Source: Candidatus Bartonella washoeensis Sb944nv
GTDB taxonomy: Bacteria; Pseudomonadota; Alphaproteobacteria; Rhizobiales; Rhizobiaceae
Direction of reading: 5' to 3'
NCBI RefSeq assembly: GCF_000278135.1
Contig: NZ_JH725022.1
Span: forward strand, 8,186-72,185
Length of the DNA stretch: 64,000 bases
The translations under genes and the position numbers were made by a program. Positions 1-64,000 of the stretch are shown in pieces. Within the stretch, counting starts at the first letter, position 1, and each line of letters starts with the position of its first letter. The notes under the pieces were generated by a model that saw only the letters and a list, made by a program, of their open reading frames with translations, was not told where the DNA came from and searched no databases.

Positions 1-1908
1 GGTCAATGGAGTGCTCCGACCTTCACGGTTAAGAGTGTTACAGAAGATGGCACAACAGAAGATAAGAACTATCCTGATGTGGCATCTGCTTTTGCTGGTG
101 TCAGCAATTCTCTCACAAATGTTCATAAAGAGATTAATAATGAAATTAATACTGTAAAAGGTGATAGCCTTGTTAAGTGGGATGACGAGAAACAACTCAT
201 CAAGATTGGTGGAGAAAAAGAGGGTAGTGCGATCACTCTTGCAAACAATGAAGGTGCAGATCGGACATTTTCCGGTGTGAAGGCAGCGCAGGTTGGTAAT
301 GAAGCTGTTAACAAAGCGCAACTTGATGAAAATGTGAAGAACCTTTCTGAGAGTATTGGAAATACGAGGGCATTTGCGGTCCATTACGATAACCAAGATG
401 ATCATGTTGATTATACGAGCGTGACTTTGGGTGGTAAAAGTAAAGAACAAGTTGCACTTCATAATGTCAAAGCTGGTAAGATTGCTGAGAATTCGTATGA
501 TGCGATTAATGGTTTTCAGATTAATAAAATAACGCAGGATGTAGCAACATATTTGGGTGGTGGTGCGGCATTTACAGATGGTAGATTTATAGGACCGACA
601 TATCAGGTTTCTAGTGTTGATGCTGATGGTAATATAAAAGAAAAATCATACAGCGATGTTGGTAGCGCGTTTGCGGGTCTTGATAAGAATATTAGTAATG
701 TGAATACGCATTTGACGAATGTGGTCAAAAAATTTGATGAACAAATCACGAATATTACGCAAGCAGTTCAAGGTGATACCTTGTTGTGGGACAAGAGTAA
801 AGGTGTGTTTATAGCGACGCATGGAGAAGAAGGAAACACAACCAATAGCAAGCTTACATCTCTTCAGGCTGGAGATATTTGTGCTAACTCAATGGATGCT
901 GTAAATGGTGATCAGCTCTATTCTCTGAATAAGACACTAGCGGCCTATTTTGGTGGTGGAGCAGGGTATATTGGTGGTCAGTGGATAGCTCCTAGTTTCA
1001 AGGTTTTGCAATTCAATGCAGATGGTAGTTTAGCTGATAAGAAGAGCTATCATGATGTAGCGAGTGCCTTTGATGGTGTAAGTGAGAGTATGACGAGTAT
1101 CAACGAGCGTATAAAAGAGGTTTCGGATAATATTGATACGAATAGTTTGAATTGGAGTGAAGAAACAGGATCGTATGACGCTCTTCATAAAGGGGAAGCG
1201 AGTAAGATTACGAATGTATTGGATGGTAAGATAGCAGAAGGTTCGCAAGAGGTTGTGAATGGTGGCCAGCTTTGGCAGACGAATGAGAAGTTAAAAGATG
1301 TTGAGAATAGGGTAGATACGATTGATCAACAGGTACAAGATATCACGATTGCGGTCACGGATGGAGCTGTTAACTATGACAAAGATGGGGATGGGCAAAA
1401 GACCAATAGCATCACTCTCAAAGGTGGGAATGAAAGTGAACCAGTTTTGATTGAGAATGTTAAGGATGGTAGAATTGAAGAAGGCTCTAGGCAAGCTGTT
1501 AATGGCGGTCAGTTGCATGATTATACGGATCAGCAGATGAAGATAGTTCTTGATGATGCGAAAAAGTATACGGATGAGCAAGTCAGTAGTTTTGTCAATA
1601 ATGGCGTTAACGAGGCGAAAGCTTATACAGATATGAAGTTTGAGGTGTTAAATTATGCCATTGAGGATGTTCGGAAAGAAGCAAGACAAGCTGCTGCTAT
1701 TGGTTTAGCAGTCTCTAACTTAAGTTATGATGATACACCAGGAAAGTTAAGTGTTTCATTTGGTACGGGCGTATGGCACAGCCAATCTGCCTTTGCTATT
1801 GGTGCTGGCTATATGTCTGAAGATGGAAATATTCGTTCCAATGTATCTATCACGAGTGCTGGAGGCCACTGGGGGATAGGCGCAGGGATTACTTTGAGAC
1901 TGAGGTGA
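1..1908 (+). CDS. Trimeric autotransporter adhesin, C-terminal part (BadA/Vomp-like), 5' end outside window
   Basis: The reading frame is open from base 1, so this is the last 635 residues of a larger surface adhesin. Such proteins form trimeric fibres on the outer membrane that bind host matrix and cells. Three copies of a stalk/head unit are visible (starting near bases 1, 586 and 979), each with a G-rich-W/F-x-A/G-P stretch followed by a Y-x-D-V-x-S-A-F segment. YadA-type neck motifs of the form S-x-x-A/V-V-N-G-x-Q-L recur near bases 490, 885, 1240 and 1490. The last ~90 residues resemble the YadA beta-barrel anchor, preceded by a helical segment (A-Y-T-D-M-K-F-E-V). The chain ends in T-L-R-L-R, not an aromatic residue. 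Family membership is clear; which adhesin it is cannot be told without the 5' end. Confidence 0.93.
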   Translation, partial: GQWSAPTFTVKSVTEDGTTEDKNYPDVASAFAGVSNSLTNVHKEINNEINTVKGDSLVKWDDEKQLIKIGGEKEGSAITLANNEGADRTFSGVKAAQVGNEAVNKAQLDENVKNLSESIGNTRAFAVHYDNQDDHVDYTSVTLGGKSKEQVALHNVKAGKIAENSYDAINGFQINKITQDVATYLGGGAAFTDGRFIGPTYQVSSVDADGNIKEKSYSDVGSAFAGLDKNISNVNTHLTNVVKKFDEQITNITQAVQGDTLLWDKSKGVFIATHGEEGNTTNSKLTSLQAGDICANSMDAVNGDQLYSLNKTLAAYFGGGAGYIGGQWIAPSFKVLQFNADGSLADKKSYHDVASAFDGVSESMTSINERIKEVSDNIDTNSLNWSEETGSYDALHKGEASKITNVLDGKIAEGSQEVVNGGQLWQTNEKLKDVENRVDTIDQQVQDITIAVTDGAVNYDKDGDGQKTNSITLKGGNESEPVLIENVKDGRIEEGSRQAVNGGQLHDYTDQQMKIVLDDAKKYTDEQVSSFVNNGVNEAKAYTDMKFEVLNYAIEDVRKEARQAAAIGLAVSNLSYDDTPGKLSVSFGTGVWHSQSAFAIGAGYMSEDGNIRSNVSITSAGGHWGIGAGITLRLR

Positions 1909-1910
1909 AG

Positions 1911-2501
1911 ATGAAGAAAACGAGTATAATTATAAAAAAGCGAAATATTTTGGCTAAGGTTTTGTTCACTCTTGTCTTATTAGGTAAGGGTGAAGGCTTT
2001 GCTGGCGAAAATAATAGTGTCTATACGGTGCATCCACCGCACTTATCAGTTCCTAGTGGAGCTTCTGGGGAGACGCGTCGGGTCATTATGCAATTTGATA
2101 ATTGGACTTTGATTTGTGATGAAAAACAAAAGCTTAAGCAAGGCATATGTAATGTGACGCAGACCGTTCATGATCAGGAAGATAATACTATTTTTAGTTG
2201 GTCTCTTGTTTCTACGAAAAATGGCCAAGCCGTAATGCTCTTTCGAACATTGCCAAATGCTGATATAAATATTCCTATTCAAATGTTTATGGAAGGTGTT
2301 AAAAAGCCTGTTGTCATTCGTTATACGCAATGTAATGAAGAGGTTTGCTTGGCACAGTCGCCGATAGGACCAATTTTTAGTAAACAAATAGAGCAGGATA
2401 AAAAAGTACGTATTTCTTATAAGGTGAAAGAGGGAAAGATATTTTCTTTTACTGTACCATTTAAAGGGCTGAGTGCAGCGCTTTATTCTTTACAACGATA
2501 G
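1911..2501 (+). CDS. IalB-family secreted/periplasmic protein
   Basis: This 196-residue protein belongs to the invasion-associated locus B family (PF06776). It has a basic N-terminus, a hydrophobic stretch and a likely signal cleavage after G-F-A near residue 32. The mature part carries the family's W-x-L-I-C-D start, a G-I-C-N turn and a C-x(4)-C pair (T-Q-C-N-E-E-V-C), which suggests disulphides and an exported location. The ATG at 1911 is preferred: TGAGG at 1901-1905 precedes it, although a GTG at 1905 overlaps the adhesin stop. The 2-base gap to the adhesin gene implies co-transcription. It is a paralogue of ialB at 13997. The biochemical role of the family is not established; a role at the surface or in erythrocyte interaction is inferred from ialB. 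Confidence 0.85.
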   Translation: MKKTSIIIKKRNILAKVLFTLVLLGKGEGFAGENNSVYTVHPPHLSVPSGASGETRRVIMQFDNWTLICDEKQKLKQGICNVTQTVHDQEDNTIFSWSLVSTKNGQAVMLFRTLPNADINIPIQMFMEGVKKPVVIRYTQCNEEVCLAQSPIGPIFSKQIEQDKKVRISYKVKEGKIFSFTVPFKGLSAALYSLQR

Positions 2502-3341
2502 ACTGTGTAGATAAATTTTTAGAAGACTTACTTTTTCATAAATCGTTGCATTGTATTTTCAGATCTAAATGAAGAGTACAATGAGAGAGAGATTCATATC
2601 AATATGATAAGAGATGCTTTATTCAAATAAAAGCATATTTTATAAATGTAAAATCACAATAAAATAATCTTTTTATATAATAAAAAGTCAAGTTGGAGCT
2701 TTTTCATAGCGCTTATAGAGTGAATTATGTTAATCGTTAACAGTAAAAATCAATGAGAGTAGGCCAATTGAAAACTAAGAAAAATAAGTGAGAATACTAC
2801 TTTGGGGACAAGAGAGAGGTTAATTTTTTTTGTAAAAGCTTATACGGCTTTTAGAGCAATTTTATCCAACATCAACAGATTGCAGTTAAGATGTTGCAAT
2901 ATTTAAAGGTAATAGCGTGATTCCTCACGATGCTTTTGTATTGTGAAGACAAAGAAGAATAGGGGTTTAAAGAATTCCTTGAACTATAAGCTCTCCTTTT
3001 TAAACAAAATTCCTCTTAAAGAGCAGTCTTTAAAAATCTTCTTTTTCGTCAGTATATCTGCAATATTCTTTATAAGAGATTTTCTTAGAAACAAATTTAA
3101 TGTGAATTATACAAAAAGAGGTGTGCGGTTACAGAAATGAATGCCAATTTAAACGATTAATTCACAATTTCAAGTTCATAAAGGGAATATGCTATTGTAG
3201 AAAATTTCGATGATAGAAAATAATAATATTTTCTTTATATCAGTAATTTGATACAGCATTGCTGCGCTTAGCTTTTAGCATTTAACAGAATAATTTTCGC
3301 GTTTGCTTATTGGGGGGAAAACGCTCAAAGGATAAGAAAAA
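2502..3341. other. Gene-poor spacer
   Basis: About 840 bases, very AT-rich, with no convincing gene. A 65-codon GTG-initiated frame at 2943-3140 has no ribosome binding site and a low-complexity K/F/N-rich translation, so it is not called. A short hairpin (CAACATC ... GATGTTG) lies near 2867-2896. The promoter for ppx should lie at the downstream end. Confidence 0.6.
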
Positions 3342-4649
3342 ATGACTCCGTTAGATTATGGTTCAAAAGAGCCAAAGCGAGGGAGAGCGTATGGTATTAG
3401 AGCAGGGCAATTGTGTGGTCATCATGGTGGCAACGAAAATAAACCTTCTGCAATGTTACAGACGGGGGCAAGCTCTGTTTTTGTCGATGTAAAAAAACAA
3501 CAGCGAAAAAGACATTGGAAACAGAAACAGGTACTTATTCAATCGGACACAGCTTGTGAAGTCCGTAGTCGAGTAATTTTAGGCGTTAAAACAAAAAATC
3601 AGACAACTGCTTTTTTCCGAAGGTTTTCTAAGTTAAAATCTCCTCCTCTTTACGCAGCACTTGATTTAGGAACCAATAATTGTCGTCTTCTTATCGCATC
3701 TCCTAGTAAACCGGGTTGTTTTAGGGTTGTTGATGGTTTTTCACGTATTGTACGGTTAGGAGAAGGTTTGGTAAGCAACGGCTTTCTTAATACAAAAGCT
3801 ATGGATCGGGCGATTGAAGCATTAAAAGTTTGTCGTTTAAAGCTAAAACAAAGGCATATTAGACGTTATCGCTTAGTTGCAACGGAAGCTTGTCGTTCGG
3901 CTAAAAATGGGAGACATTTTATTCAGCGTGTTTTGGATGAGACTGGACTTAAATTAGAAATTGTTGATCAAAAAACAGAAGCGCGTTTTGCTGTTTCAGG
4001 GTGTGGTACGCTTGTTGAGCCGAATACCGATGCAATTGTACTCTTTGATATTGGAGGTGGATCATCGGAAATTGTACTCCTGGATGTTTCCAAAAAGCGT
4101 TCTTTACATCTAGCTGAACAGATCACAGCTTGGACTTCTCTTCCTGTTGGTGTTGTCACACTTGCTGAGCGCTTTGGAGGTAATGATATTAGTTTAGAAG
4201 ATTTTGAAAATATGAAAAGTTATGTGCGGGGTTTTTTAAATAAATTTTCAGATCGTTATAAATTAGGGACACTAGCTCAAGGATCAAGATTTCATCTTTT
4301 GGGAACCTCTGGAACAATTACGACTTTAGCAGGAATACACCTTAATTTAGAGCGTTACGATCGGAAACAAATTGATGGCATTTGGATGAATGATGCAGAC
4401 ATTACTCTTATGACGAAACGCTTATTGTCATGGGATATAAAAAAACGTGTAACAAATCCTTGTATTGGGCGAGAGAGAGCAGATTTAATTTTAGCTGGCT
4501 GCGCAATTTTAGACGTTATACGAGAAGTTTGGCCTAGTCAGCGTTTAAGAGTTGCTGATCGTGGATTGAGAGAAGGAATTCTGATAGAGCTGATGTTACG
4601 CGATGGTGTATGGTGTCACCATAGGAAGAAAAGAGGCTTCAAGCGTTAG
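3342..4649 (+). CDS. ppx: Ppx/GppA-type exopolyphosphatase / pppGpp phosphohydrolase
   Basis: A 435-residue member of the Ppx/GppA family, which removes phosphate from polyphosphate or pppGpp and has the ASKHA actin-like fold. The first ~100 residues are a basic extension; the catalytic domain begins at L-Y-A-A-L-D-L-G-T-N-N-C-R, the phosphate-1 loop. A second glycine loop, F-D-I-G-G-G-S-S-E, follows about 125 residues later, then L-G-T-S-G-T near residue 325. These are the expected nucleotide/phosphate-binding elements. AAAGGATAAG lies just before the ATG. The gene is 33 bases upstream of rlmE in the same direction, a pairing common in rhizobia. Whether polyphosphate or pppGpp is the main substrate cannot be read from sequence. 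Confidence 0.9.
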   Translation: MTPLDYGSKEPKRGRAYGIRAGQLCGHHGGNENKPSAMLQTGASSVFVDVKKQQRKRHWKQKQVLIQSDTACEVRSRVILGVKTKNQTTAFFRRFSKLKSPPLYAALDLGTNNCRLLIASPSKPGCFRVVDGFSRIVRLGEGLVSNGFLNTKAMDRAIEALKVCRLKLKQRHIRRYRLVATEACRSAKNGRHFIQRVLDETGLKLEIVDQKTEARFAVSGCGTLVEPNTDAIVLFDIGGGSSEIVLLDVSKKRSLHLAEQITAWTSLPVGVVTLAERFGGNDISLEDFENMKSYVRGFLNKFSDRYKLGTLAQGSRFHLLGTSGTITTLAGIHLNLERYDRKQIDGIWMNDADITLMTKRLLSWDIKKRVTNPCIGRERADLILAGCAILDVIREVWPSQRLRVADRGLREGILIELMLRDGVWCHHRKKRGFKR

Positions 4650-4682
4650 CGAGTTATCAGAATATGGAGATAATGAATAGCT

Positions 4683-5411
4683 ATGAAAAAAACGACAAAA
4701 ACACCGACTGGTGGATATGGTGGTTCAGGATCGCATGAATTATATCAGCGTGTGAAGAAAAAAGCAGGAACTATTAAAGCATCGTCACGGCGGTGGTTAG
4801 AGAGGCATCTCAATGATCCTTATGTCCATCAGTCGAAAGTGGATGGTTATCGTTCGCGTGCAGCCTATAAGCTAATCGAAATTAATGAGCGCTATCAGTT
4901 TCTCAAAAAAGGTCAAAAGATTATTGATTTGGGAGCAGCGCCAGGTGGATGGTGTCAGGTGGCTGGGCGTATAGTAGGGTCAAGTGACGAAAAACCTAGC
5001 GTGGTTGGTATTGATTATTTGCATGTCGACCCTTTGCCTGGAGTTGTAATGCTGGAAATGGACTTTTTGCATGCAGATGCACCGCAGAAATTAATTGATG
5101 CTTTAGGGACAAAGCCGGATGTTGTGCTTTCTGATATGGCGGCACCAACAACAGGACATCGTCAGACAGATCATTTAAGGACGATTTATTTATGTGAGGT
5201 TGCTGCCGACTTTGCTCTTTCGGTTCTCAGGCCTAGAGGACATTTTCTAGCAAAGGCCTTTCAAGGTGGAGCAGAAAATACTCTTCTCAATAAATTGAAA
5301 CAGAACTTTAAAACAGTCCATCATGTTAAACCACCTGCGAGCCGGATGGAATCAGTGGAGCTTTATCTTCTGGCACTTGAATTTAAAGCAAAAACAGAAA
5401 TCGAACAATAA
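4683..5411 (+). CDS. rlmE: 23S rRNA (uridine-2'-O-)methyltransferase RlmE (FtsJ/RrmJ)
   Basis: This 242-residue enzyme 2'-O-methylates a uridine in the A-loop of 23S rRNA, using S-adenosylmethionine. The SAM-binding motif D-L-G-A-A-P-G-G-W is at residues 82-90. The K-D-K-E catalytic tetrad is visible as K63 (A-A-Y-K-L), D151 (S-D-M-A-A-P), K191 (L-A-K-A-F-Q) and E226 (S-V-E-L-Y-L). The ~50-residue N-terminal extension before the core is usual in alphaproteobacterial members. It lies 33 bases after ppx and is probably in the same transcript. Confidence 0.97.
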
Positions 5412-5541
5412 CTTCTTCTTTTCAGAAAGTTTAAATGTACTTACTTATTTATAGTTTTTCTTTTGTAAATGGTGAAAAACTGGTAAAACTGATGCATTAC
5501 CTATAGAGGTAAAGGGATTGATTCCTCGGTGAGTGTTTCCA

Positions 5542-6567
5542 ATGAAATTTCTTGATCAAGCTAAAGTCTATATTCGTTCTGGTAATGGAGGAGCAGGGGC
5601 AGTATCATTTCGTCGTGAAAAATTCATAGAATTTGGCGGTCCTGATGGGGGCAATGGAGGACGTGGTGGTGATGTTTGGGCTCTCGTTGTTGATGGGCTT
5701 AATACGTTGATTGACTATCGCTACCAGCAGCATTTTAGAGCAAAAACAGGGGGGCATGGCAAGGGTCGTAATATGACGGGTGAAAAGGGGGATGATATTA
5801 TCCTGAAAGTGCCGGTTGGGACACAAATTTTTGAAGAAGATAATACGACATTAGTCTGTGATTTAACGGAAGTTGGACAACGTTATCGTCTTGCAAAAGG
5901 AGGGAATGGTGGTTTTGGGAATCTTCATTTTACAACATCTACGAATCGGGCGCCTCGCCGTGCAAATCCGGGTTTAGCTGGAGAAGAGCGCATACTTTGG
6001 CTTCGTTTGAAGTTAATTGCTGATGCTGGGCTTATTGGTTTACCGAATGCTGGAAAGTCAACCTTTTTAGCGTCAGTAACGGCTGCAAAACCAAAAGTTG
6101 CAGATTATCCTTTTACCACTCTCTATCCTCACCTTGGTGTTGTCCGCATTGATGCTCGTGAATTTGTGTTGGCTGATATTCCTGGCTTGATTGAAGGAGC
6201 ACATGAAGGCGTTGGGATCGGAGATCGTTTTTTAGGGCATGTAGAACGTTGTCGTGTTTTATTTCATTTGATTTCTGCTCAAGAAGAAGATGTGGCAAAA
6301 GCATACCAGATTGTGCGTAATGAACTCGAGGCATACGGAAATAATCTGAGTGATAAGACTGAAATTGTAGCTTTAAGCCAGATAGATACTCTGACCGTTG
6401 AGGAGCGTAAAGCCAAACAGGAGGTTTTGCAAAGAGTAACGGGTAAATCTGTAATGATGTTTTCTGCGGTCAGTCGCGAAGGTTTAGAAAATGTGCTGCG
6501 TGCTGGTGCACACATTATTGAAATGGCACGCAAAGAGGATGTCGAAGGAGATATCAAAATTGAATAA
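5542..6567 (+). CDS. obg: GTPase Obg (CgtA)
   Basis: A ribosome-associated GTPase needed for 50S assembly and stress control. The start is taken at ATG 5542 because M-K-F-L-D-Q is the family's standard N-terminus and GGTGAG lies 8 bases upstream; a GTG at 5533 is in frame but less likely. The glycine-rich Obg fold spans residues 1-158. The G domain follows, with G1 G-L-P-N-A-G-K-S-T at 166-174, G3 D-I-P-G at 212-215 and G5 S-A-V-S-R-E-G. The G4 element reads S-Q-I-D in place of N-K-x-D, a variant seen in rhizobial Obg proteins. It overlaps or abuts proB. Confidence 0.97.
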
Positions 6568-6568
6568 A

Positions 6569-7708
6569 ATGGCAGTTGGGTTGCAAAAGCTCTCACACTA
6601 TAAACGCATTGTGGTCAAAATTGGATCTGCGCTTTTAGTTGATCCTCAGACAGGTTTACGAGCTCAATGGCTTAAGAGTTTGATAAGTGATGTTGTTGAG
6701 TTACGTCAAAACGGCGTTGAGATTTTATTGGTATCTTCAGGAGCTATTGCTTTAGGGAGAACATTGCTGCATCTTCCTAAGGGTGCTTTGAAGTTGGAGG
6801 AGAGTCAGGCATGTGCTGCTTTGGGGCAAATTGAATTAGCTAAAACATATGGTGATGCTCTTGCTCAACATGGATTAAAAACTGGTCAGATTTTGCTCAC
6901 TTTATTTGATACGGAAGAACGACGACGTTATCTCAATGCACGCGCTACGATTAATGTGCTTTTGCGTTTTGGAGCGGTACCCGTTATTAATGAGAATGAT
7001 ACTGTTGCAACAACTGAAATTCGTTATGGTGATAATGATCGTTTAGCGGCACGTGTGGCAACGATGATGGGGGCAGATCTTTTGATACTTTTATCAGATA
7101 TTGATGGTCTTTATACGAAATCTCCACAGTGTAATCCAACGGCTGAATTTATTCCCTTTATTGCATCAATCACGAGTGATATTGAGAAAATGGCAGATGT
7201 TGCTGCTTCAGAATTTTCTCGGGGAGGAATGAAGACCAAGCTTGATGCTGGGAAAATAGCGAATTCTGCTGGAACAGCTATGATTATTACTTCAGGTAAG
7301 CGTATGAACCCTCTTGCAGCGATTGACAGAGGGGAACGCAAAAGTTTTTTTGCTGCTGGTGAAAAGTCTATCAATGCTTGGAAAACGTGGATTTCTGGTC
7401 ATTTAGAACCATCTGGTATTTTGACGATTGATCAGGGAGCTGTTCAGGCTCTTGAATCGGGAAAATCATTATTAGCTGCAGGAGTCGTAGCGATTGATGG
7501 GATATTTCATCGTGGAGATACGGTTGCAATTGTTGATGCGAATGGAGTTGAGATTGCTCGTGGGCTTGTGAGTTATGGCAAAGATGAAGCTGTACGCATT
7601 ATGGGGCGTAAAAGTGAAGAAATTGTATCTATCCTTGGATATGAAGCGCGTTCTGCTATGGTGCATCGTAATGATATGGTTGTACGCTGCTTAACTCATT
7701 CTGCTTAA
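6569..7708 (+). CDS. proB: Glutamate 5-kinase
   Basis: First enzyme of proline synthesis: it phosphorylates glutamate to gamma-glutamyl phosphate. The amino-acid-kinase domain starts at [11 protein letters not shown] and contains [14 protein letters not shown] and [10 protein letters not shown]-terminal PUA domain occupies about residues 280-370. The start is uncertain. ATG 6569 gives 379 residues. An in-frame TTG at 6560 has AAGGAG (6545-6550) nine bases upstream, and an ATG at 6539 lies inside obg. proA follows directly, so proB-proA form the usual pair. Confidence 0.95.
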
Positions 7709-7757
7709 AGATTTATCTTTTATCTTAATTTATTGTTTTGGCAGAGTGGATGATACT

Positions 7758-9014
7758 ATGACTTTAGAAGAACAAATGAAGGATATGGGGCAAAAAGCAC
7801 GTCATGCTGCTGCGGCGTTGGCAGTTATGTCTTCTGAACAAAAGAACAAAGCCTTGAAAATGATAGCTTTGGGTTTAGAGGCTCAATCAGATGAAATTTT
7901 AAGGGCTAATCATCAAGATTTAGTGAATGCTGCTCAGAATAATTTAAAGGCAGCGATGATTGATCGATTAAAGTTAGATGAAGGCCGCTTGCGTGCAATC
8001 ATAGAGAGTGTCCGGCAAGTTGCTTGTTTGCCTGATCCTGTTGGTCAAGTGATGAGTGAATGGACGCGCCCAAATGGGCTTCATATCAGTCGTGTTCGTA
8101 CACCTCTTGGTGTGATTGGTATTATTTATGAGAGTCGACCAAATGTTACCATTGATGCAAGTGTTTTGTGCTTAAAAGCTGGAAATGCTGCAATTTTACG
8201 CGGTGGTTCGGATAGTTTTCATTCTGCTCATGCACTTCATTCGGTGTTGGTGAGAGCATTAGTAGAAGCTGGTTTCCCTAAAGATGCAATTCAAATGGTT
8301 GGAACGAAAGATCGCGATGCAGTTGGAGAGATGCTCAAAGGATTAGATGGAGCGATTGACGTGATCGTGCCCCGTGGAGGAAAAAATCTTGTTGCGCGTG
8401 TTCAATCTGATGCACGTGTTCCAATTTTTGCACATTTAGAGGGACTTTGTCATATTTATATTGATAAATCAGCAGATTTAAATATGGCACGTGATATTGT
8501 ACTGAATGCAAAATTGCGGCGTACTGGCATATGTGGGGCTGTTGAAACGGTTTTAATTGACAGCCAGGCATTAAAAAAGTTTTTTCCTGTTCTTGTTGTT
8601 TTACAGGAGAACGGATGTGAAATTCGCGCAACAGAAGATATCGTTTTGTTAATGCCAGAGGCTAAATTAGCATGTGAAGAAGACTGGTCGTGTGAATATC
8701 TTGATGCAATTCTTTCTGTTAAAACAGTTAAGGGTGTTGAAGGAGCCATTGCCCATATCAAGCGTTATTCATCAGGACATACTGAATCGATTATTGCTGA
8801 GGATATGGAAGTGGTGGAGAACTTTTTTAATCATTTGGATTCAGCCATTTTATTGCATAATGCATCTACACAATTTGCTGATGGAGGTGAATTTGGTTTT
8901 GGAATGGAAATTGGTATTGCGACAGGAAAAATGCACGCGCGTGGACCCATAGGTGTTGAACAACTGACATCATTTCAGTATCATATTAAAGGAAATGGAC
9001 AGATTAGACCTTGA
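7758..9014 (+). CDS. proA: Glutamate-5-semialdehyde dehydrogenase (gamma-glutamyl phosphate reductase)
   Basis: Second enzyme of proline synthesis, reducing gamma-glutamyl phosphate with NADPH. 418 residues, aldehyde-dehydrogenase superfamily. Visible are the cofactor-binding Y-E-S-R-P-N-V-T segment, the G-G-K-N-L-V loop and the catalytic cysteine in [11 protein letters not shown] 7758 is preferred because AGTGGA lies seven bases before it; a GTG at 7746 is in frame. The stop codon overlaps the TTG start of nadD by four bases, indicating translational coupling. Confidence 0.97.
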
Positions 9015-9637
9015 AACAGCCATTCCTCCCATGGAAGGATCGCATACCACATGTGGAAAGATCCAATGTTGTTGGCCTTTTTGGTGGGTCCTTTAATCCA
9101 CCGCATGCAGGGCATCTTCTTGTTGCAAAAATTGCAATTCGGCGTTTGCGCCTTGATCAATTATGGTGGATGGTGACTCCGGGAAACCCCTTAAAAGATT
9201 GTACACATTTACCATCTTTAGAAGAGAGAATGCAATTAAGTGTTGAACTCATTGATCATTCGAAGATTCGTGTAACAGGTTTTGAGCAGGCGATAGGCAG
9301 CACAGTATCGGTAGATACGATTTCTCATATTCTTGCGCATTACCGTGATGTGCATTTTGTCTGGGTTATGGGTGCAGATAGTTTGGCAACAATTCATCAT
9401 TGGTATCGGTGGCGTGATATCATATCTATGCTTCCTATAGCGATTATCGATCGTCCTTTTGTGCATATGTCAGCACTTTCTTCTCCTATGGCGCATATTT
9501 ACCGCTATTTTCGTTTAGATGAGAGGGAGAGTGTACGATTACCTTTTATGAAACCACCGGCTTGGACTTATTTGCATGGACCTCTGTCTTTTCAGTCTTC
9601 AACGAATCTTCGTTTAAAGGGGAATGATTTTGCTTGA
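9011..9637 (+). CDS. nadD: Nicotinate-nucleotide adenylyltransferase
   Basis: NadD adenylates nicotinate mononucleotide in NAD synthesis. The 208-residue protein has the nucleotidyltransferase signature [11 protein letters not shown] near the N-terminus, a G-A-D-S substrate loop and the C-terminal S-S-T-N-L-R motif that replaces the usual S-S-T-x-I-R. The start is TTG 9011, inside the overlapping TTGA of the proA stop. The next in-frame ATG is far downstream and would delete the signature. The gene order proA-nadD-rsfS-rlmH is conserved in rhizobia. Confidence 0.95.
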
Positions 9638-9696
9638 ACATTTTATAAGATTCTGCTTCTCTTTTTGGGGAAGTTCTTCTTTTTTCTCTATTCTAA

Positions 9697-10140
9697 ATGA
9701 TAAGAAAGGATATTAGTCTGGAAAACATTTCACAAAAACACTCTTATTGTATTGTACCTTCGGCAGAAAAAAAAATCTTTTCTGCCAGTGATGGTCTCAA
9801 AGTTATTCTCAAAAGTTTAGATGATACAAAAGCAGAAGATATCGTCTCAATTGATATTCAGGGCAGGTCGTCTTTAGCTGATTATATAGTTATAGCTTCA
9901 GCACATTCACAGCGTCATGTATCTTCTGTTGCTGACCATTTGTTATGTACTTGGAAAGACAATGGATATGGTCGAGTGAGCGTGGAAGGGCTTGCTGGAG
10001 GTGATTGGGTATTGATTGATACAGGCGATATTATCGTTCACCTTTTTCGTCCAGAAGTTCGTCTCTTTTATAATTTAGAAAAGATGTGGCTCGTTCCTGA
10101 CTTAAATAATGCAAAATCGGTTCTCTTTGGGGATCATTGA
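9697..10140 (+). CDS. rsfS: Ribosomal silencing factor RsfS (Iojap-like)
   Basis: RsfS binds uL14 on the 50S subunit and blocks joining of subunits under poor nutrition. The 147-residue protein has an alphaproteobacterial N-terminal extension of about 30 residues before the core. The core shows A-E-D-I-V-S-I-D, A-D-Y-I-V-I-A-S-A-H-S and the D-W-V-L-I-D-T-G-D-I-I-V-H-L-F segment typical of the family. It ends one base before rlmH begins, so the two are translated from one message. Confidence 0.95.
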   Translation: MIRKDISLENISQKHSYCIVPSAEKKIFSASDGLKVILKSLDDTKAEDIVSIDIQGRSSLADYIVIASAHSQRHVSSVADHLLCTWKDNGYGRVSVEGLAGGDWVLIDTGDIIVHLFRPEVRLFYNLEKMWLVPDLNNAKSVLFGDH

Positions 10141-10141
10141 C

Positions 10142-10624
10142 ATGCAAATTTCTATTTTTGCTGTTGGTCGCATGAAAAAGGGTGCGGAGCACAAATTGGT
10201 TGACCATTATTTGGACCGTTTTTCTAAAAGTTCTGGTGCTGTAGGATTTCATTTAAAAACACTCTATGAGATATCAGAAAGTCGTGCTCAGACGGCATGC
10301 CAACGCATGGAAGAAGAGGGAAGAAGCCTTCTTGGGTTTTTGCCTGAAAAGTGTCGATTAATTGTATTAGATGAGCGTGGAAAGTCGATTTCATCATCTG
10401 CTTTTGCTGAAAAATTGGGGTTTTATCGTGATGAAGGTGTTCGTGATGTAATCATTGCTTTGGGGGGGCCTGATGGGCATAATGAGCAGATAAGAAATCG
10501 TGCTGATTTTCTTTTGTCTTTTGGTTTTATGACGTGGCCGCATCAAATTGCACGTATACTCCTTACCGAACAGCTTTATCGTGCTGTAACAATTGCGAGT
10601 AATCATCCTTATCATCGTTTTTAA
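10142..10624 (+). CDS. rlmH: 23S rRNA pseudouridine-1915 N3-methyltransferase RlmH
   Basis: A SPOUT-class methyltransferase acting on pseudouridine 1915 in helix 69 of 23S rRNA. ATG 10142 gives 160 residues, the normal family length, with GGGGA a few bases upstream inside rsfS; a further upstream in-frame start would add an unrelated segment. The knot region is visible as I-V-L-D-E-R-G-K, A-L-G-G-P-D-G-H and the conserved C-terminus L-L-T-E-Q-L-Y-R-A and H-P-Y-H-R-F. Confidence 0.97.
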   Translation: MQISIFAVGRMKKGAEHKLVDHYLDRFSKSSGAVGFHLKTLYEISESRAQTACQRMEEEGRSLLGFLPEKCRLIVLDERGKSISSSAFAEKLGFYRDEGVRDVIIALGGPDGHNEQIRNRADFLLSFGFMTWPHQIARILLTEQLYRAVTIASNHPYHRF

Positions 10625-10720
10625 TATTTTTGTGCAATTTTTAGCACTTATTTATGTATTTATTAATATTGTTTTAGCTGACACCATTTAAAGCATTTCT
10701 AGTTTACACGATGAGGCTTA

Positions 10721-12001
10721 ATGGTTAGGCAAATGAAGAAGCTTCTTCATAAAAAGATGCAATATTTATATGAGGGATGCGCGATATTTGTCGTGTTACT
10801 ATTAAGTGTGGGGTTTTGCTTGTCTGTATCGCATGCCGAAGATACAGTGAGTAGTGCAACAGCACATAAAGAATTGGGAGAAATTCGCCAAAGTATTTCT
10901 CTTTCGCGTGAGCGTGTTGCTTTTCTTGCTCAGCAAGTTGAGCGTTTAAAAAAAGATCAACACGCTTTAAGCGATGCATTAATAAAAGCTGCTAAGATAG
11001 AACGTGCAGTAGCAAATGATATTGCTGAAAGGGAAGAAAAACTTAAAAAGATGATAGTAAAGCGGATACAAGTTGATCAAAGTTTAAAAGGTCGTCGCGC
11101 CGAATTTGCTGAAGTTCTTGCCATCTTAGAACGTATAGGGTTGAATCCACCTCCTGCTCTTATGGTGCGTCCTGAGGATGTATTAACTTCTGTGCGCAGT
11201 TCTGTTTTATTAGGAGCTATTTTACCTCAAATGCAAGAAAAAATACAGGTTTTAACTGAGAGCCTTAAAGAGTTGACCAATTTGAGCAATGCAATTGCTA
11301 GGGAATACGGCGCTCTAAAGACTAAAATGCAAAATCAAGCAGAGCAACGAAAGAATCTAGAGCTTTTATTAGACAAAAAAGCCAAACTACAAAAAAGATC
11401 TGAAGAAGAACTTACAGAGCAGCAACAAAAAAACATTTCTCTTCTTAAAAAAGCGCAGTCTTTGGAAGAATTAATTTTAGAGCTTGACCGTCAGTCAAAA
11501 CTTAGTTCTAATATATCTGTACAGGTACGAAAAAATTTACAATTGTTAGAGCAGAGCAGTTTTGAAAGCCGAAAAGGCTCTTTGCTTTTTCCTGTTTTGG
11601 GAAAGAAAATTCAACGCATTAATAATAGTTCGCAGATTACGCGCTTTGGTGAAATGATTGAAACAGAATCAGAAGCTGTTGTGGTAGCACCTGCTGATGC
11701 TCTTGTTGCTTTTGCTGGACCATTTCGTTCTTACGGACAGTTGATTATTCTCAATGTTGGAAATGGTTATCATATCGTTCTTATCGGGATGTCAAAAATC
11801 AACGTAACGCAGGGGCAATTTGTTCTTTCAGGTGAGCCTATTGGTATGATGGCGATGCAATTTATTGCAAACAGTGTTGCATTGGATATAGGAAAAACTG
11901 CTCCAATACTTTACATTGAGTTTAGAAAACAGGGGAAACCTGTGAAGCCAACTCCTTGGTGGCGGACTGAAAAAACGAAAAGGAACCAAAATGATTCGTA
12001 A
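10721..12001 (+). CDS. EnvC-like murein hydrolase activator with LytM domain
   Basis: A periplasmic coiled-coil protein of 426 residues. After a signal/anchor segment (residues ~20-40, ending S-H-A) there is a long charged helical region rich in E, K, Q and L (about 45-285), typical of EnvC. The C-terminal ~110 residues are a LytM/M23-like fold. The metal-binding H-x-x-x-D and H-x-H motifs of active M23 endopeptidases are not evident, as in EnvC, so it more likely activates an amidase at division sites than cuts peptidoglycan itself. It overlaps ctpA by 11 bases, a conserved rhizobial pair. Confidence 0.85.
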   Translation: MVRQMKKLLHKKMQYLYEGCAIFVVLLLSVGFCLSVSHAEDTVSSATAHKELGEIRQSISLSRERVAFLAQQVERLKKDQHALSDALIKAAKIERAVANDIAEREEKLKKMIVKRIQVDQSLKGRRAEFAEVLAILERIGLNPPPALMVRPEDVLTSVRSSVLLGAILPQMQEKIQVLTESLKELTNLSNAIAREYGALKTKMQNQAEQRKNLELLLDKKAKLQKRSEEELTEQQQKNISLLKKAQSLEELILELDRQSKLSSNISVQVRKNLQLLEQSSFESRKGSLLFPVLGKKIQRINNSSQITRFGEMIETESEAVVVAPADALVAFAGPFRSYGQLIILNVGNGYHIVLIGMSKINVTQGQFVLSGEPIGMMAMQFIANSVALDIGKTAPILYIEFRKQGKPVKPTPWWRTEKTKRNQNDS

Positions 12002-13301
12002 AGTTATTCTTTTGGTCGCTGGGGTATTGCTCGGCGCCAGTTCAATGATCATGGTGCAGTCTGTTGCTGCGAATAATGAGGGTGATGCTTATAAACAGCT
12101 AGCCATATTTGGCGATATCTTTGAACGCGTACGTATACAATACGTGACGGTTCCAGATGATAAAAAACTTATTGAAAATGCTATCAATGGTATGCTCACA
12201 TCACTTGATCCTCATTCATCTTATATGAATGCTCAAGAAGCTAAGGACATGCGTGATTCTACGAAAGGAGAATTCGGAGGACTGGGTATTGAAGTGACCA
12301 TGGAGAAGAACTTAATTAAAGTTGTTTCTCCAATGGATGATACACCTGCTTCAAAAGCAGGTATTTTGGCAGGGGATCTCATTTCAAAAATTGATGGTGT
12401 ACAGACAAATGGTCAAACATTGAATGAAGCTGTTAATAAGATGCGAGGTGTTCCTGGAACACCGATTACGTTGACAATTATTCGTTCCGGCGTTGATAAA
12501 CCGCTTGAAATTAAGGTTGTTCGTGATATCATTAAAGTGAAAGCGGTGAAATATCGTGTTGAGGGTGATATTGGGTATTTAAGACTTATCCAGTTTTCAG
12601 AGCAGACTTTTGGCAATCTTCAGGCTGCAATTAAAGATATTAAGTCTAAAATTCCTCAAGACAAGTTGAAGGGTTATATTCTTGATTTGCGGCTTAATCC
12701 AGGTGGACTTTTAGATCAGGCTGTTAGTGTCTCGGATGCCTTTCTCAACAAAGGTGAAATTGTATCGACTCGTGGGCGCAAAAAGAATGATGTAACAAGA
12801 TTTGATGCTAAGCCAGGGGATATCATCAACGGGAAGCCTCTTATTGTACTCATCAATGGTGGTTCAGCAAGTGCTTCTGAGATTGTTGCAGGTGCCTTAC
12901 AAGATCATCGTCGTGCTACAATTTTAGGCACACAATCTTTTGGCAAGGGATCTGTTCAAACAATTATTCCCTTGGGTGAAAATGGTGCTTTACGTTTAAC
13001 AACAGCGCTTTATTACACGCCAGCTGGAACTTCAATTCAGGGAACTGGGATCACACCTGATATTATTGTAGAACAACCACTCCCTGAAAAATACAAAGGT
13101 TATGATGTAAAGCTTGGTGAATCTGAGTTAAAAGGGCATATCAAAGGGAAACGAGAAAATAATAAAGGATCTGGTTCAGCTGCTTTCGTTCCGCAAGATC
13201 CTAAGGAAGATACCCAATTGAAAGAGGCTTATAAGCTTTTACGGGGTGAAATGGCACATGCAGCATTTCCACCAGATCCCACTAAGGATGTTTTAAAGTG
13301 A
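11991..13301 (+). CDS. ctpA: Carboxy-terminal processing protease CtpA (S41)
   Basis: A periplasmic serine protease of 436 residues that trims protein C-termini and supports envelope homeostasis. It has an N-terminal signal segment (residues 1-27). A PDZ domain follows at about 95-180, containing G-G-L-G-I-E-V and G-D-L-I-S-K-I-D-G. The S41 domain has the Ser/Lys dyad S294 (G-G-S-A-S-A-S-E) and K319 (F-G-K-G-S-V-Q), spaced 25 residues as expected. Its ATG lies within the end of the envC-like gene, so the two are coupled. Confidence 0.96.
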   Translation: MIRKVILLVAGVLLGASSMIMVQSVAANNEGDAYKQLAIFGDIFERVRIQYVTVPDDKKLIENAINGMLTSLDPHSSYMNAQEAKDMRDSTKGEFGGLGIEVTMEKNLIKVVSPMDDTPASKAGILAGDLISKIDGVQTNGQTLNEAVNKMRGVPGTPITLTIIRSGVDKPLEIKVVRDIIKVKAVKYRVEGDIGYLRLIQFSEQTFGNLQAAIKDIKSKIPQDKLKGYILDLRLNPGGLLDQAVSVSDAFLNKGEIVSTRGRKKNDVTRFDAKPGDIINGKPLIVLINGGSASASEIVAGALQDHRRATILGTQSFGKGSVQTIIPLGENGALRLTTALYYTPAGTSIQGTGITPDIIVEQPLPEKYKGYDVKLGESELKGHIKGKRENNKGSGSAAFVPQDPKEDTQLKEAYKLLRGEMAHAAFPPDPTKDVLK

Positions 13302-13342
13302 GAAGGGGTGTATACAGTTTATGTTTTTGTGGGGATAATTGA

Positions 13343-13864
13343 ATGGATGCAGTTGTTAATGTGAGTGCTCTTCCTTATCGGAAAGGTGTTGGAATCCTTG
13401 TCTTTAATCATGAGGGTAAAGTTTGGGTAGGGCGCCGTTTAATGACGTGCGCTCATGCAGAGACCAAAATATCTAATCGTTGGCAACTCCCTCAAGGGGG
13501 GATCGATGAGGATGAAGAGCCATTAGAGGCAGCGTGTCGCGAACTTTACGAAGAAACCGGTATCCGTTCTGTAAAGCTGATCAAGGAAGCACAGGATTGG
13601 TTCCATTATGATTTTCCACAAGAACTTATTGGAGGTGTATTAAATAATAAATATCGTGGACAAATGCAAAAATGGTTTGCTTTTCAGTTTACAGGAGAAC
13701 TTTCTGAAATCATGATTAATCCACCGCCAGATGGTAATAAAGCAGAATTCGATCGGTGGAAATGGGTTGATCTAGAAACTCTTCCTTCTACAGTAGTTTC
13801 TTTTAAAAAGCATGTTTACATAAAAGTTGTTAACGAATTTCGAGGTAGCCTTAGATGCTTATAA
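13343..13864 (+). CDS. ialA: RNA pyrophosphohydrolase / dinucleoside polyphosphate hydrolase (IalA)
   Basis: A Nudix hydrolase of 173 residues. The Nudix box runs from residue 52 to 74 with all consensus positions (G, E, R-E, E-E, G). In enterobacteria the orthologue RppH/NudH removes pyrophosphate from mRNA 5' ends. In Bartonella it is IalA, an invasion-associated hydrolase of diadenosine polyphosphates. The ialB gene follows 132 bases downstream, the arrangement described for B. bacilliformis. The upstream neighbour ctpA matches the rhizobial rppH context, so one gene fills both roles. Confidence 0.93.
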   Translation: MDAVVNVSALPYRKGVGILVFNHEGKVWVGRRLMTCAHAETKISNRWQLPQGGIDEDEEPLEAACRELYEETGIRSVKLIKEAQDWFHYDFPQELIGGVLNNKYRGQMQKWFAFQFTGELSEIMINPPPDGNKAEFDRWKWVDLETLPSTVVSFKKHVYIKVVNEFRGSLRCL

Positions 13865-13996
13865 AAGCTATATAATTATAGAAAGCTCTTTTTTCATTAA
13901 GACAGCTTTATATTATGCATAAAGATAGTTTATATATGCATAACTTTAAAAAATAATAAATGTAATTTTCTTTTATGTAAAGAACTGGAATATGAA

Positions 13997-14557
13997 ATGA
14001 AAAAAATATTTAATTTATTTGTAGTTTTTACTCTCTTGAGTATTTCTTCTGTAGCGTTTGCATCAGATTCAAAGTCTACTGCAACGAAGGCTCCTGCAGC
14101 TACATTGCCAAATGGTGCTTCTTCTTTAACCGAAACTTATGGTTTATGGAGCATTAACTGTGGTATACAGGACGGAAAAAAGATTTGTTTTATGCACCGT
14201 CAAGAGATGAATGACCAGAATCGTGTCGTTGTGGCTATGAATGTTATTCTCAGTGCTGATGGTGTTGTATCTGGTAATTTGACAGTTCCTTTTGGCATTT
14301 TGGTCTCTAAGCCTGTTCGTTTACAAGTCGATGAGGGGAAATCTGTTATCGAGACTGGTATTCGGACTTGTGTGCCAGCAGGTTGCGTTGTTCCAATCGT
14401 TTTTGACAAAAATTATGTAACAGCTTTACGCGCTGGAAAGCATTTGAAGTTGGCTATGACAGTTGCTGCTCCAGGCGAACCAGCTTTAAATGATTTGTTC
14501 GTTCAGCTGAATGGTTTTAGTAATGCACTTAATCGTTTGATTGCTTTGCAGAAGTAA
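13997..14557 (+). CDS. ialB: Invasion-associated locus B protein
   Basis: 186 residues with a clear signal peptide (cleavage likely after V-A-F-A, residue ~22). The mature domain contains Y-G-L-W-S-I-N-C-G, K-I-C-F-M-H, and a C-V-P-A-G-C pair, consistent with two disulphides. In Bartonella IalB is a major outer-membrane or periplasmic protein linked to erythrocyte invasion; its molecular activity is unknown. It follows ialA and is closed by a strong terminator. A second family member lies at 1911. Confidence 0.94.
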   Translation: MKKIFNLFVVFTLLSISSVAFASDSKSTATKAPAATLPNGASSLTETYGLWSINCGIQDGKKICFMHRQEMNDQNRVVVAMNVILSADGVVSGNLTVPFGILVSKPVRLQVDEGKSVIETGIRTCVPAGCVVPIVFDKNYVTALRAGKHLKLAMTVAAPGEPALNDLFVQLNGFSNALNRLIALQK

Positions 14558-14576
14558 TCTTAGAGACAAAACAAAG

Positions 14577-14598
14577 ACGGCCTTTTAAGGCCGTTTTT
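14577..14598 (+). terminator. Rho-independent terminator after ialB
   Basis: An eight-base perfect stem (ACGGCCTT / AAGGCCGT) is followed directly by a T run, 20 bases after the ialB stop. Confidence 0.85.
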
Positions 14599-14910
14599 AG
14601 TTTGAGCGTTTTTTGCAGCAGATTTATAGCTAAAATGGCAAAATCATTCTACCAAAAGAGATCTTCAAAGTTTTTTGAAGATTCTTTGGAGTGTTCCTCA
14701 TTGCTTTCGTTTTGACCAGCTATTTTTATTCCACTATTTGTTAGGTTTCCATTATGATATAAAGATGAAGAATGTGATATGCGTATTTCTTGTTGATATA
14801 AAAAGGCATTAACAGGGGAGGGTGCAATGCCATTATTCGATAAACAGGTTTATTTTCATAAATGCTTTATATGTGATTTTCTGTTCCATTGACTAAAAGA
14901 GGGATAAAGA
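14599..14910. other. Spacer between ialB terminator and yggT
   Basis: About 310 bases with no recognisable gene or strong repeat. The yggT promoter is expected here; AGAGGG at 14898 serves as the yggT ribosome binding site. Confidence 0.5.
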
Positions 14911-15204
14911 GTGATTTATGCATTGCTTCAGGTAATTGATCTGATTTTCAAAATTTATATTGATATTTTAATCGCAAGTGTTATTTTTTCTTGGCTTTAT
15001 GCATTCAATATTGTGAACACGCGTAATCGTTTTATTTTTTTAATAGGAAACTTTCTATATCGCGTTACGGAGCCAATTTTAGGTCGTATCCGACGGTTTT
15101 TGCCAAACCTTGGAGCGGTTGATATTTCACCGATTTTAGTGTTCATAATTATTTATTTTATTCGCACCTTTATGTGGCGTGCTTATGCGGGCATGTATCT
15201 ATAA
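14911..15204 (+). CDS. YggT family integral membrane protein
   Basis: A 97-residue protein made of two hydrophobic segments (about residues 3-28 and 70-92) flanking a short basic loop. The [12 protein letters not shown] motif in the loop is the family hallmark. Members have been linked to osmotic tolerance and cell shape, but the role is not settled. The start is GTG 14911, with AGAGGG seven bases before it. It is followed immediately by a DUF167 gene, as in many proteobacteria. Confidence 0.9.
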
Positions 15205-15221
15205 AATACTGCGCGAGATGC

Positions 15222-15557
15222 ATGAAGATGTTTTATCAAGGTGATGATACTCATGGTTTGAGTCTGTTTGTACATCTCTCTCCAAAGGCTTCTATTGATC
15301 GAATAATGGGGGTTGAGTGCAGGGATGATGGAAAGCAGTATTTGGTTATACGGATTCGCGCTGTTCCTGAAGATGGGAAAGCAAATAAAGCACTCATTAA
15401 ATTTCTGGCTAAGCAATGGAAAATTCCATCTTCTTGTATTGCTCTTAAGAGTGGCGCGACATCACGCTACAAACAACTTTATTTTTCAGGATATTCAGAA
15501 GAATTAACAAAGATATTACAATCTTTAGGAGATTATAATAGTTCTACGCAAAAATAA
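15222..15557 (+). CDS. DUF167 / UPF0235 (YggU-like) protein
   Basis: A small soluble protein of about 111 residues with the DUF167 core: L-S-P-K-A-S, the R-A-V-P-E-D-G-K-A-N-K-A-L segment and the K-S-G-A-T-S-R-Y-K turn. Function is unknown. The start is chosen at ATG 15222 (a second ATG is at 15228); an earlier in-frame GTG at 15174 would run back into yggT with unlikely sequence. No strong ribosome binding site is seen, so translation may be coupled to yggT, which ends 17 bases earlier. Confidence 0.85.
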   Translation: MKMFYQGDDTHGLSLFVHLSPKASIDRIMGVECRDDGKQYLVIRIRAVPEDGKANKALIKFLAKQWKIPSSCIALKSGATSRYKQLYFSGYSEELTKILQSLGDYNSSTQK

Positions 15558-15561
15558 GTAA

Positions 15562-15592
15562 AAAGCCTGTTTAAAAAACAGGCTTTGTTTTT
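15562..15592. terminator. Bidirectional terminator between DUF167 gene and ppa
   Basis: An 11-base stem (AAAGCCTGTTT / AAACAGGCTTT) with a short A loop and T-rich flanks on both strands sits between the two convergent genes. Confidence 0.85.
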
Positions 15593-15600
15593 TAGAATAA

Positions 15601-16131
15601 TTATATTCCATTATTGCGCTCAATAGCTTTTTTAATTAAGTTACGTGCGCAATCTTTATCACGCCACCCCTCAATTTTAACCCATTTTTCAGGTTCAAGA
15701 TCTTTGTAATGTCCGAAGAAATGCTCAATTTGTTTTAGTGTAATTTGGGGAAGATCTGTGTAATCGTGGATATTGATATATCGTTGTGTGATTTTTGGGG
15801 TGGGGACAGCAATAATTTTCTCATCTTTACCTCCATCATCTTCCATAATCAAAACTCCGACTGGACGAACATTGATGACACAACCAGGAATAAGTGGACG
15901 GGTATTACAGATAAGAACATCAATTGGATCACCATCTTCTGAAAGTGTATGCGGAACGAAGCCATAATTTCCGGGATAGACCATTGATGTTTGAAGGACG
16001 CGGTCAACAAATAATGCTCCGGATTTTTTGTCCATTTCATATTTTATTGGCTGACCACCAACAGAGACTTCAACAATAACATTGATGTCTTCAGGTGGAT
16101 TTTTACCAACGGGTATTTCCTGAATATTCAT
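15601..16131 (-). CDS. ppa: Inorganic pyrophosphatase
   Basis: A cytoplasmic family I soluble pyrophosphatase of 176 residues, which drives biosynthesis by hydrolysing PPi. The signature D-G-D-P-I-D-V-L is present, along with the substrate-binding Y-P-G-N-Y-G-F-V-P and the late acidic/lysine cluster H-Y-K-D-L-E. Its length matches bacterial enzymes. It lies 68 bases downstream of typA on the same strand. Confidence 0.97.
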
Positions 16132-16199
16132 GTAAATATCCTTTCTGGAGTATAATTAAACGAGATACAAAAAAATATTTGACTGAGGAAGTTATAAAA

Positions 16200-18026
16200 T
16201 TAGGTTGAAATTGATGAGCGTGTTTTTTCAAAACGTTTGCGTTCATTTGGATCTAGATAGAGTTTGCGTAGACGAATATTTTTAGGAGTTACTTCCACAA
16301 GTTCATCATCTTGTATCCACGATAGTGCACGTTCTAACGTCATTTTAAGTGGAGGAGTTAATTTGACGGCTTCATCTTTTCCAGAGGCGCGCATATTGGT
16401 TAGTTTTTTTCCTTTTAAAACATTTACTTCTAAGTCGTTATCTCGTGAGTGTATACCAATAATCATACCCTGATAAACTTTAACACCAGCATCAATTACC
16501 ATAGGTCCACGGTCTTCAAGGTTAAAAAGAGCGTAAGCGACAGATTCACCGTTATCATTTGAAATCATAACGCCATTGACACGGCCACCAATATCTCCCT
16601 TATAAGGTTCATAGGCGTGGAAGAGGCGATTCATAATTGCTGTACCACGTGTGTCAGTTAAAAGCTCAGATTGGTAGCCGATAAGACCACGAGTTGGTGC
16701 ATAAAAAACAAGGCGTACACGATTGCCGCCAGAGGGACGCAACTCAACCATTTCGCCTTTGCGTTCGGACATTTTTTGCACGACAGTTCCAGAATATTCC
16801 TCATCAACATCGATGACAACTTCCTCTATTGGTTCAAGAGTTATTCCGTTTTCATCTTTTTGCATAACAACGCGTGGACGTGAAACACTAAGTTCAAACC
16901 CTTCACGACGCATATTTTCAATGAGAACTGCAAGTTGCAATTCTCCTCGTCCTGAAACATAGAAAGAATCTTTATCGGCTGATTCCTCAATTTTAAGGGC
17001 TACATTGCCTTCTGCTTCTTTTAACAAACGTTCACGGATGACACGGCTTGTTACTTTATCCCCTTCAGTTCCTGCAAGGGGACTATCATTGACTAGAAAG
17101 CTCATAGTAACAGTGGGAGGATCGATTGGTTGAGCGGTAAGAGGTTCATTGACCGCAGGGTCACAGAAAGTATCAGCAACGGTGCCTTTTTGTAGGCCGG
17201 CAATTGCTACAATATCACCGGCAATACTCTCTTCAATAGGTTGCCGCTCTAATCCACGAAATGCCAAAATTTTTGAAATACGCCCAGTTTCTAAAAGTTT
17301 TCCATCTTGCCCAAGAACCTTGACACTTTGGTTGGGTTTAATAGATCCCGAATGAATGCGACCTGTAATAATTCGGCCTAGAAAAGGATCTGCTTCAAGG
17401 ATAGTTCCGATCATGCGGAATGGTCCTTCCGCTACGGTAGGAGAAGGAACATGGCGCGTTACAAGATCGAACAAAGGACTGAGTCCTTGATCTTTTGGTC
17501 CCTCAGGAGCTTCAGCCATCCATCCATTGCGACCAGACCCGTAGAGAATAGGAAAATCAAGCTGTTCATCGGTTGCGTCAAGAGCAGCAAAAAGGTCAAA
17601 AACCTCATTAATAACTTCGTCAGCGCGTGCATCAGGGCGGTCAATTTTATTAATAGCAACGATAGGGCGTAATCCCACTTTCAATGCTTTACCGACGACA
17701 AATTTGGTTTGTGGCATAGGACCTTCAGCCGCATCAACAAGTACAATTGCTCCATCTACCATATTGAGAATACGTTCAACTTCACCACCAAAATCAGCGT
17801 GTCCAGGAGTGTCAACAATATTAATTCTGGTATTTTTCCAAACAACAGATGTCACCTTCGCTAAGATTGTAATCCCGCGTTCTTTTTCAATGTCATTTGA
17901 ATCCATCATACGCTCGCTGGTACGTTGGTTATCACGGAAATTTCCTGATTGCTTGAGCAGTTCATCTACAAGTGTTGTTTTTCCATGGTCAACATGGGCA
18001 ATAATGGCAATGTTACGCAATTGCAT
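16200..18026 (-). CDS. typA: Translational GTPase TypA/BipA
   Basis: A 608-residue ribosome-binding GTPase of the EF-G family, involved in 50S assembly and stress or cold adaptation. The G domain shows [10 protein letters not shown] (residues 10-19), [14 protein letters not shown] and N-K-I-D. Domains II, III and V follow, ending in the BipA-specific C-terminal domain with R-G-L-I-G-Y and a basic tail (R-K-L-Y-L-D). It is full length and unremarkable. Confidence 0.97.
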
Positions 18027-18488
18027 AAATTTTCTTCTTTTCGTTTAATGAAATTTCATTTGAGGTAAAGCTTTTGCGTCCCTTACCTTTAACTATTACA
18101 AAATGTTTTACACGTTTTTTGATAATTTTGGAAGAGGAGGAAATATTTTTATGGAAAAGTGTTTGAAAAGGTTTTTAATGCTCTATAAGCGTTGGGGATT
18201 TTTTTCAAAAACTTTTGAATGTATAAGCTTTCACATCAAGTATGTACTGAGAAAAAAATAATAAAATTTGCTTTTTTATCATAAAGCGCATGCTTTAGCT
18301 GTTGCCTCTAAATTAATATCAAAAATCACTGCATTACTGTTTTATTAAGGTATTTTTTTAATGATATAATCATCATTTCTATTGAATTAGAGTGCTAAAT
18401 ACAGTGATATTTCCTTATTTATACCTTTCTTAATTATGAATCAGAAAAAATCATTTTATTGGCATGAGAAGCGTTTTTTCTTCCCGTC
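18027..18488. other. Spacer between typA and mgtE
   Basis: About 460 AT-rich bases. The only supported item is a possible 36-codon ORF at 18151-18261, listed separately. No tRNA or strong terminator was found. Confidence 0.5.
18151..18261 (+). CDS. Possible small basic protein (36 aa)
   Basis: An ATG frame of 36 codons is preceded by GAGGAGG (ending at 18140, ten bases before the ATG). The product is strongly basic and aromatic, with K-R-F-L-M-L-Y-K-R-W-G-F-F near the N-terminus and a K-Y-V-L-R-K-K end. It has no match I recognise. Support is only the ribosome binding site and a lack of competing genes, so this is tentative. Confidence 0.35.
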   Translation: MEKCLKRFLMLYKRWGFFSKTFECISFHIKYVLRKK

Positions 18489-19865
18489 TTAGAGTAGAGT
18501 TCCAGATAAAATGAAGGCTGCAACAGAAAAATAGATTACAATCCCCATAACATCAACTAAAGTTGCAACAAGGGGGGCTGAAGCACTTGCTGGATCAAAT
18601 CCCAAACGTTTAAGAATAAAAGGAAGCATAGAGCCGGATAAGGAACCGAATGTAACGATTCCGACCAAAGCTGTGCCTACTGTTATCGAAACAGCAACCC
18701 AATGTTTACCATAGTCATAGATACCCAGCTGTTGCCAAAAAACAATGCGCATAACTCCAATGATTCCGAGTAAAAGACCAAGAGACAAGCCTGTTGGAAT
18801 TTCACGAATGATGACTTTCCACCAGTCCTTAAGCGTGAGTTCACGTAAAGCTAATGCACGAATAATAAGGGATGTAGCTTGTGAACCGGAGTTTCCTCCT
18901 GAACTCATAATGAGAGGAATGAACAGTGTAAGGATAATAGCTTTTTCAAGTTCTGCTTCGAAATATTGCATAGCGCTGGCTGTCAACATTTCACCGACAA
19001 AGAGTAAAGCAAGCCAACCCCCACGTTTTTTCATCATTCCAAGAAAATTGATCTGCATATAGGGCTTATTGAGAGCTTCCATACCTCCGAATTTATAGGC
19101 ATCTTCACTCATTTCATCAACCATTGTATCAAGAACATCGTCGACTGTTACAATACCAATGACATGATTTCCGTCATCAATAACCGGTACAGAGAGAAGA
19201 TCATGGCGCTGAAAAAGACGAGCAATGTCTTCATGATGTGTGAAGGGGGATATTGTAATAGGAGTATCATGCGTGACGACGTTTAGAATCTGTTCATCAG
19301 GTGAAGCAAGAATTAAATTACGCAGGGAAATAGCTTTGAGGAGGGTTCCTGTTTTAGGATCAATGACATAGCTTGTGTAAACTGTTTCACGTGTTCGTTC
19401 AACATCACGAATGTGATCAAGAGTTTTTTTTACACTCCAGTTTGCTGGCACTGCTATAAACTCTGTTGTCATCAGCGCACCAGCTGTATGATCAGGATAA
19501 CTTGTGAGTTTTTTGAGTTCAGCTCGCGTTAAGGGTTTAAGTAAGGCATAAAGCCGCGTGCGGGTTTCTTTCTCCATTTCTTGAAAGACATCTGCAGCGG
19601 CATCTGCGGACATACCATCAAGAATTTCAACAGAGCGGTTTACAGGAAGAAGTTCAAGAATAGCTGCTGGTTGTTCAAGTTCTGGTTTGTCAAAGAGTTC
19701 AATAACATAATCAAGAGGTAGAAGGCTAAGAATAGCTACACGTTCCATGATATCGAGATCATTAATGATATCAATCGAGTCAGCAAAATGATAATTTTTT
19801 AATTCTTCGGCGAGGGCTTCAGGAGAAGAATTTTTGAAGTCGAAGGTCGTTCTGATTTCAGTCAT
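18489..19865 (-). CDS. mgtE: Magnesium transporter MgtE
   Basis: A 458-residue Mg2+ channel. The N-terminal cytosolic domain (about 1-130) is followed by two CBS domains (about 130-255) that sense Mg2+. Next come five membrane helices starting near residue 285, with P-L-I-M-S-S-G-G-N-S-G-S-Q, the conserved pore segment. The C-terminus contains the A-P-L-V-A-T-L-V-D-V-M-G-I conserved in the last helices. It is complete and expressed alone. Confidence 0.96.
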   Translation of the reverse strand: MTEIRTTFDFKNSSPEALAEELKNYHFADSIDIINDLDIMERVAILSLLPLDYVIELFDKPELEQPAAILELLPVNRSVEILDGMSADAAADVFQEMEKETRTRLYALLKPLTRAELKKLTSYPDHTAGALMTTEFIAVPANWSVKKTLDHIRDVERTRETVYTSYVIDPKTGTLLKAISLRNLILASPDEQILNVVTHDTPITISPFTHHEDIARLFQRHDLLSVPVIDDGNHVIGIVTVDDVLDTMVDEMSEDAYKFGGMEALNKPYMQINFLGMMKKRGGWLALLFVGEMLTASAMQYFEAELEKAIILTLFIPLIMSSGGNSGSQATSLIIRALALRELTLKDWWKVIIREIPTGLSLGLLLGIIGVMRIVFWQQLGIYDYGKHWVAVSITVGTALVGIVTFGSLSGSMLPFILKRLGFDPASASAPLVATLVDVMGIVIYFSVAAFILSGTLL

Positions 19866-20218
19866 GATAAAGTACCTTCCGAAATATTGGGGAATTATGA
19901 ATTCAAATATATGGATGGGTAGAAAAAAAAGTTATGGAAGATTTAACAAAAAACCCCTCTCAATTGCATTTCCAATTGTTAATATTTAAATTAAAGTCAA
20001 GATTAGATCACAGGTTATAAACAATTTTATGAATCAGGTACGTAGGGGGTTTGATTTTTGTTTATCTCCTTATGATAAAAAACATCCTTTGCATCTTTAC
20101 TAAAATAGAGGGCTGAAAGACACTTTTGCAGCATAGTAAATAATTTTATAACTATTATCAATGTGTGTCATAAAGACATTGTTACACCTTAAAATTTATA
20201 ATGGAGATAGAGAATATT
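19866..20218. other. Divergent spacer between mgtE and the M3 peptidase gene
   Basis: About 350 bases that must hold both promoters. I see no gene, tRNA or recognisable operator. Confidence 0.5.
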
Positions 20219-22243
20219 ATGACAAAAGCAGCATTGCTGGACTGGAAAGGATTTTCAGGGCTTCCTGATTTTTCTTTAATAAATGATGAAGATTTTAAAC
20301 CCGCTTTTGAACAGGCGCTTAAAGAAGCAGAAGAAGAAGTAGAGATAATTGCAACGCTGCAAGAACCAGCAACGCTTGAGAATTTTTTGCAACCTTTTGA
20401 GCTTTCTGGCAAAGCGCTTGATTGTGTATGTTCAATATTTTTCTTGCGTTCAGGTGCTCATAGTAATGCGTTGATTCAGCAGTTAGAACAAGAATTTGTT
20501 GTAAAACTTTCTCGTTATTCTTCGAAAATTATGATGGATGCACGAATATTTGCGAAAATAGATGTGCTTTATAAACAAGCGCAGCAGGGCATGTATGATA
20601 GTGAAACAACACGTGTGCTTGAGTTATGGTGGAAAAAGTTTGTTTGTAATGGTGCAAAACTTGATGAAAAGGGTAAGAAACGGCTCATTGAAATTAATGA
20701 AAAGCTTGCTTTTTTAAGTGCTAATTTTGGTCAGCATGTCTTAAAAGATGAAGCTGAGTGGATTTTATTTTTAAAACAAAAAGATTTATCTGGTTTGCCA
20801 GATGACCTCATTGCTTCAATGAAGGAAATAGCGCGTGAAAGGGGCAATGAAGGAGCTTATGCATTAACATTGGCACGCTCAGTTGTTGAACCCTTTTTGA
20901 AATTCTCTCATCGTCGAGACTTGCGTGAAGTAGCATTTCAAGCTTGGTCTCAACGGGGTGAAAATAGTAATGATAATGATAATCGAACGATTATTGTAGA
21001 GATTATTGCGCTTCGAGATGAACAGGCTAAATTGCTAGGGTATAAATCCTTTGCAGACTTGAAGCTTGATAATACCATGGCGAAGAATGTTGATTCAGTT
21101 ATGAATTTGCTTATGCCCATATGGGAACGAGCAAGAGCTAAAGCGGTTCATGAACAAACTGAATTACAAGATTTTGCAAAAAATCAGGGAAGTAATGAGC
21201 CCTTAGCAGCTTGGGATTGGCGTTATTATGCTGAAAAATTACGCACCGAAAAGTTTTTTTTCGATGAAGCTGAAGTTAAATATTATTTTCAACTTGATCG
21301 CATAATTGAAGCAGCTTTTGCAGTAGCAGAAAAACTCTTTGGGATTACATTTGAAGAAAAAAAGGCTGTTACACTTTGGCATCCTGATGCACGTTTGTGG
21401 GCAGTAAGAAAATCTGATGGAAGCCTGCTTGGATATTTTATCGGTGATTATTTTGCACGTTCTTCAAAACGGTCTGGTGCATGGATGAGCAGGCTGCAAA
21501 CGCAGCATAAATTGAATGGCGGACAAAAGCCTATTATCTATAATGTTTGTAATTTCGCTAAACCCCCCAAAGGGGAGGTTGCTCTTTTATCATTGGATGA
21601 TGCGCGTACGCTTTTCCACGAATTTGGGCATGCATTACATGGTTTGCTTTCTGATGTAACATGGCCATCTATAGCGGGAACAGCAGTTTCGCGCGATTTT
21701 GTTGAACTTCCTTCCCAACTTTACGAACATTGGTTAACCGCACCAGAGATTTTAAAGTCTTATGCTACGCATGCAAAAACAGGACATCCTATGTCGCAAG
21801 CATTAATGGATAAGGTTTTGTTAGCAAAGACATTTAATGCTGGTTTTTCTGCAGTTGAATTTACTTCATCTGCCCTAGTAGATATGGCTTTTCATCAAGG
21901 AGAAAAGGTAATTGATCCAACAATTTTTGAGCGTCAGGAATTAGAAAAGCTGCAAATGCCTAATACAATTATTATGCGTCACCGTCCTCCACATTTTAAC
22001 CATATATTTTCAGGAGATGGTTACGCTGCTGGTTATTATTCTTATATGTGGTCGGAAGTGCTTGATGCTGATGCTTTTCAAGCTTTTGAGGAAACGGGAG
22101 ATGTTTTTAATTCAGAGCTCGCTGATAGGTTGAAACGTTTTATTTATTCTGCTGGAGGAAGCCGTGATCCAGAGGAGCTTTATAAAGCTTTTCGAGGGCG
22201 GTTGCCTTCACCAGAGGCTATGATTAACAAACGTGGACTGTAA
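20219..22243 (+). CDS. M3 family zinc oligopeptidase (dipeptidyl carboxypeptidase / oligopeptidase A type)
   Basis: A cytoplasmic or periplasmic thimet-type metallopeptidase of 674 residues that degrades short peptides. The zinc motif H-E-F-G-H is at residues 467-471. The downstream F-V-E-L-P-S-Q-L-Y-E-H-W segment supplies the third ligand region and resembles Dcp more than PrlC. The start is taken at ATG 20219. ATG 20201 is also in frame, but GGAG at 20203 lies inside that alternative and better serves 20219. No signal peptide is visible, so a cytoplasmic location is likely. Confidence 0.92.
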   Translation: MTKAALLDWKGFSGLPDFSLINDEDFKPAFEQALKEAEEEVEIIATLQEPATLENFLQPFELSGKALDCVCSIFFLRSGAHSNALIQQLEQEFVVKLSRYSSKIMMDARIFAKIDVLYKQAQQGMYDSETTRVLELWWKKFVCNGAKLDEKGKKRLIEINEKLAFLSANFGQHVLKDEAEWILFLKQKDLSGLPDDLIASMKEIARERGNEGAYALTLARSVVEPFLKFSHRRDLREVAFQAWSQRGENSNDNDNRTIIVEIIALRDEQAKLLGYKSFADLKLDNTMAKNVDSVMNLLMPIWERARAKAVHEQTELQDFAKNQGSNEPLAAWDWRYYAEKLRTEKFFFDEAEVKYYFQLDRIIEAAFAVAEKLFGITFEEKKAVTLWHPDARLWAVRKSDGSLLGYFIGDYFARSSKRSGAWMSRLQTQHKLNGGQKPIIYNVCNFAKPPKGEVALLSLDDARTLFHEFGHALHGLLSDVTWPSIAGTAVSRDFVELPSQLYEHWLTAPEILKSYATHAKTGHPMSQALMDKVLLAKTFNAGFSAVEFTSSALVDMAFHQGEKVIDPTIFERQELEKLQMPNTIIMRHRPPHFNHIFSGDGYAAGYYSYMWSEVLDADAFQAFEETGDVFNSELADRLKRFIYSAGGSRDPEELYKAFRGRLPSPEAMINKRGL

Positions 22244-22245
22244 AG

Positions 22246-22285
22246 TATAACGGTATGGTTTAGACCATACCGTTATATTCGTTTT
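22246..22285 (+). terminator. Terminator after the M3 peptidase gene
   Basis: A 14-base perfect stem (TATAACGGTATGGT and its complement) with a four-base loop ends at 22277 and is followed by a T-rich tail. It starts two bases after the stop codon. Confidence 0.85.
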
Positions 22286-22403
22286 GTCTTTTTGCTGTTG
22301 AAATTTACACGAACTCTTATCATGATCATATGAAAATAGCGCTTTTTATTTTATTCAGCTTTTGGTTTTTGAATAAAATGAAACTCTATATTTTAAACAG
22401 GCA

Positions 22404-23471
22404 TCACGGAAAAGAAAAATTATCAGCTCTATCTTTTTGATGGCCATTTGAGAATGACCATGATTTTTTTATAAGGTTGTGATCGAGTTTGTTTAGTAAG
22501 TGGGTATTTTGTTGCGCCATATCATCGAGGCTTATTGGTGGTTGGCGTTTAATATTGTGTAAGCTTTGTATAGGTTGCAGAATATTTGCGTTGGTAAAGT
22601 TTGTATCCTCAGGGTGCAAGACATGACGATTTAAAATAATTTTTAATGGTTTTCTTAAATAAGAAACAAGTTTTCGTTTTCCTTCAAAAGTAAAATTAAT
22701 ACCATCATTAGTACGGAGTTTGGTTATTTTCCCATTGATATCATAACCTGAAAAAGAAAATTGACCTTGTGCATCAATAAAACCATCCCAAATATTGACA
22801 AAATATCCTCCTGCGGCTTCTGTTGCATTTTTATAAAGCTCATTAAAGATTTGTATTTTTTGTGTTAAATTATTGCTCTCAAAAGCTGGTTGTCCCATCC
22901 ATATCCATGGTTTTCCGGAATTATGCAGGCTTGCAGTAACTTCAATAATTCTTTGCTTATAGATGTCCATCCATTCTGGTTGAAGAGTACTTAATACACC
23001 ATGAGAGCCTATGATTGGTTGGTTATCATTTGCACCTATTATCATAACAATAGCATCAGGTTTATTTTTATCGATGAGTTCAGGAATGTTGCTTTTCCAA
23101 GAAGTGTGATCAGTTCGAACTAAGCCAGAAGATGGTACCGCATTATTTATGATGATAATATCGTTATCATCAATAAACAGTTTTCTGAGTTCATTGGCAA
23201 CAACAGAAGCTACAAAATCACCTATGACGAGAATTCGTTTTGCATTTGTATTTTTCAATTTTTGCACGGGTTTTTGTATTACAATTTTTTTTTGTGGTTC
23301 GTAAATTTTTTGTTTCGTAGTTCGTGGCTGTTGTTGTGTTTGCTCTTGTTTCTTATTTTGCAGCAACCACTTAAAAAAATTTGTTGCTTTACTTTGTGGA
23401 GGGTGAATAATATTTACGGCAAGAAGAGAGAAAAGAAGAAAAATTAAATATATCGGGCGGAAATAGAACAA
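22404..23471 (-). CDS. DUF459 SGNH-hydrolase-like protein
   Basis: A 355-residue exported protein with an N-terminal hydrophobic signal (about residues 7-27), a Q/K/T-rich linker (30-75), then an SGNH-type domain. The usual G-D-S block reads V-I-G-D-F-V-A-S, the G-x-N-D block is M-I-G-A-N-D, and the terminal block is D-G-I-N-F-T. DUF459 proteins commonly have G-D-F here, so loss of the first-block serine is a family trait. Activity is unproven; an acyl-group transfer on envelope polymers is a guess. It probably starts at TTG 23471, with GGAG nine bases before it, and lies 15 bases after the transglycosylase gene. Confidence 0.82.
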   Translation of the reverse strand: MFYFRPIYLIFLLFSLLAVNIIHPPQSKATNFFKWLLQNKKQEQTQQQPRTTKQKIYEPQKKIVIQKPVQKLKNTNAKRILVIGDFVASVVANELRKLFIDDNDIIIINNAVPSSGLVRTDHTSWKSNIPELIDKNKPDAIVMIIGANDNQPIIGSHGVLSTLQPEWMDIYKQRIIEVTASLHNSGKPWIWMGQPAFESNNLTQKIQIFNELYKNATEAAGGYFVNIWDGFIDAQGQFSFSGYDINGKITKLRTNDGINFTFEGKRKLVSYLRKPLKIILNRHVLHPEDTNFTNANILQPIQSLHNIKRQPPISLDDMAQQNTHLLNKLDHNLIKKSWSFSNGHQKDRADNFSFP

Positions 23472-23486
23472 GCAGCTTACTCCAGA

Positions 23487-24743
23487 TTATTGTTTTCTAA
23501 GAATAAAAAGAACTTCATAGCTTGGATAGCCGTTTACTTCTAAGCCATGGCGTAGCTGAAAAGCTTTAATTGCTTGCTTAGAAGCTGGACCAATTTTTCC
23601 ATCAATTTTTCCATCATAATAACCGAGTGCAGTTAAGCGAGATTGTAATTCTATACGCTCTTTGAAAGTAATAGGCTTAAATGGTCTTTCCCAATCTTGG
23701 ACTAATCCAGGACGTCCAGCAATGCGATCAGCTAATAGCGCAACAGCTAAAGCATAACGATCCGAATTATTATAGCGTTTAATAACAAAGAAGTTTTTTG
23801 TTACTAAAAATGCAGGTCCTTTGGGGTCATCAGGATATTTCAACATTGCGAGTTCAGATGGAGAAGGAAAAGATTTTCCATGTGCATGCCGAGCGCCTAA
23901 TTTTTTCCATTGCTTAAAGGAAAGCCAATGTTCAGGAAATGTTTTTCCGTGTGGTAATTTAACCTCAACTCCCCAAGGAAGGTCAGATTGCCAACCATTC
24001 ATATGGAGTAAATTAGCAGCAGTAGCAAGAGCATCTGGAATTGATGTCCAAATATTGCTGTATCCATCGCCATCCATGTCGACAGCATAAGCAATGTAAC
24101 TGGTTGGAATAAATTGCGTGTGTCCGAGTGCACCAGCCCAAGATCCGGTGAGTTGAGAGCGATGAATGTTACCGCTTTGTAAAATTTGCATTGCAGCAAT
24201 AAGCTGTGTGCGCGCATATTTTTCACGCTTTGGGTCTGCATAGGCTAAGGTTGCTAATGAACGAATGGCATCACGCATCACAGTTGTATTTTCTAAAACT
24301 TTTCCATAGTTACTTTCCATTGACCAAATAGCGAGAAGAATAGTGCGGTTAACACCAAAACGCTTTTCAATTCTTGCAAGCCACTTCCCCCATTTTTTGG
24401 CTTGACGTCGTCCTTCCATAATTGCGATATCGTTAATGCGTTTATCAAAATAGCTCCATGAAGGATCAACAAACTCTGGTTGATACGTTGCTCTTTTTAA
24501 AACTTCGATGTCAATTGCATGGACGTTTTTAAAAGCCATCTCAAATGTAGATGATGAAATATTATTGGCTAAAGCTGTTTTTTTAAATTCTTCAATCCAG
24601 CGTTTAAAGCCATTATCAGCGTGTAAAAGTGAAGCAAAAAACATTGAAAAAGTAAAAAGAATAAAAGCTGAACAGATGACATAAGTTCTTCGATTTATGT
24701 ATTTCCCCAAAGAGGAGAATACTTTAAATTTTGTTTTTTGCAT
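23487..24743 (-). CDS. Lytic murein transglycosylase (MltB family) with peptidoglycan-binding domain
   Basis: A 418-residue exported enzyme. There is a basic N-terminus and one hydrophobic helix (about 20-42), then the MltB/SLT_2 catalytic domain (45-345). The catalytic glutamate is in I-W-S-M-E-S-N-Y-G, and Q-F-I-P-T-S-Y and D-M-D-G-D-G-Y are also present. The C-terminal ~60 residues are a PG_binding_1 domain (L-G-Y-Y-D-G-K-I-D-G-K-I-G-P). It cuts glycan strands to 1,6-anhydro ends. It leads a two-gene operon with the DUF459 gene. Confidence 0.93.
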   Translation of the reverse strand: MQKTKFKVFSSLGKYINRRTYVICSAFILFTFSMFFASLLHADNGFKRWIEEFKKTALANNISSSTFEMAFKNVHAIDIEVLKRATYQPEFVDPSWSYFDKRINDIAIMEGRRQAKKWGKWLARIEKRFGVNRTILLAIWSMESNYGKVLENTTVMRDAIRSLATLAYADPKREKYARTQLIAAMQILQSGNIHRSQLTGSWAGALGHTQFIPTSYIAYAVDMDGDGYSNIWTSIPDALATAANLLHMNGWQSDLPWGVEVKLPHGKTFPEHWLSFKQWKKLGARHAHGKSFPSPSELAMLKYPDDPKGPAFLVTKNFFVIKRYNNSDRYALAVALLADRIAGRPGLVQDWERPFKPITFKERIELQSRLTALGYYDGKIDGKIGPASKQAIKAFQLRHGLEVNGYPSYEVLFILRKQ

Positions 24744-25013
24744 TTTAAAATTCCCGCTAATGTTAAATATTTTTATCCTAGAATGATTTCATTTTTTTAT
24801 TTGGTTTAATTAAATATATTATCAAGTTTACCAGAAAATCTGAAATGAATTATTTGTGCTAAGAAAGTACTCTCGAATAAATTTTCTACCCCTTCACCTT
24901 TTTGCTATGCATTATAATGAAAAGCAAAATAATAAGACATCTTTTTAATGCGTTAATTAAGAAATATGATAAATGAAATCAGAAATCTATAGAGTTAATC
25001 AGGATGGTGAAGA

Positions 25014-25904
25014 GTGCATAAAATCCGTAAAGCAGTATTTCCCGTAGCAGGTCTTGGTACACGTTTTCTTCCTGCAACAAAAACAATTCCCAAAGAAATG
25101 CTGACGATTGTTGATAAGCCTGTTATTCAATATGTTGTAGATGAGGCACGTGAAGCTGGTATTGAGCATTTTATTTTTGTCACTGGACGGAATAAAGCAG
25201 TGATTGAAGATTATTTTGATGCGCAAATTGAATTATATACAACACTTGCTGAACGCGGCAGAAGGGAAGAGCTTGAGCATTTACAAGATTTACAACCTTC
25301 ACCAGGGATGACTTCTTTCACAAGGCAACAGCAACCCTTGGGGCTAGGGCATGCTCTTTGGTGTGCGCGTGAATTAGTGGGAAAGGAGCCTTTTGCTTTA
25401 TTGTTACCAGATATGCTGATTCAAGCTAAAAAGGGCTGCCTTTCTGAAATGATCAATCTTTATGAAAAAACAGGAGGAGGGAATATTATTTCTGTTCAGG
25501 AGTGTGATCTTAAAGAAGCGCATAAATACGGTATCGTTGGCAAAGGTAAACAGATTGCAAATGGTTTTAAAATCACAAAAATGGTAGAGAAACCAGCAAA
25601 AGGAACAGCTCCGTCGAATTTATACATCAATGGGCGTTATATCTTGCAACCAGAAATTTTTAATATTCTCTCCAATCAAGAACGAGGAGCAGGAAATGAG
25701 ATTCAGTTAACAGATGCGATGGTACGGCTTTCAAAAAAGCAGGATTTTTTTGGTTTCCAGTTAGAGGGACTTACTTTTGATTGTGGTTCCAAAGCTGGTT
25801 TCATTGAAGCCAACGTCGCATTTTCTTTGGCACGCGCTGATATGCATAGCCAAGTTTCTGTTTCATTGAAAAATTTACTAAAAACCATTAAAGTTGAAAA
25901 ATGA
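25014..25904 (+). CDS. galU: UTP-glucose-1-phosphate uridylyltransferase
   Basis: Makes UDP-glucose for envelope polysaccharides and LPS. The 296-residue sequence has the nucleotide-binding [12 protein letters not shown] and K-E-M-L, then L-P-D-M, V-E-K-P and the late F-D-C-G-S-K. The start is GTG 25014, supported by AGGATGG upstream and by the family N-terminus K-I-R-K-A-V-F-P. It precedes kdsD by 40 bases in the same direction, so both likely feed surface sugar synthesis from one transcript. Confidence 0.96.
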
Positions 25905-25944
25905 TTATAGATCTCTCATTTAATTTCATTTATCGAATTAGATC

Positions 25945-26940
25945 ATGACAATACGGTCTTCTCTTATGTTGGGTTTGCAAGGTGCTGTTAAATCGGCGCT
26001 TAAAACACTTGAGAGTGAAAAACAGGGGCTTGTAGCTCTTGAGGAAGCTCTTCTTGGAAGCCTTTCTTTCTCTTTTGAAGCTGCTGTGCAAACCATTGGA
26101 AGTGCTAATGGTCATGTGGTGATTACCGGTCTTGGTAAAAGTGGTCATATAGGGACAAAAATTGCTGCAACCTTAGCTTCAACGGGGACACCTGCTTTTT
26201 TTGTACACGCTGCAGAAGCCAATCATGGTGATCTTGGTATGATTGGATCTGATAATGTTATTCTTGCCTTGTCTTGGTCAGGTGAAACCTTGGAATTAAG
26301 TGGCATTATAAACCATGCTGCACGTTTTCGTACGCCACTTATTGCAATGACAGCTGGGGAACACTCTACATTAGGACGACAAGCTGATATTGTACTTTTG
26401 TTGCCAAAGGTAGAAGAAGCTTGTCCCCATGGGCTTGCTCCTACAACTTCAACAGTTATGCAATTGGCAATGGGAGATGCATTAGCTGTTGCTCTTTTGG
26501 AAATGCGTGGTTTTACCGCAACGGATTTTAAGATTTATCATCCTGGTGGTTCTCTTGGTGCAAACCTTAAATATGTGCGTGATATTATGCATGAAGGTGA
26601 CAGTATTCCTTTGGTTGTGCAAGGTACAAGCATGACTGAAGCTATGAATGTTTTGGTTAAAAAACATTTTGGTTGTGTTGGTGTTGTAAATCAAAAAGGT
26701 GAATTAATAGGGATTGTCACGGATGGTGATCTCGCACGCAACATGCACTTTAATTTATCAAAATTTAATGTTGATGAGGTAATGACGAAGGATCCAAAAA
26801 TTGTTGAGCCGAATACATTGGTTGGTGCAGCGACAGCTTTTATTAATGATCACCATATTGGTGCTTTTTTCGTGGTTGAAAATAAGAAACCGGTGGGAAT
26901 TGTTCATTTTCATGATCTTTTGCGCATTGGTGCAGCTTAG
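25945..26940 (+). CDS. kdsD: Arabinose-5-phosphate isomerase (KpsF/GutQ family)
   Basis: Interconverts ribulose-5-phosphate and arabinose-5-phosphate, the first step toward Kdo for lipid A core. 331 residues: an N-terminal SIS domain (about 45-175) with G-L-G-K-S-G-H-I-G and S-W-S-G-E-T, followed by two CBS domains (about 210-330). The histidines in H-A-A-E-A-N-H-G-D and the E-A-C-P-H-G-L-A-P-T-T-S segment are the active-site elements. Full length. Confidence 0.95.
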   Translation: MTIRSSLMLGLQGAVKSALKTLESEKQGLVALEEALLGSLSFSFEAAVQTIGSANGHVVITGLGKSGHIGTKIAATLASTGTPAFFVHAAEANHGDLGMIGSDNVILALSWSGETLELSGIINHAARFRTPLIAMTAGEHSTLGRQADIVLLLPKVEEACPHGLAPTTSTVMQLAMGDALAVALLEMRGFTATDFKIYHPGGSLGANLKYVRDIMHEGDSIPLVVQGTSMTEAMNVLVKKHFGCVGVVNQKGELIGIVTDGDLARNMHFNLSKFNVDEVMTKDPKIVEPNTLVGAATAFINDHHIGAFFVVENKKPVGIVHFHDLLRIGAA

Positions 26941-26978
26941 GTTAAGAAATTGTTCATATAAAACAAAATTTTTTCTGT

Positions 26979-27603
26979 GAAGCATCTACAGGTGTTAGTC
27001 CATTAGTAAATTTTCATGAGATAGTTGCTTTGCGGAGAAATTTTCTTCGTAATAAAATTAATGAAAGCCATATAGATGATAATGTCAAAAGTAGTTTAAT
27101 TGGTGTTGAATGGATGAAGGTTACGCAGTTTAGTTTAAACAACTTAGATTTCGTAAAAGAAATTCAAACATTGGCAGTAGCAGTGTTGTCGAGACGTAAT
27201 TTTTTTCTGGGTTAATGTTGGAGATCCAGTGACTATGAACAACTTCCCGATAAGCCTTATGAAACCGTTGGATGTATTTCAACAGGACGTTAGCATTCTT
27301 TCTGAGTACCTAGAATATAAGGGAGAGAGGTGAATAAAAGTTTTATTTTTTTGTATTGAAGTGCTTCCAGAAATATCAAATTATATCAATTTATGCAATG
27401 GGCAGGTCTTAACGTTCAAAGGCGAAGAATCTAGAGCAGAACTAGTCCAAATTTTGTCCAGTACAAGCTTTTATCTTCTTGGTGTAATACAAATTGTTCT
27501 TATAGATGATCCTATAGGGATCGCAGGGTATTACAGAGGAGACTCTCATCAGGATGAGAGATTTGATCACCTCTTTTATATACATGTTCTACATGTTTCA
27601 TAA
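26979..27603 (+). pseudogene. Decayed gene of unknown family (one frameshift, one stop)
   Basis: Two open stretches join if one T is removed from the seven-T run near 27200-27206. Frame 3 reads from about 26979 (E-A-S-T-G-V-S-P-L-V-N-F) to N-F-F, then frame 1 continues with W-V-N-V-G-D-P-V-T-M. That second stretch meets one in-frame TGA at 27331-27333 and then stays open to the TAA at 27601. The combined translation, about 205 residues, has ordinary composition but no ATG near its beginning, so the 5' end is probably also lost. I do not recognise the family. It may instead be two unrelated chance frames; continuity across the homopolymer is the main evidence. Confidence 0.4.
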
Positions 27604-27629
27604 AATAAAAGTCTTGATTTTTATTTTAT

Positions 27630-27989
27630 TTAAAATTTTCGCTTAAGAAAAAATTGTGATCCTGTCTGTGATGTACAGAGAAGCTGTGTTGCATTATACG
27701 ATATCATACAACTAACTTTAGATATGGTTCCACGGAGAATGGAGCGTATTTCAATTTCTATATGTTGAGCACTGACATAATTATACGTGCCTTCTGATAG
27801 TTTTTCTTCTGTATCTGCTGCTCGTGTTTCAAATACACCATTGCTGAAAGAAGAAATGATACCGTTTTCATCAATCCATTTACCGTCGATTCCAGTTGGC
27901 ATATTTTGTCCATAATATTGCGAAAAGCCACAGGCACCTAATACTAAAGCGGTAATTGTAAGACATAAAATACGGTAGGTGTGCTTCAT
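27630..27989 (-). CDS. omp10: Omp10-like outer membrane lipoprotein
   Basis: A 119-residue lipoprotein with a hydrophobic signal and the lipobox L-G-A-C, so it should be lipidated at that cysteine and moved to the outer membrane. The mature part (P-T-G-I-D-G-K-W-I-D, I-I-S-S-F-S-N-G-V-F-E-T-R, R-S-I-L-R-G-T-I-S-K-V) follows Brucella Omp10 from memory almost block by block. The ATG at 27989 is preferred over a GTG at 27998; GAGTG lies just upstream. It is a single gene. Brucella Omp10 is a minor immunogenic lipoprotein of uncertain role. Confidence 0.82.
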   Translation of the reverse strand: MKHTYRILCLTITALVLGACGFSQYYGQNMPTGIDGKWIDENGIISSFSNGVFETRAADTEEKLSEGTYNYVSAQHIEIEIRSILRGTISKVSCMISYNATQLLCTSQTGSQFFLKRKF

Positions 27990-28242
27990 TTTTTTCACTC
28001 GATTTTTGTTACTCAGCTCTTTTAGCTTCTATAACATTGTTAAATTGTTCTATTAGTCAATATGAAAAATTTGATGAAAATCAATGAAAAAGCAAAAAAA
28101 TGGAAAAAATTGCCTTAATGTTGTATTTAATTAACAGCTTGATGAATTTGCTATGTGAAACACAAGAGGTGAAATATTTCTTATGCTTTGCAATAATTCT
28201 TACATTAAGCCGCTTAGTAGTCTCAAAGGAGATTATTAAATT

Positions 28243-29628
28243 ATGGTTGGTCCCATTCTTGTTGCGAGTGAAGATTATGGGAGGCGTATAGAGCTTTCTG
28301 CTATGCTCCGAGGTTTTGGTTATCGTGTCATTGAAGCAGAAAATGGCCTCCGTACGATTGATCTTTTACACAGACGTAAAAATATTGTGCTTGCACTCCT
28401 TGATGTTGTCATGAGCGATTTGAGTGTGGGTGATTTGATTAAAATGATTAGAGTTGCTGGTGTTACTGTTCCTATCGTTGTGATAGCACAACAAGAGAAT
28501 CAAGAATTACTCCAGAAAGCTTTAGCAGCTGGAGCTGTTGATTATTGGATTTATCCAGTTACATTACTACGGTTGAGAGTCACTTTGGATACTCTTGCTC
28601 TCATATCTGCATTGGAGCGTGAGGTCCGTTATATTCGGCGAAAAAATGAGAATCATTTACGGTTTTCTGATCTTTGCATAAAAAGCAGAGCAATGCAGAT
28701 AGTTTTAGAGCAATCGAAGAGAGCAGCGGCTTCTTTACAGAATCTTTTGATAGAAGGTGAAGTTGGAACCGGTCGTGAAACATTAGCCCGCATTATTCAT
28801 CATGAGGGTTTGTTATCTGAAGGAGCTTTCATTCGCTTTCAATGTACAGCTATTGTTGATCCAGAAGAAGAAAATCGCCATTGGTTTAAAGAATTTTTAC
28901 CACTCGTTTCTTCTCTTGAAAAGGGCACACTTTGCCTTTGTGATGTTGATCGACTCGAACCCATACAGCAAAAGCGTTTTGCTGATTACCTTAAAGAAAG
29001 GGAAAAGGTTACAGAGGGTAAAGCTTTTCCTTTTCGGATTATTGCTATTTCAACATCGCGATTGACGGATCTGGTTAAAGAAGACGTATTTTTGCGTAGT
29101 TTATTTGAACAATTTTCCCAATTATCTATAAGTGTTCCTGCTTTACGAGAACTGAGGGATGATTTTCCAGATCTTACGCAACGCTTGATTGACCGCATTA
29201 TTACTGAAACGGGGCGTTCGCATGTACATGGTTTAGCAGGATCCGCTCTTTCATTGCTTATGCAATATGATTGGCCTGGTAACCGAGGTGAACTTGAGAA
29301 TTTTTTATTTCGTGCGATTTTACTAAGTGAGGGGCCATTGTTAACGGTTCGGGATTTTCCACAATTAATGGGAAATTCGTTAATGAGTATTCCAAATATC
29401 ATTGAGAGTAATGTGCAAGAAGATAATGAACAAGAATCGATAAAATTTTTGGATGCTGATGGCCATGTTCGTACTTTTTCTGAGATGGAGCATGATATCA
29501 TTGAGAGAGCGGTTAAACATTATAAGGGACATATGAGTGAAATTGCGCGTCGTCTTCGTATAGGGCGCTCTACACTTTATCGCAAAATAGAGGTTTTGAG
29601 AGTAATGAACAGTAAAGAACGGAAGTAG
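28243..29628 (+). CDS. Degenerate NtrC-type response regulator (receiver, AAA+, Fis HTH)
   Basis: 461 residues in the NtrC layout: receiver (1-120), AAA+ domain (145-375) and a C-terminal Fis-type helix-turn-helix (about 420-455, with A-R-R-L-R-I-G-R-S-T-L-Y-R-K). Key residues are missing. The receiver keeps E10, D11 and the acceptor D54 but has A82 and Y104 where Thr/Ser and Lys are expected. Walker A is G-E-V-G-T-G-R-E with Arg178 replacing Lys. Walker B is L-C-L-C-D-V-D in place of L-F-L-D-E. The G-A-F-T-G-A sigma-54 loop is absent. It is therefore unlikely to be a classical phosphorylated sigma-54 activator and may act as a plain DNA-binding regulator. AAAGGAG lies upstream of the ATG. 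Its target genes are not apparent. Confidence 0.85.
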   Translation: MVGPILVASEDYGRRIELSAMLRGFGYRVIEAENGLRTIDLLHRRKNIVLALLDVVMSDLSVGDLIKMIRVAGVTVPIVVIAQQENQELLQKALAAGAVDYWIYPVTLLRLRVTLDTLALISALEREVRYIRRKNENHLRFSDLCIKSRAMQIVLEQSKRAAASLQNLLIEGEVGTGRETLARIIHHEGLLSEGAFIRFQCTAIVDPEEENRHWFKEFLPLVSSLEKGTLCLCDVDRLEPIQQKRFADYLKEREKVTEGKAFPFRIIAISTSRLTDLVKEDVFLRSLFEQFSQLSISVPALRELRDDFPDLTQRLIDRIITETGRSHVHGLAGSALSLLMQYDWPGNRGELENFLFRAILLSEGPLLTVRDFPQLMGNSLMSIPNIIESNVQEDNEQESIKFLDADGHVRTFSEMEHDIIERAVKHYKGHMSEIARRLRIGRSTLYRKIEVLRVMNSKERK

Positions 29629-30059
29629 AATCCACGACAAATCTCTATTCATGGGAATCGTGATTTTCGGGAAAAGTGTTGTGCTTTTGGTGAAGCAGGG
29701 AAGGCATTTCAGCATTTAGAAGGAGTGTTGTTTATTGCAGCATTTAAGCATTGAGGGTATTTTTGTGAATTCAACGAGAATGGCTTTTGTTTGATTGAAT
29801 TATTTTCAACGCTCTATTTCTTATTTCATTTTCATAACTTTGGTTAAGTTTGCACTTAAGGTGAGAGGGGTAGCTTTTATAGTTTTTAGCACGGAAGCTA
29901 AAATTCTAGGTCATGTTGTTGGGTTTATATTCTCTTAAGCAAAAGATGGCATCCTACCTTTTACACGATTAAGATAGAATCATTGATTACACTGGTTTTA
30001 AGGTTGTGGTTTGTGTCTATTGTGGTGCGATGGCTTAAAAATGGAAAGTTGATCCCTCT
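29629..30059. other. Spacer between regulator and phospholipase-D-like gene
   Basis: About 430 bases with no gene I can support. The upstream part contains the short complementary pair ATTC-C-CACGA-like / GGGAATCGTG near 29632-29660; the rest is featureless. Confidence 0.45.
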
Positions 30060-31631
30060 TTGACTCTGTTACAGATTATTATCAGTTTTATCATATTTTT
30101 TTTTATGGCGTCTATGTTGGCGATCTATACCTATGGACGTTTTATGAAAAATGCTAAGGGGGAGTGCTCTTATGCGTTTAATGTTAAAAAAGATGAAACC
30201 AAGTTTGATCGTATAGTAAGTAAATTAGCAGAAGAAACAGATGGATTAGGGGTTGATAAAGATGCCCTTTCACTCATCATCAGCAATTTGGATGCGTTTT
30301 GTGTTCGTGCAATAGGAGCAGCACAAGCTGGGCGTAGTCTTGATCTGATGTATTATATTTGGGATGATGATTTAACAGGCCGGTTGTTATTAAGTGAAGT
30401 AGTGAAGGCAGCTGATCGTGGTGTTCGGGTACGCCTTCTTTTAGATGATATTAATGCTCAGGCGCGTGATCCAGCTTATATCGCCCTGGATAAACATCCT
30501 AATATTGAGGTGAGAATGTTTAATCCAGGGCGATCACGTAAGGGTGGGTTACGCCGTGGTTTAGAGATTATATTGCGGGCAATCACTGTAACACGCAGAA
30601 TGCATAATAAAGCTTTTATTGTGGATGGCCGAGTGGCTTTTGTAGGAGGACGCAATCTTGCAGATTCTTATTTTGACGCGGGTGAAGAATCACATTTTCG
30701 AGATTTAGATCTGATGTTAATTGGTCCCTCGGTTAAAAAGGTAGAAAACATCTTTGATGACTTTTGGAATAGCGCTGTCGTTTTACCGATTCATACTTTG
30801 GTCGCTCCTAAAAGTGCAGGCGATCTTGGTTATTGGAAGGATAAATTACAAAAATTTCGTGATTCCAAAGTTGCAAAAGTTTATCTAGACTATGTCAACG
30901 AACATATTAATTTTAAATGTTTTATCGAGACAGGAAAGCGATTATTTTTAGCAGATAAAGTGGTTGTTCTTTCTGATCCTCCTGAAAAAGCATTGCGTAA
31001 AAAAGCAGGAAATTGGCTTATGAAGGCACTCTCCCAAGTTATTGGAGAAGCCAAAAAAACGGTTCAAATTACATCACCTTACTTTGTTCCAGGTAAGGTA
31101 GGTACGCGGAATTTGAGTAACTTGGTTTCAAAAGGCGTTGATGTCAAAATTCTTACAAATTCTTTGGCAGCCACTGATGTGGCACTCGTGCATGGTGGTT
31201 ATGTGTCGTATCGTAAGGCCTTATTGAAAGGTGGTGTTAAACTCTATGAGTTAAAACCGGATGGAGATAATCACGGATTGCGATTATTTCGATCAAGTAG
31301 GGCAAGTTTACACACCAAAGCTTTTTTAGTTGATCGTAAAACTGCTTTTATTGGGTCTTTAAATTTTGATCCTCGGTCAGCTGCGCTGAATACAGAAATG
31401 GGCATTCTTTTTGAATGTGCACCGATTACAGCGAGGTTGGATTTGCTTTTTTCTGAGGAAACGACTGGTGAAATGAGTTATCATCTCCGTCTTGGTGATA
31501 ATAACCGTATTTATTGGGATTTTATCGAAAATGAAAGACACTTCAGTATTGATTATGAACCAGAGAGCAGTTTTTGGCGTCGAGCGTTTGCAAAAGTAAT
31601 GAGTTGGTTACCCATTGAATCGCAATTATAG
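30060..31631 (+). CDS. Phospholipase D family protein (cardiolipin-synthase-like)
   Basis: A 523-residue membrane-anchored protein with an N-terminal hydrophobic helix (about residues 4-25) and two PLD catalytic motifs. H-N-K-A-F-I-V-D-G-R with G-G-R-N lies near residue 183, and H-T-K-A-F-L-V-D with G-S-L-N-F-D-P-R-S near residue 423. The pair fits cardiolipin synthase or a phosphatidyl-transferase, but the single N-terminal helix and the long segment between motifs differ from classic ClsA, so substrate is uncertain. The frame has no upstream ATG; TTG 30060, with GGAAAG eleven bases before it, is the likely start. The first ATG, at codon 16, would remove the helix. Confidence 0.88.
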   Translation: MTLLQIIISFIIFFFMASMLAIYTYGRFMKNAKGECSYAFNVKKDETKFDRIVSKLAEETDGLGVDKDALSLIISNLDAFCVRAIGAAQAGRSLDLMYYIWDDDLTGRLLLSEVVKAADRGVRVRLLLDDINAQARDPAYIALDKHPNIEVRMFNPGRSRKGGLRRGLEIILRAITVTRRMHNKAFIVDGRVAFVGGRNLADSYFDAGEESHFRDLDLMLIGPSVKKVENIFDDFWNSAVVLPIHTLVAPKSAGDLGYWKDKLQKFRDSKVAKVYLDYVNEHINFKCFIETGKRLFLADKVVVLSDPPEKALRKKAGNWLMKALSQVIGEAKKTVQITSPYFVPGKVGTRNLSNLVSKGVDVKILTNSLAATDVALVHGGYVSYRKALLKGGVKLYELKPDGDNHGLRLFRSSRASLHTKAFLVDRKTAFIGSLNFDPRSAALNTEMGILFECAPITARLDLLFSEETTGEMSYHLRLGDNNRIYWDFIENERHFSIDYEPESSFWRRAFAKVMSWLPIESQL

Positions 31632-31719
31632 ACCTAACAAATTATACATTAAAAAATTATTTTTCTTTTCATTTTATTTTTAGCATGGCATAATTCGCTG
31701 CCAATCCGCAACTTATGAG

Positions 31720-31758
31720 AGCCGCAGTTGTATTTAAAGCTACTTGCGGTGCTTTTTT
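31720..31758 (+). terminator. Possible terminator or attenuator hairpin just upstream of guaB
   Basis: AGCCGCAGT pairs imperfectly, with bulges, with ACTTGCGGTGCT and is followed by six or more T. It ends about 18 bases before the guaB ATG, so it either ends the PLD transcript or attenuates guaB. Confidence 0.35.
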
Positions 31759-31775
31759 ATTAAAGGAACTTGGCT

Positions 31776-33275
31776 ATGGCAAAAATTGTTGAAACAGGGA
31801 CTGGTGCATTGGCACTGACTTTTGATGATGTGCTTTTACAGCCGGGTCATTCTCTTGTTATGCCTAGCCAGGTAGATCTTAAAACGCGTATCGCGGCTGA
31901 TATCGAACTAAGTTTGCCATTGCTTTCTGCTGCAATGGATACCGTGACGGAATCGCGTTTGGCAATTGCTATGGCTCAAGCTGGTGGTCTTGGTGTTATT
32001 CATCGCAATATGTCTCCTGCGGAGCAAGCTGAGGAAGTCCGTCAAGTGAAGAAATTTGAGTCTGGGATGGTTGTTAATCCGGTGACAATTGGGCCAGATG
32101 CAACACTTGAAGATGCGAAAGCTTTGATGCGCTTTCATCGTATTTCGGGTATTCCGGTTGTTGAAGATGGTACTAAAGGTGGAATTGCTGGTCGACTTGT
32201 TGGCATTTTGACGAATAGAGATGTACGTTTTGCATCAAATCCACAACAAAAAATTTATGAATTAATGACGCATAAAAATCTGATCACAGTGCGTGAAAAT
32301 GTTCAACTGGATGAAGCGAAGTATCTTTTACATCATCATCGAATTGAGAAATTATTGGTTGTAGATGAACAAGATCGCTGTGTTGGTTTGATAACAGTCA
32401 AAGATATTGAGAAAGCACAATTAAATCCAAACGCTGCTAAAGATTCGCAAGGCCGCTTGCGTGTTGCAGCTGCAAGTAGTGTAGGGAACGATGGGTTTGA
32501 GCGGGCTGAACGATTAATTGATGCAGGCGCTGATGTCCTGGTGATTGATACTGCTCATGGGCATTCTCAACGCGTATTAGAAACGGTTGAACGTATTAAA
32601 AAAATGGCATTTTCTCCAGCTGTTATTGCTGGTAATGTAGCGACGCCTCAAGCAACACAGGCTTTGATTGATAGTGGTGCAGATGCTGTAAAAGTTGGTA
32701 TTGGTCCTGGTTCTATTTGTACGACGCGAATTGTTGCAGGTGTAGGTGTTCCCCAGCTTGCAGCTATTATGAGTGCTGCAGAAATTGCTGATAAGGTAGG
32801 TATTCCCGTTATTGCTGATGGGGGGATAAAAGCTTCAGGTGATTTTGCTAAAGCTTTGGCAGGTGGGGCTTGTGCTGCTATGATTGGCTCCCTTTTAGCT
32901 GGTACGGAAGAAAGCCCTGGCGAAGTTTATCTTTATCAAGGGCGATCCTTTAAAGCTTATCGCGGCATGGGATCCGTTGGTGCTATGGCAAGGGGATCGG
33001 CAGATCGTTATTTTCAAGATGAAGTTCGTGATGTACTTAAATTGGTTCCTGAAGGAGTCGAAGGGCAAGTTGCTTATAAGGGACCTATAGCATCGGTTCT
33101 CCATCAATTGGCTGGTGGGTTACGTGCTTCTATGGGCTATGTTGGGGCCAAAGACTTGGCGGAGTTTCGTGAAAAAGCAACGTTTGTTCGTATTACGAAT
33201 GCTGGACTTCATGAAAGCCATACACATGATGTTGCTATCACACGGGAAAGTCCAAACTATCGGCGTCCTGTTTGA
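31776..33275 (+). CDS. guaB: IMP dehydrogenase
   Basis: Oxidises IMP to XMP, the committed step to GMP. 499 residues: a TIM barrel interrupted by two CBS domains (about 95-215). The catalytic cysteine lies in [10 protein letters not shown], then [14 protein letters not shown], and the flap region ending R-M/G-x-G-S-x-G-A-M. ATG 31776 is chosen because AAGGA lies eight bases upstream; a TTG at 31770 is in frame. guaA lies 2.3 kb downstream with rsmB between them, the usual rhizobial gua region. Confidence 0.97.
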
Positions 33276-33400
33276 TATGTAACAGCTTAGAGTCATTTTG
33301 AAAGAGTAGAAAATTGAAAGAGTATAAAAACCTTTTAGAAAATGTCCGCAAATGACTATTTTCGTTACTTTGTGATTTTTTACAATATTCTCAAAAGTGC

Positions 33401-33437
33401 AAAAGAAGGAAGTGGAGGTTAATACTCCAATTCCTTC
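33401..33437 (-). terminator. Hairpin terminator for the small minus-strand gene
   Basis: GAAGGAAGTGGAG (33405-33417) pairs with CTCCAATTCCTTC (33425-33437), with one mismatch. On the minus strand it is followed by TTTTGCACTTTT. It lies 25 bases beyond the stop of the gene at 33463-33612. Confidence 0.6.
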
Positions 33438-33462
33438 CGTAGGTTATGTGAAGTTAAAAAGA

Positions 33463-33612
33463 TTAACTTTTTGTAGTTTTCCGTTCCATCTTTGACGCGC
33501 GTTGGCGAGTGTTTGCAGGATCACTTTGGACGGATTTCTTTCCATTGTTTGAGGGGACTGTATTGTGGCGACTTTTAGATGAAGTTGTTTTCCCATTATT
33601 GTAAGTGTTCAT
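33463..33612 (-). CDS. Small hydrophilic protein (49 aa), hypothetical
   Basis: The ATG at 33612 has a near-perfect ribosome binding site, AAAGGAG, six bases upstream, and the gene ends in its own hairpin terminator, so it is likely real despite its size. The product is Lys/Ser/Thr/Asn-rich and lacks hydrophobic segments, beginning M-N-T-Y-N-N-G-K-T-T and ending E-R-K-T-T-K-S. It resembles, from memory, a short rhizobial hypothetical family that starts with N-D-G-K-T; function unknown. A longer in-frame extension upstream lacks a ribosome binding site and is not used. Confidence 0.65.
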   Translation of the reverse strand: MNTYNNGKTTSSKSRHNTVPSNNGKKSVQSDPANTRQRASKMERKTTKS

Positions 33613-34139
33613 TATTTTCTCCTTTAAAATTATCTGGCATAAAGCCAGTACAGTAAAAACGGTCATGCCAGATAGTAGTTCCAAGCATTTTCTAAAAAGT
33701 TGCCTTCTGTTTTGTTGAAAATACGATGAATGTGCATGGTTTTGACAGAAATATTTCTCTAGATTTTAAAGAAGATAGCATTTTAAAATGTGCGATATTT
33801 TATACTGAATACTGTTTATATAAAGTTGCTCAACACTTATTTTACCGAATAATGAGGATTTTATGGTTGTTGCATATTCATAATGAGAAGAATTTTTTTA
33901 TGAATAACAGCCTGTTTCTTACGTGTCAGAGAAATCGCATTTATTGTAGAAGAACAGAAAATGTGAATGTGCAGCGTATAAGATGAAGAATTTGAATACT
34001 ATGAAAAAGCGTGATCAGAATCTTTGGGTTTTTAATGCAAATTTTGGATAAGTTTGAGAAAGTCCACTGGCAGTAAGAAAAATAATTTTTTTCCTGCTTA
34101 AATTATTTAGAATTTTTAGAAATTTAATGGGAGAAATGA
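33613..34139. other. Spacer upstream of rsmB
   Basis: About 530 AT-rich bases that must hold divergent promoters. An 86-codon plus-strand frame at 33726-33986 lacks a ribosome binding site and is not called. A possible 22-codon ORF precedes rsmB but cannot be supported. Confidence 0.45.
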
Positions 34140-35426
34140 ATGCGCTTAGGTGGGCGTTTGCAGGCTGCAATAGATATTCTAAAAGAGATAGAAACTCGGC
34201 ATTGTCCTGCAGGTGAAGTTTTAAAAGCTTGGGGGCTTTCTCATCGCTTTGCTGGAGCAGGTGATCGCGCAGCAATTGGTACAATCGTTTATGATGTCTT
34301 AAGACGGCGTTATTCTTTACAATGGCGTATGAACAGTGATGATATGAGAGATATCGTTTTCGGCACCTTATTAGATGCTGGAAAAATGACGATTGAACAA
34401 ATTGATGGTGAATTAGAAGGAGATCGATTTGCACCGCAGTTATTAGGGAGTAGGCAGCGCCAATCATGGCAAAAACGGCAATTAGTTGATGCGCCAGACT
34501 ATATTCGGGGTGATATTCCTCAATGGTGTCAGGATCATTTACGTCCTTTATTTGCCGACAATTGGGTAATTGAAGCTGCTGCATTAGCAACACGTCCCTC
34601 TTTAGATCTACGCGTGAATAGCTTGAAGGCAACGCCAGAAAAGGTGCTTAAAGCATTACAAAAAAATAAAGTTCAGTCTTTATCATGGTTTCCGCAGGCT
34701 TTAAGGATAGCACCGATTGAAAACTTTGGCCGTCATCCTAATCTTCAAGTGGAACTTTCTTTTCAAAAGGGGCACTTTGAAATACAAGATTTAGGATCTC
34801 AGATTGTTGCTCACCTTGTAGAAGTAAAAGCCAATATGCAGGTATTGGATTATTGTGCTGGGGCTGGTGGAAAAACATTAGCCTTAGCTGCTAATATGAA
34901 GAATCAGGGTCAAATTTATGCTTATGATTCAGATAAAATTCGCTTGTCTCGAATTTTTGATCGTCTTCGACGCGCTGGTGTTTGTAATGTACGGCCACAT
35001 GTACAGGAAGAAGAATTGAAGCCATTAATAGGTCAGATGGATATAGTTTTGCTAGATGCACCATGTAGTGGTACAGGAACATGGCGGCGGCGTCCGGATA
35101 CCAAATGGCTTTTGACGTTAAAACAGCTAAGAAAGCGCCAATTGGAGCAGAGAGCTATTTTAAATAAGGCTATAGACTATCTTAAACCAAACGGGCGCTT
35201 AGTTTATATTACGTGCTCTCTTTTTGTGGATGAAAATGAGGAACAAATTTCTCACTTTCTTCAACAGCATTTCAATTTTTATCCAATAAATATGCGAACA
35301 CTTTGGCAGCAGCATTTTAGTTTTTCGCCTGTGCAACCGAATTTTTCAAATTATGGACTTACTTTATCGCCAGCAACAACAAAAACAGATGGTTTCTTTT
35401 TATCTGTGTTGCAAAAAAAACATTGA
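34140..35426 (+). CDS. rsmB: RsmB/NOP-family 16S rRNA m5C methyltransferase
   Basis: A SAM-dependent RNA cytosine-5 methyltransferase of 428 residues. The N-terminal part (about 1-150) is the NusB-like helical region reduced as in alphaproteobacteria. The Rossmann core has D-Y-C-A-G-A-G-G-K-T (SAM), L-D-A-P-C-S-G-T-G-T-W-R (motif IV cysteine) and T-C-S-L (motif VI nucleophile). GGGAG lies just before the ATG. It sits between guaB and guaA, a conserved rhizobial position, though with no obvious functional link. Confidence 0.92.
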   Translation: MRLGGRLQAAIDILKEIETRHCPAGEVLKAWGLSHRFAGAGDRAAIGTIVYDVLRRRYSLQWRMNSDDMRDIVFGTLLDAGKMTIEQIDGELEGDRFAPQLLGSRQRQSWQKRQLVDAPDYIRGDIPQWCQDHLRPLFADNWVIEAAALATRPSLDLRVNSLKATPEKVLKALQKNKVQSLSWFPQALRIAPIENFGRHPNLQVELSFQKGHFEIQDLGSQIVAHLVEVKANMQVLDYCAGAGGKTLALAANMKNQGQIYAYDSDKIRLSRIFDRLRRAGVCNVRPHVQEEELKPLIGQMDIVLLDAPCSGTGTWRRRPDTKWLLTLKQLRKRQLEQRAILNKAIDYLKPNGRLVYITCSLFVDENEEQISHFLQQHFNFYPINMRTLWQQHFSFSPVQPNFSNYGLTLSPATTKTDGFFLSVLQKKH

Positions 35427-35559
35427 TAGATATTTTTTGCATTTTTTATTTTAAATTTTACAAGAATAATCTTTTTTCAAGTGAATAGGCTTGTGAAAAG
35501 TGAAAGATTGAATAATACAATCTCATTGTTCCTCTTTTACAATTATTGATTGGTTTTCT

Positions 35560-37116
35560 ATGAGCACAACACATTTAGACACTGTTCTTATTATTGATTT
35601 TGGTTCACAAGTTACACAACTTATTGCACGGCGGGTGCGAACAATGGGTGTCTATTGTGAAATTGTTCCCTTTCAATTAGCTTTAGAAGGTATTAAGCGT
35701 ATAAGACCTAAAGCTGTTATTTTATCAGGTAGTCCTTATTCAGTTAACGATGACTGTTCGCCGCGTGCTCCAATGGAAATTTTTGAAATTGGTGTTCCTG
35801 TTCTTGGGATTTGTTATGGTGAACAAGTCATGTGTGTCCAGCTTGGTGGAAAGGTTGAAGTGGGAAATGAGCGTGAATTTGGGCGCGCTTTTTTGCAAGT
35901 GCAAGAAAACAGTCCACTGTTTGATGGTGTTTGGGAAAAAGGTTCCTCTTATCAAGTGTGGATGAGTCATGGTGATCATGTAACGGCTTTACCAAAAGGG
36001 TTTCGTGTTATCGGAATATCAAAAGGTGCTCCCTATGCTGCTATTGCTGATGAAGAAAGGCGCCTTTACGCAGTGCAGTTTCATCCGGAAGTTGTTCATA
36101 CACCGGATGGCGAAAAGCTGTTGCAAAATTTTGTTCATAAAATCTCTGGTCTTAAAGGCGATTGGTCAATGGCTTCTTATCGAGAGCAAGCAATTGCTAA
36201 GATACAGCAAATAGTTGGAAAAAATCGTGTTATCTGTGGTCTTTCAGGTGGTGTGGATTCATCAGTTGTGGCTGTGCTCCTCCATGAAGCGATAGGAGAT
36301 CAACTAACATGTATTTTAGTAGACCATGGATTAATGCGCAAAAATGAGGCTCAAGAAGTTCTTACATTATTCCGAGATCATTATAATATAGAGCTTATTC
36401 ACGTTAATGCGGCCGATATGTTTCTCAATGCTCTAGAAGGTGAGACAGATCCAGAGAAAAAGCGCAAAACGATTGGCCGCCTTTTTATTGAAGTTTTTGA
36501 AGAAGAAACCCAAAAAATAGGAGGTGCAGAATTTTTAGCGCAGGGCACGCTTTATCCAGATGTCATTGAGAGTGTATCAGCGATTGGTAAGTCAGTAACA
36601 ATTAAAAGTCATCATAATGTAGGGGGGTTACCGGAACGAATGAACATGAAACTTGTAGAGCCGTTACGTGAGCTATTTAAGGATGAGGTTCGCTTGCTAG
36701 GGAGAGAATTAGGATTACCGGAGAAGTTTATTGGCCGTCATCCTTTTCCAGGGCCCGGTCTTGCAATTCGGTGTCCAGGTGCAGTTACACGTGAAAAATT
36801 AGAAATTTTACGTGAAGCGGATGCTATTTACCTTGATGAAATCCGTCAAGCTGGTCTTTATGATAAAATTTGGCAGGCGTTTGCTGTTCTTCTTCCTGTT
36901 CAGACTGTTGGTGTTATGGGCGATGGACGCACTTATGAATTTGTTTGTGCTCTCCGTGCAGTAACATCTGTGGACGGAATGAGTGCTGATTTCTATCCGT
37001 ATAGTATGGAATTTTTAGGCAAGGCAGCAGCACGTATTATTAACGAAGTGAGGGGTATTAACCGTGTAGTTTATGATGTGACCTCAAAACCTCCTGGCAC
37101 GATTGAATGGGAATAA
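35560..37116 (+). CDS. guaA: GMP synthase (glutamine-hydrolysing)
   Basis: Converts XMP to GMP using glutamine and ATP. 518 residues. The class I glutaminase domain (1-195) carries C85 in G-I-C-Y-G-E-Q and the H-P-E catalytic end in Q-F-H-P-E-V. The ATP pyrophosphatase domain has the P-loop G-L-S-G-G-V-D-S-S. The C-terminal dimerisation domain ends in K-P-P-G-T-I-E-W-E, as in all orthologues. Confidence 0.98.
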
Positions 37117-37294
37117 TTGAAATGAAGTGCGATCTTTTTAAGAAGAGAATGTTGTTTAGAATTTGCTATTTGGGGAATTAAGTAAAAGGGAACAATTTCT
37201 TAAAAAATTGCTGTAGATCTGGTATGGTTTTTCAAAATCATGATGTATGAGTATTAACAAATATCTTTTAAAATTGGAAAGTGTGAGATTTTGC

Positions 37295-38017
37295 ATGTCT
37301 GAAAAAAAAATTGTTGCACATCGTGGTGGAGCTAATCTTTATCCTGAAAATACACTTTCGGCATTTCGCCATGCAGTTGTCTTGGGTGTTGATGAAATTG
37401 AATGTGACGTTCATTTGCTGAAAAGCGGTGAGGTAGTTGTATTTCATGATTTTCGTCTAGAACAATTGGTTGGAAAAACAGGATATATTCATGACATTGA
37501 TAATGAAACACGCAAACAACTTTGTGTAAAAGGGAGTGCTGAAGCTCCCCCTTTATTAGAAGAGGTGCTTGATCTTTTGGAACCAACCAATGTCGCTCTG
37601 CATCTTGAGATAAAAACATGTGGTGAAGTTGAGCGTGAAACGATTTTATCTCAAAAAGCGCTTGCGTTGATTAAAAGCAGAAATTTAGAAGGACGGGTTT
37701 CTGCCATTAGTTTTGATCCTACGATTCTTCGTCCCTTTATTGAAGCAGGAATCACATCTGGTCCATGTATTGATAGTTTTGAAGGTGATATGCACCGTCA
37801 TTTTTCTGAATGGAAAAGATTGGGGTATTCTGATTTGAGTTTAGATGGTTCCATTGTCTCACGGGGCTTTATTCAATCTGCGCTTGAAGCTGGCTTTACT
37901 GTAGGGGTGTGGACAATAAATGGGAGAGCTCGCTTATCGTATTGGCTTGATATGCCTGTACATTATATCACGACAGATCAACCTGATCTTGCTTTACAAT
38001 TACGTGCACAAAGATAA
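37295..38017 (+). CDS. ugpQ: Glycerophosphodiester phosphodiesterase
   Basis: Splits glycerophosphodiesters to glycerol-3-phosphate and an alcohol. About 240 residues with the GDPD signature H-R-G-G-A-N-L-Y-P-E-N-T and E-C-D-V-H near the N-terminus, then H-D-F-R-L and H-L-E-I-K. There is no signal peptide, so it acts in the cytoplasm. ATG 37295 places H-R-G-G at the usual distance; an ATG at 37247 would add 16 residues. It converges on the ugp transporter operon, and the two probably work together: Ugp imports glycerophosphodiesters and UgpQ hydrolyses them. Confidence 0.9.
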   Translation: MSEKKIVAHRGGANLYPENTLSAFRHAVVLGVDEIECDVHLLKSGEVVVFHDFRLEQLVGKTGYIHDIDNETRKQLCVKGSAEAPPLLEEVLDLLEPTNVALHLEIKTCGEVERETILSQKALALIKSRNLEGRVSAISFDPTILRPFIEAGITSGPCIDSFEGDMHRHFSEWKRLGYSDLSLDGSIVSRGFIQSALEAGFTVGVWTINGRARLSYWLDMPVHYITTDQPDLALQLRAQR

Positions 38018-38132
38018 AAAACATTCATTTGTAATACAAAAAAAACGATATATCCTAAAAAAGTGAGATTAATAAGAAGAAAGTAAGAAGTATTTGCGGA
38101 AGGTGCTGAGAAGAGCAAGATTTTTACTTTAT

Positions 38133-39179
38133 TTACTTATTACTTGTGCGTTTCCCAGTGGTTTTGTTAAAAGTGTGAAAATTCTGATAAGGGACGGTAA
38201 AGCTTATTATTTTACCATACTCGCTTGTAAGGCGCTCTTTTATTTCAAGGGTAAAAATAGCGCCATTCCAACGCGTTAAAACATGACATCCTGTTCCTAT
38301 AGGTTTGATAAATTCAATTTGTGTATGAAAGACAGGTCCTTGATCTGGATGTTCGCCCAATAAGATTACTTCTGGTCTGAATGCTAAAAGATCAGTTTCT
38401 TCGTTATAAGAAAATGAATGATTTAAATGTTGTTCTAGAATTTTTCGATCAAGAAAATTCATAGGAGGAGAACCAATAAAGTCAGCAACAAACTTTGTTG
38501 CTGGGGTATCGTAAATCTCCATTGGAGTTCCAATTTGTTCGATAGCTCCTTTATTCATAACGACTATCCGATCGGCTAGTGTCATAGCTTCTAGTTGATC
38601 ATGGGTAACATAGAGGCTAGTTGTTGCTAATGAGCGCTGTAGAGTTTTAATCTCAATACACATTTGAGCACGCAATTTTGCATCAAGATTTGAGAGAGGT
38701 TCATCAAAGAGAAAGACACGTGGTTGACGTACAATCACACGTCCCATTGCAACACGTTGGCGTTGTCCTCCTGATAATTGTCGTGGTTTGCGGTCAAGAA
38801 ACGGCTCTATCTCCAAAAGCTTTGCAGCATGTGCGATACGCTTATTTATTTCGTCCTTAGGTGTTTTACGATTTTTGAGACCATATTCTAAGTTTCCACG
38901 AACTGTCATATGGGGATAAAGGGCGTAATTTTGAAAAACCATAGCAATATCACGATCAGCAGGTTCACGATCATTGATACGCTCATTGTCAATATAAAGT
39001 TCACCTGAAGTGACTTTCTCGAGTCCTGCAATGATTCGTAATAAGGTTGATTTACCACATCCTGAAGGGCCGACAAGGACAAGAAGTTCACTATCCGCAA
39101 TAGTTAAATTTAAATCGTCAATGACTAGGATGCCATTGTCATATTGTTTTTTGATATTTGATAACTGAATTATGGCCAC
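38133..39179 (-). CDS. ugpC: sn-Glycerol-3-phosphate ABC transporter, ATP-binding protein
   Basis: The ATPase of the Ugp importer, 348 residues. Walker [10 protein letters not shown], signature L-S-G-G-Q-R-Q-R-V and Walker B V-F-L-F-D-E-P are intact, and the C-terminal TOBE-like regulatory region is present (about 235-348). It starts at GTG 39179 with GGAG eight bases upstream, two bases after the ugpE stop. It is the last gene of the ugpB-A-E-C operon. Confidence 0.95.
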
Positions 39180-39181
39180 AG

Positions 39182-40033
39182 TTATTTCTCCGTTTCAATA
39201 AGGCCCTTGATAAAAAGCCGCTGCATAAAGATGACAACAAGAACAGGCGGTACCATGGCAACAACCGATACTGCCATGAGTATATTCCATTGAGGATCAT
39301 GTTGAAGTGATTCTACGACAAGCTGTTTTAGAATAATAAGAACAGTTTGATGATTTTGATCAGTTGTAACGATAAGAGGCCAGAGATACTGTATCCATCC
39401 ATAAATGAACATAATGATAAATAAGGCGGCAATATTGCTTTTGCTAAGAGGAAGAAGAATATCTTTAAAAAATTTAAATGGTCCTGCACCATCAACACGT
39501 GCTGCTTCTAAAAGTTCATCAGGAACAGTTAAAAAAAACTGGCGAAATAAAAATGTAGCCGTTGCGGATGCAATGAGTGGAATAATCATTCCGCCATAGG
39601 TGTTTATCATGCCTAACTGTGCGACCACTGCATATGTTGGGATAATACGAACTTCGACAGGTAGCATCAGCGTGACAAAAATGAGGGCAAAAGCAGTTTT
39701 GCGGAAAGGAAAGCGCATGTAAACAATTGCATAAGCAGAAAAGAGTGAAATAATAATTTTTCCAATACTAATACCAAGTGCCATAATGAGCGAGTTCATT
39801 AAAAGTGGCCAGAGATTAGGCAGACCAAGCTGCACAAGGCCATCACCAAAAATCGTCTTATAGTTTTCCAGAGCATATTTTCCCGGTAAAAGAGGAAGTG
39901 TTCCTGAGCTAAATGCCGCTGAACTATGAGTTGATGCAATGATAGCAACGTAAACCGGAAAGCAAATAATGACGATACCAACAATAAGAGTTATATGGGT
40001 TAAAAATTTCATAACAGGGCGATTTTCAACCAT
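39182..40033 (-). CDS. ugpE: sn-Glycerol-3-phosphate ABC transporter permease UgpE
   Basis: A 283-residue inner-membrane permease with six predicted helices and the cytoplasmic EAA loop ([14 protein letters not shown]) that docks on UgpC. ATG 40033 is chosen because AGGAAG lies six bases before it and the length matches UgpE; an in-frame start at 40066 would overlap ugpA. It begins 10 bases after ugpA ends. Confidence 0.95.
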
Positions 40034-40043
40034 GATTTGCTTC

Positions 40044-40928
40044 CTAATATTGTACGCGGCGCTCAATCCAGCGGAACTGGATAAATGTTAAGACAATAAC
40101 CATCAACATTAATATTGTTGATTGTGCTGATGATGCTCCAATTATTTGGTTTTCAAAACCGTCATCATACACTTTGTAAACGAGAGTGCTTGTTGCACGT
40201 GCAGGGCCTCCAGAGGTTATGTTATCAATAATACCAAATGTATCAAACATAACATATTGGATATTGACGATGAGAAGGAAAAAGGTTGTTGGTGAAATCT
40301 GCGGAAAAACTACAGTCCAAAATCGTTTAAAAGGGCTAGCGCCATCAATTGCTGCTGCCTCTATTTGAGAACGTGGAACGGATTGAAGACCTGCAAGAAA
40401 AAAGAGAAAATTATAGGAGATTTGTTTCCAGCTGGCTGCAATCACAATAAGGATCATGGCTTGAGTGCCATTAATACGATAATTCCATATAATACCTATT
40501 TCTCCAAGAAGAAAAGGAACAATTCCGATAGTTGGATGAAAAATAAACAACCATAATATACCTGCCAATACTGGAGCAACGGCATAGGGCCAAAGCAAGA
40601 GCGTTGTATAAGCTTTTTTTGCTCGGATAACACGATCAACACAGACAGCCAAAAGAAGCGATATCGCCATTGCAACAACAGTGACAGAGATGGAAAATAT
40701 TGCGGTTGTGAGCAGTGATTGTATATAAATGGGATCAGAAAGAATTGTCACATAATTTTCAAAACCGATAAAGGTTGTCGTAAAACCAAAAGGATCTTCA
40801 CGCTCGAAAGACGATTTTATTGCTTGGACAGCGGGCCAAAAGAAAAATAAAAAAGTCACAAGGAGCTGAGGAAAAAGCAGCCAGTAAGAAAGTAGAATAT
40901 TTTTGAAATATGCATGTTTTTCTTGCAT
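40044..40928 (-). CDS. ugpA: sn-Glycerol-3-phosphate ABC transporter permease UgpA
   Basis: The partner permease, 294 residues, with six hydrophobic segments and the EAA loop E-A-A-A-I-D-G-A-S-P-F-K-R-F. ATG 40928 (AAAGAG nine bases upstream) gives the length of E. coli UgpA; an in-frame TTG at 40970 is less likely. The gene starts 104 bases after ugpB ends, with a terminator-like hairpin in between. Confidence 0.95.
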   Translation of the reverse strand: MQEKHAYFKNILLSYWLLFPQLLVTFLFFFWPAVQAIKSSFEREDPFGFTTTFIGFENYVTILSDPIYIQSLLTTAIFSISVTVVAMAISLLLAVCVDRVIRAKKAYTTLLLWPYAVAPVLAGILWLFIFHPTIGIVPFLLGEIGIIWNYRINGTQAMILIVIAASWKQISYNFLFFLAGLQSVPRSQIEAAAIDGASPFKRFWTVVFPQISPTTFFLLIVNIQYVMFDTFGIIDNITSGGPARATSTLVYKVYDDGFENQIIGASSAQSTILMLMVIVLTFIQFRWIERRVQY

Positions 40929-40972
40929 TCGTAGGGGCTCTTTAAATATAGAGTCTTTAAGGGTGAACAAAA

Positions 40973-41005
40973 AAATTGAAAAAACTCAACTGCTTGGTTG
41001 AGTTT
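40973..41005 (-). terminator. Terminator-like hairpin inside the ugp operon (between ugpB and ugpA)
   Basis: On the minus strand, AAAACTCAAC pairs with GTTGAGTTTT around a five- to six-base loop, followed by a T-rich tail. It lies after the ugpB stop and before ugpA, where partial termination would yield more binding protein than permease. Confidence 0.7.
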
Positions 41006-41032
41006 TTACTCTTTAATGATAATAATTAAGTC

Positions 41033-42358
41033 TTAACGATTGGCTTTCTCAAATTCACGTAAAAGTTTATTACCACGTTTAATGGTTTCATCTAATCCAT
41101 CTTTTGGTGTTTTTGAGCCACTAAGAACAGCTTCTAATTCTTGATCAAGAATAGAACGAATTTGCGGCATATTTCCAAATCTTATACCCTTTGAGTTAAC
41201 AGTTGGTTGGTTGAGAGTGATCTGTTTAATAGCAATATCTGCACCAACATTTTTATCGTAATAACGTTGTTCTTTGCTCAATTCGTAAGCAGCTTTGGTG
41301 ATTGGAAGGTAACCTGTTGTTTGATGCCATTTAGCTTGATTATCTGCTTTTGAGAGAAACTTAAGGAAAGCAGCTGCACCTGCATATTCTTCAGGAGTAT
41401 GACCGTTCAAAGCCCAAATAGAGGCACCACCAATAATTGAGTTTTGTGGCGCACCTTCTACATCATCATAGTAGGGCAGCATACCAAATCCAACATTAAA
41501 TTGAGCCTCGGAAACGATACCAGCACGCGATCCTGAAGATTGCATAAAGATTGCACAATTTTGTGTCATAAACATTGGTGTTGCATCTAATGCGCCGGCA
41601 GGACCACCATAGCGGAAAATACCTTGATCAGACCATTTTTTAAGGTCGGTCCACATACGCACTTGCAAAGGCCCATTAAAGGTAAGCTCTGAATCAAGAC
41701 CACTAAACCCATTTTCTTTAGTCCCAAAAGGAATATTGTGCAAAGCTGAAAAATTCTCTACGCCAATCCATTGAGATGCATAAGCCATCGTGAAACCACA
41801 GGTCGCAGCTTTAGTTTCAAGAATTTTTTTGGAGAAATTTTCGACATCTTGCCATGTTTTTGGTGGTTGTTCTGGATCAAGTCCTGCTTTCTTAAAAATA
41901 TCTTTATTATAATAAAGGATTGGTGTTGAAGCGTTGAATGGCATAGACAACATTCGTCCCTGAACATCCGAGTAATAACCACTTATAGCAGGCAAATAAT
42001 CTGCAGAATTGAATTCTTGTTTTGTATCAGTCATAAGTTGATAAATAGGATAAACAGCACTTTTTGCAGCCATCATGGTTCCAGTGCCGACTTCATAGAT
42101 TTGGGCGAGAACCGGTTGTTGCTTTCCACGAAATGCCGAAATGAGTGAAACCATGCCTTCTTCATATTCACCACGAAATGAAGGAACAACTTTGTACTGA
42201 GATTGACTAGCATTAAAGTCGTTAATAAGATTTTCAGTTTGTTTTCCTAGCTCGCCGCTCATAGAATGCCAAAAGCTGATTTTTGTTTGCGCAAAAACAA
42301 CTGTTGTCACGCTGATAGCAGCGATAAATGCTGCTATAGACAGATAAAAACGACTCAT
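41033..42358 (-). CDS. ugpB: sn-Glycerol-3-phosphate-binding periplasmic protein
   Basis: A 441-residue solute-binding protein with a clear signal peptide (cleavage after V-V-F-A, residue 23). The mature chain begins Q-T-K-I-S-F-W-H-S-M-S-G and has the cluster B (maltose-binding-like) layout with P-F-N-A-S-T-P-I-L-Y-Y-N-K. It captures glycerol-3-phosphate or glycerophosphodiesters for UgpAEC. It is first in the operon and precedes an intra-operon hairpin. GGAAAGGGTGAG upstream is a good ribosome binding site. I looked for a Pho box in the promoter region and saw none. Confidence 0.95.
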   Translation of the reverse strand: MSRFYLSIAAFIAAISVTTVVFAQTKISFWHSMSGELGKQTENLINDFNASQSQYKVVPSFRGEYEEGMVSLISAFRGKQQPVLAQIYEVGTGTMMAAKSAVYPIYQLMTDTKQEFNSADYLPAISGYYSDVQGRMLSMPFNASTPILYYNKDIFKKAGLDPEQPPKTWQDVENFSKKILETKAATCGFTMAYASQWIGVENFSALHNIPFGTKENGFSGLDSELTFNGPLQVRMWTDLKKWSDQGIFRYGGPAGALDATPMFMTQNCAIFMQSSGSRAGIVSEAQFNVGFGMLPYYDDVEGAPQNSIIGGASIWALNGHTPEEYAGAAAFLKFLSKADNQAKWHQTTGYLPITKAAYELSKEQRYYDKNVGADIAIKQITLNQPTVNSKGIRFGNMPQIRSILDQELEAVLSGSKTPKDGLDETIKRGNKLLREFEKANR

Positions 42359-42927
42359 AGCTCACCCTTTCCGAAGTGATGAAGTACAGATTTCCCATAG
42401 ATTTATAATATTACACATGAACATGCCGTGATGGCTTTATTCCAGAAATATGCTACTTCATTTAAACAGGAACCACCAAAAGGTCAAACGAATTTGTTTA
42501 AACTTATTAGTTTTTCCTTTGTAATAGCTATCGTGTATTGACAAGGTCACTGTCGGATAAAAAACTGAGAGGGTACAAATAAGAAACACAGTGGGAAAGC
42601 TTAAAGGAAAAACAGTAAATATTATAATTAGGGCAGTGCAGTATTCGTATTTACTATTCACAGGATATAAATATTGATTTATAACGACAATTAACCATTT
42701 TTGTATTGAAACATCTTTTCCTATTGCAACCCTTCTTAAATATTGAATCAATCACAATCATTCCCTTGCGCGTCGCAAATGGGATTGTGGATAAAAATCG
42801 TTTTAGAAAGAAGTAAATATGTCTTTTATGAACTTTCGCAATGCAAGAGTGTTAGCAAAATTGCGAGTTGGTAAAGAGCATGATGGTGCCCTCTTATAAA
42901 AGAGTGTCATTTTATAAATGATAAGTC
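42359..42927. other. Spacer upstream of ugpB and downstream of the metal-binding protein gene
   Basis: About 570 bases. It contains an imperfect hairpin at 42753-42789 (CACAAT...ATTGTG outer stem, CCC-TT-GCG/CGC-AA-GGG inner stem). A 97-codon minus frame at 42458-42751 is judged spurious. The ugp promoter should lie at the low-coordinate end. Confidence 0.45.
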
Positions 42928-43851
42928 TTAATGCTTTGTTATCGCGTCGATGATCGTCTTAACGTTATGTTCCATCATATCGAGATAAGTTGCAGCAGGG
43001 CCATTTTCATCTGATAATGCATCGGAATAGAGTGTTCCACCAATTTTTAAACCTGTTTCTTTTGAAATCTGTTCTATGAGACGAGGATTAGAGATATTTT
43101 CAACAAACAGTGCAGCTGCTTTATTCGTTTTAATTTGTTTGATAAGTTTGACTACATCTGCTGCGGTGGCTTCAGCTTCTGTTGAAGTACTTTGGGGTGC
43201 AAGTATGGTGAAGCCATATTCCTGAGCAAAATAGCCAAAGGCGTCATGAGATGTGATAATAATACGCTTATCTTCCGGGAGAGTAGCAATCTGTTCTGTG
43301 ATCATTGTCTGCATTTCATTAAGTTTTTGGATATAGGCATTGGCATTTTTGCTGTAGCTTGCACAGAATCGTTGATCGATTTTACACAAAGCATTAGCGA
43401 TATTTTTAACGTAAATCACGACATTAGGGATAGTTTGCCAAGCATGTGGATCGATACTGCTGTGATGATGGTGTTCAACACTGTGTTCGTTATTTTTAAT
43501 TTCGAGAGGAGAAATGTTGGTGCTAACTTCAACAAGAAGTGCTTTTGTGCCGCTTGCTGTAATGAGTCGATCGATAAAACCTTCTAAATGAAGCCCATTG
43601 ATGAAAATAATATGAGCATTTTTAAGAGCTTTAACGTCATGGGGAGTGGGTTCATAAATGTGAGTATTAGCATTGGGACCGACAAAAGTGGTCATAGAAA
43701 TACGGTCGCCTCCTACGTTTTTTATTAAATCTGCAAGAATAGAAAAGCTTGCGACAACTCTGAGCTTATTATGTGCAGAAGCAAAAAATGGGGAAAAGCC
43801 AAGCAACAAGAAAGCTCCAAGCAAAACAAATTGTTGAAAAAATTTAGGCAC
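42928..43851 (-). CDS. Zn/Mn ABC transporter, periplasmic binding protein (cluster A-I)
   Basis: A 307-residue exported metal-binding protein with a signal peptide (cleavage after F-F-A-S-A). The four metal ligands of the family can be assigned to H in N-T-H-I-Y-E-P, H in D-P-H-A-W-Q, H in S-H-D-A-F-G-Y-F and D in S-D-A-L-S. A short His-rich loop (V-E-H-H-H-H-S-S) precedes the second ligand, as in zinc-binding members. The start is GTG 43851 with AAGGA upstream. It is the third gene after an ATPase and a permease; that order resembles the alphaproteobacterial AztABC zinc system, though manganese cannot be excluded. Confidence 0.9.
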   Translation of the reverse strand: MPKFFQQFVLLGAFLLLGFSPFFASAHNKLRVVASFSILADLIKNVGGDRISMTTFVGPNANTHIYEPTPHDVKALKNAHIIFINGLHLEGFIDRLITASGTKALLVEVSTNISPLEIKNNEHSVEHHHHSSIDPHAWQTIPNVVIYVKNIANALCKIDQRFCASYSKNANAYIQKLNEMQTMITEQIATLPEDKRIIITSHDAFGYFAQEYGFTILAPQSTSTEAEATAADVVKLIKQIKTNKAAALFVENISNPRLIEQISKETGLKIGGTLYSDALSDENGPAATYLDMMEHNVKTIIDAITKH

Positions 43852-43860
43852 GTTATTTCC

Positions 43861-44733
43861 TTAAGGTGAGGGGGAAGTATAAAAAAGATGGGGAAACCAT
43901 GCCACAATAAAACCACGTGGACTTATAAAGCAGGAAAGAAGATAAATAACCCCTGCGACAATGATGATAGCTGGACCAGAGGGTAGTGACAGATGAAAAG
44001 AAAGCAGTAAACCGCATGTGCTGGCAATAATTCCCAAAAAGGTGGAGAGTATGCAAATAGGGACAAGACGAGAAAGCCAAACACGAGCTGTAATTGCTGG
44101 AATCATCATGATGCCGACAGAAAGCAATGTCCCTAGTGACTGGAAACCGCCAACCAGATTTAACACCACAAGTCCAAGCAATGCTATATGAACATATTTG
44201 CTTAAGGGAGAGAGTGCTTTAAAAAAGAGGGGGTCAAAGCTTTCTACAACGAGCGCACGCCACAATACGCATAGACTGCACACCGTAATCAGCATTATAA
44301 TCGTGATTAGCCAAAGAGCTTGTGTGTCAAGTGCAAGTACTGAGCCAAATAAGAGATGAAGTAGGTCAATCTTTGAATCTTTAAGCGAGATAATAATGAT
44401 GCCTGATGCTAGCGCAATAAGATAAAAGACTGTCATTGATGCATCTTCTTTTTGGACGCTATTTCGTGAAATCAAGGCAGTTGCTACCGCAACAATGATG
44501 CCAGCTAAGATTCCGCCAAGTGTCATAGATATGAGGGAAAAGCCACAAAGGAAAAAAGCAGTTGCAACACCAGGAAGAATAGCGTGAGATATAGCATCTC
44601 CTGTTAGACTCATTCCGCGTAGCATCAAAAATACCCCGACGGGACAGGCACTGATGGACAAAAGAATCGAACCGATTAAGGCGCTTTGCATAAAATGGAA
44701 ATCAACGAAGGGTGCAAGAAAAAATGCGTACAC
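43861..44733 (-). CDS. Zn/Mn ABC transporter permease
   Basis: A 290-residue ABC-3 family permease with about eight hydrophobic segments. The G-D-A-I-S-H-A-I-L-P-G motif in the second helix region, the hallmark of metal-type permeases, is present. The start is GTG 44733, three bases after the ATPase stop; the gene ends nine bases before the binding protein. Together the three genes form one importer. Confidence 0.92.
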   Translation of the reverse strand: MYAFFLAPFVDFHFMQSALIGSILLSISACPVGVFLMLRGMSLTGDAISHAILPGVATAFFLCGFSLISMTLGGILAGIIVAVATALISRNSVQKEDASMTVFYLIALASGIIIISLKDSKIDLLHLLFGSVLALDTQALWLITIIMLITVCSLCVLWRALVVESFDPLFFKALSPLSKYVHIALLGLVVLNLVGGFQSLGTLLSVGIMMIPAITARVWLSRLVPICILSTFLGIIASTCGLLLSFHLSLPSGPAIIIVAGVIYLLSCFISPRGFIVAWFPHLFYTSPSP

Positions 44734-44736
44734 GTA

Positions 44737-45477
44737 TTACGATCCAATATTGATAGGAAGACATTGTTTTTGCGCGCTGATATGAAAAGAGTTAGATATG
44801 AGAGGTAGCATAACATGATGAATTTTGTCTTTGAAAAACTGTGTTGTTTCACCATAAAAGGCGTTTTGTTCCTGAATTTGAATCATTTGAGGAAAATGTT
44901 TTTGCACAATGAGGGGATTATGGAGTGCTGTAAGAATTGTTCGGCCTTGTTGTTGCCAATGAGTGATTAAAGCCAGAAGGTCTTTTTGAGTATTGCGATC
45001 GACACCATTGAAAGGTTCATCGAGTAAGATAATATCAGCATCTTGTACAATGATACGCGCGAAAAGCGCGCGTTGTAATTGTCCTCCCGATAGAGCGTCA
45101 AGTGATCTGGTTGCGAGTTTTGAGAGCCCAACCATTTCAAGTGCATTCTGAATCTTATATTGATAAGGGCGCTGGCTTTTCCATAATCCACAGAAAGACC
45201 ACAATCCTGTTTTGATGAGTGCTTCTACATCAATTGGAAATGTTCGATCGATGTCACATTGCTGAGGAAGATAAGCAATACGATTTTTCTTTGGTTTTGT
45301 AATTTTACCACTCATAGGTTTAATGAAGCCAGCAATGGCTTTAAGCAGTGTAGATTTTCCAGAACCATTGTCACCTGTTATAGCAACTAAAGAGCCTGCC
45401 AACAGTTTTGCTGAAAAGCTCTTTATTGCTATTTTGTTCATATAGCCTAATGTTGCACTGTCGAAATGCAGTCCCAT
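44737..45477 (-). CDS. Zn/Mn ABC transporter ATP-binding protein
   Basis: A 246-residue ATPase with Walker A G-D-N-G-S-G-K-S-T, signature L-S-G-G-Q-L-Q-R-A and Walker B I-I-L-L-D-E-P-F. It is the first gene of the minus-strand metal-transport operon. Two AT-rich palindromic elements resembling Zur boxes lie 41 and 69 bases upstream of the ATG. Confidence 0.93.
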   Translation of the reverse strand: MGLHFDSATLGYMNKIAIKSFSAKLLAGSLVAITGDNGSGKSTLLKAIAGFIKPMSGKITKPKKNRIAYLPQQCDIDRTFPIDVEALIKTGLWSFCGLWKSQRPYQYKIQNALEMVGLSKLATRSLDALSGGQLQRALFARIIVQDADIILLDEPFNGVDRNTQKDLLALITHWQQQGRTILTALHNPLIVQKHFPQMIQIQEQNAFYGETTQFFKDKIHHVMLPLISNSFHISAQKQCLPINIGS

Positions 45478-45517
45478 AATCTCATACCATCGTTGATTAT
45501 TTTACTTCAAATAGTTA

Positions 45518-45560
45518 TGTTATATAATTACATTTGTCAATAAAATGTTATATTATTAAT
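45518..45560 (-). promoter_or_regulatory. Two Zur-box-like elements upstream of the metal transporter
   Basis: TGTTATATAATTACA (45518-45532) and TGTTATATTATTAAT (45546-45560) are imperfect palindromes close to the alphaproteobacterial Zur consensus of the type GTTATaatATAAC. They are 28 bases apart, just upstream of the operon. Binding by Zur is inferred; no zur gene is in this window, but a Fur-family gene is at 52037. Confidence 0.4.
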
Positions 45561-45626
45561 TGTTTTGGAAGTTGAGTATTTGGGTGGGAAGATCGTGGAA
45601 AATTCAAAATAATGGTTGAATTTTCC

Positions 45627-45663
45627 TTGACGAAACAGAGAGTGTGTATACTATATATAGTAT
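45627..45663 (+). promoter_or_regulatory. nrdHIEF promoter region with NrdR box
   Basis: ATACTATATATAGTAT (45648-45663) is a perfect 16-base palindrome matching the NrdR consensus ACACWATATATWGTGT at 14 of 16 positions, with symmetric differences. TTGACG at 45627-45632 stands 18-19 bases before the CTATAT/TATATA at 45651-45657, so the palindrome covers the likely -10. I see no convincing second box at the usual spacing. The nrdH start is about 510 bases downstream. Confidence 0.7.
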
Positions 45664-45921
45664 CAAAATGATTGATGATTCTAAATAAGCACAAGTGAGG
45701 GTGCAGTGTGTTTCGTTTGGTATCTAAGTTATTTCCATAATGTCAAAAGGTTTATTGAATAAGAAGAGAGCAGTGTTTTTGCTGAAATCTCTTTAGGAGA
45801 ATTTCCTTTCGTTTTTGTGAGTTGATTTTTGTCATAAAAGAGTAAAGCTAAAGTATTGAGGAGCGGCTGCTGGAGGCGTTTTAGGGGTCGTTAGTTTTTT
45901 AGGCAGCAGGAGGGAATTATA

Positions 45922-46023
45922 GTGCAAACAAAAGGTTGTTTTATAACTGGCGGATTTTACAATTTAGGTTGTAGAGGAATCATTTGTTCTCGTTATAATT
46001 TATTTGATGAGGGTTTCTGTTGA
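45922..46023 (+). CDS. Possible cysteine-containing leader peptide (33 aa) in the nrd leader
   Basis: A GTG frame of 33 codons follows an unusually strong ribosome binding site, AGGAGGG (45908-45914), with seven bases of spacing. The peptide has cysteines at 6, 17, 22 and 33 and contains T-G-G-F-Y-N-L-G. It ends 150 bases before nrdH. I do not recognise it. Its position between an NrdR-type promoter and a terminator-like hairpin suggests a regulatory leader, but it could be chance. Confidence 0.35.
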   Translation: MQTKGCFITGGFYNLGCRGIICSRYNLFDEGFC

Positions 46024-46121
46024 GTTCAGAAAGCTATATATTAATTTGAACGAGAGTATAGCCATACGTGTTTGCGTACGATTGCTGTTTTTTGTTATTC
46101 TTGAGTATCTATAAACATGTC

Positions 46122-46152
46122 AAAATTAACTCTTTTAGGGTTGATTTTTTTT
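46122..46152 (+). terminator. Terminator-like hairpin 22 bases before nrdH
   Basis: ATTAACTC (46125-46132) pairs with GGGTTGAT (46138-46145), including two G-U pairs, around a TTTTA loop; flanking A and T bases extend the stem. Eight consecutive T (46145-46152) follow. It has intrinsic-terminator form but lies inside the nrd leader, suggesting attenuation. Confidence 0.5.
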
Positions 46153-46174
46153 CGAATTGTGAAAGTTAAAGAAA

Positions 46175-46399
46175 ATGCCGATCACTATTTATAGCAAACC
46201 AGCTTGCGTCCAATGTGATGCTACCCGCCGTGCCTTTGATGCTAAAGGTATTAATTATCGTGTTGTAGATATTTCCCGTGATGAACAAGCATACAATTTT
46301 GTTCAATCCTTGGGGTATCGTCAGGTTCCTGTAGTCGTTTGTGGTGAAAATCATTGGTCTGGTTTTAGACCAGATATGATTAGTGGTCTTTGTGTTTAA
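46175..46399 (+). CDS. nrdH: Glutaredoxin-like protein NrdH
   Basis: A 74-residue thioredoxin-fold electron donor for class Ib ribonucleotide reductase. The redox motif is C-V-Q-C (residues 11-14), and W-S-G-F-R-P near the C-terminus is the NrdH hallmark for thioredoxin-reductase use. It is first in nrdHIEF; its stop overlaps the nrdI ATG by one base. Confidence 0.96.
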
Positions 46400-46797
46400 T
46401 GGGACTTATTGTTTATTATTCGAGTGCAACGGGTAATACTGAACATTTTGTCTCTCAACTTGGTCAACGACTCTTCAAAATTGATAAAAAAAAGCCGTCT
46501 GTGTTAGTTGATGAACCTTATGTGTTGGCCGTTCCTACCTATGCAGATGGGGAAGGGAGAATGGCTGTGCCGAAAGCAGTTATTCGTTTTCTCAATGTAA
46601 GTGAGAACCGCAAATTAATTCGTGGTGTCATTGGTGGAGGGAATCGTAATTTCGGTCGCTATTATAATTTAGCGAGCAAGATCATTGCTGAAAAATGTTT
46701 TGTACCTTGCCTTTATCGTTTTGAGCTGCGTGGAACGGATGAAGACGTTATTTGTGTAAAGAAGGGATTGGAAAGATTTTGGAAACAGTTGGTATAG
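46399..46797 (+). CDS. nrdI: Flavodoxin-like NrdI
   Basis: A 132-residue flavoprotein that supplies the oxidant for building the Mn(III)2-tyrosyl radical in NrdF. The FMN loop is Y-S-S-A-T-G-N-T-E, and [10 protein letters not shown] is the second flavin-binding stretch. The start is ATG 46399, sharing one base with the nrdH stop. The end overlaps nrdE. Confidence 0.95.
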
Positions 46798-48929
46798 AAC
46801 AATCGCAGAAATCGGATCAGATCACGGATTATCATGCGCTGAATGCAATGCTTAATCTTTATGATGAAAATGGTCATATTCAATTTGATATGGATCGGCT
46901 TGCTACACGGCAGTATTTTCTCCAGCATGTTAATCAAAATACGGTTTTTTTTCATAATCTTAAGGAAAAAATAGACTACTTGATAGAAGAAGGTTATTAT
47001 GAAAAAGCTTTGTTTGAGCTTTATGACTTTTCTTTTATCAAGAGGCTTTTTAAACGCGCTTACGCATTTAAGTTTCGCTTTCCTACTTTTTTGGGCGCAT
47101 TTAAGTATTATACCAGCTATACATTGAAGACTTTTGATGGGAAGCGCTATCTTGAGCGTTATGAGGATCGTATTTGCCTTGTGGCTTTATATTTAGCTCA
47201 GGGGAATAAGGCTCTTGCTGAGAGTTTTGTAGATGAAATTATTACAGGACGCTTTCAACCTGCGACACCGACGTTTTTGAATGCAGGAAAAAAACAACGT
47301 GGCGAATTAGTATCATGCTTTTTGTTGCGGGTTGAAGACAATATGGAATCGATAGGTCGTTCGATCAATTCAGCTTTACAGCTTTCAAAACGTGGGGGAG
47401 GTGTAGCGCTGTGTTTGACAAATTTGCGGGAAGCAGGGGCACCGATCAAGAAAATAGAAAACCAATCTTCAGGTGTATTACCTGTCATGAAACTCTTAGA
47501 AGATTCTTTTTCTTATGCTAATCAACTTGGTGCACGTCAAGGTGCTGGTGCTGTTTATTTGCATGCACATCATTTAGATATTATGAAATTTTTGGATACA
47601 AAGCGCGAGAATGCTGATGAAAAGGTCAGAATTAAAACTCTGTCGCTTGGTGTGGTTATTCCTGATATTACTTTTGAGCTTGCACGTAATAATGAGGATA
47701 TGTACCTATTCTCATCTTATGATATTGAGCACGTCACAGGAAAGCCTTTTAGCGATATTTCTTTAACAGAGCATTATCGATCTTTTGTTGATAACGCAAA
47801 GATTCGTAAAAAGAAAATAAGTGCACGTATCTTTTTCCAGACATTAGCAGAAATTCAATTTGAATCGGGTTATCCCTATATTTTGTTTGAGGATACCGCC
47901 AACCGAGCTAATCCAATAGCTGGACGTATCAGCATGAGCAATTTATGTTCGGAAATTTTGCAGGTGAGTGAGCCGAGTGAACTAGAAACAGATTTAACTT
48001 ATCGTACTGTTGGGAGTGATATATCCTGTAATCTTGGTTCCATGAATATTGCAAAAGCAATGGAAAGTGATGATTTTGGGCGGACGGTAGAAACTGCTGT
48101 TCGTGCTCTTACTGCTGTTTCCGATATGAGCGATATTGCTTGTGTGCCTTCTATTTCGAAAGGCAATTCTGAAAGCCATGCGATTGGTTTGGGACAAATG
48201 AATTTGCATGGTTTTTTAGCACGTGAACAGATTTATTATGGATCCCCAGAAGCGATTGATTTCACTAATATCTATTTTTATACCGTGACGTATCATGCAA
48301 TACGTGCTTCCAATTTGATCGCACGTGAACGTCAAAAAATGTTTGTAGGATTTGAAAAATCTGCTTACGCAGATGGCAGTTTTTTTACTAAATATATTGA
48401 GAAGGAATGGAAACCGCAGTTTGCGCTTGTACAAGAACTTTTTGCACGTAATAATATCGTTATACCGGACCACAAGGATTGGCAAGAACTCAAGAAATCA
48501 GTTATTGAGTATGGGCTTTATAATCGGAATCTTCAGGCAGTGCCGCCTACGGGTTCTATTTCCTATATTAATCATGCGACATCTTCTATTCATCCGATTG
48601 CTTCAAAGATTGAGATTCGCAAAGAAGGCAAAATTGGACGCGTTTATTATCCTGCTCCTTATATGGATAATACAAATTTGAATTTCTATCAGGATGCTTA
48701 TGAGATTGGTCCTGAAAAAATTATTGATACTTATGCCGCTGCTACACAGCATGTTGACCAAGGTCTTTCACTAACATTATTTTTTCCTGATACGGCCACC
48801 ACGCGTGATATTAATCGCGCGCAAATTTATGCTTGGAAAAAAGGCATAAAGAGTATTTATTATGTACGATTGCGCCAAGTAGCGTTGAGTGGGACAGAGG
48901 TGGATGGCTGTGTTTCGTGTAGTCTGTAG
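46779..48929 (+). CDS. nrdE: Class Ib ribonucleotide reductase, alpha subunit
   Basis: The catalytic subunit, about 716 residues, reducing ribonucleoside diphosphates. It lacks the N-terminal ATP cone, as class Ib enzymes do. Visible are [17 protein letters not shown] (first active-site cysteine), N-L-C-S-E-I (thiyl radical cysteine) and the C-terminal redox tail G-C-V-S-C-S. The start is unclear because no ATG lies before the conserved D-Y-H-A-L-N. TTG 46779, with AAGGG about ten bases upstream, gives a length like E. coli NrdE; TTG 46752 is the alternative. Confidence 0.95.
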
Positions 48930-50775
<1,846 letters not shown>

Positions 50776-50779
<4 letters not shown>

Positions 50780-51855
50780 CCATTATCAGCCATTTCAGTA
50801 AGAAGTGTAGTTTGGTAATCGGATATGAGTGCATGGATAAGCTCATTAAGATCTCCTTCTAGGATGCGGTCGAGTTTATACAGCGTGAGATTAATACGAT
50901 GATCAGTAACACGTCCTTGTGGGAAATTATAGGTGCGAATACGTTCAGAACGATCACCAGAGCCCACTTGGTTTTTACGGGATGCAGAGCGTTCACGCTC
51001 CGCTTGTTGCCTTTCTATATCAAATAAGCGTGCACGTAAAATTTGGAGCGCACGTGCTCGGTTTTGATGTTGTGATTTTTCTGCTTGCACGACCATAATT
51101 CCTGTTGGAATATGGGTAATACGAACAGCTGAATCGGTTGTATTGACATGCTGTCCTCCTGCTCCAGATGCACGCATTGTATCGATGCGAATATCTTCTG
51201 GTCGAATTTCAATGTCAATTTCTTCGGCTTCTGGAAGAACTGCGACGGTGGCAGCGGATGTATGGATACGCCCCCCTGTCTCTGTTTCAGGGATGCGTTG
51301 CACGCGATGGACACCTGATTCAAACTTCAGTTTAGAAAATACACCTTTTCCTGAAATGGTCGCAATAATTTCTTTATATCCGCCAACTTCACCCTCACTA
51401 AGGGAAACGACTTCAACTTTCCAATTATGCGTATTGGCATAACGTTCATACATGCGGAAAAGATCACCAGCAAAAAGCGCTGCTTCTGATCCGCCTGTCC
51501 CTGCTCGAATTTCAATAATGGCACTTTTTTCATCAGCAACATCTTTGGGCAAAAGAAGAATTTGAAGTTCTTGCTCAAGCTGTTCAATTTTTTGCCATAA
51601 TAATGGCAATTCTTCTTGAGCAAGATTACGCATCTCCACATCTGTTAATTTGTCATTGATGATAGTTTCCAGCTCTGTAATATCTACGTAGAGAGCATTT
51701 AATGTTCTTATGGAACTAACAATTGGTTGCAATTCTGCGTATTCAGAAGCTAGTTTTACATATGTTTCAGCATTGGGGTTTTCAGCCATTTGGCTTTCAA
51801 TTATTTCAAAGCGCTTTTCAAGCTGTCTCATACGATCTTGTGGCAAAGAAACCAT
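50776..51855 (-). CDS. prfA: Peptide chain release factor 1
   Basis: Recognises UAA and UAG and releases the nascent chain. 359 residues. The codon-recognition P-x-T element appears as P-E-T in R-I-P-E-T-E-T, and the catalytic G-A-G-G-Q-H-V-N is intact. It lies immediately upstream of prmC, its modifying enzyme. Confidence 0.97.
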
Positions 51856-52036
51856 GACAATATTGGCCTAATTTATTAATAATACTAACGATTGATTGCT
51901 TTATAGCATCCTATAAAAAGGGGTAATAAAGCAGAAAAACTTTCTTGCCAATGAAAACTATAAGTTATTAAGGTGAACTTATATAAAAACTTATTTTTAT
52001 GAAGAGCTTTTTGGCTATATGTATGAAATTACTAAT

Positions 52037-52486
52037 TTAAGAATTGTGTTTTTTTCCATAAAGTTCAAGACGATGATGAATGATGTCATAACCAAGAGAT
52101 TTAGCGATTTCCTCTTGGATTTTTTCAATGATGTCCGATTGAAATTCAATGACTTGTCCTGTATCTACATCAATGAGATGATCATGGTGTTGCCCATCTG
52201 CTTGTTCAAAACGAGATGGTCCACCACTAAAAGTATGGCGGTGAATCGTCCCGTTTCCTTCTAATATTTTCATTGTTCGGTAAACAGTTGACAGCGAAAT
52301 GCTAGAATCTATTTTGTTGGCGCGCTGAAAAATTTCAAATGCGTTTGGATGATCATTTGTATCTGCTAAAATATCAAGAATAATACGCCTTTGGCGCGTT
52401 ACTCTTAAACCCGCAGTGCGTAATTCTTGTTCATAATTTCGCTCTTTATTCATTTGAACTATTTGCTTTTTAGACAAAGGCGCCAT
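52037..52486 (-). CDS. fur: Fur-family transcriptional regulator
   Basis: A 149-residue Fur/Mur-type metalloregulator. The winged-helix DNA-binding part includes L-R-V-T-R-Q-R-R and [10 protein letters not shown]. The metal-sensing part includes H-H-D-H-L-I-D and the late H-H-R-L-E-L-Y-G. The protein has no cysteine at all, so the structural zinc site of E. coli Fur is absent, as in rhizobial Mur. It may therefore sense Fe or Mn. The start is taken at ATG 52486, inside the end of secA (17-base overlap); ATG 52453 is an alternative. Neither has a strong ribosome binding site, suggesting coupling to secA. Confidence 0.88.
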
Positions 52487-55187
52487 GACAGTGTTTGTAT
52501 TTTTTTTCTGAACCGCAAGGACACCGCTCATTCCGCCCAACTTTTCCCCATGTGGTTAAGTCATTTGGGTTACGATCTTTCGGGTTAACAAACCTATTTT
52601 CTTGTGTCCGTGCCCACAACTGGGGATCATTTTCTTTACCTTGATTGTTCGAGACAGAGTTGTCAGCATCTGTTTGCTCAGGGTGGAGTGGTTCTGTAGG
52701 TTGCTGAATGATCTCGAAACGCATAAGTTTAGAAGTGACATTTCTGCGCAGATTTCTGAGCATGGTCTGAAAGAGTTCAAATGATTCTGTCTTATATTCG
52801 TTGAGTGGATCTCGTTGTGCATAACCACGAAAACCAACAACGGAACGTAGATGGTCTAAATTTACCAAATGTTCACGCCATAACGTGTCAATGGTTTCAA
52901 GTAATATAGCTTTATGAAAGTAAGCCATAATTTCTGGAGAATAACGTTCAGCACGCTCGTTTTCGAGTTTAGTAATAGCATCCGATACGCGTTCTAAAAT
53001 TTGTTCTTCAGCAATTCCATCTTCTTTTGCCCATTCTTCTATTGGAAGCTCAAGATTGAAGAGTTGTTGAATTTCTTCTTGTAAAGCTTTTACATTCCAT
53101 TTTTCAGAATATGTTCCAGCTGGAATGTAGGTTTCTACAAGATCTTCAACCACTTCGTTACGCATTTCAAAAATCATTTCAGTTAGATCTTCTGCGTTCA
53201 TGACCTCCATACGTTGCTCGAAAATAACTTTCCGTTGGTCATTCATAACATCATCGTATTTTAATAAATTTTTACGAATTTCAAAATTTCGTCCTTCAAC
53301 TTTCTTTTGCGCTTTTTCGAGGGCTTTATTAATCCATGGATGGATAATGGCTTCATCTTCCTTCAATCCGAGCTTTTGCAGCACGCTATCCATACGGTTG
53401 GAGCCGAAGATACGCATAAGATCATCTTGAAGGGAGAGAAAGAATTTTGAGCGACCAGGATCACCTTGACGGCCAGAACGACCACGAAGCTGGTTATCAA
53501 TACGACGACTTTCATGACGTTCAGTAGCAATAACATAAAGTCCGCCAGCAGCTAATGCTTTTTCTTTGAGTTTCGTGACATCTTTTTTTATTTCTTCAAT
53601 TTTAACAGTTCGCTCTAGACCTTCAGGCATATCCTGTAATTCTTGTCTAATACGCATCTCGACATTACCGCCAAGTTGTATATCAGTACCGCGACCAGCC
53701 ATATTTGTTGCGATGGTTAATGCCCCAGGAACCCCTGCCTGTGCAATAATATATGCTTCTTGCTCATGATAGCGGGCATTTAGAACTCTAAAATCAGTAA
53801 TACCTTCTTTTCGCAAACGTTCTGCCAGTTGTTCTGACTTTTCAATAGAAGTTGTTCCAACGAGAATAGGTTGTTCTTTTTCATGCGCTTGACGAATATC
53901 ACGCACAATAGCACGATATTTTTCTTCTGCTGTTCGATAAATTTCATCATCTTCATCACGACGCTGTACCGGTAAATTTGTTGGTACTTCGATAACGTCA
54001 AGACCATAAATATTACTGAATTCTTCAGCTTCTGTTGTAGCTGTACCAGTCATACCAGACAATTTTCTATACATACGGAAATAATTTTGAAAAGTGATAG
54101 AAGCTAACGTTTGATTTTCTGGTTGAATAGCAACATGTTCTTTAGCTTCTAGCGCTTGATGAAGTCCTTCAGAGTAACGCCGCCCTGGCATCATACGACC
54201 TGTAAATTCATCAATGATAACAATTTCACCATTGCGCACAATATAATCTTTGTCACGGACGAACAGCTTATGGGCTTTTAGGGCGTTATTGATATGATGG
54301 ACAACAGTAACATTTTCTATATCATAGAGACTTTCACCTTTAAGATGTCCTGCCTTCTCAAGCATTTTCTCAATTTTTTCAGTACCGATCTCAGTAAAAG
54401 TTGTTGTTTTTTGTTTTTCATCTATTTCGTAGTCTTCTGGAGTTAATGTAGGAATAAATGTATCAATAAGGTTGTAGAACTCTGTACGATCTTCTAGAGG
54501 ACCAGAAATAATAAGAGGGGTACGCGCTTCGTCAATGAGAATCGAATCAACTTCATCGACAATTGCATAATGATGTCCACGTTGGACCATTTGACTACGA
54601 TCAAAAGCCATATTATCGCGTAGATAGTCAAAACCCAATTCATTATTTGTTGCATAAGTGATGTCACATGCATAGGCTGTTCGACGGGCATCACTATCAA
54701 GATCATGCAAAATCACCCCCGTTGTCATCCCTAGAAAACCGAAGATTTTTCCCATTGTTTCAGCATCACGACTTGCAAGATAATCGTTTACTGTCACGAC
54801 ATGAACGCCTTTTCCTTCCAATGCATTGAGATAAATTGGCAGAGTGGCCATTAATGTTTTACCTTCACCGGTGCGCATTTCCGCAATGCCGCAATCATGA
54901 AGCACCATTCCACCAATGAGCTGTACATCAAAAGGACGCATATCATAAACACGTTTTGCTGTTTCACGAACAGTTGCAAAAGCTTCTGGTAAAAGCAAAT
55001 CAATGGTCTCACCTTCCATGAGACGTTTACGAAACTCATCGGTTTTTTGGCAGAGTTGTGTATCGCTCAATTTTTGGAACTTTTCTTCCAAAGCATTAAT
55101 TTTTATGACTTTTTGGCGAAGAGCCTTGAGGCGTCGTTCATGAGCTGAACCAAAAAATTTACGTGCAAAAACACCTAAACTGACCAT
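52470..55187 (-). CDS. secA: Preprotein translocase ATPase SecA
   Basis: The motor of the Sec export pathway, 905 residues. Walker A lies in M-R-T-G-E-G-K-T-L, the D-E-V-D box in I-V-D-E-V-D-S-I-L, and helicase motif VI in [11 protein letters not shown]. The C-terminal zinc finger is [13 protein letters not shown], which binds SecB and lipids. Complete and well conserved. Confidence 0.98.
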
Positions 55188-55615
55188 CTCTGGCCCTTTC
55201 TTTTATTTGTTGTCACTATTGTTGGGTACTTCATATGTTATCCCCATACTCCACATTCCCTAAGGTATTTATAACCGAACGCAGATGGTATCATTATACT
55301 TGTTGGTACGCAATTTTTCACTTCAATTGTAAAGTAGAGATAAGGGGATAAGCGCACTATGTCAACTTTAGTAATGCTGTTTAGTTGGCATATTACAGAG
55401 TAATTTAGGGTGTAAAATGATATTTTCTATATGATCATTTTTTTAGCCTTTTTTCAGCATCATGAGGTGGGGGAGGACAAATTAACATGTAAGGAAAAGT
55501 TTGTGTTTTTTTTTAAACAAAATTATTAGTTTATTTATCTCTGTTTAGAGTTTAAAATGTTATGATAAGGAAAATTGCGATCTTGGGCATGCGTTTATTT
55601 TTAAGGAGTATATTT
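55188..55615. other. Divergent spacer between secA and the PpiC gene
   Basis: About 430 AT-rich bases with two promoters expected. I see no gene or operator. Confidence 0.45.
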
Positions 55616-56569
55616 ATGAAATTCAACTTTATCACGCTGTTTTTGACATCAACTTTATTGGTGAGCACGAGTTTAGGAGCAGTGGCTGAAGAAAGCAAGA
55701 AGTCTGCGTCAGATGATTTAAAGACTTTGGAAAAAACTTCTGAAAAAACAGTTGCTCCTTCTCATATTATGGCAGTTATTGATGGCAAGAATGTTACAGC
55801 AGGGCAATTGGATGAGTTAGCGCTCGAAATAAATCCTAATTTAGCGCGTTTTCCTGATGAACAACGTCGTATAACAGTCTTAAAAGCTTACTTGGATATG
55901 CAAATACTTGCTAAAGCAGCTATTCAGAAGGGTATTGATAAGACTGAAGCTTACAATAAACGTATGGCAGTTATGCGTGACAATGTTCTTCAGCAGCTTT
56001 ATTTTAAACAGATGGTTGTTGATCAGATTACGGACAGTGATTTGGAAACACTTTACAATAAGGAAGTTGCTGCTTTACCCAAAGAGGATGAGATTAAAGC
56101 ACGCCATATTTTGGTCAAAACAAGAAAAGAGGCAGAAGCTGTCATTAAGCGTTTAAATAAAGGGGAAAGTTTTGAAGAGGTTGCAAAAAAGAATTCAACA
56201 GATGGTTCAGCTGCTGTTGGAGGCGATCTTGGTTATTTTAGTCATGGTCAAATGGTCAAACCTTTTGAAGATGCTGCCTTTGGTTTGAAAGTTGGCGAAT
56301 ACACAAAAAAACCCATTGAAAGCCCTTTTGGTTGGCATGTTATTAAGGTAGAAGATCGCCGTTTAAAGCAACCTCCTGTATTTGATGATGTTAAAGAGAT
56401 GTTGCGTACACAGTTGATAAAAGAGCGCTACCAAAAATTGATTGCTGAGTTGCGTAGCAAGATAGATGTGAAATATCCTGATCCTAATGTTGTGAAACTG
56501 ATGCAATCGCTTAATCAAAATGAGACGCCACTTCCGGATGAGACATCTGATGAAGAAGAAACGGAATAA
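55616..56569 (+). CDS. Periplasmic parvulin-type peptidyl-prolyl isomerase
   Basis: A 317-residue exported foldase. Signal peptide 1-24 (cleavage near L-G-A-V-A), an N-terminal SurA-like helical part, then a PpiC/rotamase domain (about 155-250). The latter carries K-A-R-H-I-L-V, G-G-D-L-G-Y-F and S-P-F-G-W-H-V-I. The acidic tail ends in D-E-E-E-T-E. ATG 55616 is chosen because AAGGAG lies seven bases upstream; an in-frame ATG at 55562 would add 18 residues. It probably assists outer-membrane protein folding, and lies before argJ as in rhizobia. Confidence 0.92.
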   Translation: MKFNFITLFLTSTLLVSTSLGAVAEESKKSASDDLKTLEKTSEKTVAPSHIMAVIDGKNVTAGQLDELALEINPNLARFPDEQRRITVLKAYLDMQILAKAAIQKGIDKTEAYNKRMAVMRDNVLQQLYFKQMVVDQITDSDLETLYNKEVAALPKEDEIKARHILVKTRKEAEAVIKRLNKGESFEEVAKKNSTDGSAAVGGDLGYFSHGQMVKPFEDAAFGLKVGEYTKKPIESPFGWHVIKVEDRRLKQPPVFDDVKEMLRTQLIKERYQKLIAELRSKIDVKYPDPNVVKLMQSLNQNETPLPDETSDEEETE

Positions 56570-56600
56570 TACCTTTTGATAATTATGAAAGCCTTTGTCA

Positions 56601-56650
56601 AGCTAGGCTATTTGATAGATTTGTTTTGTTCAAAAAGCCTAGCTGTCTTT
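56601..56650 (+). terminator. Possible terminator after the PpiC gene
   Basis: A nine-base perfect stem (AGCTAGGCT 56601-56609, AGCCTAGCT 56636-56644) with a 26-base loop is followed by GTCTTTTG. The long loop and short T run make it moderate. Confidence 0.5.
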
Positions 56651-56706
56651 TGCTAAAGGACATTTATCTGTAATCATTTCATCTGTTTTTTTATGAGAAG
56701 CGTTCT

Positions 56707-57945
56707 GTGGTTTTTAAAATATCTCCTTTATCTCCTAGAAATATACAGGAGCTTCCGCCATTATCTGGTGTGCGGATAGCAACAGCTGAAGCTGGGATTA
56801 AATATAAAGGTCGTACGGACCTTCTTTTCATCTTATTCGATGAGCCAGCCAGTGTGGCAGGTGTTTTTACGCGCTCACAATGCCCATCTGCTCCTGTGGA
56901 TCATTGTCGCGCATCACTTCCCCATGGAGTTGCTCGGGGTGTTGTTGTTAATTCTGGGAATGCAAATGCTTTTACGGGACGCAAAGGAAAACAAACAACA
57001 GATTCAATAGCGCGTGCTGCAGCGAGCGCTTTAAAGGTTAAAGAAAATGAAATTTTTATAGCTTCTACGGGTGTTATTGGTGAGCCGATGGATGCTGCCT
57101 GCGTTGTAAATCTTTTACCAAATATGGCGGCGACAGCAGAAGAAGGAAACTGGTTGGAGGCTGCAAAAGCCATTATGACAACTGATACATTTCCAAAACT
57201 TTCTACGCGCAGATTTGATTGTGGGGGAGAGACTGTCACCATTAACGGGATTGCAAAAGGTGCCGGTATGATTGCACCAGATATGGCGACGACGCTCTCC
57301 TTTGTTGTAAGTGATGCAGATATTTCTTCGGATATACTTCAATCCATGTTATCAGAGGCAGTTCAGGGATCTTTCAATTCGATCACTGTCGATAGTGATA
57401 CCTCAACATCAGATACATTGATGATGTTTGCCACAGGAAAAGTAAAGGGGAATTTTCTGCCTCTCATGAGTAAATCTGATCCACGTTATGAGGTATTCGC
57501 AAAGCAATTGAGTGGGCTTTTGCGTGAGCTTGCATTACAAGTTGTTTGTGATGGCGAAGGTGCTCGTCATTTAATTGAAGTTAATGTAACTGGTGCCACA
57601 ACAGATAGTGCTGCTAAGACTGTTGCTCTATCAATTGCAAATTCACCACTTGTAAAAACAGCCATTGCCGGTGAAGATGCCAATTGGGGACGGGTGGTTA
57701 TGGCAGTGGGTAAGGCAGGTGTTGAAGTAGATCGTGATCTGTTGACGATTTGGTTTGGAGAACATCGTTTGGCGATCAATGGTGAACGAGATCCTGAGTA
57801 TCGTGAGGAGACAATCGGCACTTATATGCAAGGTAAACACATCACAATACGTGTTGATATCGGATTGGGTGTTGGTAAAGCGACAGTTTGGTCTTGCGAT
57901 TTAACGCAGGAGTACGTTATGATCAATGGCGATTATAGAAGTTAA
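56707..57945 (+). CDS. argJ: Glutamate N-acetyltransferase / amino-acid acetyltransferase
   Basis: A bifunctional enzyme of arginine synthesis that recycles the acetyl group from acetylornithine. 412 residues. The self-cleavage site and N-terminal nucleophile Thr lie in [10 protein letters not shown], preceded by K-G-A-G-M-I. D-G-E-G-A and N-W-G-R are active-site loops. The start is GTG 56707 with GAGAAG six bases upstream. Confidence 0.96.
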
Positions 57946-58071
57946 CTGATACACTATAAATTTGATATCGGATATCTTTATATCTTTCGAAGAGGACTAG
58001 GTATTTGAACTCTTTCGTCTTGGAATAGGGGTTTATGATAGAAGAAACAGTTATCTCTGTTGGAGAGCAAT

Positions 58072-58485
58072 ATGCCTATAAAAAGTTCGCTTCTTCTTGT
58101 CGTTGCATGCGCATTGTTGGATCAAGCTAATCGTGTTTTGCTTGCAGAACGTCCTCAGGGAAAATCATTGGCTGGTTTATGGGAGTTTCCTGGTGGTAAG
58201 ATTGAGCAAGGTGAAACTCCAGAAGCATCGTTGATTCGGGAATTAGAGGAAGAGCTTGGTATACATGTTCAGGCAGATAATTTATTACCTTTAACATTTG
58301 CGAGTTATGGCTACGAAACATTTCATCTCTTAATGCCATTGTATCTTTGTTACCATTATAAAGGTGTTGTGCAAGGACGAGAAGGGCAAAATTTAAAATG
58401 GATTTTTATTGGCGATCTTGATAAATATCCTATGCCTGATGCTGATAAGCCATTGGTTAAAGTATTGAAAAATTTCCTTCTTTAA
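58072..58485 (+). CDS. mutT: MutT-type 8-oxo-dGTP diphosphatase
   Basis: A Nudix hydrolase of 137 residues that removes oxidised dGTP from the nucleotide pool. The box starts at G-G-K-I-E-Q-G-E and ends in R-E-L-E-E-E-L-G-I, all consensus positions present. W-E-F-P-G-G-K fits MutT. ATG 58072, six bases after GGAG, is the start. It follows argJ by 126 bases. Confidence 0.92.
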   Translation: MPIKSSLLLVVACALLDQANRVLLAERPQGKSLAGLWEFPGGKIEQGETPEASLIRELEEELGIHVQADNLLPLTFASYGYETFHLLMPLYLCYHYKGVVQGREGQNLKWIFIGDLDKYPMPDADKPLVKVLKNFLL

Positions 58486-58496
58486 TGTGTTAGGAA

Positions 58497-58781
58497 TAGA
58501 GATTACGCATTGCCTCGCGCTTTTGTTTATCACGTTTTTTAATGGAGTCATGTCCTTCAGAAAAAACAGAAGGCCATGGTGTTGCACGTTCATGCACTTA
58601 TTTTAAAGAGACATCTCTTAATATCTTTAAGCCTATCTCATAACGGCGCTCGTGAATGATATTAAAAACTATTATGCATCACTATCTTTATGCTTATAAA
58701 GGTGCAAGCCGCCGCCATTATCCTATTTTCCAGCTTTCAATGTTAGAAAGTTTTTGCATTAAGACGGTTCGTTAGAGGCAT
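58497..58781 (-). pseudogene. Remnant of an unknown gene family, copy 1
   Basis: On the minus strand an ATG at 58781, preceded by AAAGGA, starts M-P-L-T-N-R-L-N-A-K and stops soon after. About 180 bases later, in another frame, a coherent tail reads S-V-F-S-E-G-H-D-S-I-K-K-R and then Q-K-R-E-A-M-R-N-L-Y-S before a stop. Copy 2 on the plus strand shows the same start and the same D-S-I-K-K-R tail, which argues that both derive from one gene. The family is not recognised. Confidence 0.4.
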
Positions 58782-58966
58782 TTTATTCCTTTTTTTAAGT
58801 GTTTTTACCCACACGCCAGCTTCGCTTGTGGCATGCAAGAAAGTGATTTTAATTGATTCAATATAACAGATTTGAAATGAAAGAATCCTACGGTATTAGG
58901 GTCTCTCACTCAATATGCAAAACGATAAATTATCATTATAAATCAAAGATTTATTCACAAGAGGAA

Positions 58967-59614
58967 ATGCCGCTTACAAATAAAAGCAGTCTGTTTCATG
59001 AGACATTGATGATAGGTGAGATTTCAGAAGATTCTTTTGAAGGAAGGATTTTGCAGTTTTTATTGAAGATTTTTCTTTTTTACATGACCCACTTCTGAAG
59101 CGTTACCATGATATACTTCTATGACAACCTATTGATCGATAATGTAAATTATTATTACACATATTAAATCAACATCTCTTGATAAGATCATATTTCATTG
59201 TTTAATGACAGGTCTATAAGAGGGCGTGTGACTTTAAAAGTATTTTTAGAATGGATGAAACATACGACCAATAAACTGTTTAAATATAAGAGTAAATGCA
59301 ACACTAACGGTAGGCTGAATATGATGAGGCTGTTATATGGCTTCACAAACATAATAAAGATTGTGGTCCTTAGCGCATTTTGCGTTATATATTTATAGAG
59401 GATAGCGCTGAGAGATGAAATTAGGAGAAAGTAAAGCTATCTAAGTAAGTACGCGACTGAGCAATACAATGGTATGAGGATATTTTCATGAAGATCTAGA
59501 TTCCATAAAAAAACGTAAGACACTGCATAATCTCTATTATTTAAAAAATATTGTGCTTAGTACTTTTGAAAGCTATGGAGTTGAACGAAACAGAAATGGT
59601 GAAGCTGAACAGTA
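58967..59614 (+). pseudogene. Remnant of the same unknown gene family, copy 2
   Basis: ATG 58967 follows AGAGGAA and reads M-P-L-T-N-K-S-S-L-F-H. The frame closes at 59096. Much later (about 59490-59614) a coherent segment reads F-H-E-D-L-D-S-I-K-K-R-K, then N-L-Y-Y-L-K-N-I-V-L-S-T-F, and ends E-A-E-Q. The DNA at 59395-59545 can be aligned by eye with the reverse complement of 58497-58680. The gene is broken by stops and small indels. The 3' portion lies between the arms of the 32-base inverted repeat. Confidence 0.4.
59174..59205 (+). repeat. Inverted repeat, left arm (32 bp, exact)
   Basis: This 32-base stretch begins ATCTCTTGATAAG and ends CATTGTTTAA. Its exact reverse complement is at 59716-59747. 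Looser similarity continues about 30 bases outward on both sides. Confidence 0.92.
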
Positions 59615-59715
59615 ATTTTTACTGTATGATTTCATCTTCTTTCAAAATAAAGACGCTGTAATTCTTTTCCTGACCTGTTATTGAAGAGTTTTTTCTGTTT
59701 CAGAGTAAGAGTATC

Positions 59716-59747
59716 TTAAACAATGAAATATGATCTTATCAAGAGAT
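59716..59747 (-). repeat. Inverted repeat, right arm (32 bp, exact)
   Basis: Exact reverse complement of 59174-59205, checked base by base; the two arms enclose 510 bases. Confidence 0.92.
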
Positions 59748-60071
59748 TTAATTCAGTATGCGTGTTAATAATTTATTGTTGTGAATTAATATGTTGTGTT
59801 TAATATGCAGTATTTTAATAAAAGCCATTCAGAAAATCAGTTCACTGGTTTTTCCAATATCCCCAAAATGCGTGAATGTTGAATATAAGGTTTGAGAAAA
59901 GACCAAGTGATTAAGCCTATTCAACATAAATAATTTTGTGAAGGTACTTTTCTTTCATATGAGATCAGAAATTAGTCACAACTTACCCCGTTATAAAAAT
60001 TCAAAGCGGACTCATGGAAAAACGTAATACCGTAGTTACTTGTCTCTTATGCTTAATATCAAAAGCACGTA

Positions 60072-60938
60072 CTATATTCCTAGTGTTGGACGGCGTTTTT
60101 CTATAGGATATCGTTGATATTTTTGAGCAATACGTGTAATTGCTTTTTCCAGTGGTTCGACCATAACATCCATAGAGAAACCATTTGAATGAATGATATT
60201 TTCATGATCAACCATAATAGCGGCATGACCCTTCCAGAAAATCAAATCACCTCGTTGAAGTTTATCATTTTCTGAGAGTTGATTTCCTATAGTTTTTTGT
60301 TGCATGTCAGTATCACGTAAAACCACATGACCAGCCATTATCATAGAAAGCTGGATCAGTCCTGAGCAATCAATTCCAAAACCACTGGTTCCACCCCAAA
60401 GGTAAGGTGTATGCATCAACATTTCAGCAACTGTAACATAATCTTTATAAACTTTGCCAATCGGACTGAGATGATTGCTAATGATTGCTTTCCCGCTTTC
60501 AAGTATAGAATAATTGGTTTCACGGACTTCAATTTCATCAACAACGCTTACCTTACTTCCTATGGATAAAGCATATTCTACTGGTCCACGCAAGTCAGCT
60601 TGGAAATATTGAAAAGTACGTGGGGCTGAAACAACATGTGTTTGTTTTACGGTTGATGTACAAAGCGCTTTTGTATCAATATAGCCAACATAACCATCTT
60701 TGAGAGATTGTCCCCACGACATAACTTCCCCGTATTCAAAGATGCGAAGTTCTTCTCCCAATAAACACTCTGTCTGCATTTCACTTTTTTTACTATTTTC
60801 TTTAAAAAGTCCAGCAACAGGTACATTAACGCGTCTTATTTCACCTTGCACAAAACGCTGAGCTGTAACTTCTTTTTCAAGACGTTTGTCTGCTAGATCA
60901 TCTCTGAATGCATTTAACCTAGGATCTTTAGAGAACAT
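60072..60938 (-). CDS. NlpC/P60 family peptidase with SH3-like domains
   Basis: A 288-residue cell-wall endopeptidase. The N-terminal ~150 residues contain two SH3b-like segments (G-Y-V-G-Y-I in the first). The C-terminal NlpC/P60 domain has the catalytic Cys in G-I-D-C-S-G-L, the His in K-G-H-A-A-I-M and the third polar residue in I-I-H-S-N. No signal peptide is visible; related rhizobial proteins also lack one and may act in murein recycling in the cytoplasm. It follows the leucyl aminopeptidase gene by about 150 bases on the same strand. Confidence 0.9.
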   Translation of the reverse strand: MFSKDPRLNAFRDDLADKRLEKEVTAQRFVQGEIRRVNVPVAGLFKENSKKSEMQTECLLGEELRIFEYGEVMSWGQSLKDGYVGYIDTKALCTSTVKQTHVVSAPRTFQYFQADLRGPVEYALSIGSKVSVVDEIEVRETNYSILESGKAIISNHLSPIGKVYKDYVTVAEMLMHTPYLWGGTSGFGIDCSGLIQLSMIMAGHVVLRDTDMQQKTIGNQLSENDKLQRGDLIFWKGHAAIMVDHENIIHSNGFSMDVMVEPLEKAITRIAQKYQRYPIEKRRPTLGI

Positions 60939-61090
60939 TTTTTACCTTTTATTTTTTACCTTTAAATGGGCTCGCGCTAACCACTATTGGTAGGATTTTT
61001 ATACCCAAAATAAATTACAAAACACAATTAAAGGTGAAGAACAATCGCCCTTCAATTTCCATAATTATCTATTTATATGTTTATTTTGTG

Positions 61091-62464
61091 TCAAACTTCA
61101 TTTTTAAAAAGGTTATAAAGAGCACGAATAGCTTGTGCAGAACCGCCAACAGGGTAGCCTGGTTTTTCTTTTGGAATCCATCCATAAAGGTCAAAATGTG
61201 CAAAATGTTTGGCTTTTTCAACAAAAAAGTTAAGAAATAAAGCAGCGGTTATGGAGCCAGCATAGTTATTTCCACTTATATTGTTAAGGTCAGCAACTGG
61301 TGACGATAACATTTCCTGATAGGGTTTCCAAAGTGGCATTTGCCAAAGAGGATCAGAAACAGACTGAGCAGATTGAGAAATTTGTTGCGCCCATATTGAA
61401 TCATTACAATAAAATGCAGGAAGATCTGGTCCTAATGCTATACGTGCTGCTCCTGTTAAAGTCGCCATGCAAAGCATGAATTGCGGACTTTCTTCATCAC
61501 CATAGGTGAGTGCATCGGCAAGGATAAGTCGACCTTCAGCATCTGTATTGCCAATTTCAACACTTAAACCTTTACGACTTTGGAGAATATCGCCTGGTCG
61601 GTAAGCGTTGGCAGAAATTGCATTTTCAACGGCTGGAATCAAAACACGCAGACGGAAGGGTAATTTAGCATCCATGATAAGTTTAGCCAGCCCCAACACA
61701 TGAGCTCCTCCTCCCATGTCTTTCTTCATAAGCGACATGTTATTGGCTGATTTAATATCAAGACCTCCAGTATCAAAGGTTACACCTTTACCTACCAATG
61801 TTATTTTAGGGTGGTTTTCTTGTCCCCAGTGTAATTCAATCAGTCGTGGTGCAGTGCTACCGGCGCGTCCCACGGCATGAATCATCGGAAAATTATGTGT
61901 TAAGAGTTCATCTCCATGAATAGTTTCAACATGAGCACTATAGGTTTCTCCCAGTTGACGGGCTTCTTTCTCGAGAGTATCAGGATTCATATCATTAGCT
62001 GGAATATTGATGAGATCACGGACAAAAAAGACAGTTTCATAAAGACGTTGAAGCTCATCGAGATCAACCGTGTCGTTGACATGAATTGAAAGTGATTTGA
62101 GGGAAGAATTTTTACGATAACGGTTGAACTGATAGCTTCCGAATGCCAACCCAAGATAGATATTAATTTCATGGGAGGCTGCTCCTTCTAAATGCCACTG
62201 ACCAGCGGGGAGATTTTTAGCAAGAATCCCTGTAATAAAAGGCTCCTCACCATTGCCAAGTCCAAATAAAACTTTTTTTAAATGCCCTGTTTCATGAGGA
62301 ACGAAGAGTATTTGTCCCGCTTTGCCAGTGAAGTCATTCACCTTTATCCATGCTCTTGTTGACGCATCAAGTGATAAATCCGCAAGATTTTTGGGGGTTA
62401 CCAAGAAGACGGGACAACTATTATTGACACGTTTTGATGTAAAATGAATGGAATGTATATGCAT
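61091..62464 (-). CDS. Leucyl aminopeptidase (M17)
   Basis: A cytoplasmic dimetal aminopeptidase, about 457 residues. The catalytic stretches are G-K-G-V-T-F-D-T-G-G, K-K-D-M-G-G-G-A and N-T-D-A-E-G-R-L-I-L-A-D-A-L. ATG 62464, 13 bases after the coaA stop with AAGGA upstream, is preferred over an in-frame start at 62506 inside coaA. Order coaA, aminopeptidase, NlpC/P60 on one strand suggests an operon whose last two products both cut peptides. Confidence 0.93.
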   Translation of the reverse strand: MHIHSIHFTSKRVNNSCPVFLVTPKNLADLSLDASTRAWIKVNDFTGKAGQILFVPHETGHLKKVLFGLGNGEEPFITGILAKNLPAGQWHLEGAASHEINIYLGLAFGSYQFNRYRKNSSLKSLSIHVNDTVDLDELQRLYETVFFVRDLINIPANDMNPDTLEKEARQLGETYSAHVETIHGDELLTHNFPMIHAVGRAGSTAPRLIELHWGQENHPKITLVGKGVTFDTGGLDIKSANNMSLMKKDMGGGAHVLGLAKLIMDAKLPFRLRVLIPAVENAISANAYRPGDILQSRKGLSVEIGNTDAEGRLILADALTYGDEESPQFMLCMATLTGAARIALGPDLPAFYCNDSIWAQQISQSAQSVSDPLWQMPLWKPYQEMLSSPVADLNNISGNNYAGSITAALFLNFFVEKAKHFAHFDLYGWIPKEKPGYPVGGSAQAIRALYNLFKNEV

Positions 62465-62477
62465 ATTTAAAGAATCC

Positions 62478-63476
62478 TTATAGTCGTCGCAGTGCGACAT
62501 ATTCAACCAAGTGTTTTTTTCCTTTGCGTAGAATGAGATTAGATCGTGGTCGTGTTGGCAATATATTTTCTTGTAAATTTTTCAAATTAATCGTTTGCCA
62601 AATATTTTCAGCGATTTTTAAAGCTTCTTCTTCACTCAACAATGCATAACGGTGAAAATAGGATTCAGGATTTTTAAAAGCTGTTTTGCGTAAACGTTTA
62701 AAACGTTCTAAGTACCAGCAGCGTATCACTTCTGTTTCAGCATCTACATAGATTGAAAAATCAAAAAAGTCTGAAACGAATGGAATGATTTTCCCGTCCG
62801 TAGGAAGATCACTGACCTGTAGCACATTAATTCCTTCAATAATTAAGATATCGGGACGGTCAATGGTAATTGTCTGATCTTCCAGAACATCATAAGTCAT
62901 ATGAGAATAAAGCGGAGCCCTGACATTACCAACACCGGCTTTTATAGCAGAAAGGAAGTTCAGCAATTTTTTGATATCATAGGAGTCAGGAAATCCTTTA
63001 CGATTCATACGATTTTTTTGCTGTAAGACAGCGTTAGGATAAAGAAAACCATCGGTTGTAATGAGATCAACTTTAAAACTAGATGTCCAACGCTTCAAAA
63101 GTTCTTGAAGAATACGAGCAGTTGTGGATTTTCCTACAGCAACAGAGCCAGCAATTCCAATGATAAAGGGAGTTTTGGGAGTTTCTTTTGGATGTAAAAA
63201 TTGCTGACGTTTTTGAAAGAGTTCCTGTACTGCTTCAACATGGCATGATAACAGACGCGACAAAGAAAGATAAATGCGCTGCACTTCTTTAAGATCAATC
63301 GGATCACCAATTGAACGTAAACGCTTGATTTCATCAAAGGTCAAAGTGAGGGGTGTATCTGCACGAAATTGAGACCATTCCTGTGCAGTAAAGATACTAT
63401 AGGGTGAATGCAGATCAGAAATGGGCTTGACCAGTTTATCTTCTTGCTCAATTTGTGATAAAATCATATCAGTCAT
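62478..63476 (-). CDS. coaA: Pantothenate kinase (type I)
   Basis: First enzyme of coenzyme A synthesis, 332 residues. Walker A is G-S-V-A-V-G-K-S-T, and the family blocks [12 protein letters not shown] and R-S-N-L-I-L-R-K-G are present. Full length; the N-terminus (about 20 residues before the core) is variable in the family. Confidence 0.96.
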
Positions 63477-63564
63477 TTGTATTGGTCGAAGTTTGTTTTA
63501 CAGCAGCAATGATGAGGGACAAAAAAGCAGCTTTTTTTGTATTTAAACGAATTTTATTTTGCAT
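63469..63564 (-). CDS. Possible 31-aa peptide overlapping the coaA start
   Basis: An ATG at 63564, with AAGGCGAG a few bases before it, opens 31 codons that overlap the coaA ATG by eight bases. The peptide is basic at first, then hydrophobic ([11 protein letters not shown]). It could be a coupling peptide or chance; no homologue is recognised. Confidence 0.25.
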
Positions 63565-63598
63565 GTTCTCGCCTTTTGAGATAGGAGATAATTTTTAG

Positions 63599-64000
63599 TT
63601 AACTTATAGTCCAATCATTCCATTGTGCATTGATTTGTGCCAATGAGTGTCCTTGTGCTAAAAAAGCCCATAAAAGTAGACGTGCTTTTACTGCTGATAA
63701 ATAACCAGACATAAGAGCACCGGACGTGATCATATCGGTTTCTGAACCTTTATAACCATAAGTTATACGGCTTGTTGGTCCATTACAACAACGGCTAGCA
63801 ATAATGATTGGCATTTTTGGTGCATATTGTCGCACAATGTCAGCTGCTTGAAAACTACAGTGTCCTGAACCGAAACCAGCGATGACAAGTCCAGCATAAT
63901 ACCCACTTTCAAGACAGAATTTCATTAACTGTGTATCAGAAGATAAAGAGGAATAGAGGAGAGCGACTTGGTGATCATCATTTTGGGGAAGATCAAACGT
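63599..64000 (-). CDS. Asparaginase, C-terminal part (5' end outside window)
   Basis: The frame is open to the window edge, giving the last ~133 residues of an L-asparaginase-type amidohydrolase. The family's C-terminal domain is visible: G-L-V-I-A-G-F-G-S-G-H, I-I-I-A-S-R-C-C-N-G and K-A-R-L-L-L-W-A-F-L. The catalytic Thr and T-D-S segment lie beyond the window, so activity and type (I or II) cannot be judged. Confidence 0.88.
   Translation of the reverse strand, partial: TFDLPQNDDHQVALLYSSLSSDTQLMKFCLESGYYAGLVIAGFGSGHCSFQAADIVRQYAPKMPIIIASRCCNGPTSRITYGYKGSETDMITSGALMSGYLSAVKARLLLWAFLAQGHSLAQINAQWNDWTIS

What the first reader, a model, noticed from the sequence alone, without database searches (positions are those of the whole stretch)
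28243..29628. NtrC-type regulator that has lost its phosphorylation, ATPase and sigma-54 contact residues
The gene is intact and has a clean HTH, yet the receiver lacks the conserved Thr/Ser and Lys (A82, Y104), Walker A has Arg178 for Lys, Walker B lacks the D-E pair, and the G-A-F-T-G-A loop is gone. An intact frame with such losses suggests a repurposed regulator acting without sigma-54, perhaps as a repressor or structural DNA-binding protein.
Basis: partly seen in the sequence, partly recalled or inferred. Interest (0 to 1): 0.5.

Follow-up and report, generated by a model that had tools for sequence, protein, structure and literature searches.

The report
Conserved NtrC-type regulator without its engine
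A gene-control protein in Bartonella has lost the ATP motor and the sigma-54 grip that its relatives use to switch genes on, yet it keeps its DNA-reading end and is preserved by selection, so it most likely works in a simpler, motor-free way.

Summary
The 461-aa protein at 28243-29628 (+) is an NtrC-type protein (receiver, AAA+, Fis HTH) with A82, Y104, R178, C233-D234 and no GAFTGA loop. Both arginine fingers and (here) the sensor II Arg are also gone. The phospho-acceptor D54 is kept, so 'lost phosphorylation' is half right. All 51 rhizobial relatives aligned keep G[A/S]FTGA and the ATPase and receiver-switch residues; none of 53 Bartonella copies does. The HTH is untouched: 98% of its near-invariant residues are kept (94% in the rpoN-positive clade), against 36% in the AAA+ core. 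It is no pseudogene: dN/dS is 0.15 overall and 0.13 in the dead AAA+ part. The genome has no rpoN, but the losses look older: 14 of 71 Bartonella genomes still have rpoN, and all 13 orthologues found there are already dead. A genus that I take for Brucella is half-way (31 of 31 analysed copies lost GAFTGA and both fingers but keep the Walker A Lys). Best reading: an ATP- and sigma-54-independent DNA-binding regulator of sigma-70 promoters. Targets and sign of regulation are untested. GAFTGA-less sigma-70 regulators are a known kind; this is a new, more extreme variant.

The parts
28243..29628 (+). NtrC-type regulator gene, 461 aa, degenerate receiver and AAA+, intact Fis-type HTH
28243..28587 (+). 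pseudo-receiver (residues 1-115): D54 and E10 kept, switch Thr is A82, Lys is Y104
   Evidence: model
28402..28404 (+). codon of D54, phospho-acceptor position, kept in 53 of 53 Bartonella copies
28486..28488 (+). codon of A82 (canonical Thr)
28552..28554 (+). codon of Y104 (canonical Lys; H 23, Y 15, Q 2 in 40 main-clade copies)
28678..29145 (+). pseudo-AAA+ core (residues 146-301)
28774..28776 (+). codon of R178 (canonical Walker A Lys)
28885..28890 (+). junction F215/K216 where the loop with GAFTGA is missing
28939..28944 (+). codons of C233-D234 (canonical Walker B D-E)
29092..29112 (+). arginine-finger positions L284 to Q290 (canonical R at both ends)
29146..29370 (+). AAA+ lid (residues 302-376), WPGN kept, sensor II position G349 (codon 29287-29289)
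29470..29601 (+). Fis-type HTH (residues 410-453), GRSTLYRK as in canonical relatives
27999..28242 (.). intergenic region shared head-to-head with omp10 (192-274 bases in 52 Bartonella loci)
28071..28084 (.). TTGAT-N4-ATCAA inverted repeat, candidate operator (weak)
27630..27998 (-). omp10 outer membrane lipoprotein gene, divergent neighbour
   Evidence: NCBIfam NF041251, 130.8 bits, cut-off 100

Best explanation
The gene descends from a canonical sigma-54 activator (receiver, AAA+, HTH) of rhizobia. In what looks like a common line of Brucella and Bartonella the sigma-54 contact loop and the arginine fingers were lost; in the Bartonella line Walker A, Walker B and the receiver switch followed; rpoN itself is gone from most of the genus. 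What is left is a folded protein that reads DNA through an unchanged recognition helix. I think it binds as a dimer, needs neither ATP hydrolysis nor canonical phosphorylation, and regulates sigma-70 promoters by occupancy or contact, plausibly including its own promoter, which faces omp10. Shown: the losses, decayed copies alongside an existing rpoN, purifying selection, the conserved HTH. Inferred: dimer, independence of ATP and phosphate, sigma-70 promoters. Guess: omp10/self as target, and the sign of regulation.
For: Own genome: no rpoN (the same search rang in 4 of 14 control genomes); the only other full-length relative is NtrX. PF00158 has 5 matches in the own genome, of which the listing shows NtrX (181.6 bits) and this gene (40.0); the other three are weaker, not listed and not identified. 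Genus: 71 of 71 genomes have some match at E<=1e-8; the orthologue itself lies in one open frame in 68 (55 rpoN-negative, 13 rpoN-positive), is split in two (G333 by a frameshift, G323 by a contig end) and is not found in one (G358, 85% complete). Residues lost in 53 of 53 Bartonella copies, kept in 51 of 51 canonical ones. Near-invariant canonical residues kept: HTH 98% (main clade) and 94% (rpoN-positive clade), AAA+ core 36% and 36%. dN/dS medians, 40 main-clade copies, 744 pairs: gene 0.148, receiver 0.168, AAA+ 0.126, HTH 0.096; rpoN-positive clade, 13 copies, 15 usable pairs: 0.026. Neighbours: galU 0.115, kpsF 0.118, PLD 0.096, guaB 0.057, omp10 0.278, on 22 to 39 sequences each. rpoN is present in 14 of 71 Bartonella; the 14 strongest PF00158 hits of the genus lie in exactly these 14, the one tested (L189) is NtrC (TIGR01818, 709.6 bits, cut-off 558.6) and the two read have GAFTGA; yet 13 of 13 orthologues of this gene in them are decayed. 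Fold kept: AlphaFold pLDDT 80; best PDB matches Brucella NtrX, NtrC1, NtrC4.
Against: No binding site, regulon or phenotype was shown. The candidate operator is weak: exact in 32 of 52 Bartonella intergenic regions and 0 of 4 others, poor in the clarridgeiae/rochalimae and WD12.1/melophagi groups, and 15 of the 17 exact sites in the genome lie in open frames. D54 is invariant in Bartonella, so a residual phosphate or metal role of the receiver is possible. R for K in Walker A does not exclude nucleotide binding, and the rpoN-positive clade keeps the Walker B Glu (13 of 13). The exception G423: no rpoN match but a canonical copy.
Confidence: 0.75

Rival explanations
1. A decaying relic: the gene lost its job and is on its way to a pseudogene.
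For: Long stem branch; Walker A and receiver Lys positions drift (R/H; H/Y/Q); one genome, G333, carries a frameshift; dN/dS is at the upper end of its neighbours, above all but omp10.
Against: dN/dS 0.10 to 0.17 in receiver, AAA+ and HTH (a short linker, 377-409, reaches 0.35); one open frame in 68 of 71 Bartonella genomes; the active-site decay is shared by 53 of 53 copies and the frame still holds.
Confidence: 0.07
2. A nucleotide-sensing regulator: it still binds ATP or another nucleotide (c-di-GMP as in VpsR or FleQ) without hydrolysis, and this sets its oligomer state.
For: P-loop glycines largely kept (G175 53 of 53, G177 49 of 53); VpsR and FleQ are among the closest folds; R. capsulatus NtrC needs ATP binding but not hydrolysis (PMC10274813, passages).
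Against: Walker A Lys, Walker B Asp and both arginine fingers absent in 53 of 53, sensor II Arg in 49 of 53.
Confidence: 0.12
3. A partner subunit: it forms mixed oligomers with NtrX, the other receiver-AAA-HTH protein of the genome, and modulates it.
For: Both genes survive in rpoN-negative Bartonella, where no PF00158 hit exceeds 183 bits, so an NtrC like that of the rpoN-positive clade is not seen there.
Against: HTH regions differ (NtrX has 53% of this family's near-invariant HTH residues); no interaction evidence.
Confidence: 0.05

Closest known systems
Rhodobacter capsulatus NtrC (seen as described in passages of PMC10274813)
   Same: NtrC-type protein with the loop deleted, reported to act with sigma-70
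   Different: reported to need phosphorylation and ATP binding; this protein has lost Walker A Lys, Walker B Asp and arginine fingers
Caulobacter NtrC (PMC10274813, passages)
   Same: alphaproteobacterial NtrC-type protein with a loop deletion, works at sigma-70 promoters, activates and represses
   Different: its Walker A and B residues are required in vivo; here they are gone
Vibrio cholerae VpsR (PMC10274813 passages; PDB 7v2b)
   Same: receiver-AAA fold, no GAFTGA, sigma-70 promoters, reported not to need ATP or phosphorylation
   Different: its solved structure is described as c-di-GMP binding; no such evidence here; not an orthologue
HupR, TyrR, DhaR (PMC3162934, passages)
   Same: homologues of sigma-54 activators that became sigma-70 dependent
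   Different: other families; none was aligned here
NtrX (own genome L079; Brucella abortus 5m7n)
   Same: no GAFTGA, closest solved fold
   Different: own NtrX keeps Walker A GKE, Walker B DE and REDLFHR fingers and passes the NtrX model (718.7 bits, cut-off 600); this gene scores 141.3
Orthologues in genus g138 (Brucella in the broad sense, judged by NtrX)
   Same: GAFTGA and both arginine fingers lost in 31 of 31 analysed (of 35 genomes)
   Different: keep Walker A Lys (31 of 31), Walker B D and E (30 of 31 each), Asp and acidic pair (31 of 31), sensor II Arg (31 of 31); about 500 aa

Membership tests
bacterial enhancer-binding protein (sigma-54 activator) | receiver-AAA+-Fis HTH order and fold | tested here: met
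   (the fold comparison covers mainly residues 2-380)
bacterial enhancer-binding protein (sigma-54 activator) | GAFTGA loop for sigma-54 contact | tested here: not met
   absent in 53 of 53 Bartonella copies
bacterial enhancer-binding protein (sigma-54 activator) | ATPase residues (Walker A Lys, Walker B Asp-Glu, arginine fingers, sensor II Arg) | tested here: not met
bacterial enhancer-binding protein (sigma-54 activator) | rpoN in the same genome | tested here: not met
   own genome 0 matches; 14 of 71 in the genus
two-component response regulator | phospho-acceptor Asp, acidic pair, Thr/Ser and Lys all present | tested here: not met
   Asp kept 53 of 53; Lys absent 53 of 53; Thr position A in 40 of 40 main-clade copies, S 9, A 3, L 1 in the rpoN-positive clade
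two-component response regulator | phosphorylated by a histidine kinase | not testable with these tools
   biochemistry needed
GAFTGA-less NtrC-type regulators of sigma-70 promoters | GAFTGA absent, HTH kept | tested here: met
GAFTGA-less NtrC-type regulators of sigma-70 promoters | regulates sigma-70 promoters | not testable with these tools
   needs in vitro transcription or ChIP
NtrX | NCBIfam NtrX equivalog cut-off | tested here: not met
   141.3 bits against 600; own NtrX as control 718.7
pseudogene | broken frame or dN/dS near 1 | tested here: not met

The most novel reading that the evidence does not exclude
The dead ATP site has been rebuilt as a different sensor: the Walker B Asp became Cys233 (51 of 53; Tyr in 2), beside a new Cys231 (53 of 53; Phe in 51 of 51 canonical) and the old Cys201 (53 of 53 and 51 of 51), which could form a thiol, metal or redox site that sets the DNA-binding state in a host-adapted genus (that the three lie close together is inference from the AAA+ fold, not measured).
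Probability: 0.1. Interest if true: 0.75.

Novelty: new variant of a known kind. Interest (0 to 1): 0.45.

Why it matters
Living genomes show a graded series, from full sigma-54 activator, through a half-lost form, to a form with dead ATPase and receiver switch, while the DNA-reading end stays the same. That makes it possible to test how an ATP-driven activator turns into an ordinary regulator, and whether loss of activators comes before loss of sigma-54 itself. A label 'sigma-54-dependent' for such a gene would mislead in a genome without sigma-54.

Tried and rejected
Candidate operator TTGAT-N4-ATCAA: exact in 32 of 52 Bartonella omp10/regulator intergenic regions. Genome-wide there are 17 sites, against 0 for the reversed control pattern, but 15 of the 17 lie in open frames and only two are intergenic (for 16 sites, the window for the other); kept only as weak.

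Sigma-54 promoter search in 19 relatives' loci: single one-mismatch hits in 3 loci, none informative.

Shared dyads upstream of the gene: best counts 7 of 50 canonical and 12 of 31 Brucella-type loci, above plain shuffles (3 and 2) but not corrected for relatedness; not used.

Sigma-70 promoter scan of 27500-30100: 7 sites against 8.1 expected, uninformative.

Long-branch worry: Brucella-type and Bartonella-side copies fall together with support 99/98, but branches are long and the earlier tree warned of it; one or two losses of GAFTGA cannot be told apart with certainty.

Literature: the searches (listings only) showed no paper on this gene as a degenerate activator in the held library. [quoted passage not shown] PMC3595295 (passages) names phyR and ompR as temperature-responsive response regulators of B. 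quintana; no link to this gene was seen. PMC5387305 (passages) lists BH11940, a B. henselae regulatory protein with a sigma-54-activating domain, as a predicted small-RNA target; I could not tell whether it is this gene or NtrX. PMC11118080 (passages) proposes WP_011180514.1, a sigma-54-dependent Fis family regulator, as a drug target; its accession is 14 numbers from that of the kdsA product, and in this genome kdsA lies about 14 kb from ntrX, so it is probably NtrX; this is inference.

Rows dropped before counts: L032 (gene cut by a contig end) from the Bartonella alignment; L188 (G333, frameshift) from residue and dN/dS counts; G489 and G483 (broken or partial) and G502 and G506 (no match at the threshold) of 35 Brucella-type genomes; L021 from the structure alignment. 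Three of the 68 open copies (G331, G301, G361) show a stop in the aligned stretch; for G331 and G301 it only shortens the end (457 and 459 aa), G361 was not looked at. L211, L267 and L268 are 100-base filler fetches, unused.

Recalled, not from a call: that the rpoN-positive clade is the bee-gut one; names of the motifs (arginine fingers, sensors I and II).

Full report
What is there. The frame 28243-29628 (+) encodes 461 aa with a receiver, a sigma-54-activator-type AAA+ domain with lid, and a Fis-type HTH. No NCBIfam model reaches its cut-off (best 154.1 bits against 760; 25 of 78 matches shown). The window belongs to Bartonella: closest copies are L118 (unnamed, 93%) and B. koehlerae (91%).

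How much is lost. I aligned 53 Bartonella copies (window, 38 named loci, L118 and 13 from the rpoN-positive clade) with 51 canonical relatives. Canonical: phospho-acceptor, Thr, Lys, Walker A Lys, Walker B D and E, both arginine fingers and sensor II Arg in 51 of 51; first acidic residue D 46, E 4, one gap; G[A/S]FTGA in 51 of 51. Bartonella: receiver Lys 0 of 53; Thr 0 of 53 (Ser in 9); Walker A Lys 0 of 53 (R 50, H 3); GxFTG 0 of 53; Walker B Asp 0 of 53 (C 51, Y 2); Walker B Glu 0 of 40 in the main clade (D) but 13 of 13 in the rpoN-positive clade; arginine fingers 0 of 53 at both places; sensor II Arg in 4 of 53. Kept: D54 53 of 53; HTH residues R436, R442, S443, Y446 and R447 53 of 53.

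Uneven decay. Of positions at least 95% conserved in canonical relatives, the main clade keeps 98% in the HTH (15 positions), 73% in the lid (17), 50% in the receiver (27) and 36% in the AAA+ core (70); the rpoN-positive clade 94, 75, 52 and 36%. The DNA-reading part is held while the motor is gone. Seventeen positions are invariant in Bartonella but differ from the canonical consensus, among them C231.

Selection. Pairwise NG86 dN/dS (pairs with dS 0.1-1) has a median of 0.148 for the gene, 0.126 for the AAA+ domain and 0.096 for the HTH (40 main-clade copies, 744 pairs); the linker 377-409 is looser (0.345). In the rpoN-positive clade it is 0.026 (15 pairs). Five neighbours range from 0.057 to 0.278; this gene lies above four of them.

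Order of events. rpoN is not found in the own genome; it is found in 14 of 71 Bartonella genomes and 110 of 121 family genomes (109 over the cut-off). The 14 strongest sigma-54-activator domains of the genus lie in exactly those 14 genomes; the one tested is NtrC by TIGR01818 and the two read have GAFTGA. So there sigma-54 control looks intact, yet their orthologue of this gene is already dead (13 of 13; in the 14th, G358, 85% complete, none was found). Decayed copies also occur in G391 (rpoN present) and in G435, G454 and G370 (no rpoN match). Two more small rpoN-negative genomes, G408 and G438, have partly decayed copies that keep the Walker A Lys. Against the trend, G423 has no rpoN match but a canonical copy.

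Half-way form. NtrX of G480 (genus g138) differs from Brucella abortus NtrX 5m7n at 16 of 453 residues by my count of the printed alignment, so I take g138 for Brucella in the broad sense. In 31 of 31 analysed copies (of 35 genomes) GAFTGA and both arginine fingers are gone, while Walker A Lys (31), Walker B Asp (30), Walker B Glu (30) and the phospho-acceptor (31) remain. rpoN was searched in two genomes of this genus (G381, G480) and found in both. A tree puts these copies with the Bartonella side, support 99/98; branches are long, so one shared loss of GAFTGA is likely, not proven.

Orthology and context. Omp10 (NCBIfam NF041251) lies in the fetched stretch in 15 of 19 relatives' loci and is the direct head-to-head neighbour in the 52 Bartonella loci measured and in G391, G435, G454 and G370. 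In three of three canonical loci tested by Pfam (L195, L201, L203) the neighbour is an M3 oligopeptidase F, so the omp10 adjacency appears to be derived. Orthology of the more distant canonical copies rests on best matches and the trees.

Structure. AlphaFold (29 sequences, pLDDT 80, pTM 0.55) keeps receiver, AAA+ and HTH; residues 378-404 have low confidence. Best PDB matches: Brucella NtrX (Z 27.0, rmsd 20.7, 408 aligned), NtrC1 (26.6), NtrC4 (26.3), VpsR (23.2) (Foldseek). The large rmsd of full-length hits probably reflects domain arrangement (inference). AAA+-only hits such as FleQ 5exs have rmsd 2.9 over 226 residues.

Mechanism. Known GAFTGA-less relatives act on sigma-70 promoters: R. 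capsulatus NtrC, which needs ATP binding but not hydrolysis; Caulobacter NtrC, which needs its Walker residues; VpsR, reported to need neither ATP nor phosphorylation (PMC10274813, passages). With Walker A, Walker B and fingers gone, this protein is most like VpsR in what it can require. I therefore propose ATP-independent DNA binding at sigma-70 promoters. The omp10/regulator intergenic region is a reasonable first target, but the evidence there is weak.

Noticed in passing
genus Bartonella: The 14 strongest sigma-54-activator domains (NtrC in the one tested) occur in exactly the 14 genomes that have rpoN; NtrX and this gene survive without rpoN.
   Followed up: yes
L188:5290-6701: In G333 the orthologue is split by a frameshift near residue 290; a real pseudogene or a sequencing error.
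   Followed up: partly
L204 and L205 (G408, G438): Two small rpoN-negative genomes carry partly decayed copies that keep the Walker A Lys, perhaps separate decays.
   Followed up: partly
G423 (L164): No rpoN match in a 99% complete genome, yet the orthologue is canonical with GAFTGA; assembly gap or exception.
   Followed up: no
window 28843-28845, 28933-28935, 28939-28941 (C201, C231, C233): Two new cysteines appear at the Walker B strand in addition to an old invariant cysteine.
   Followed up: partly
window 1-64000: No tRNA or tmRNA gene was found in the 64 kb.
   Followed up: no
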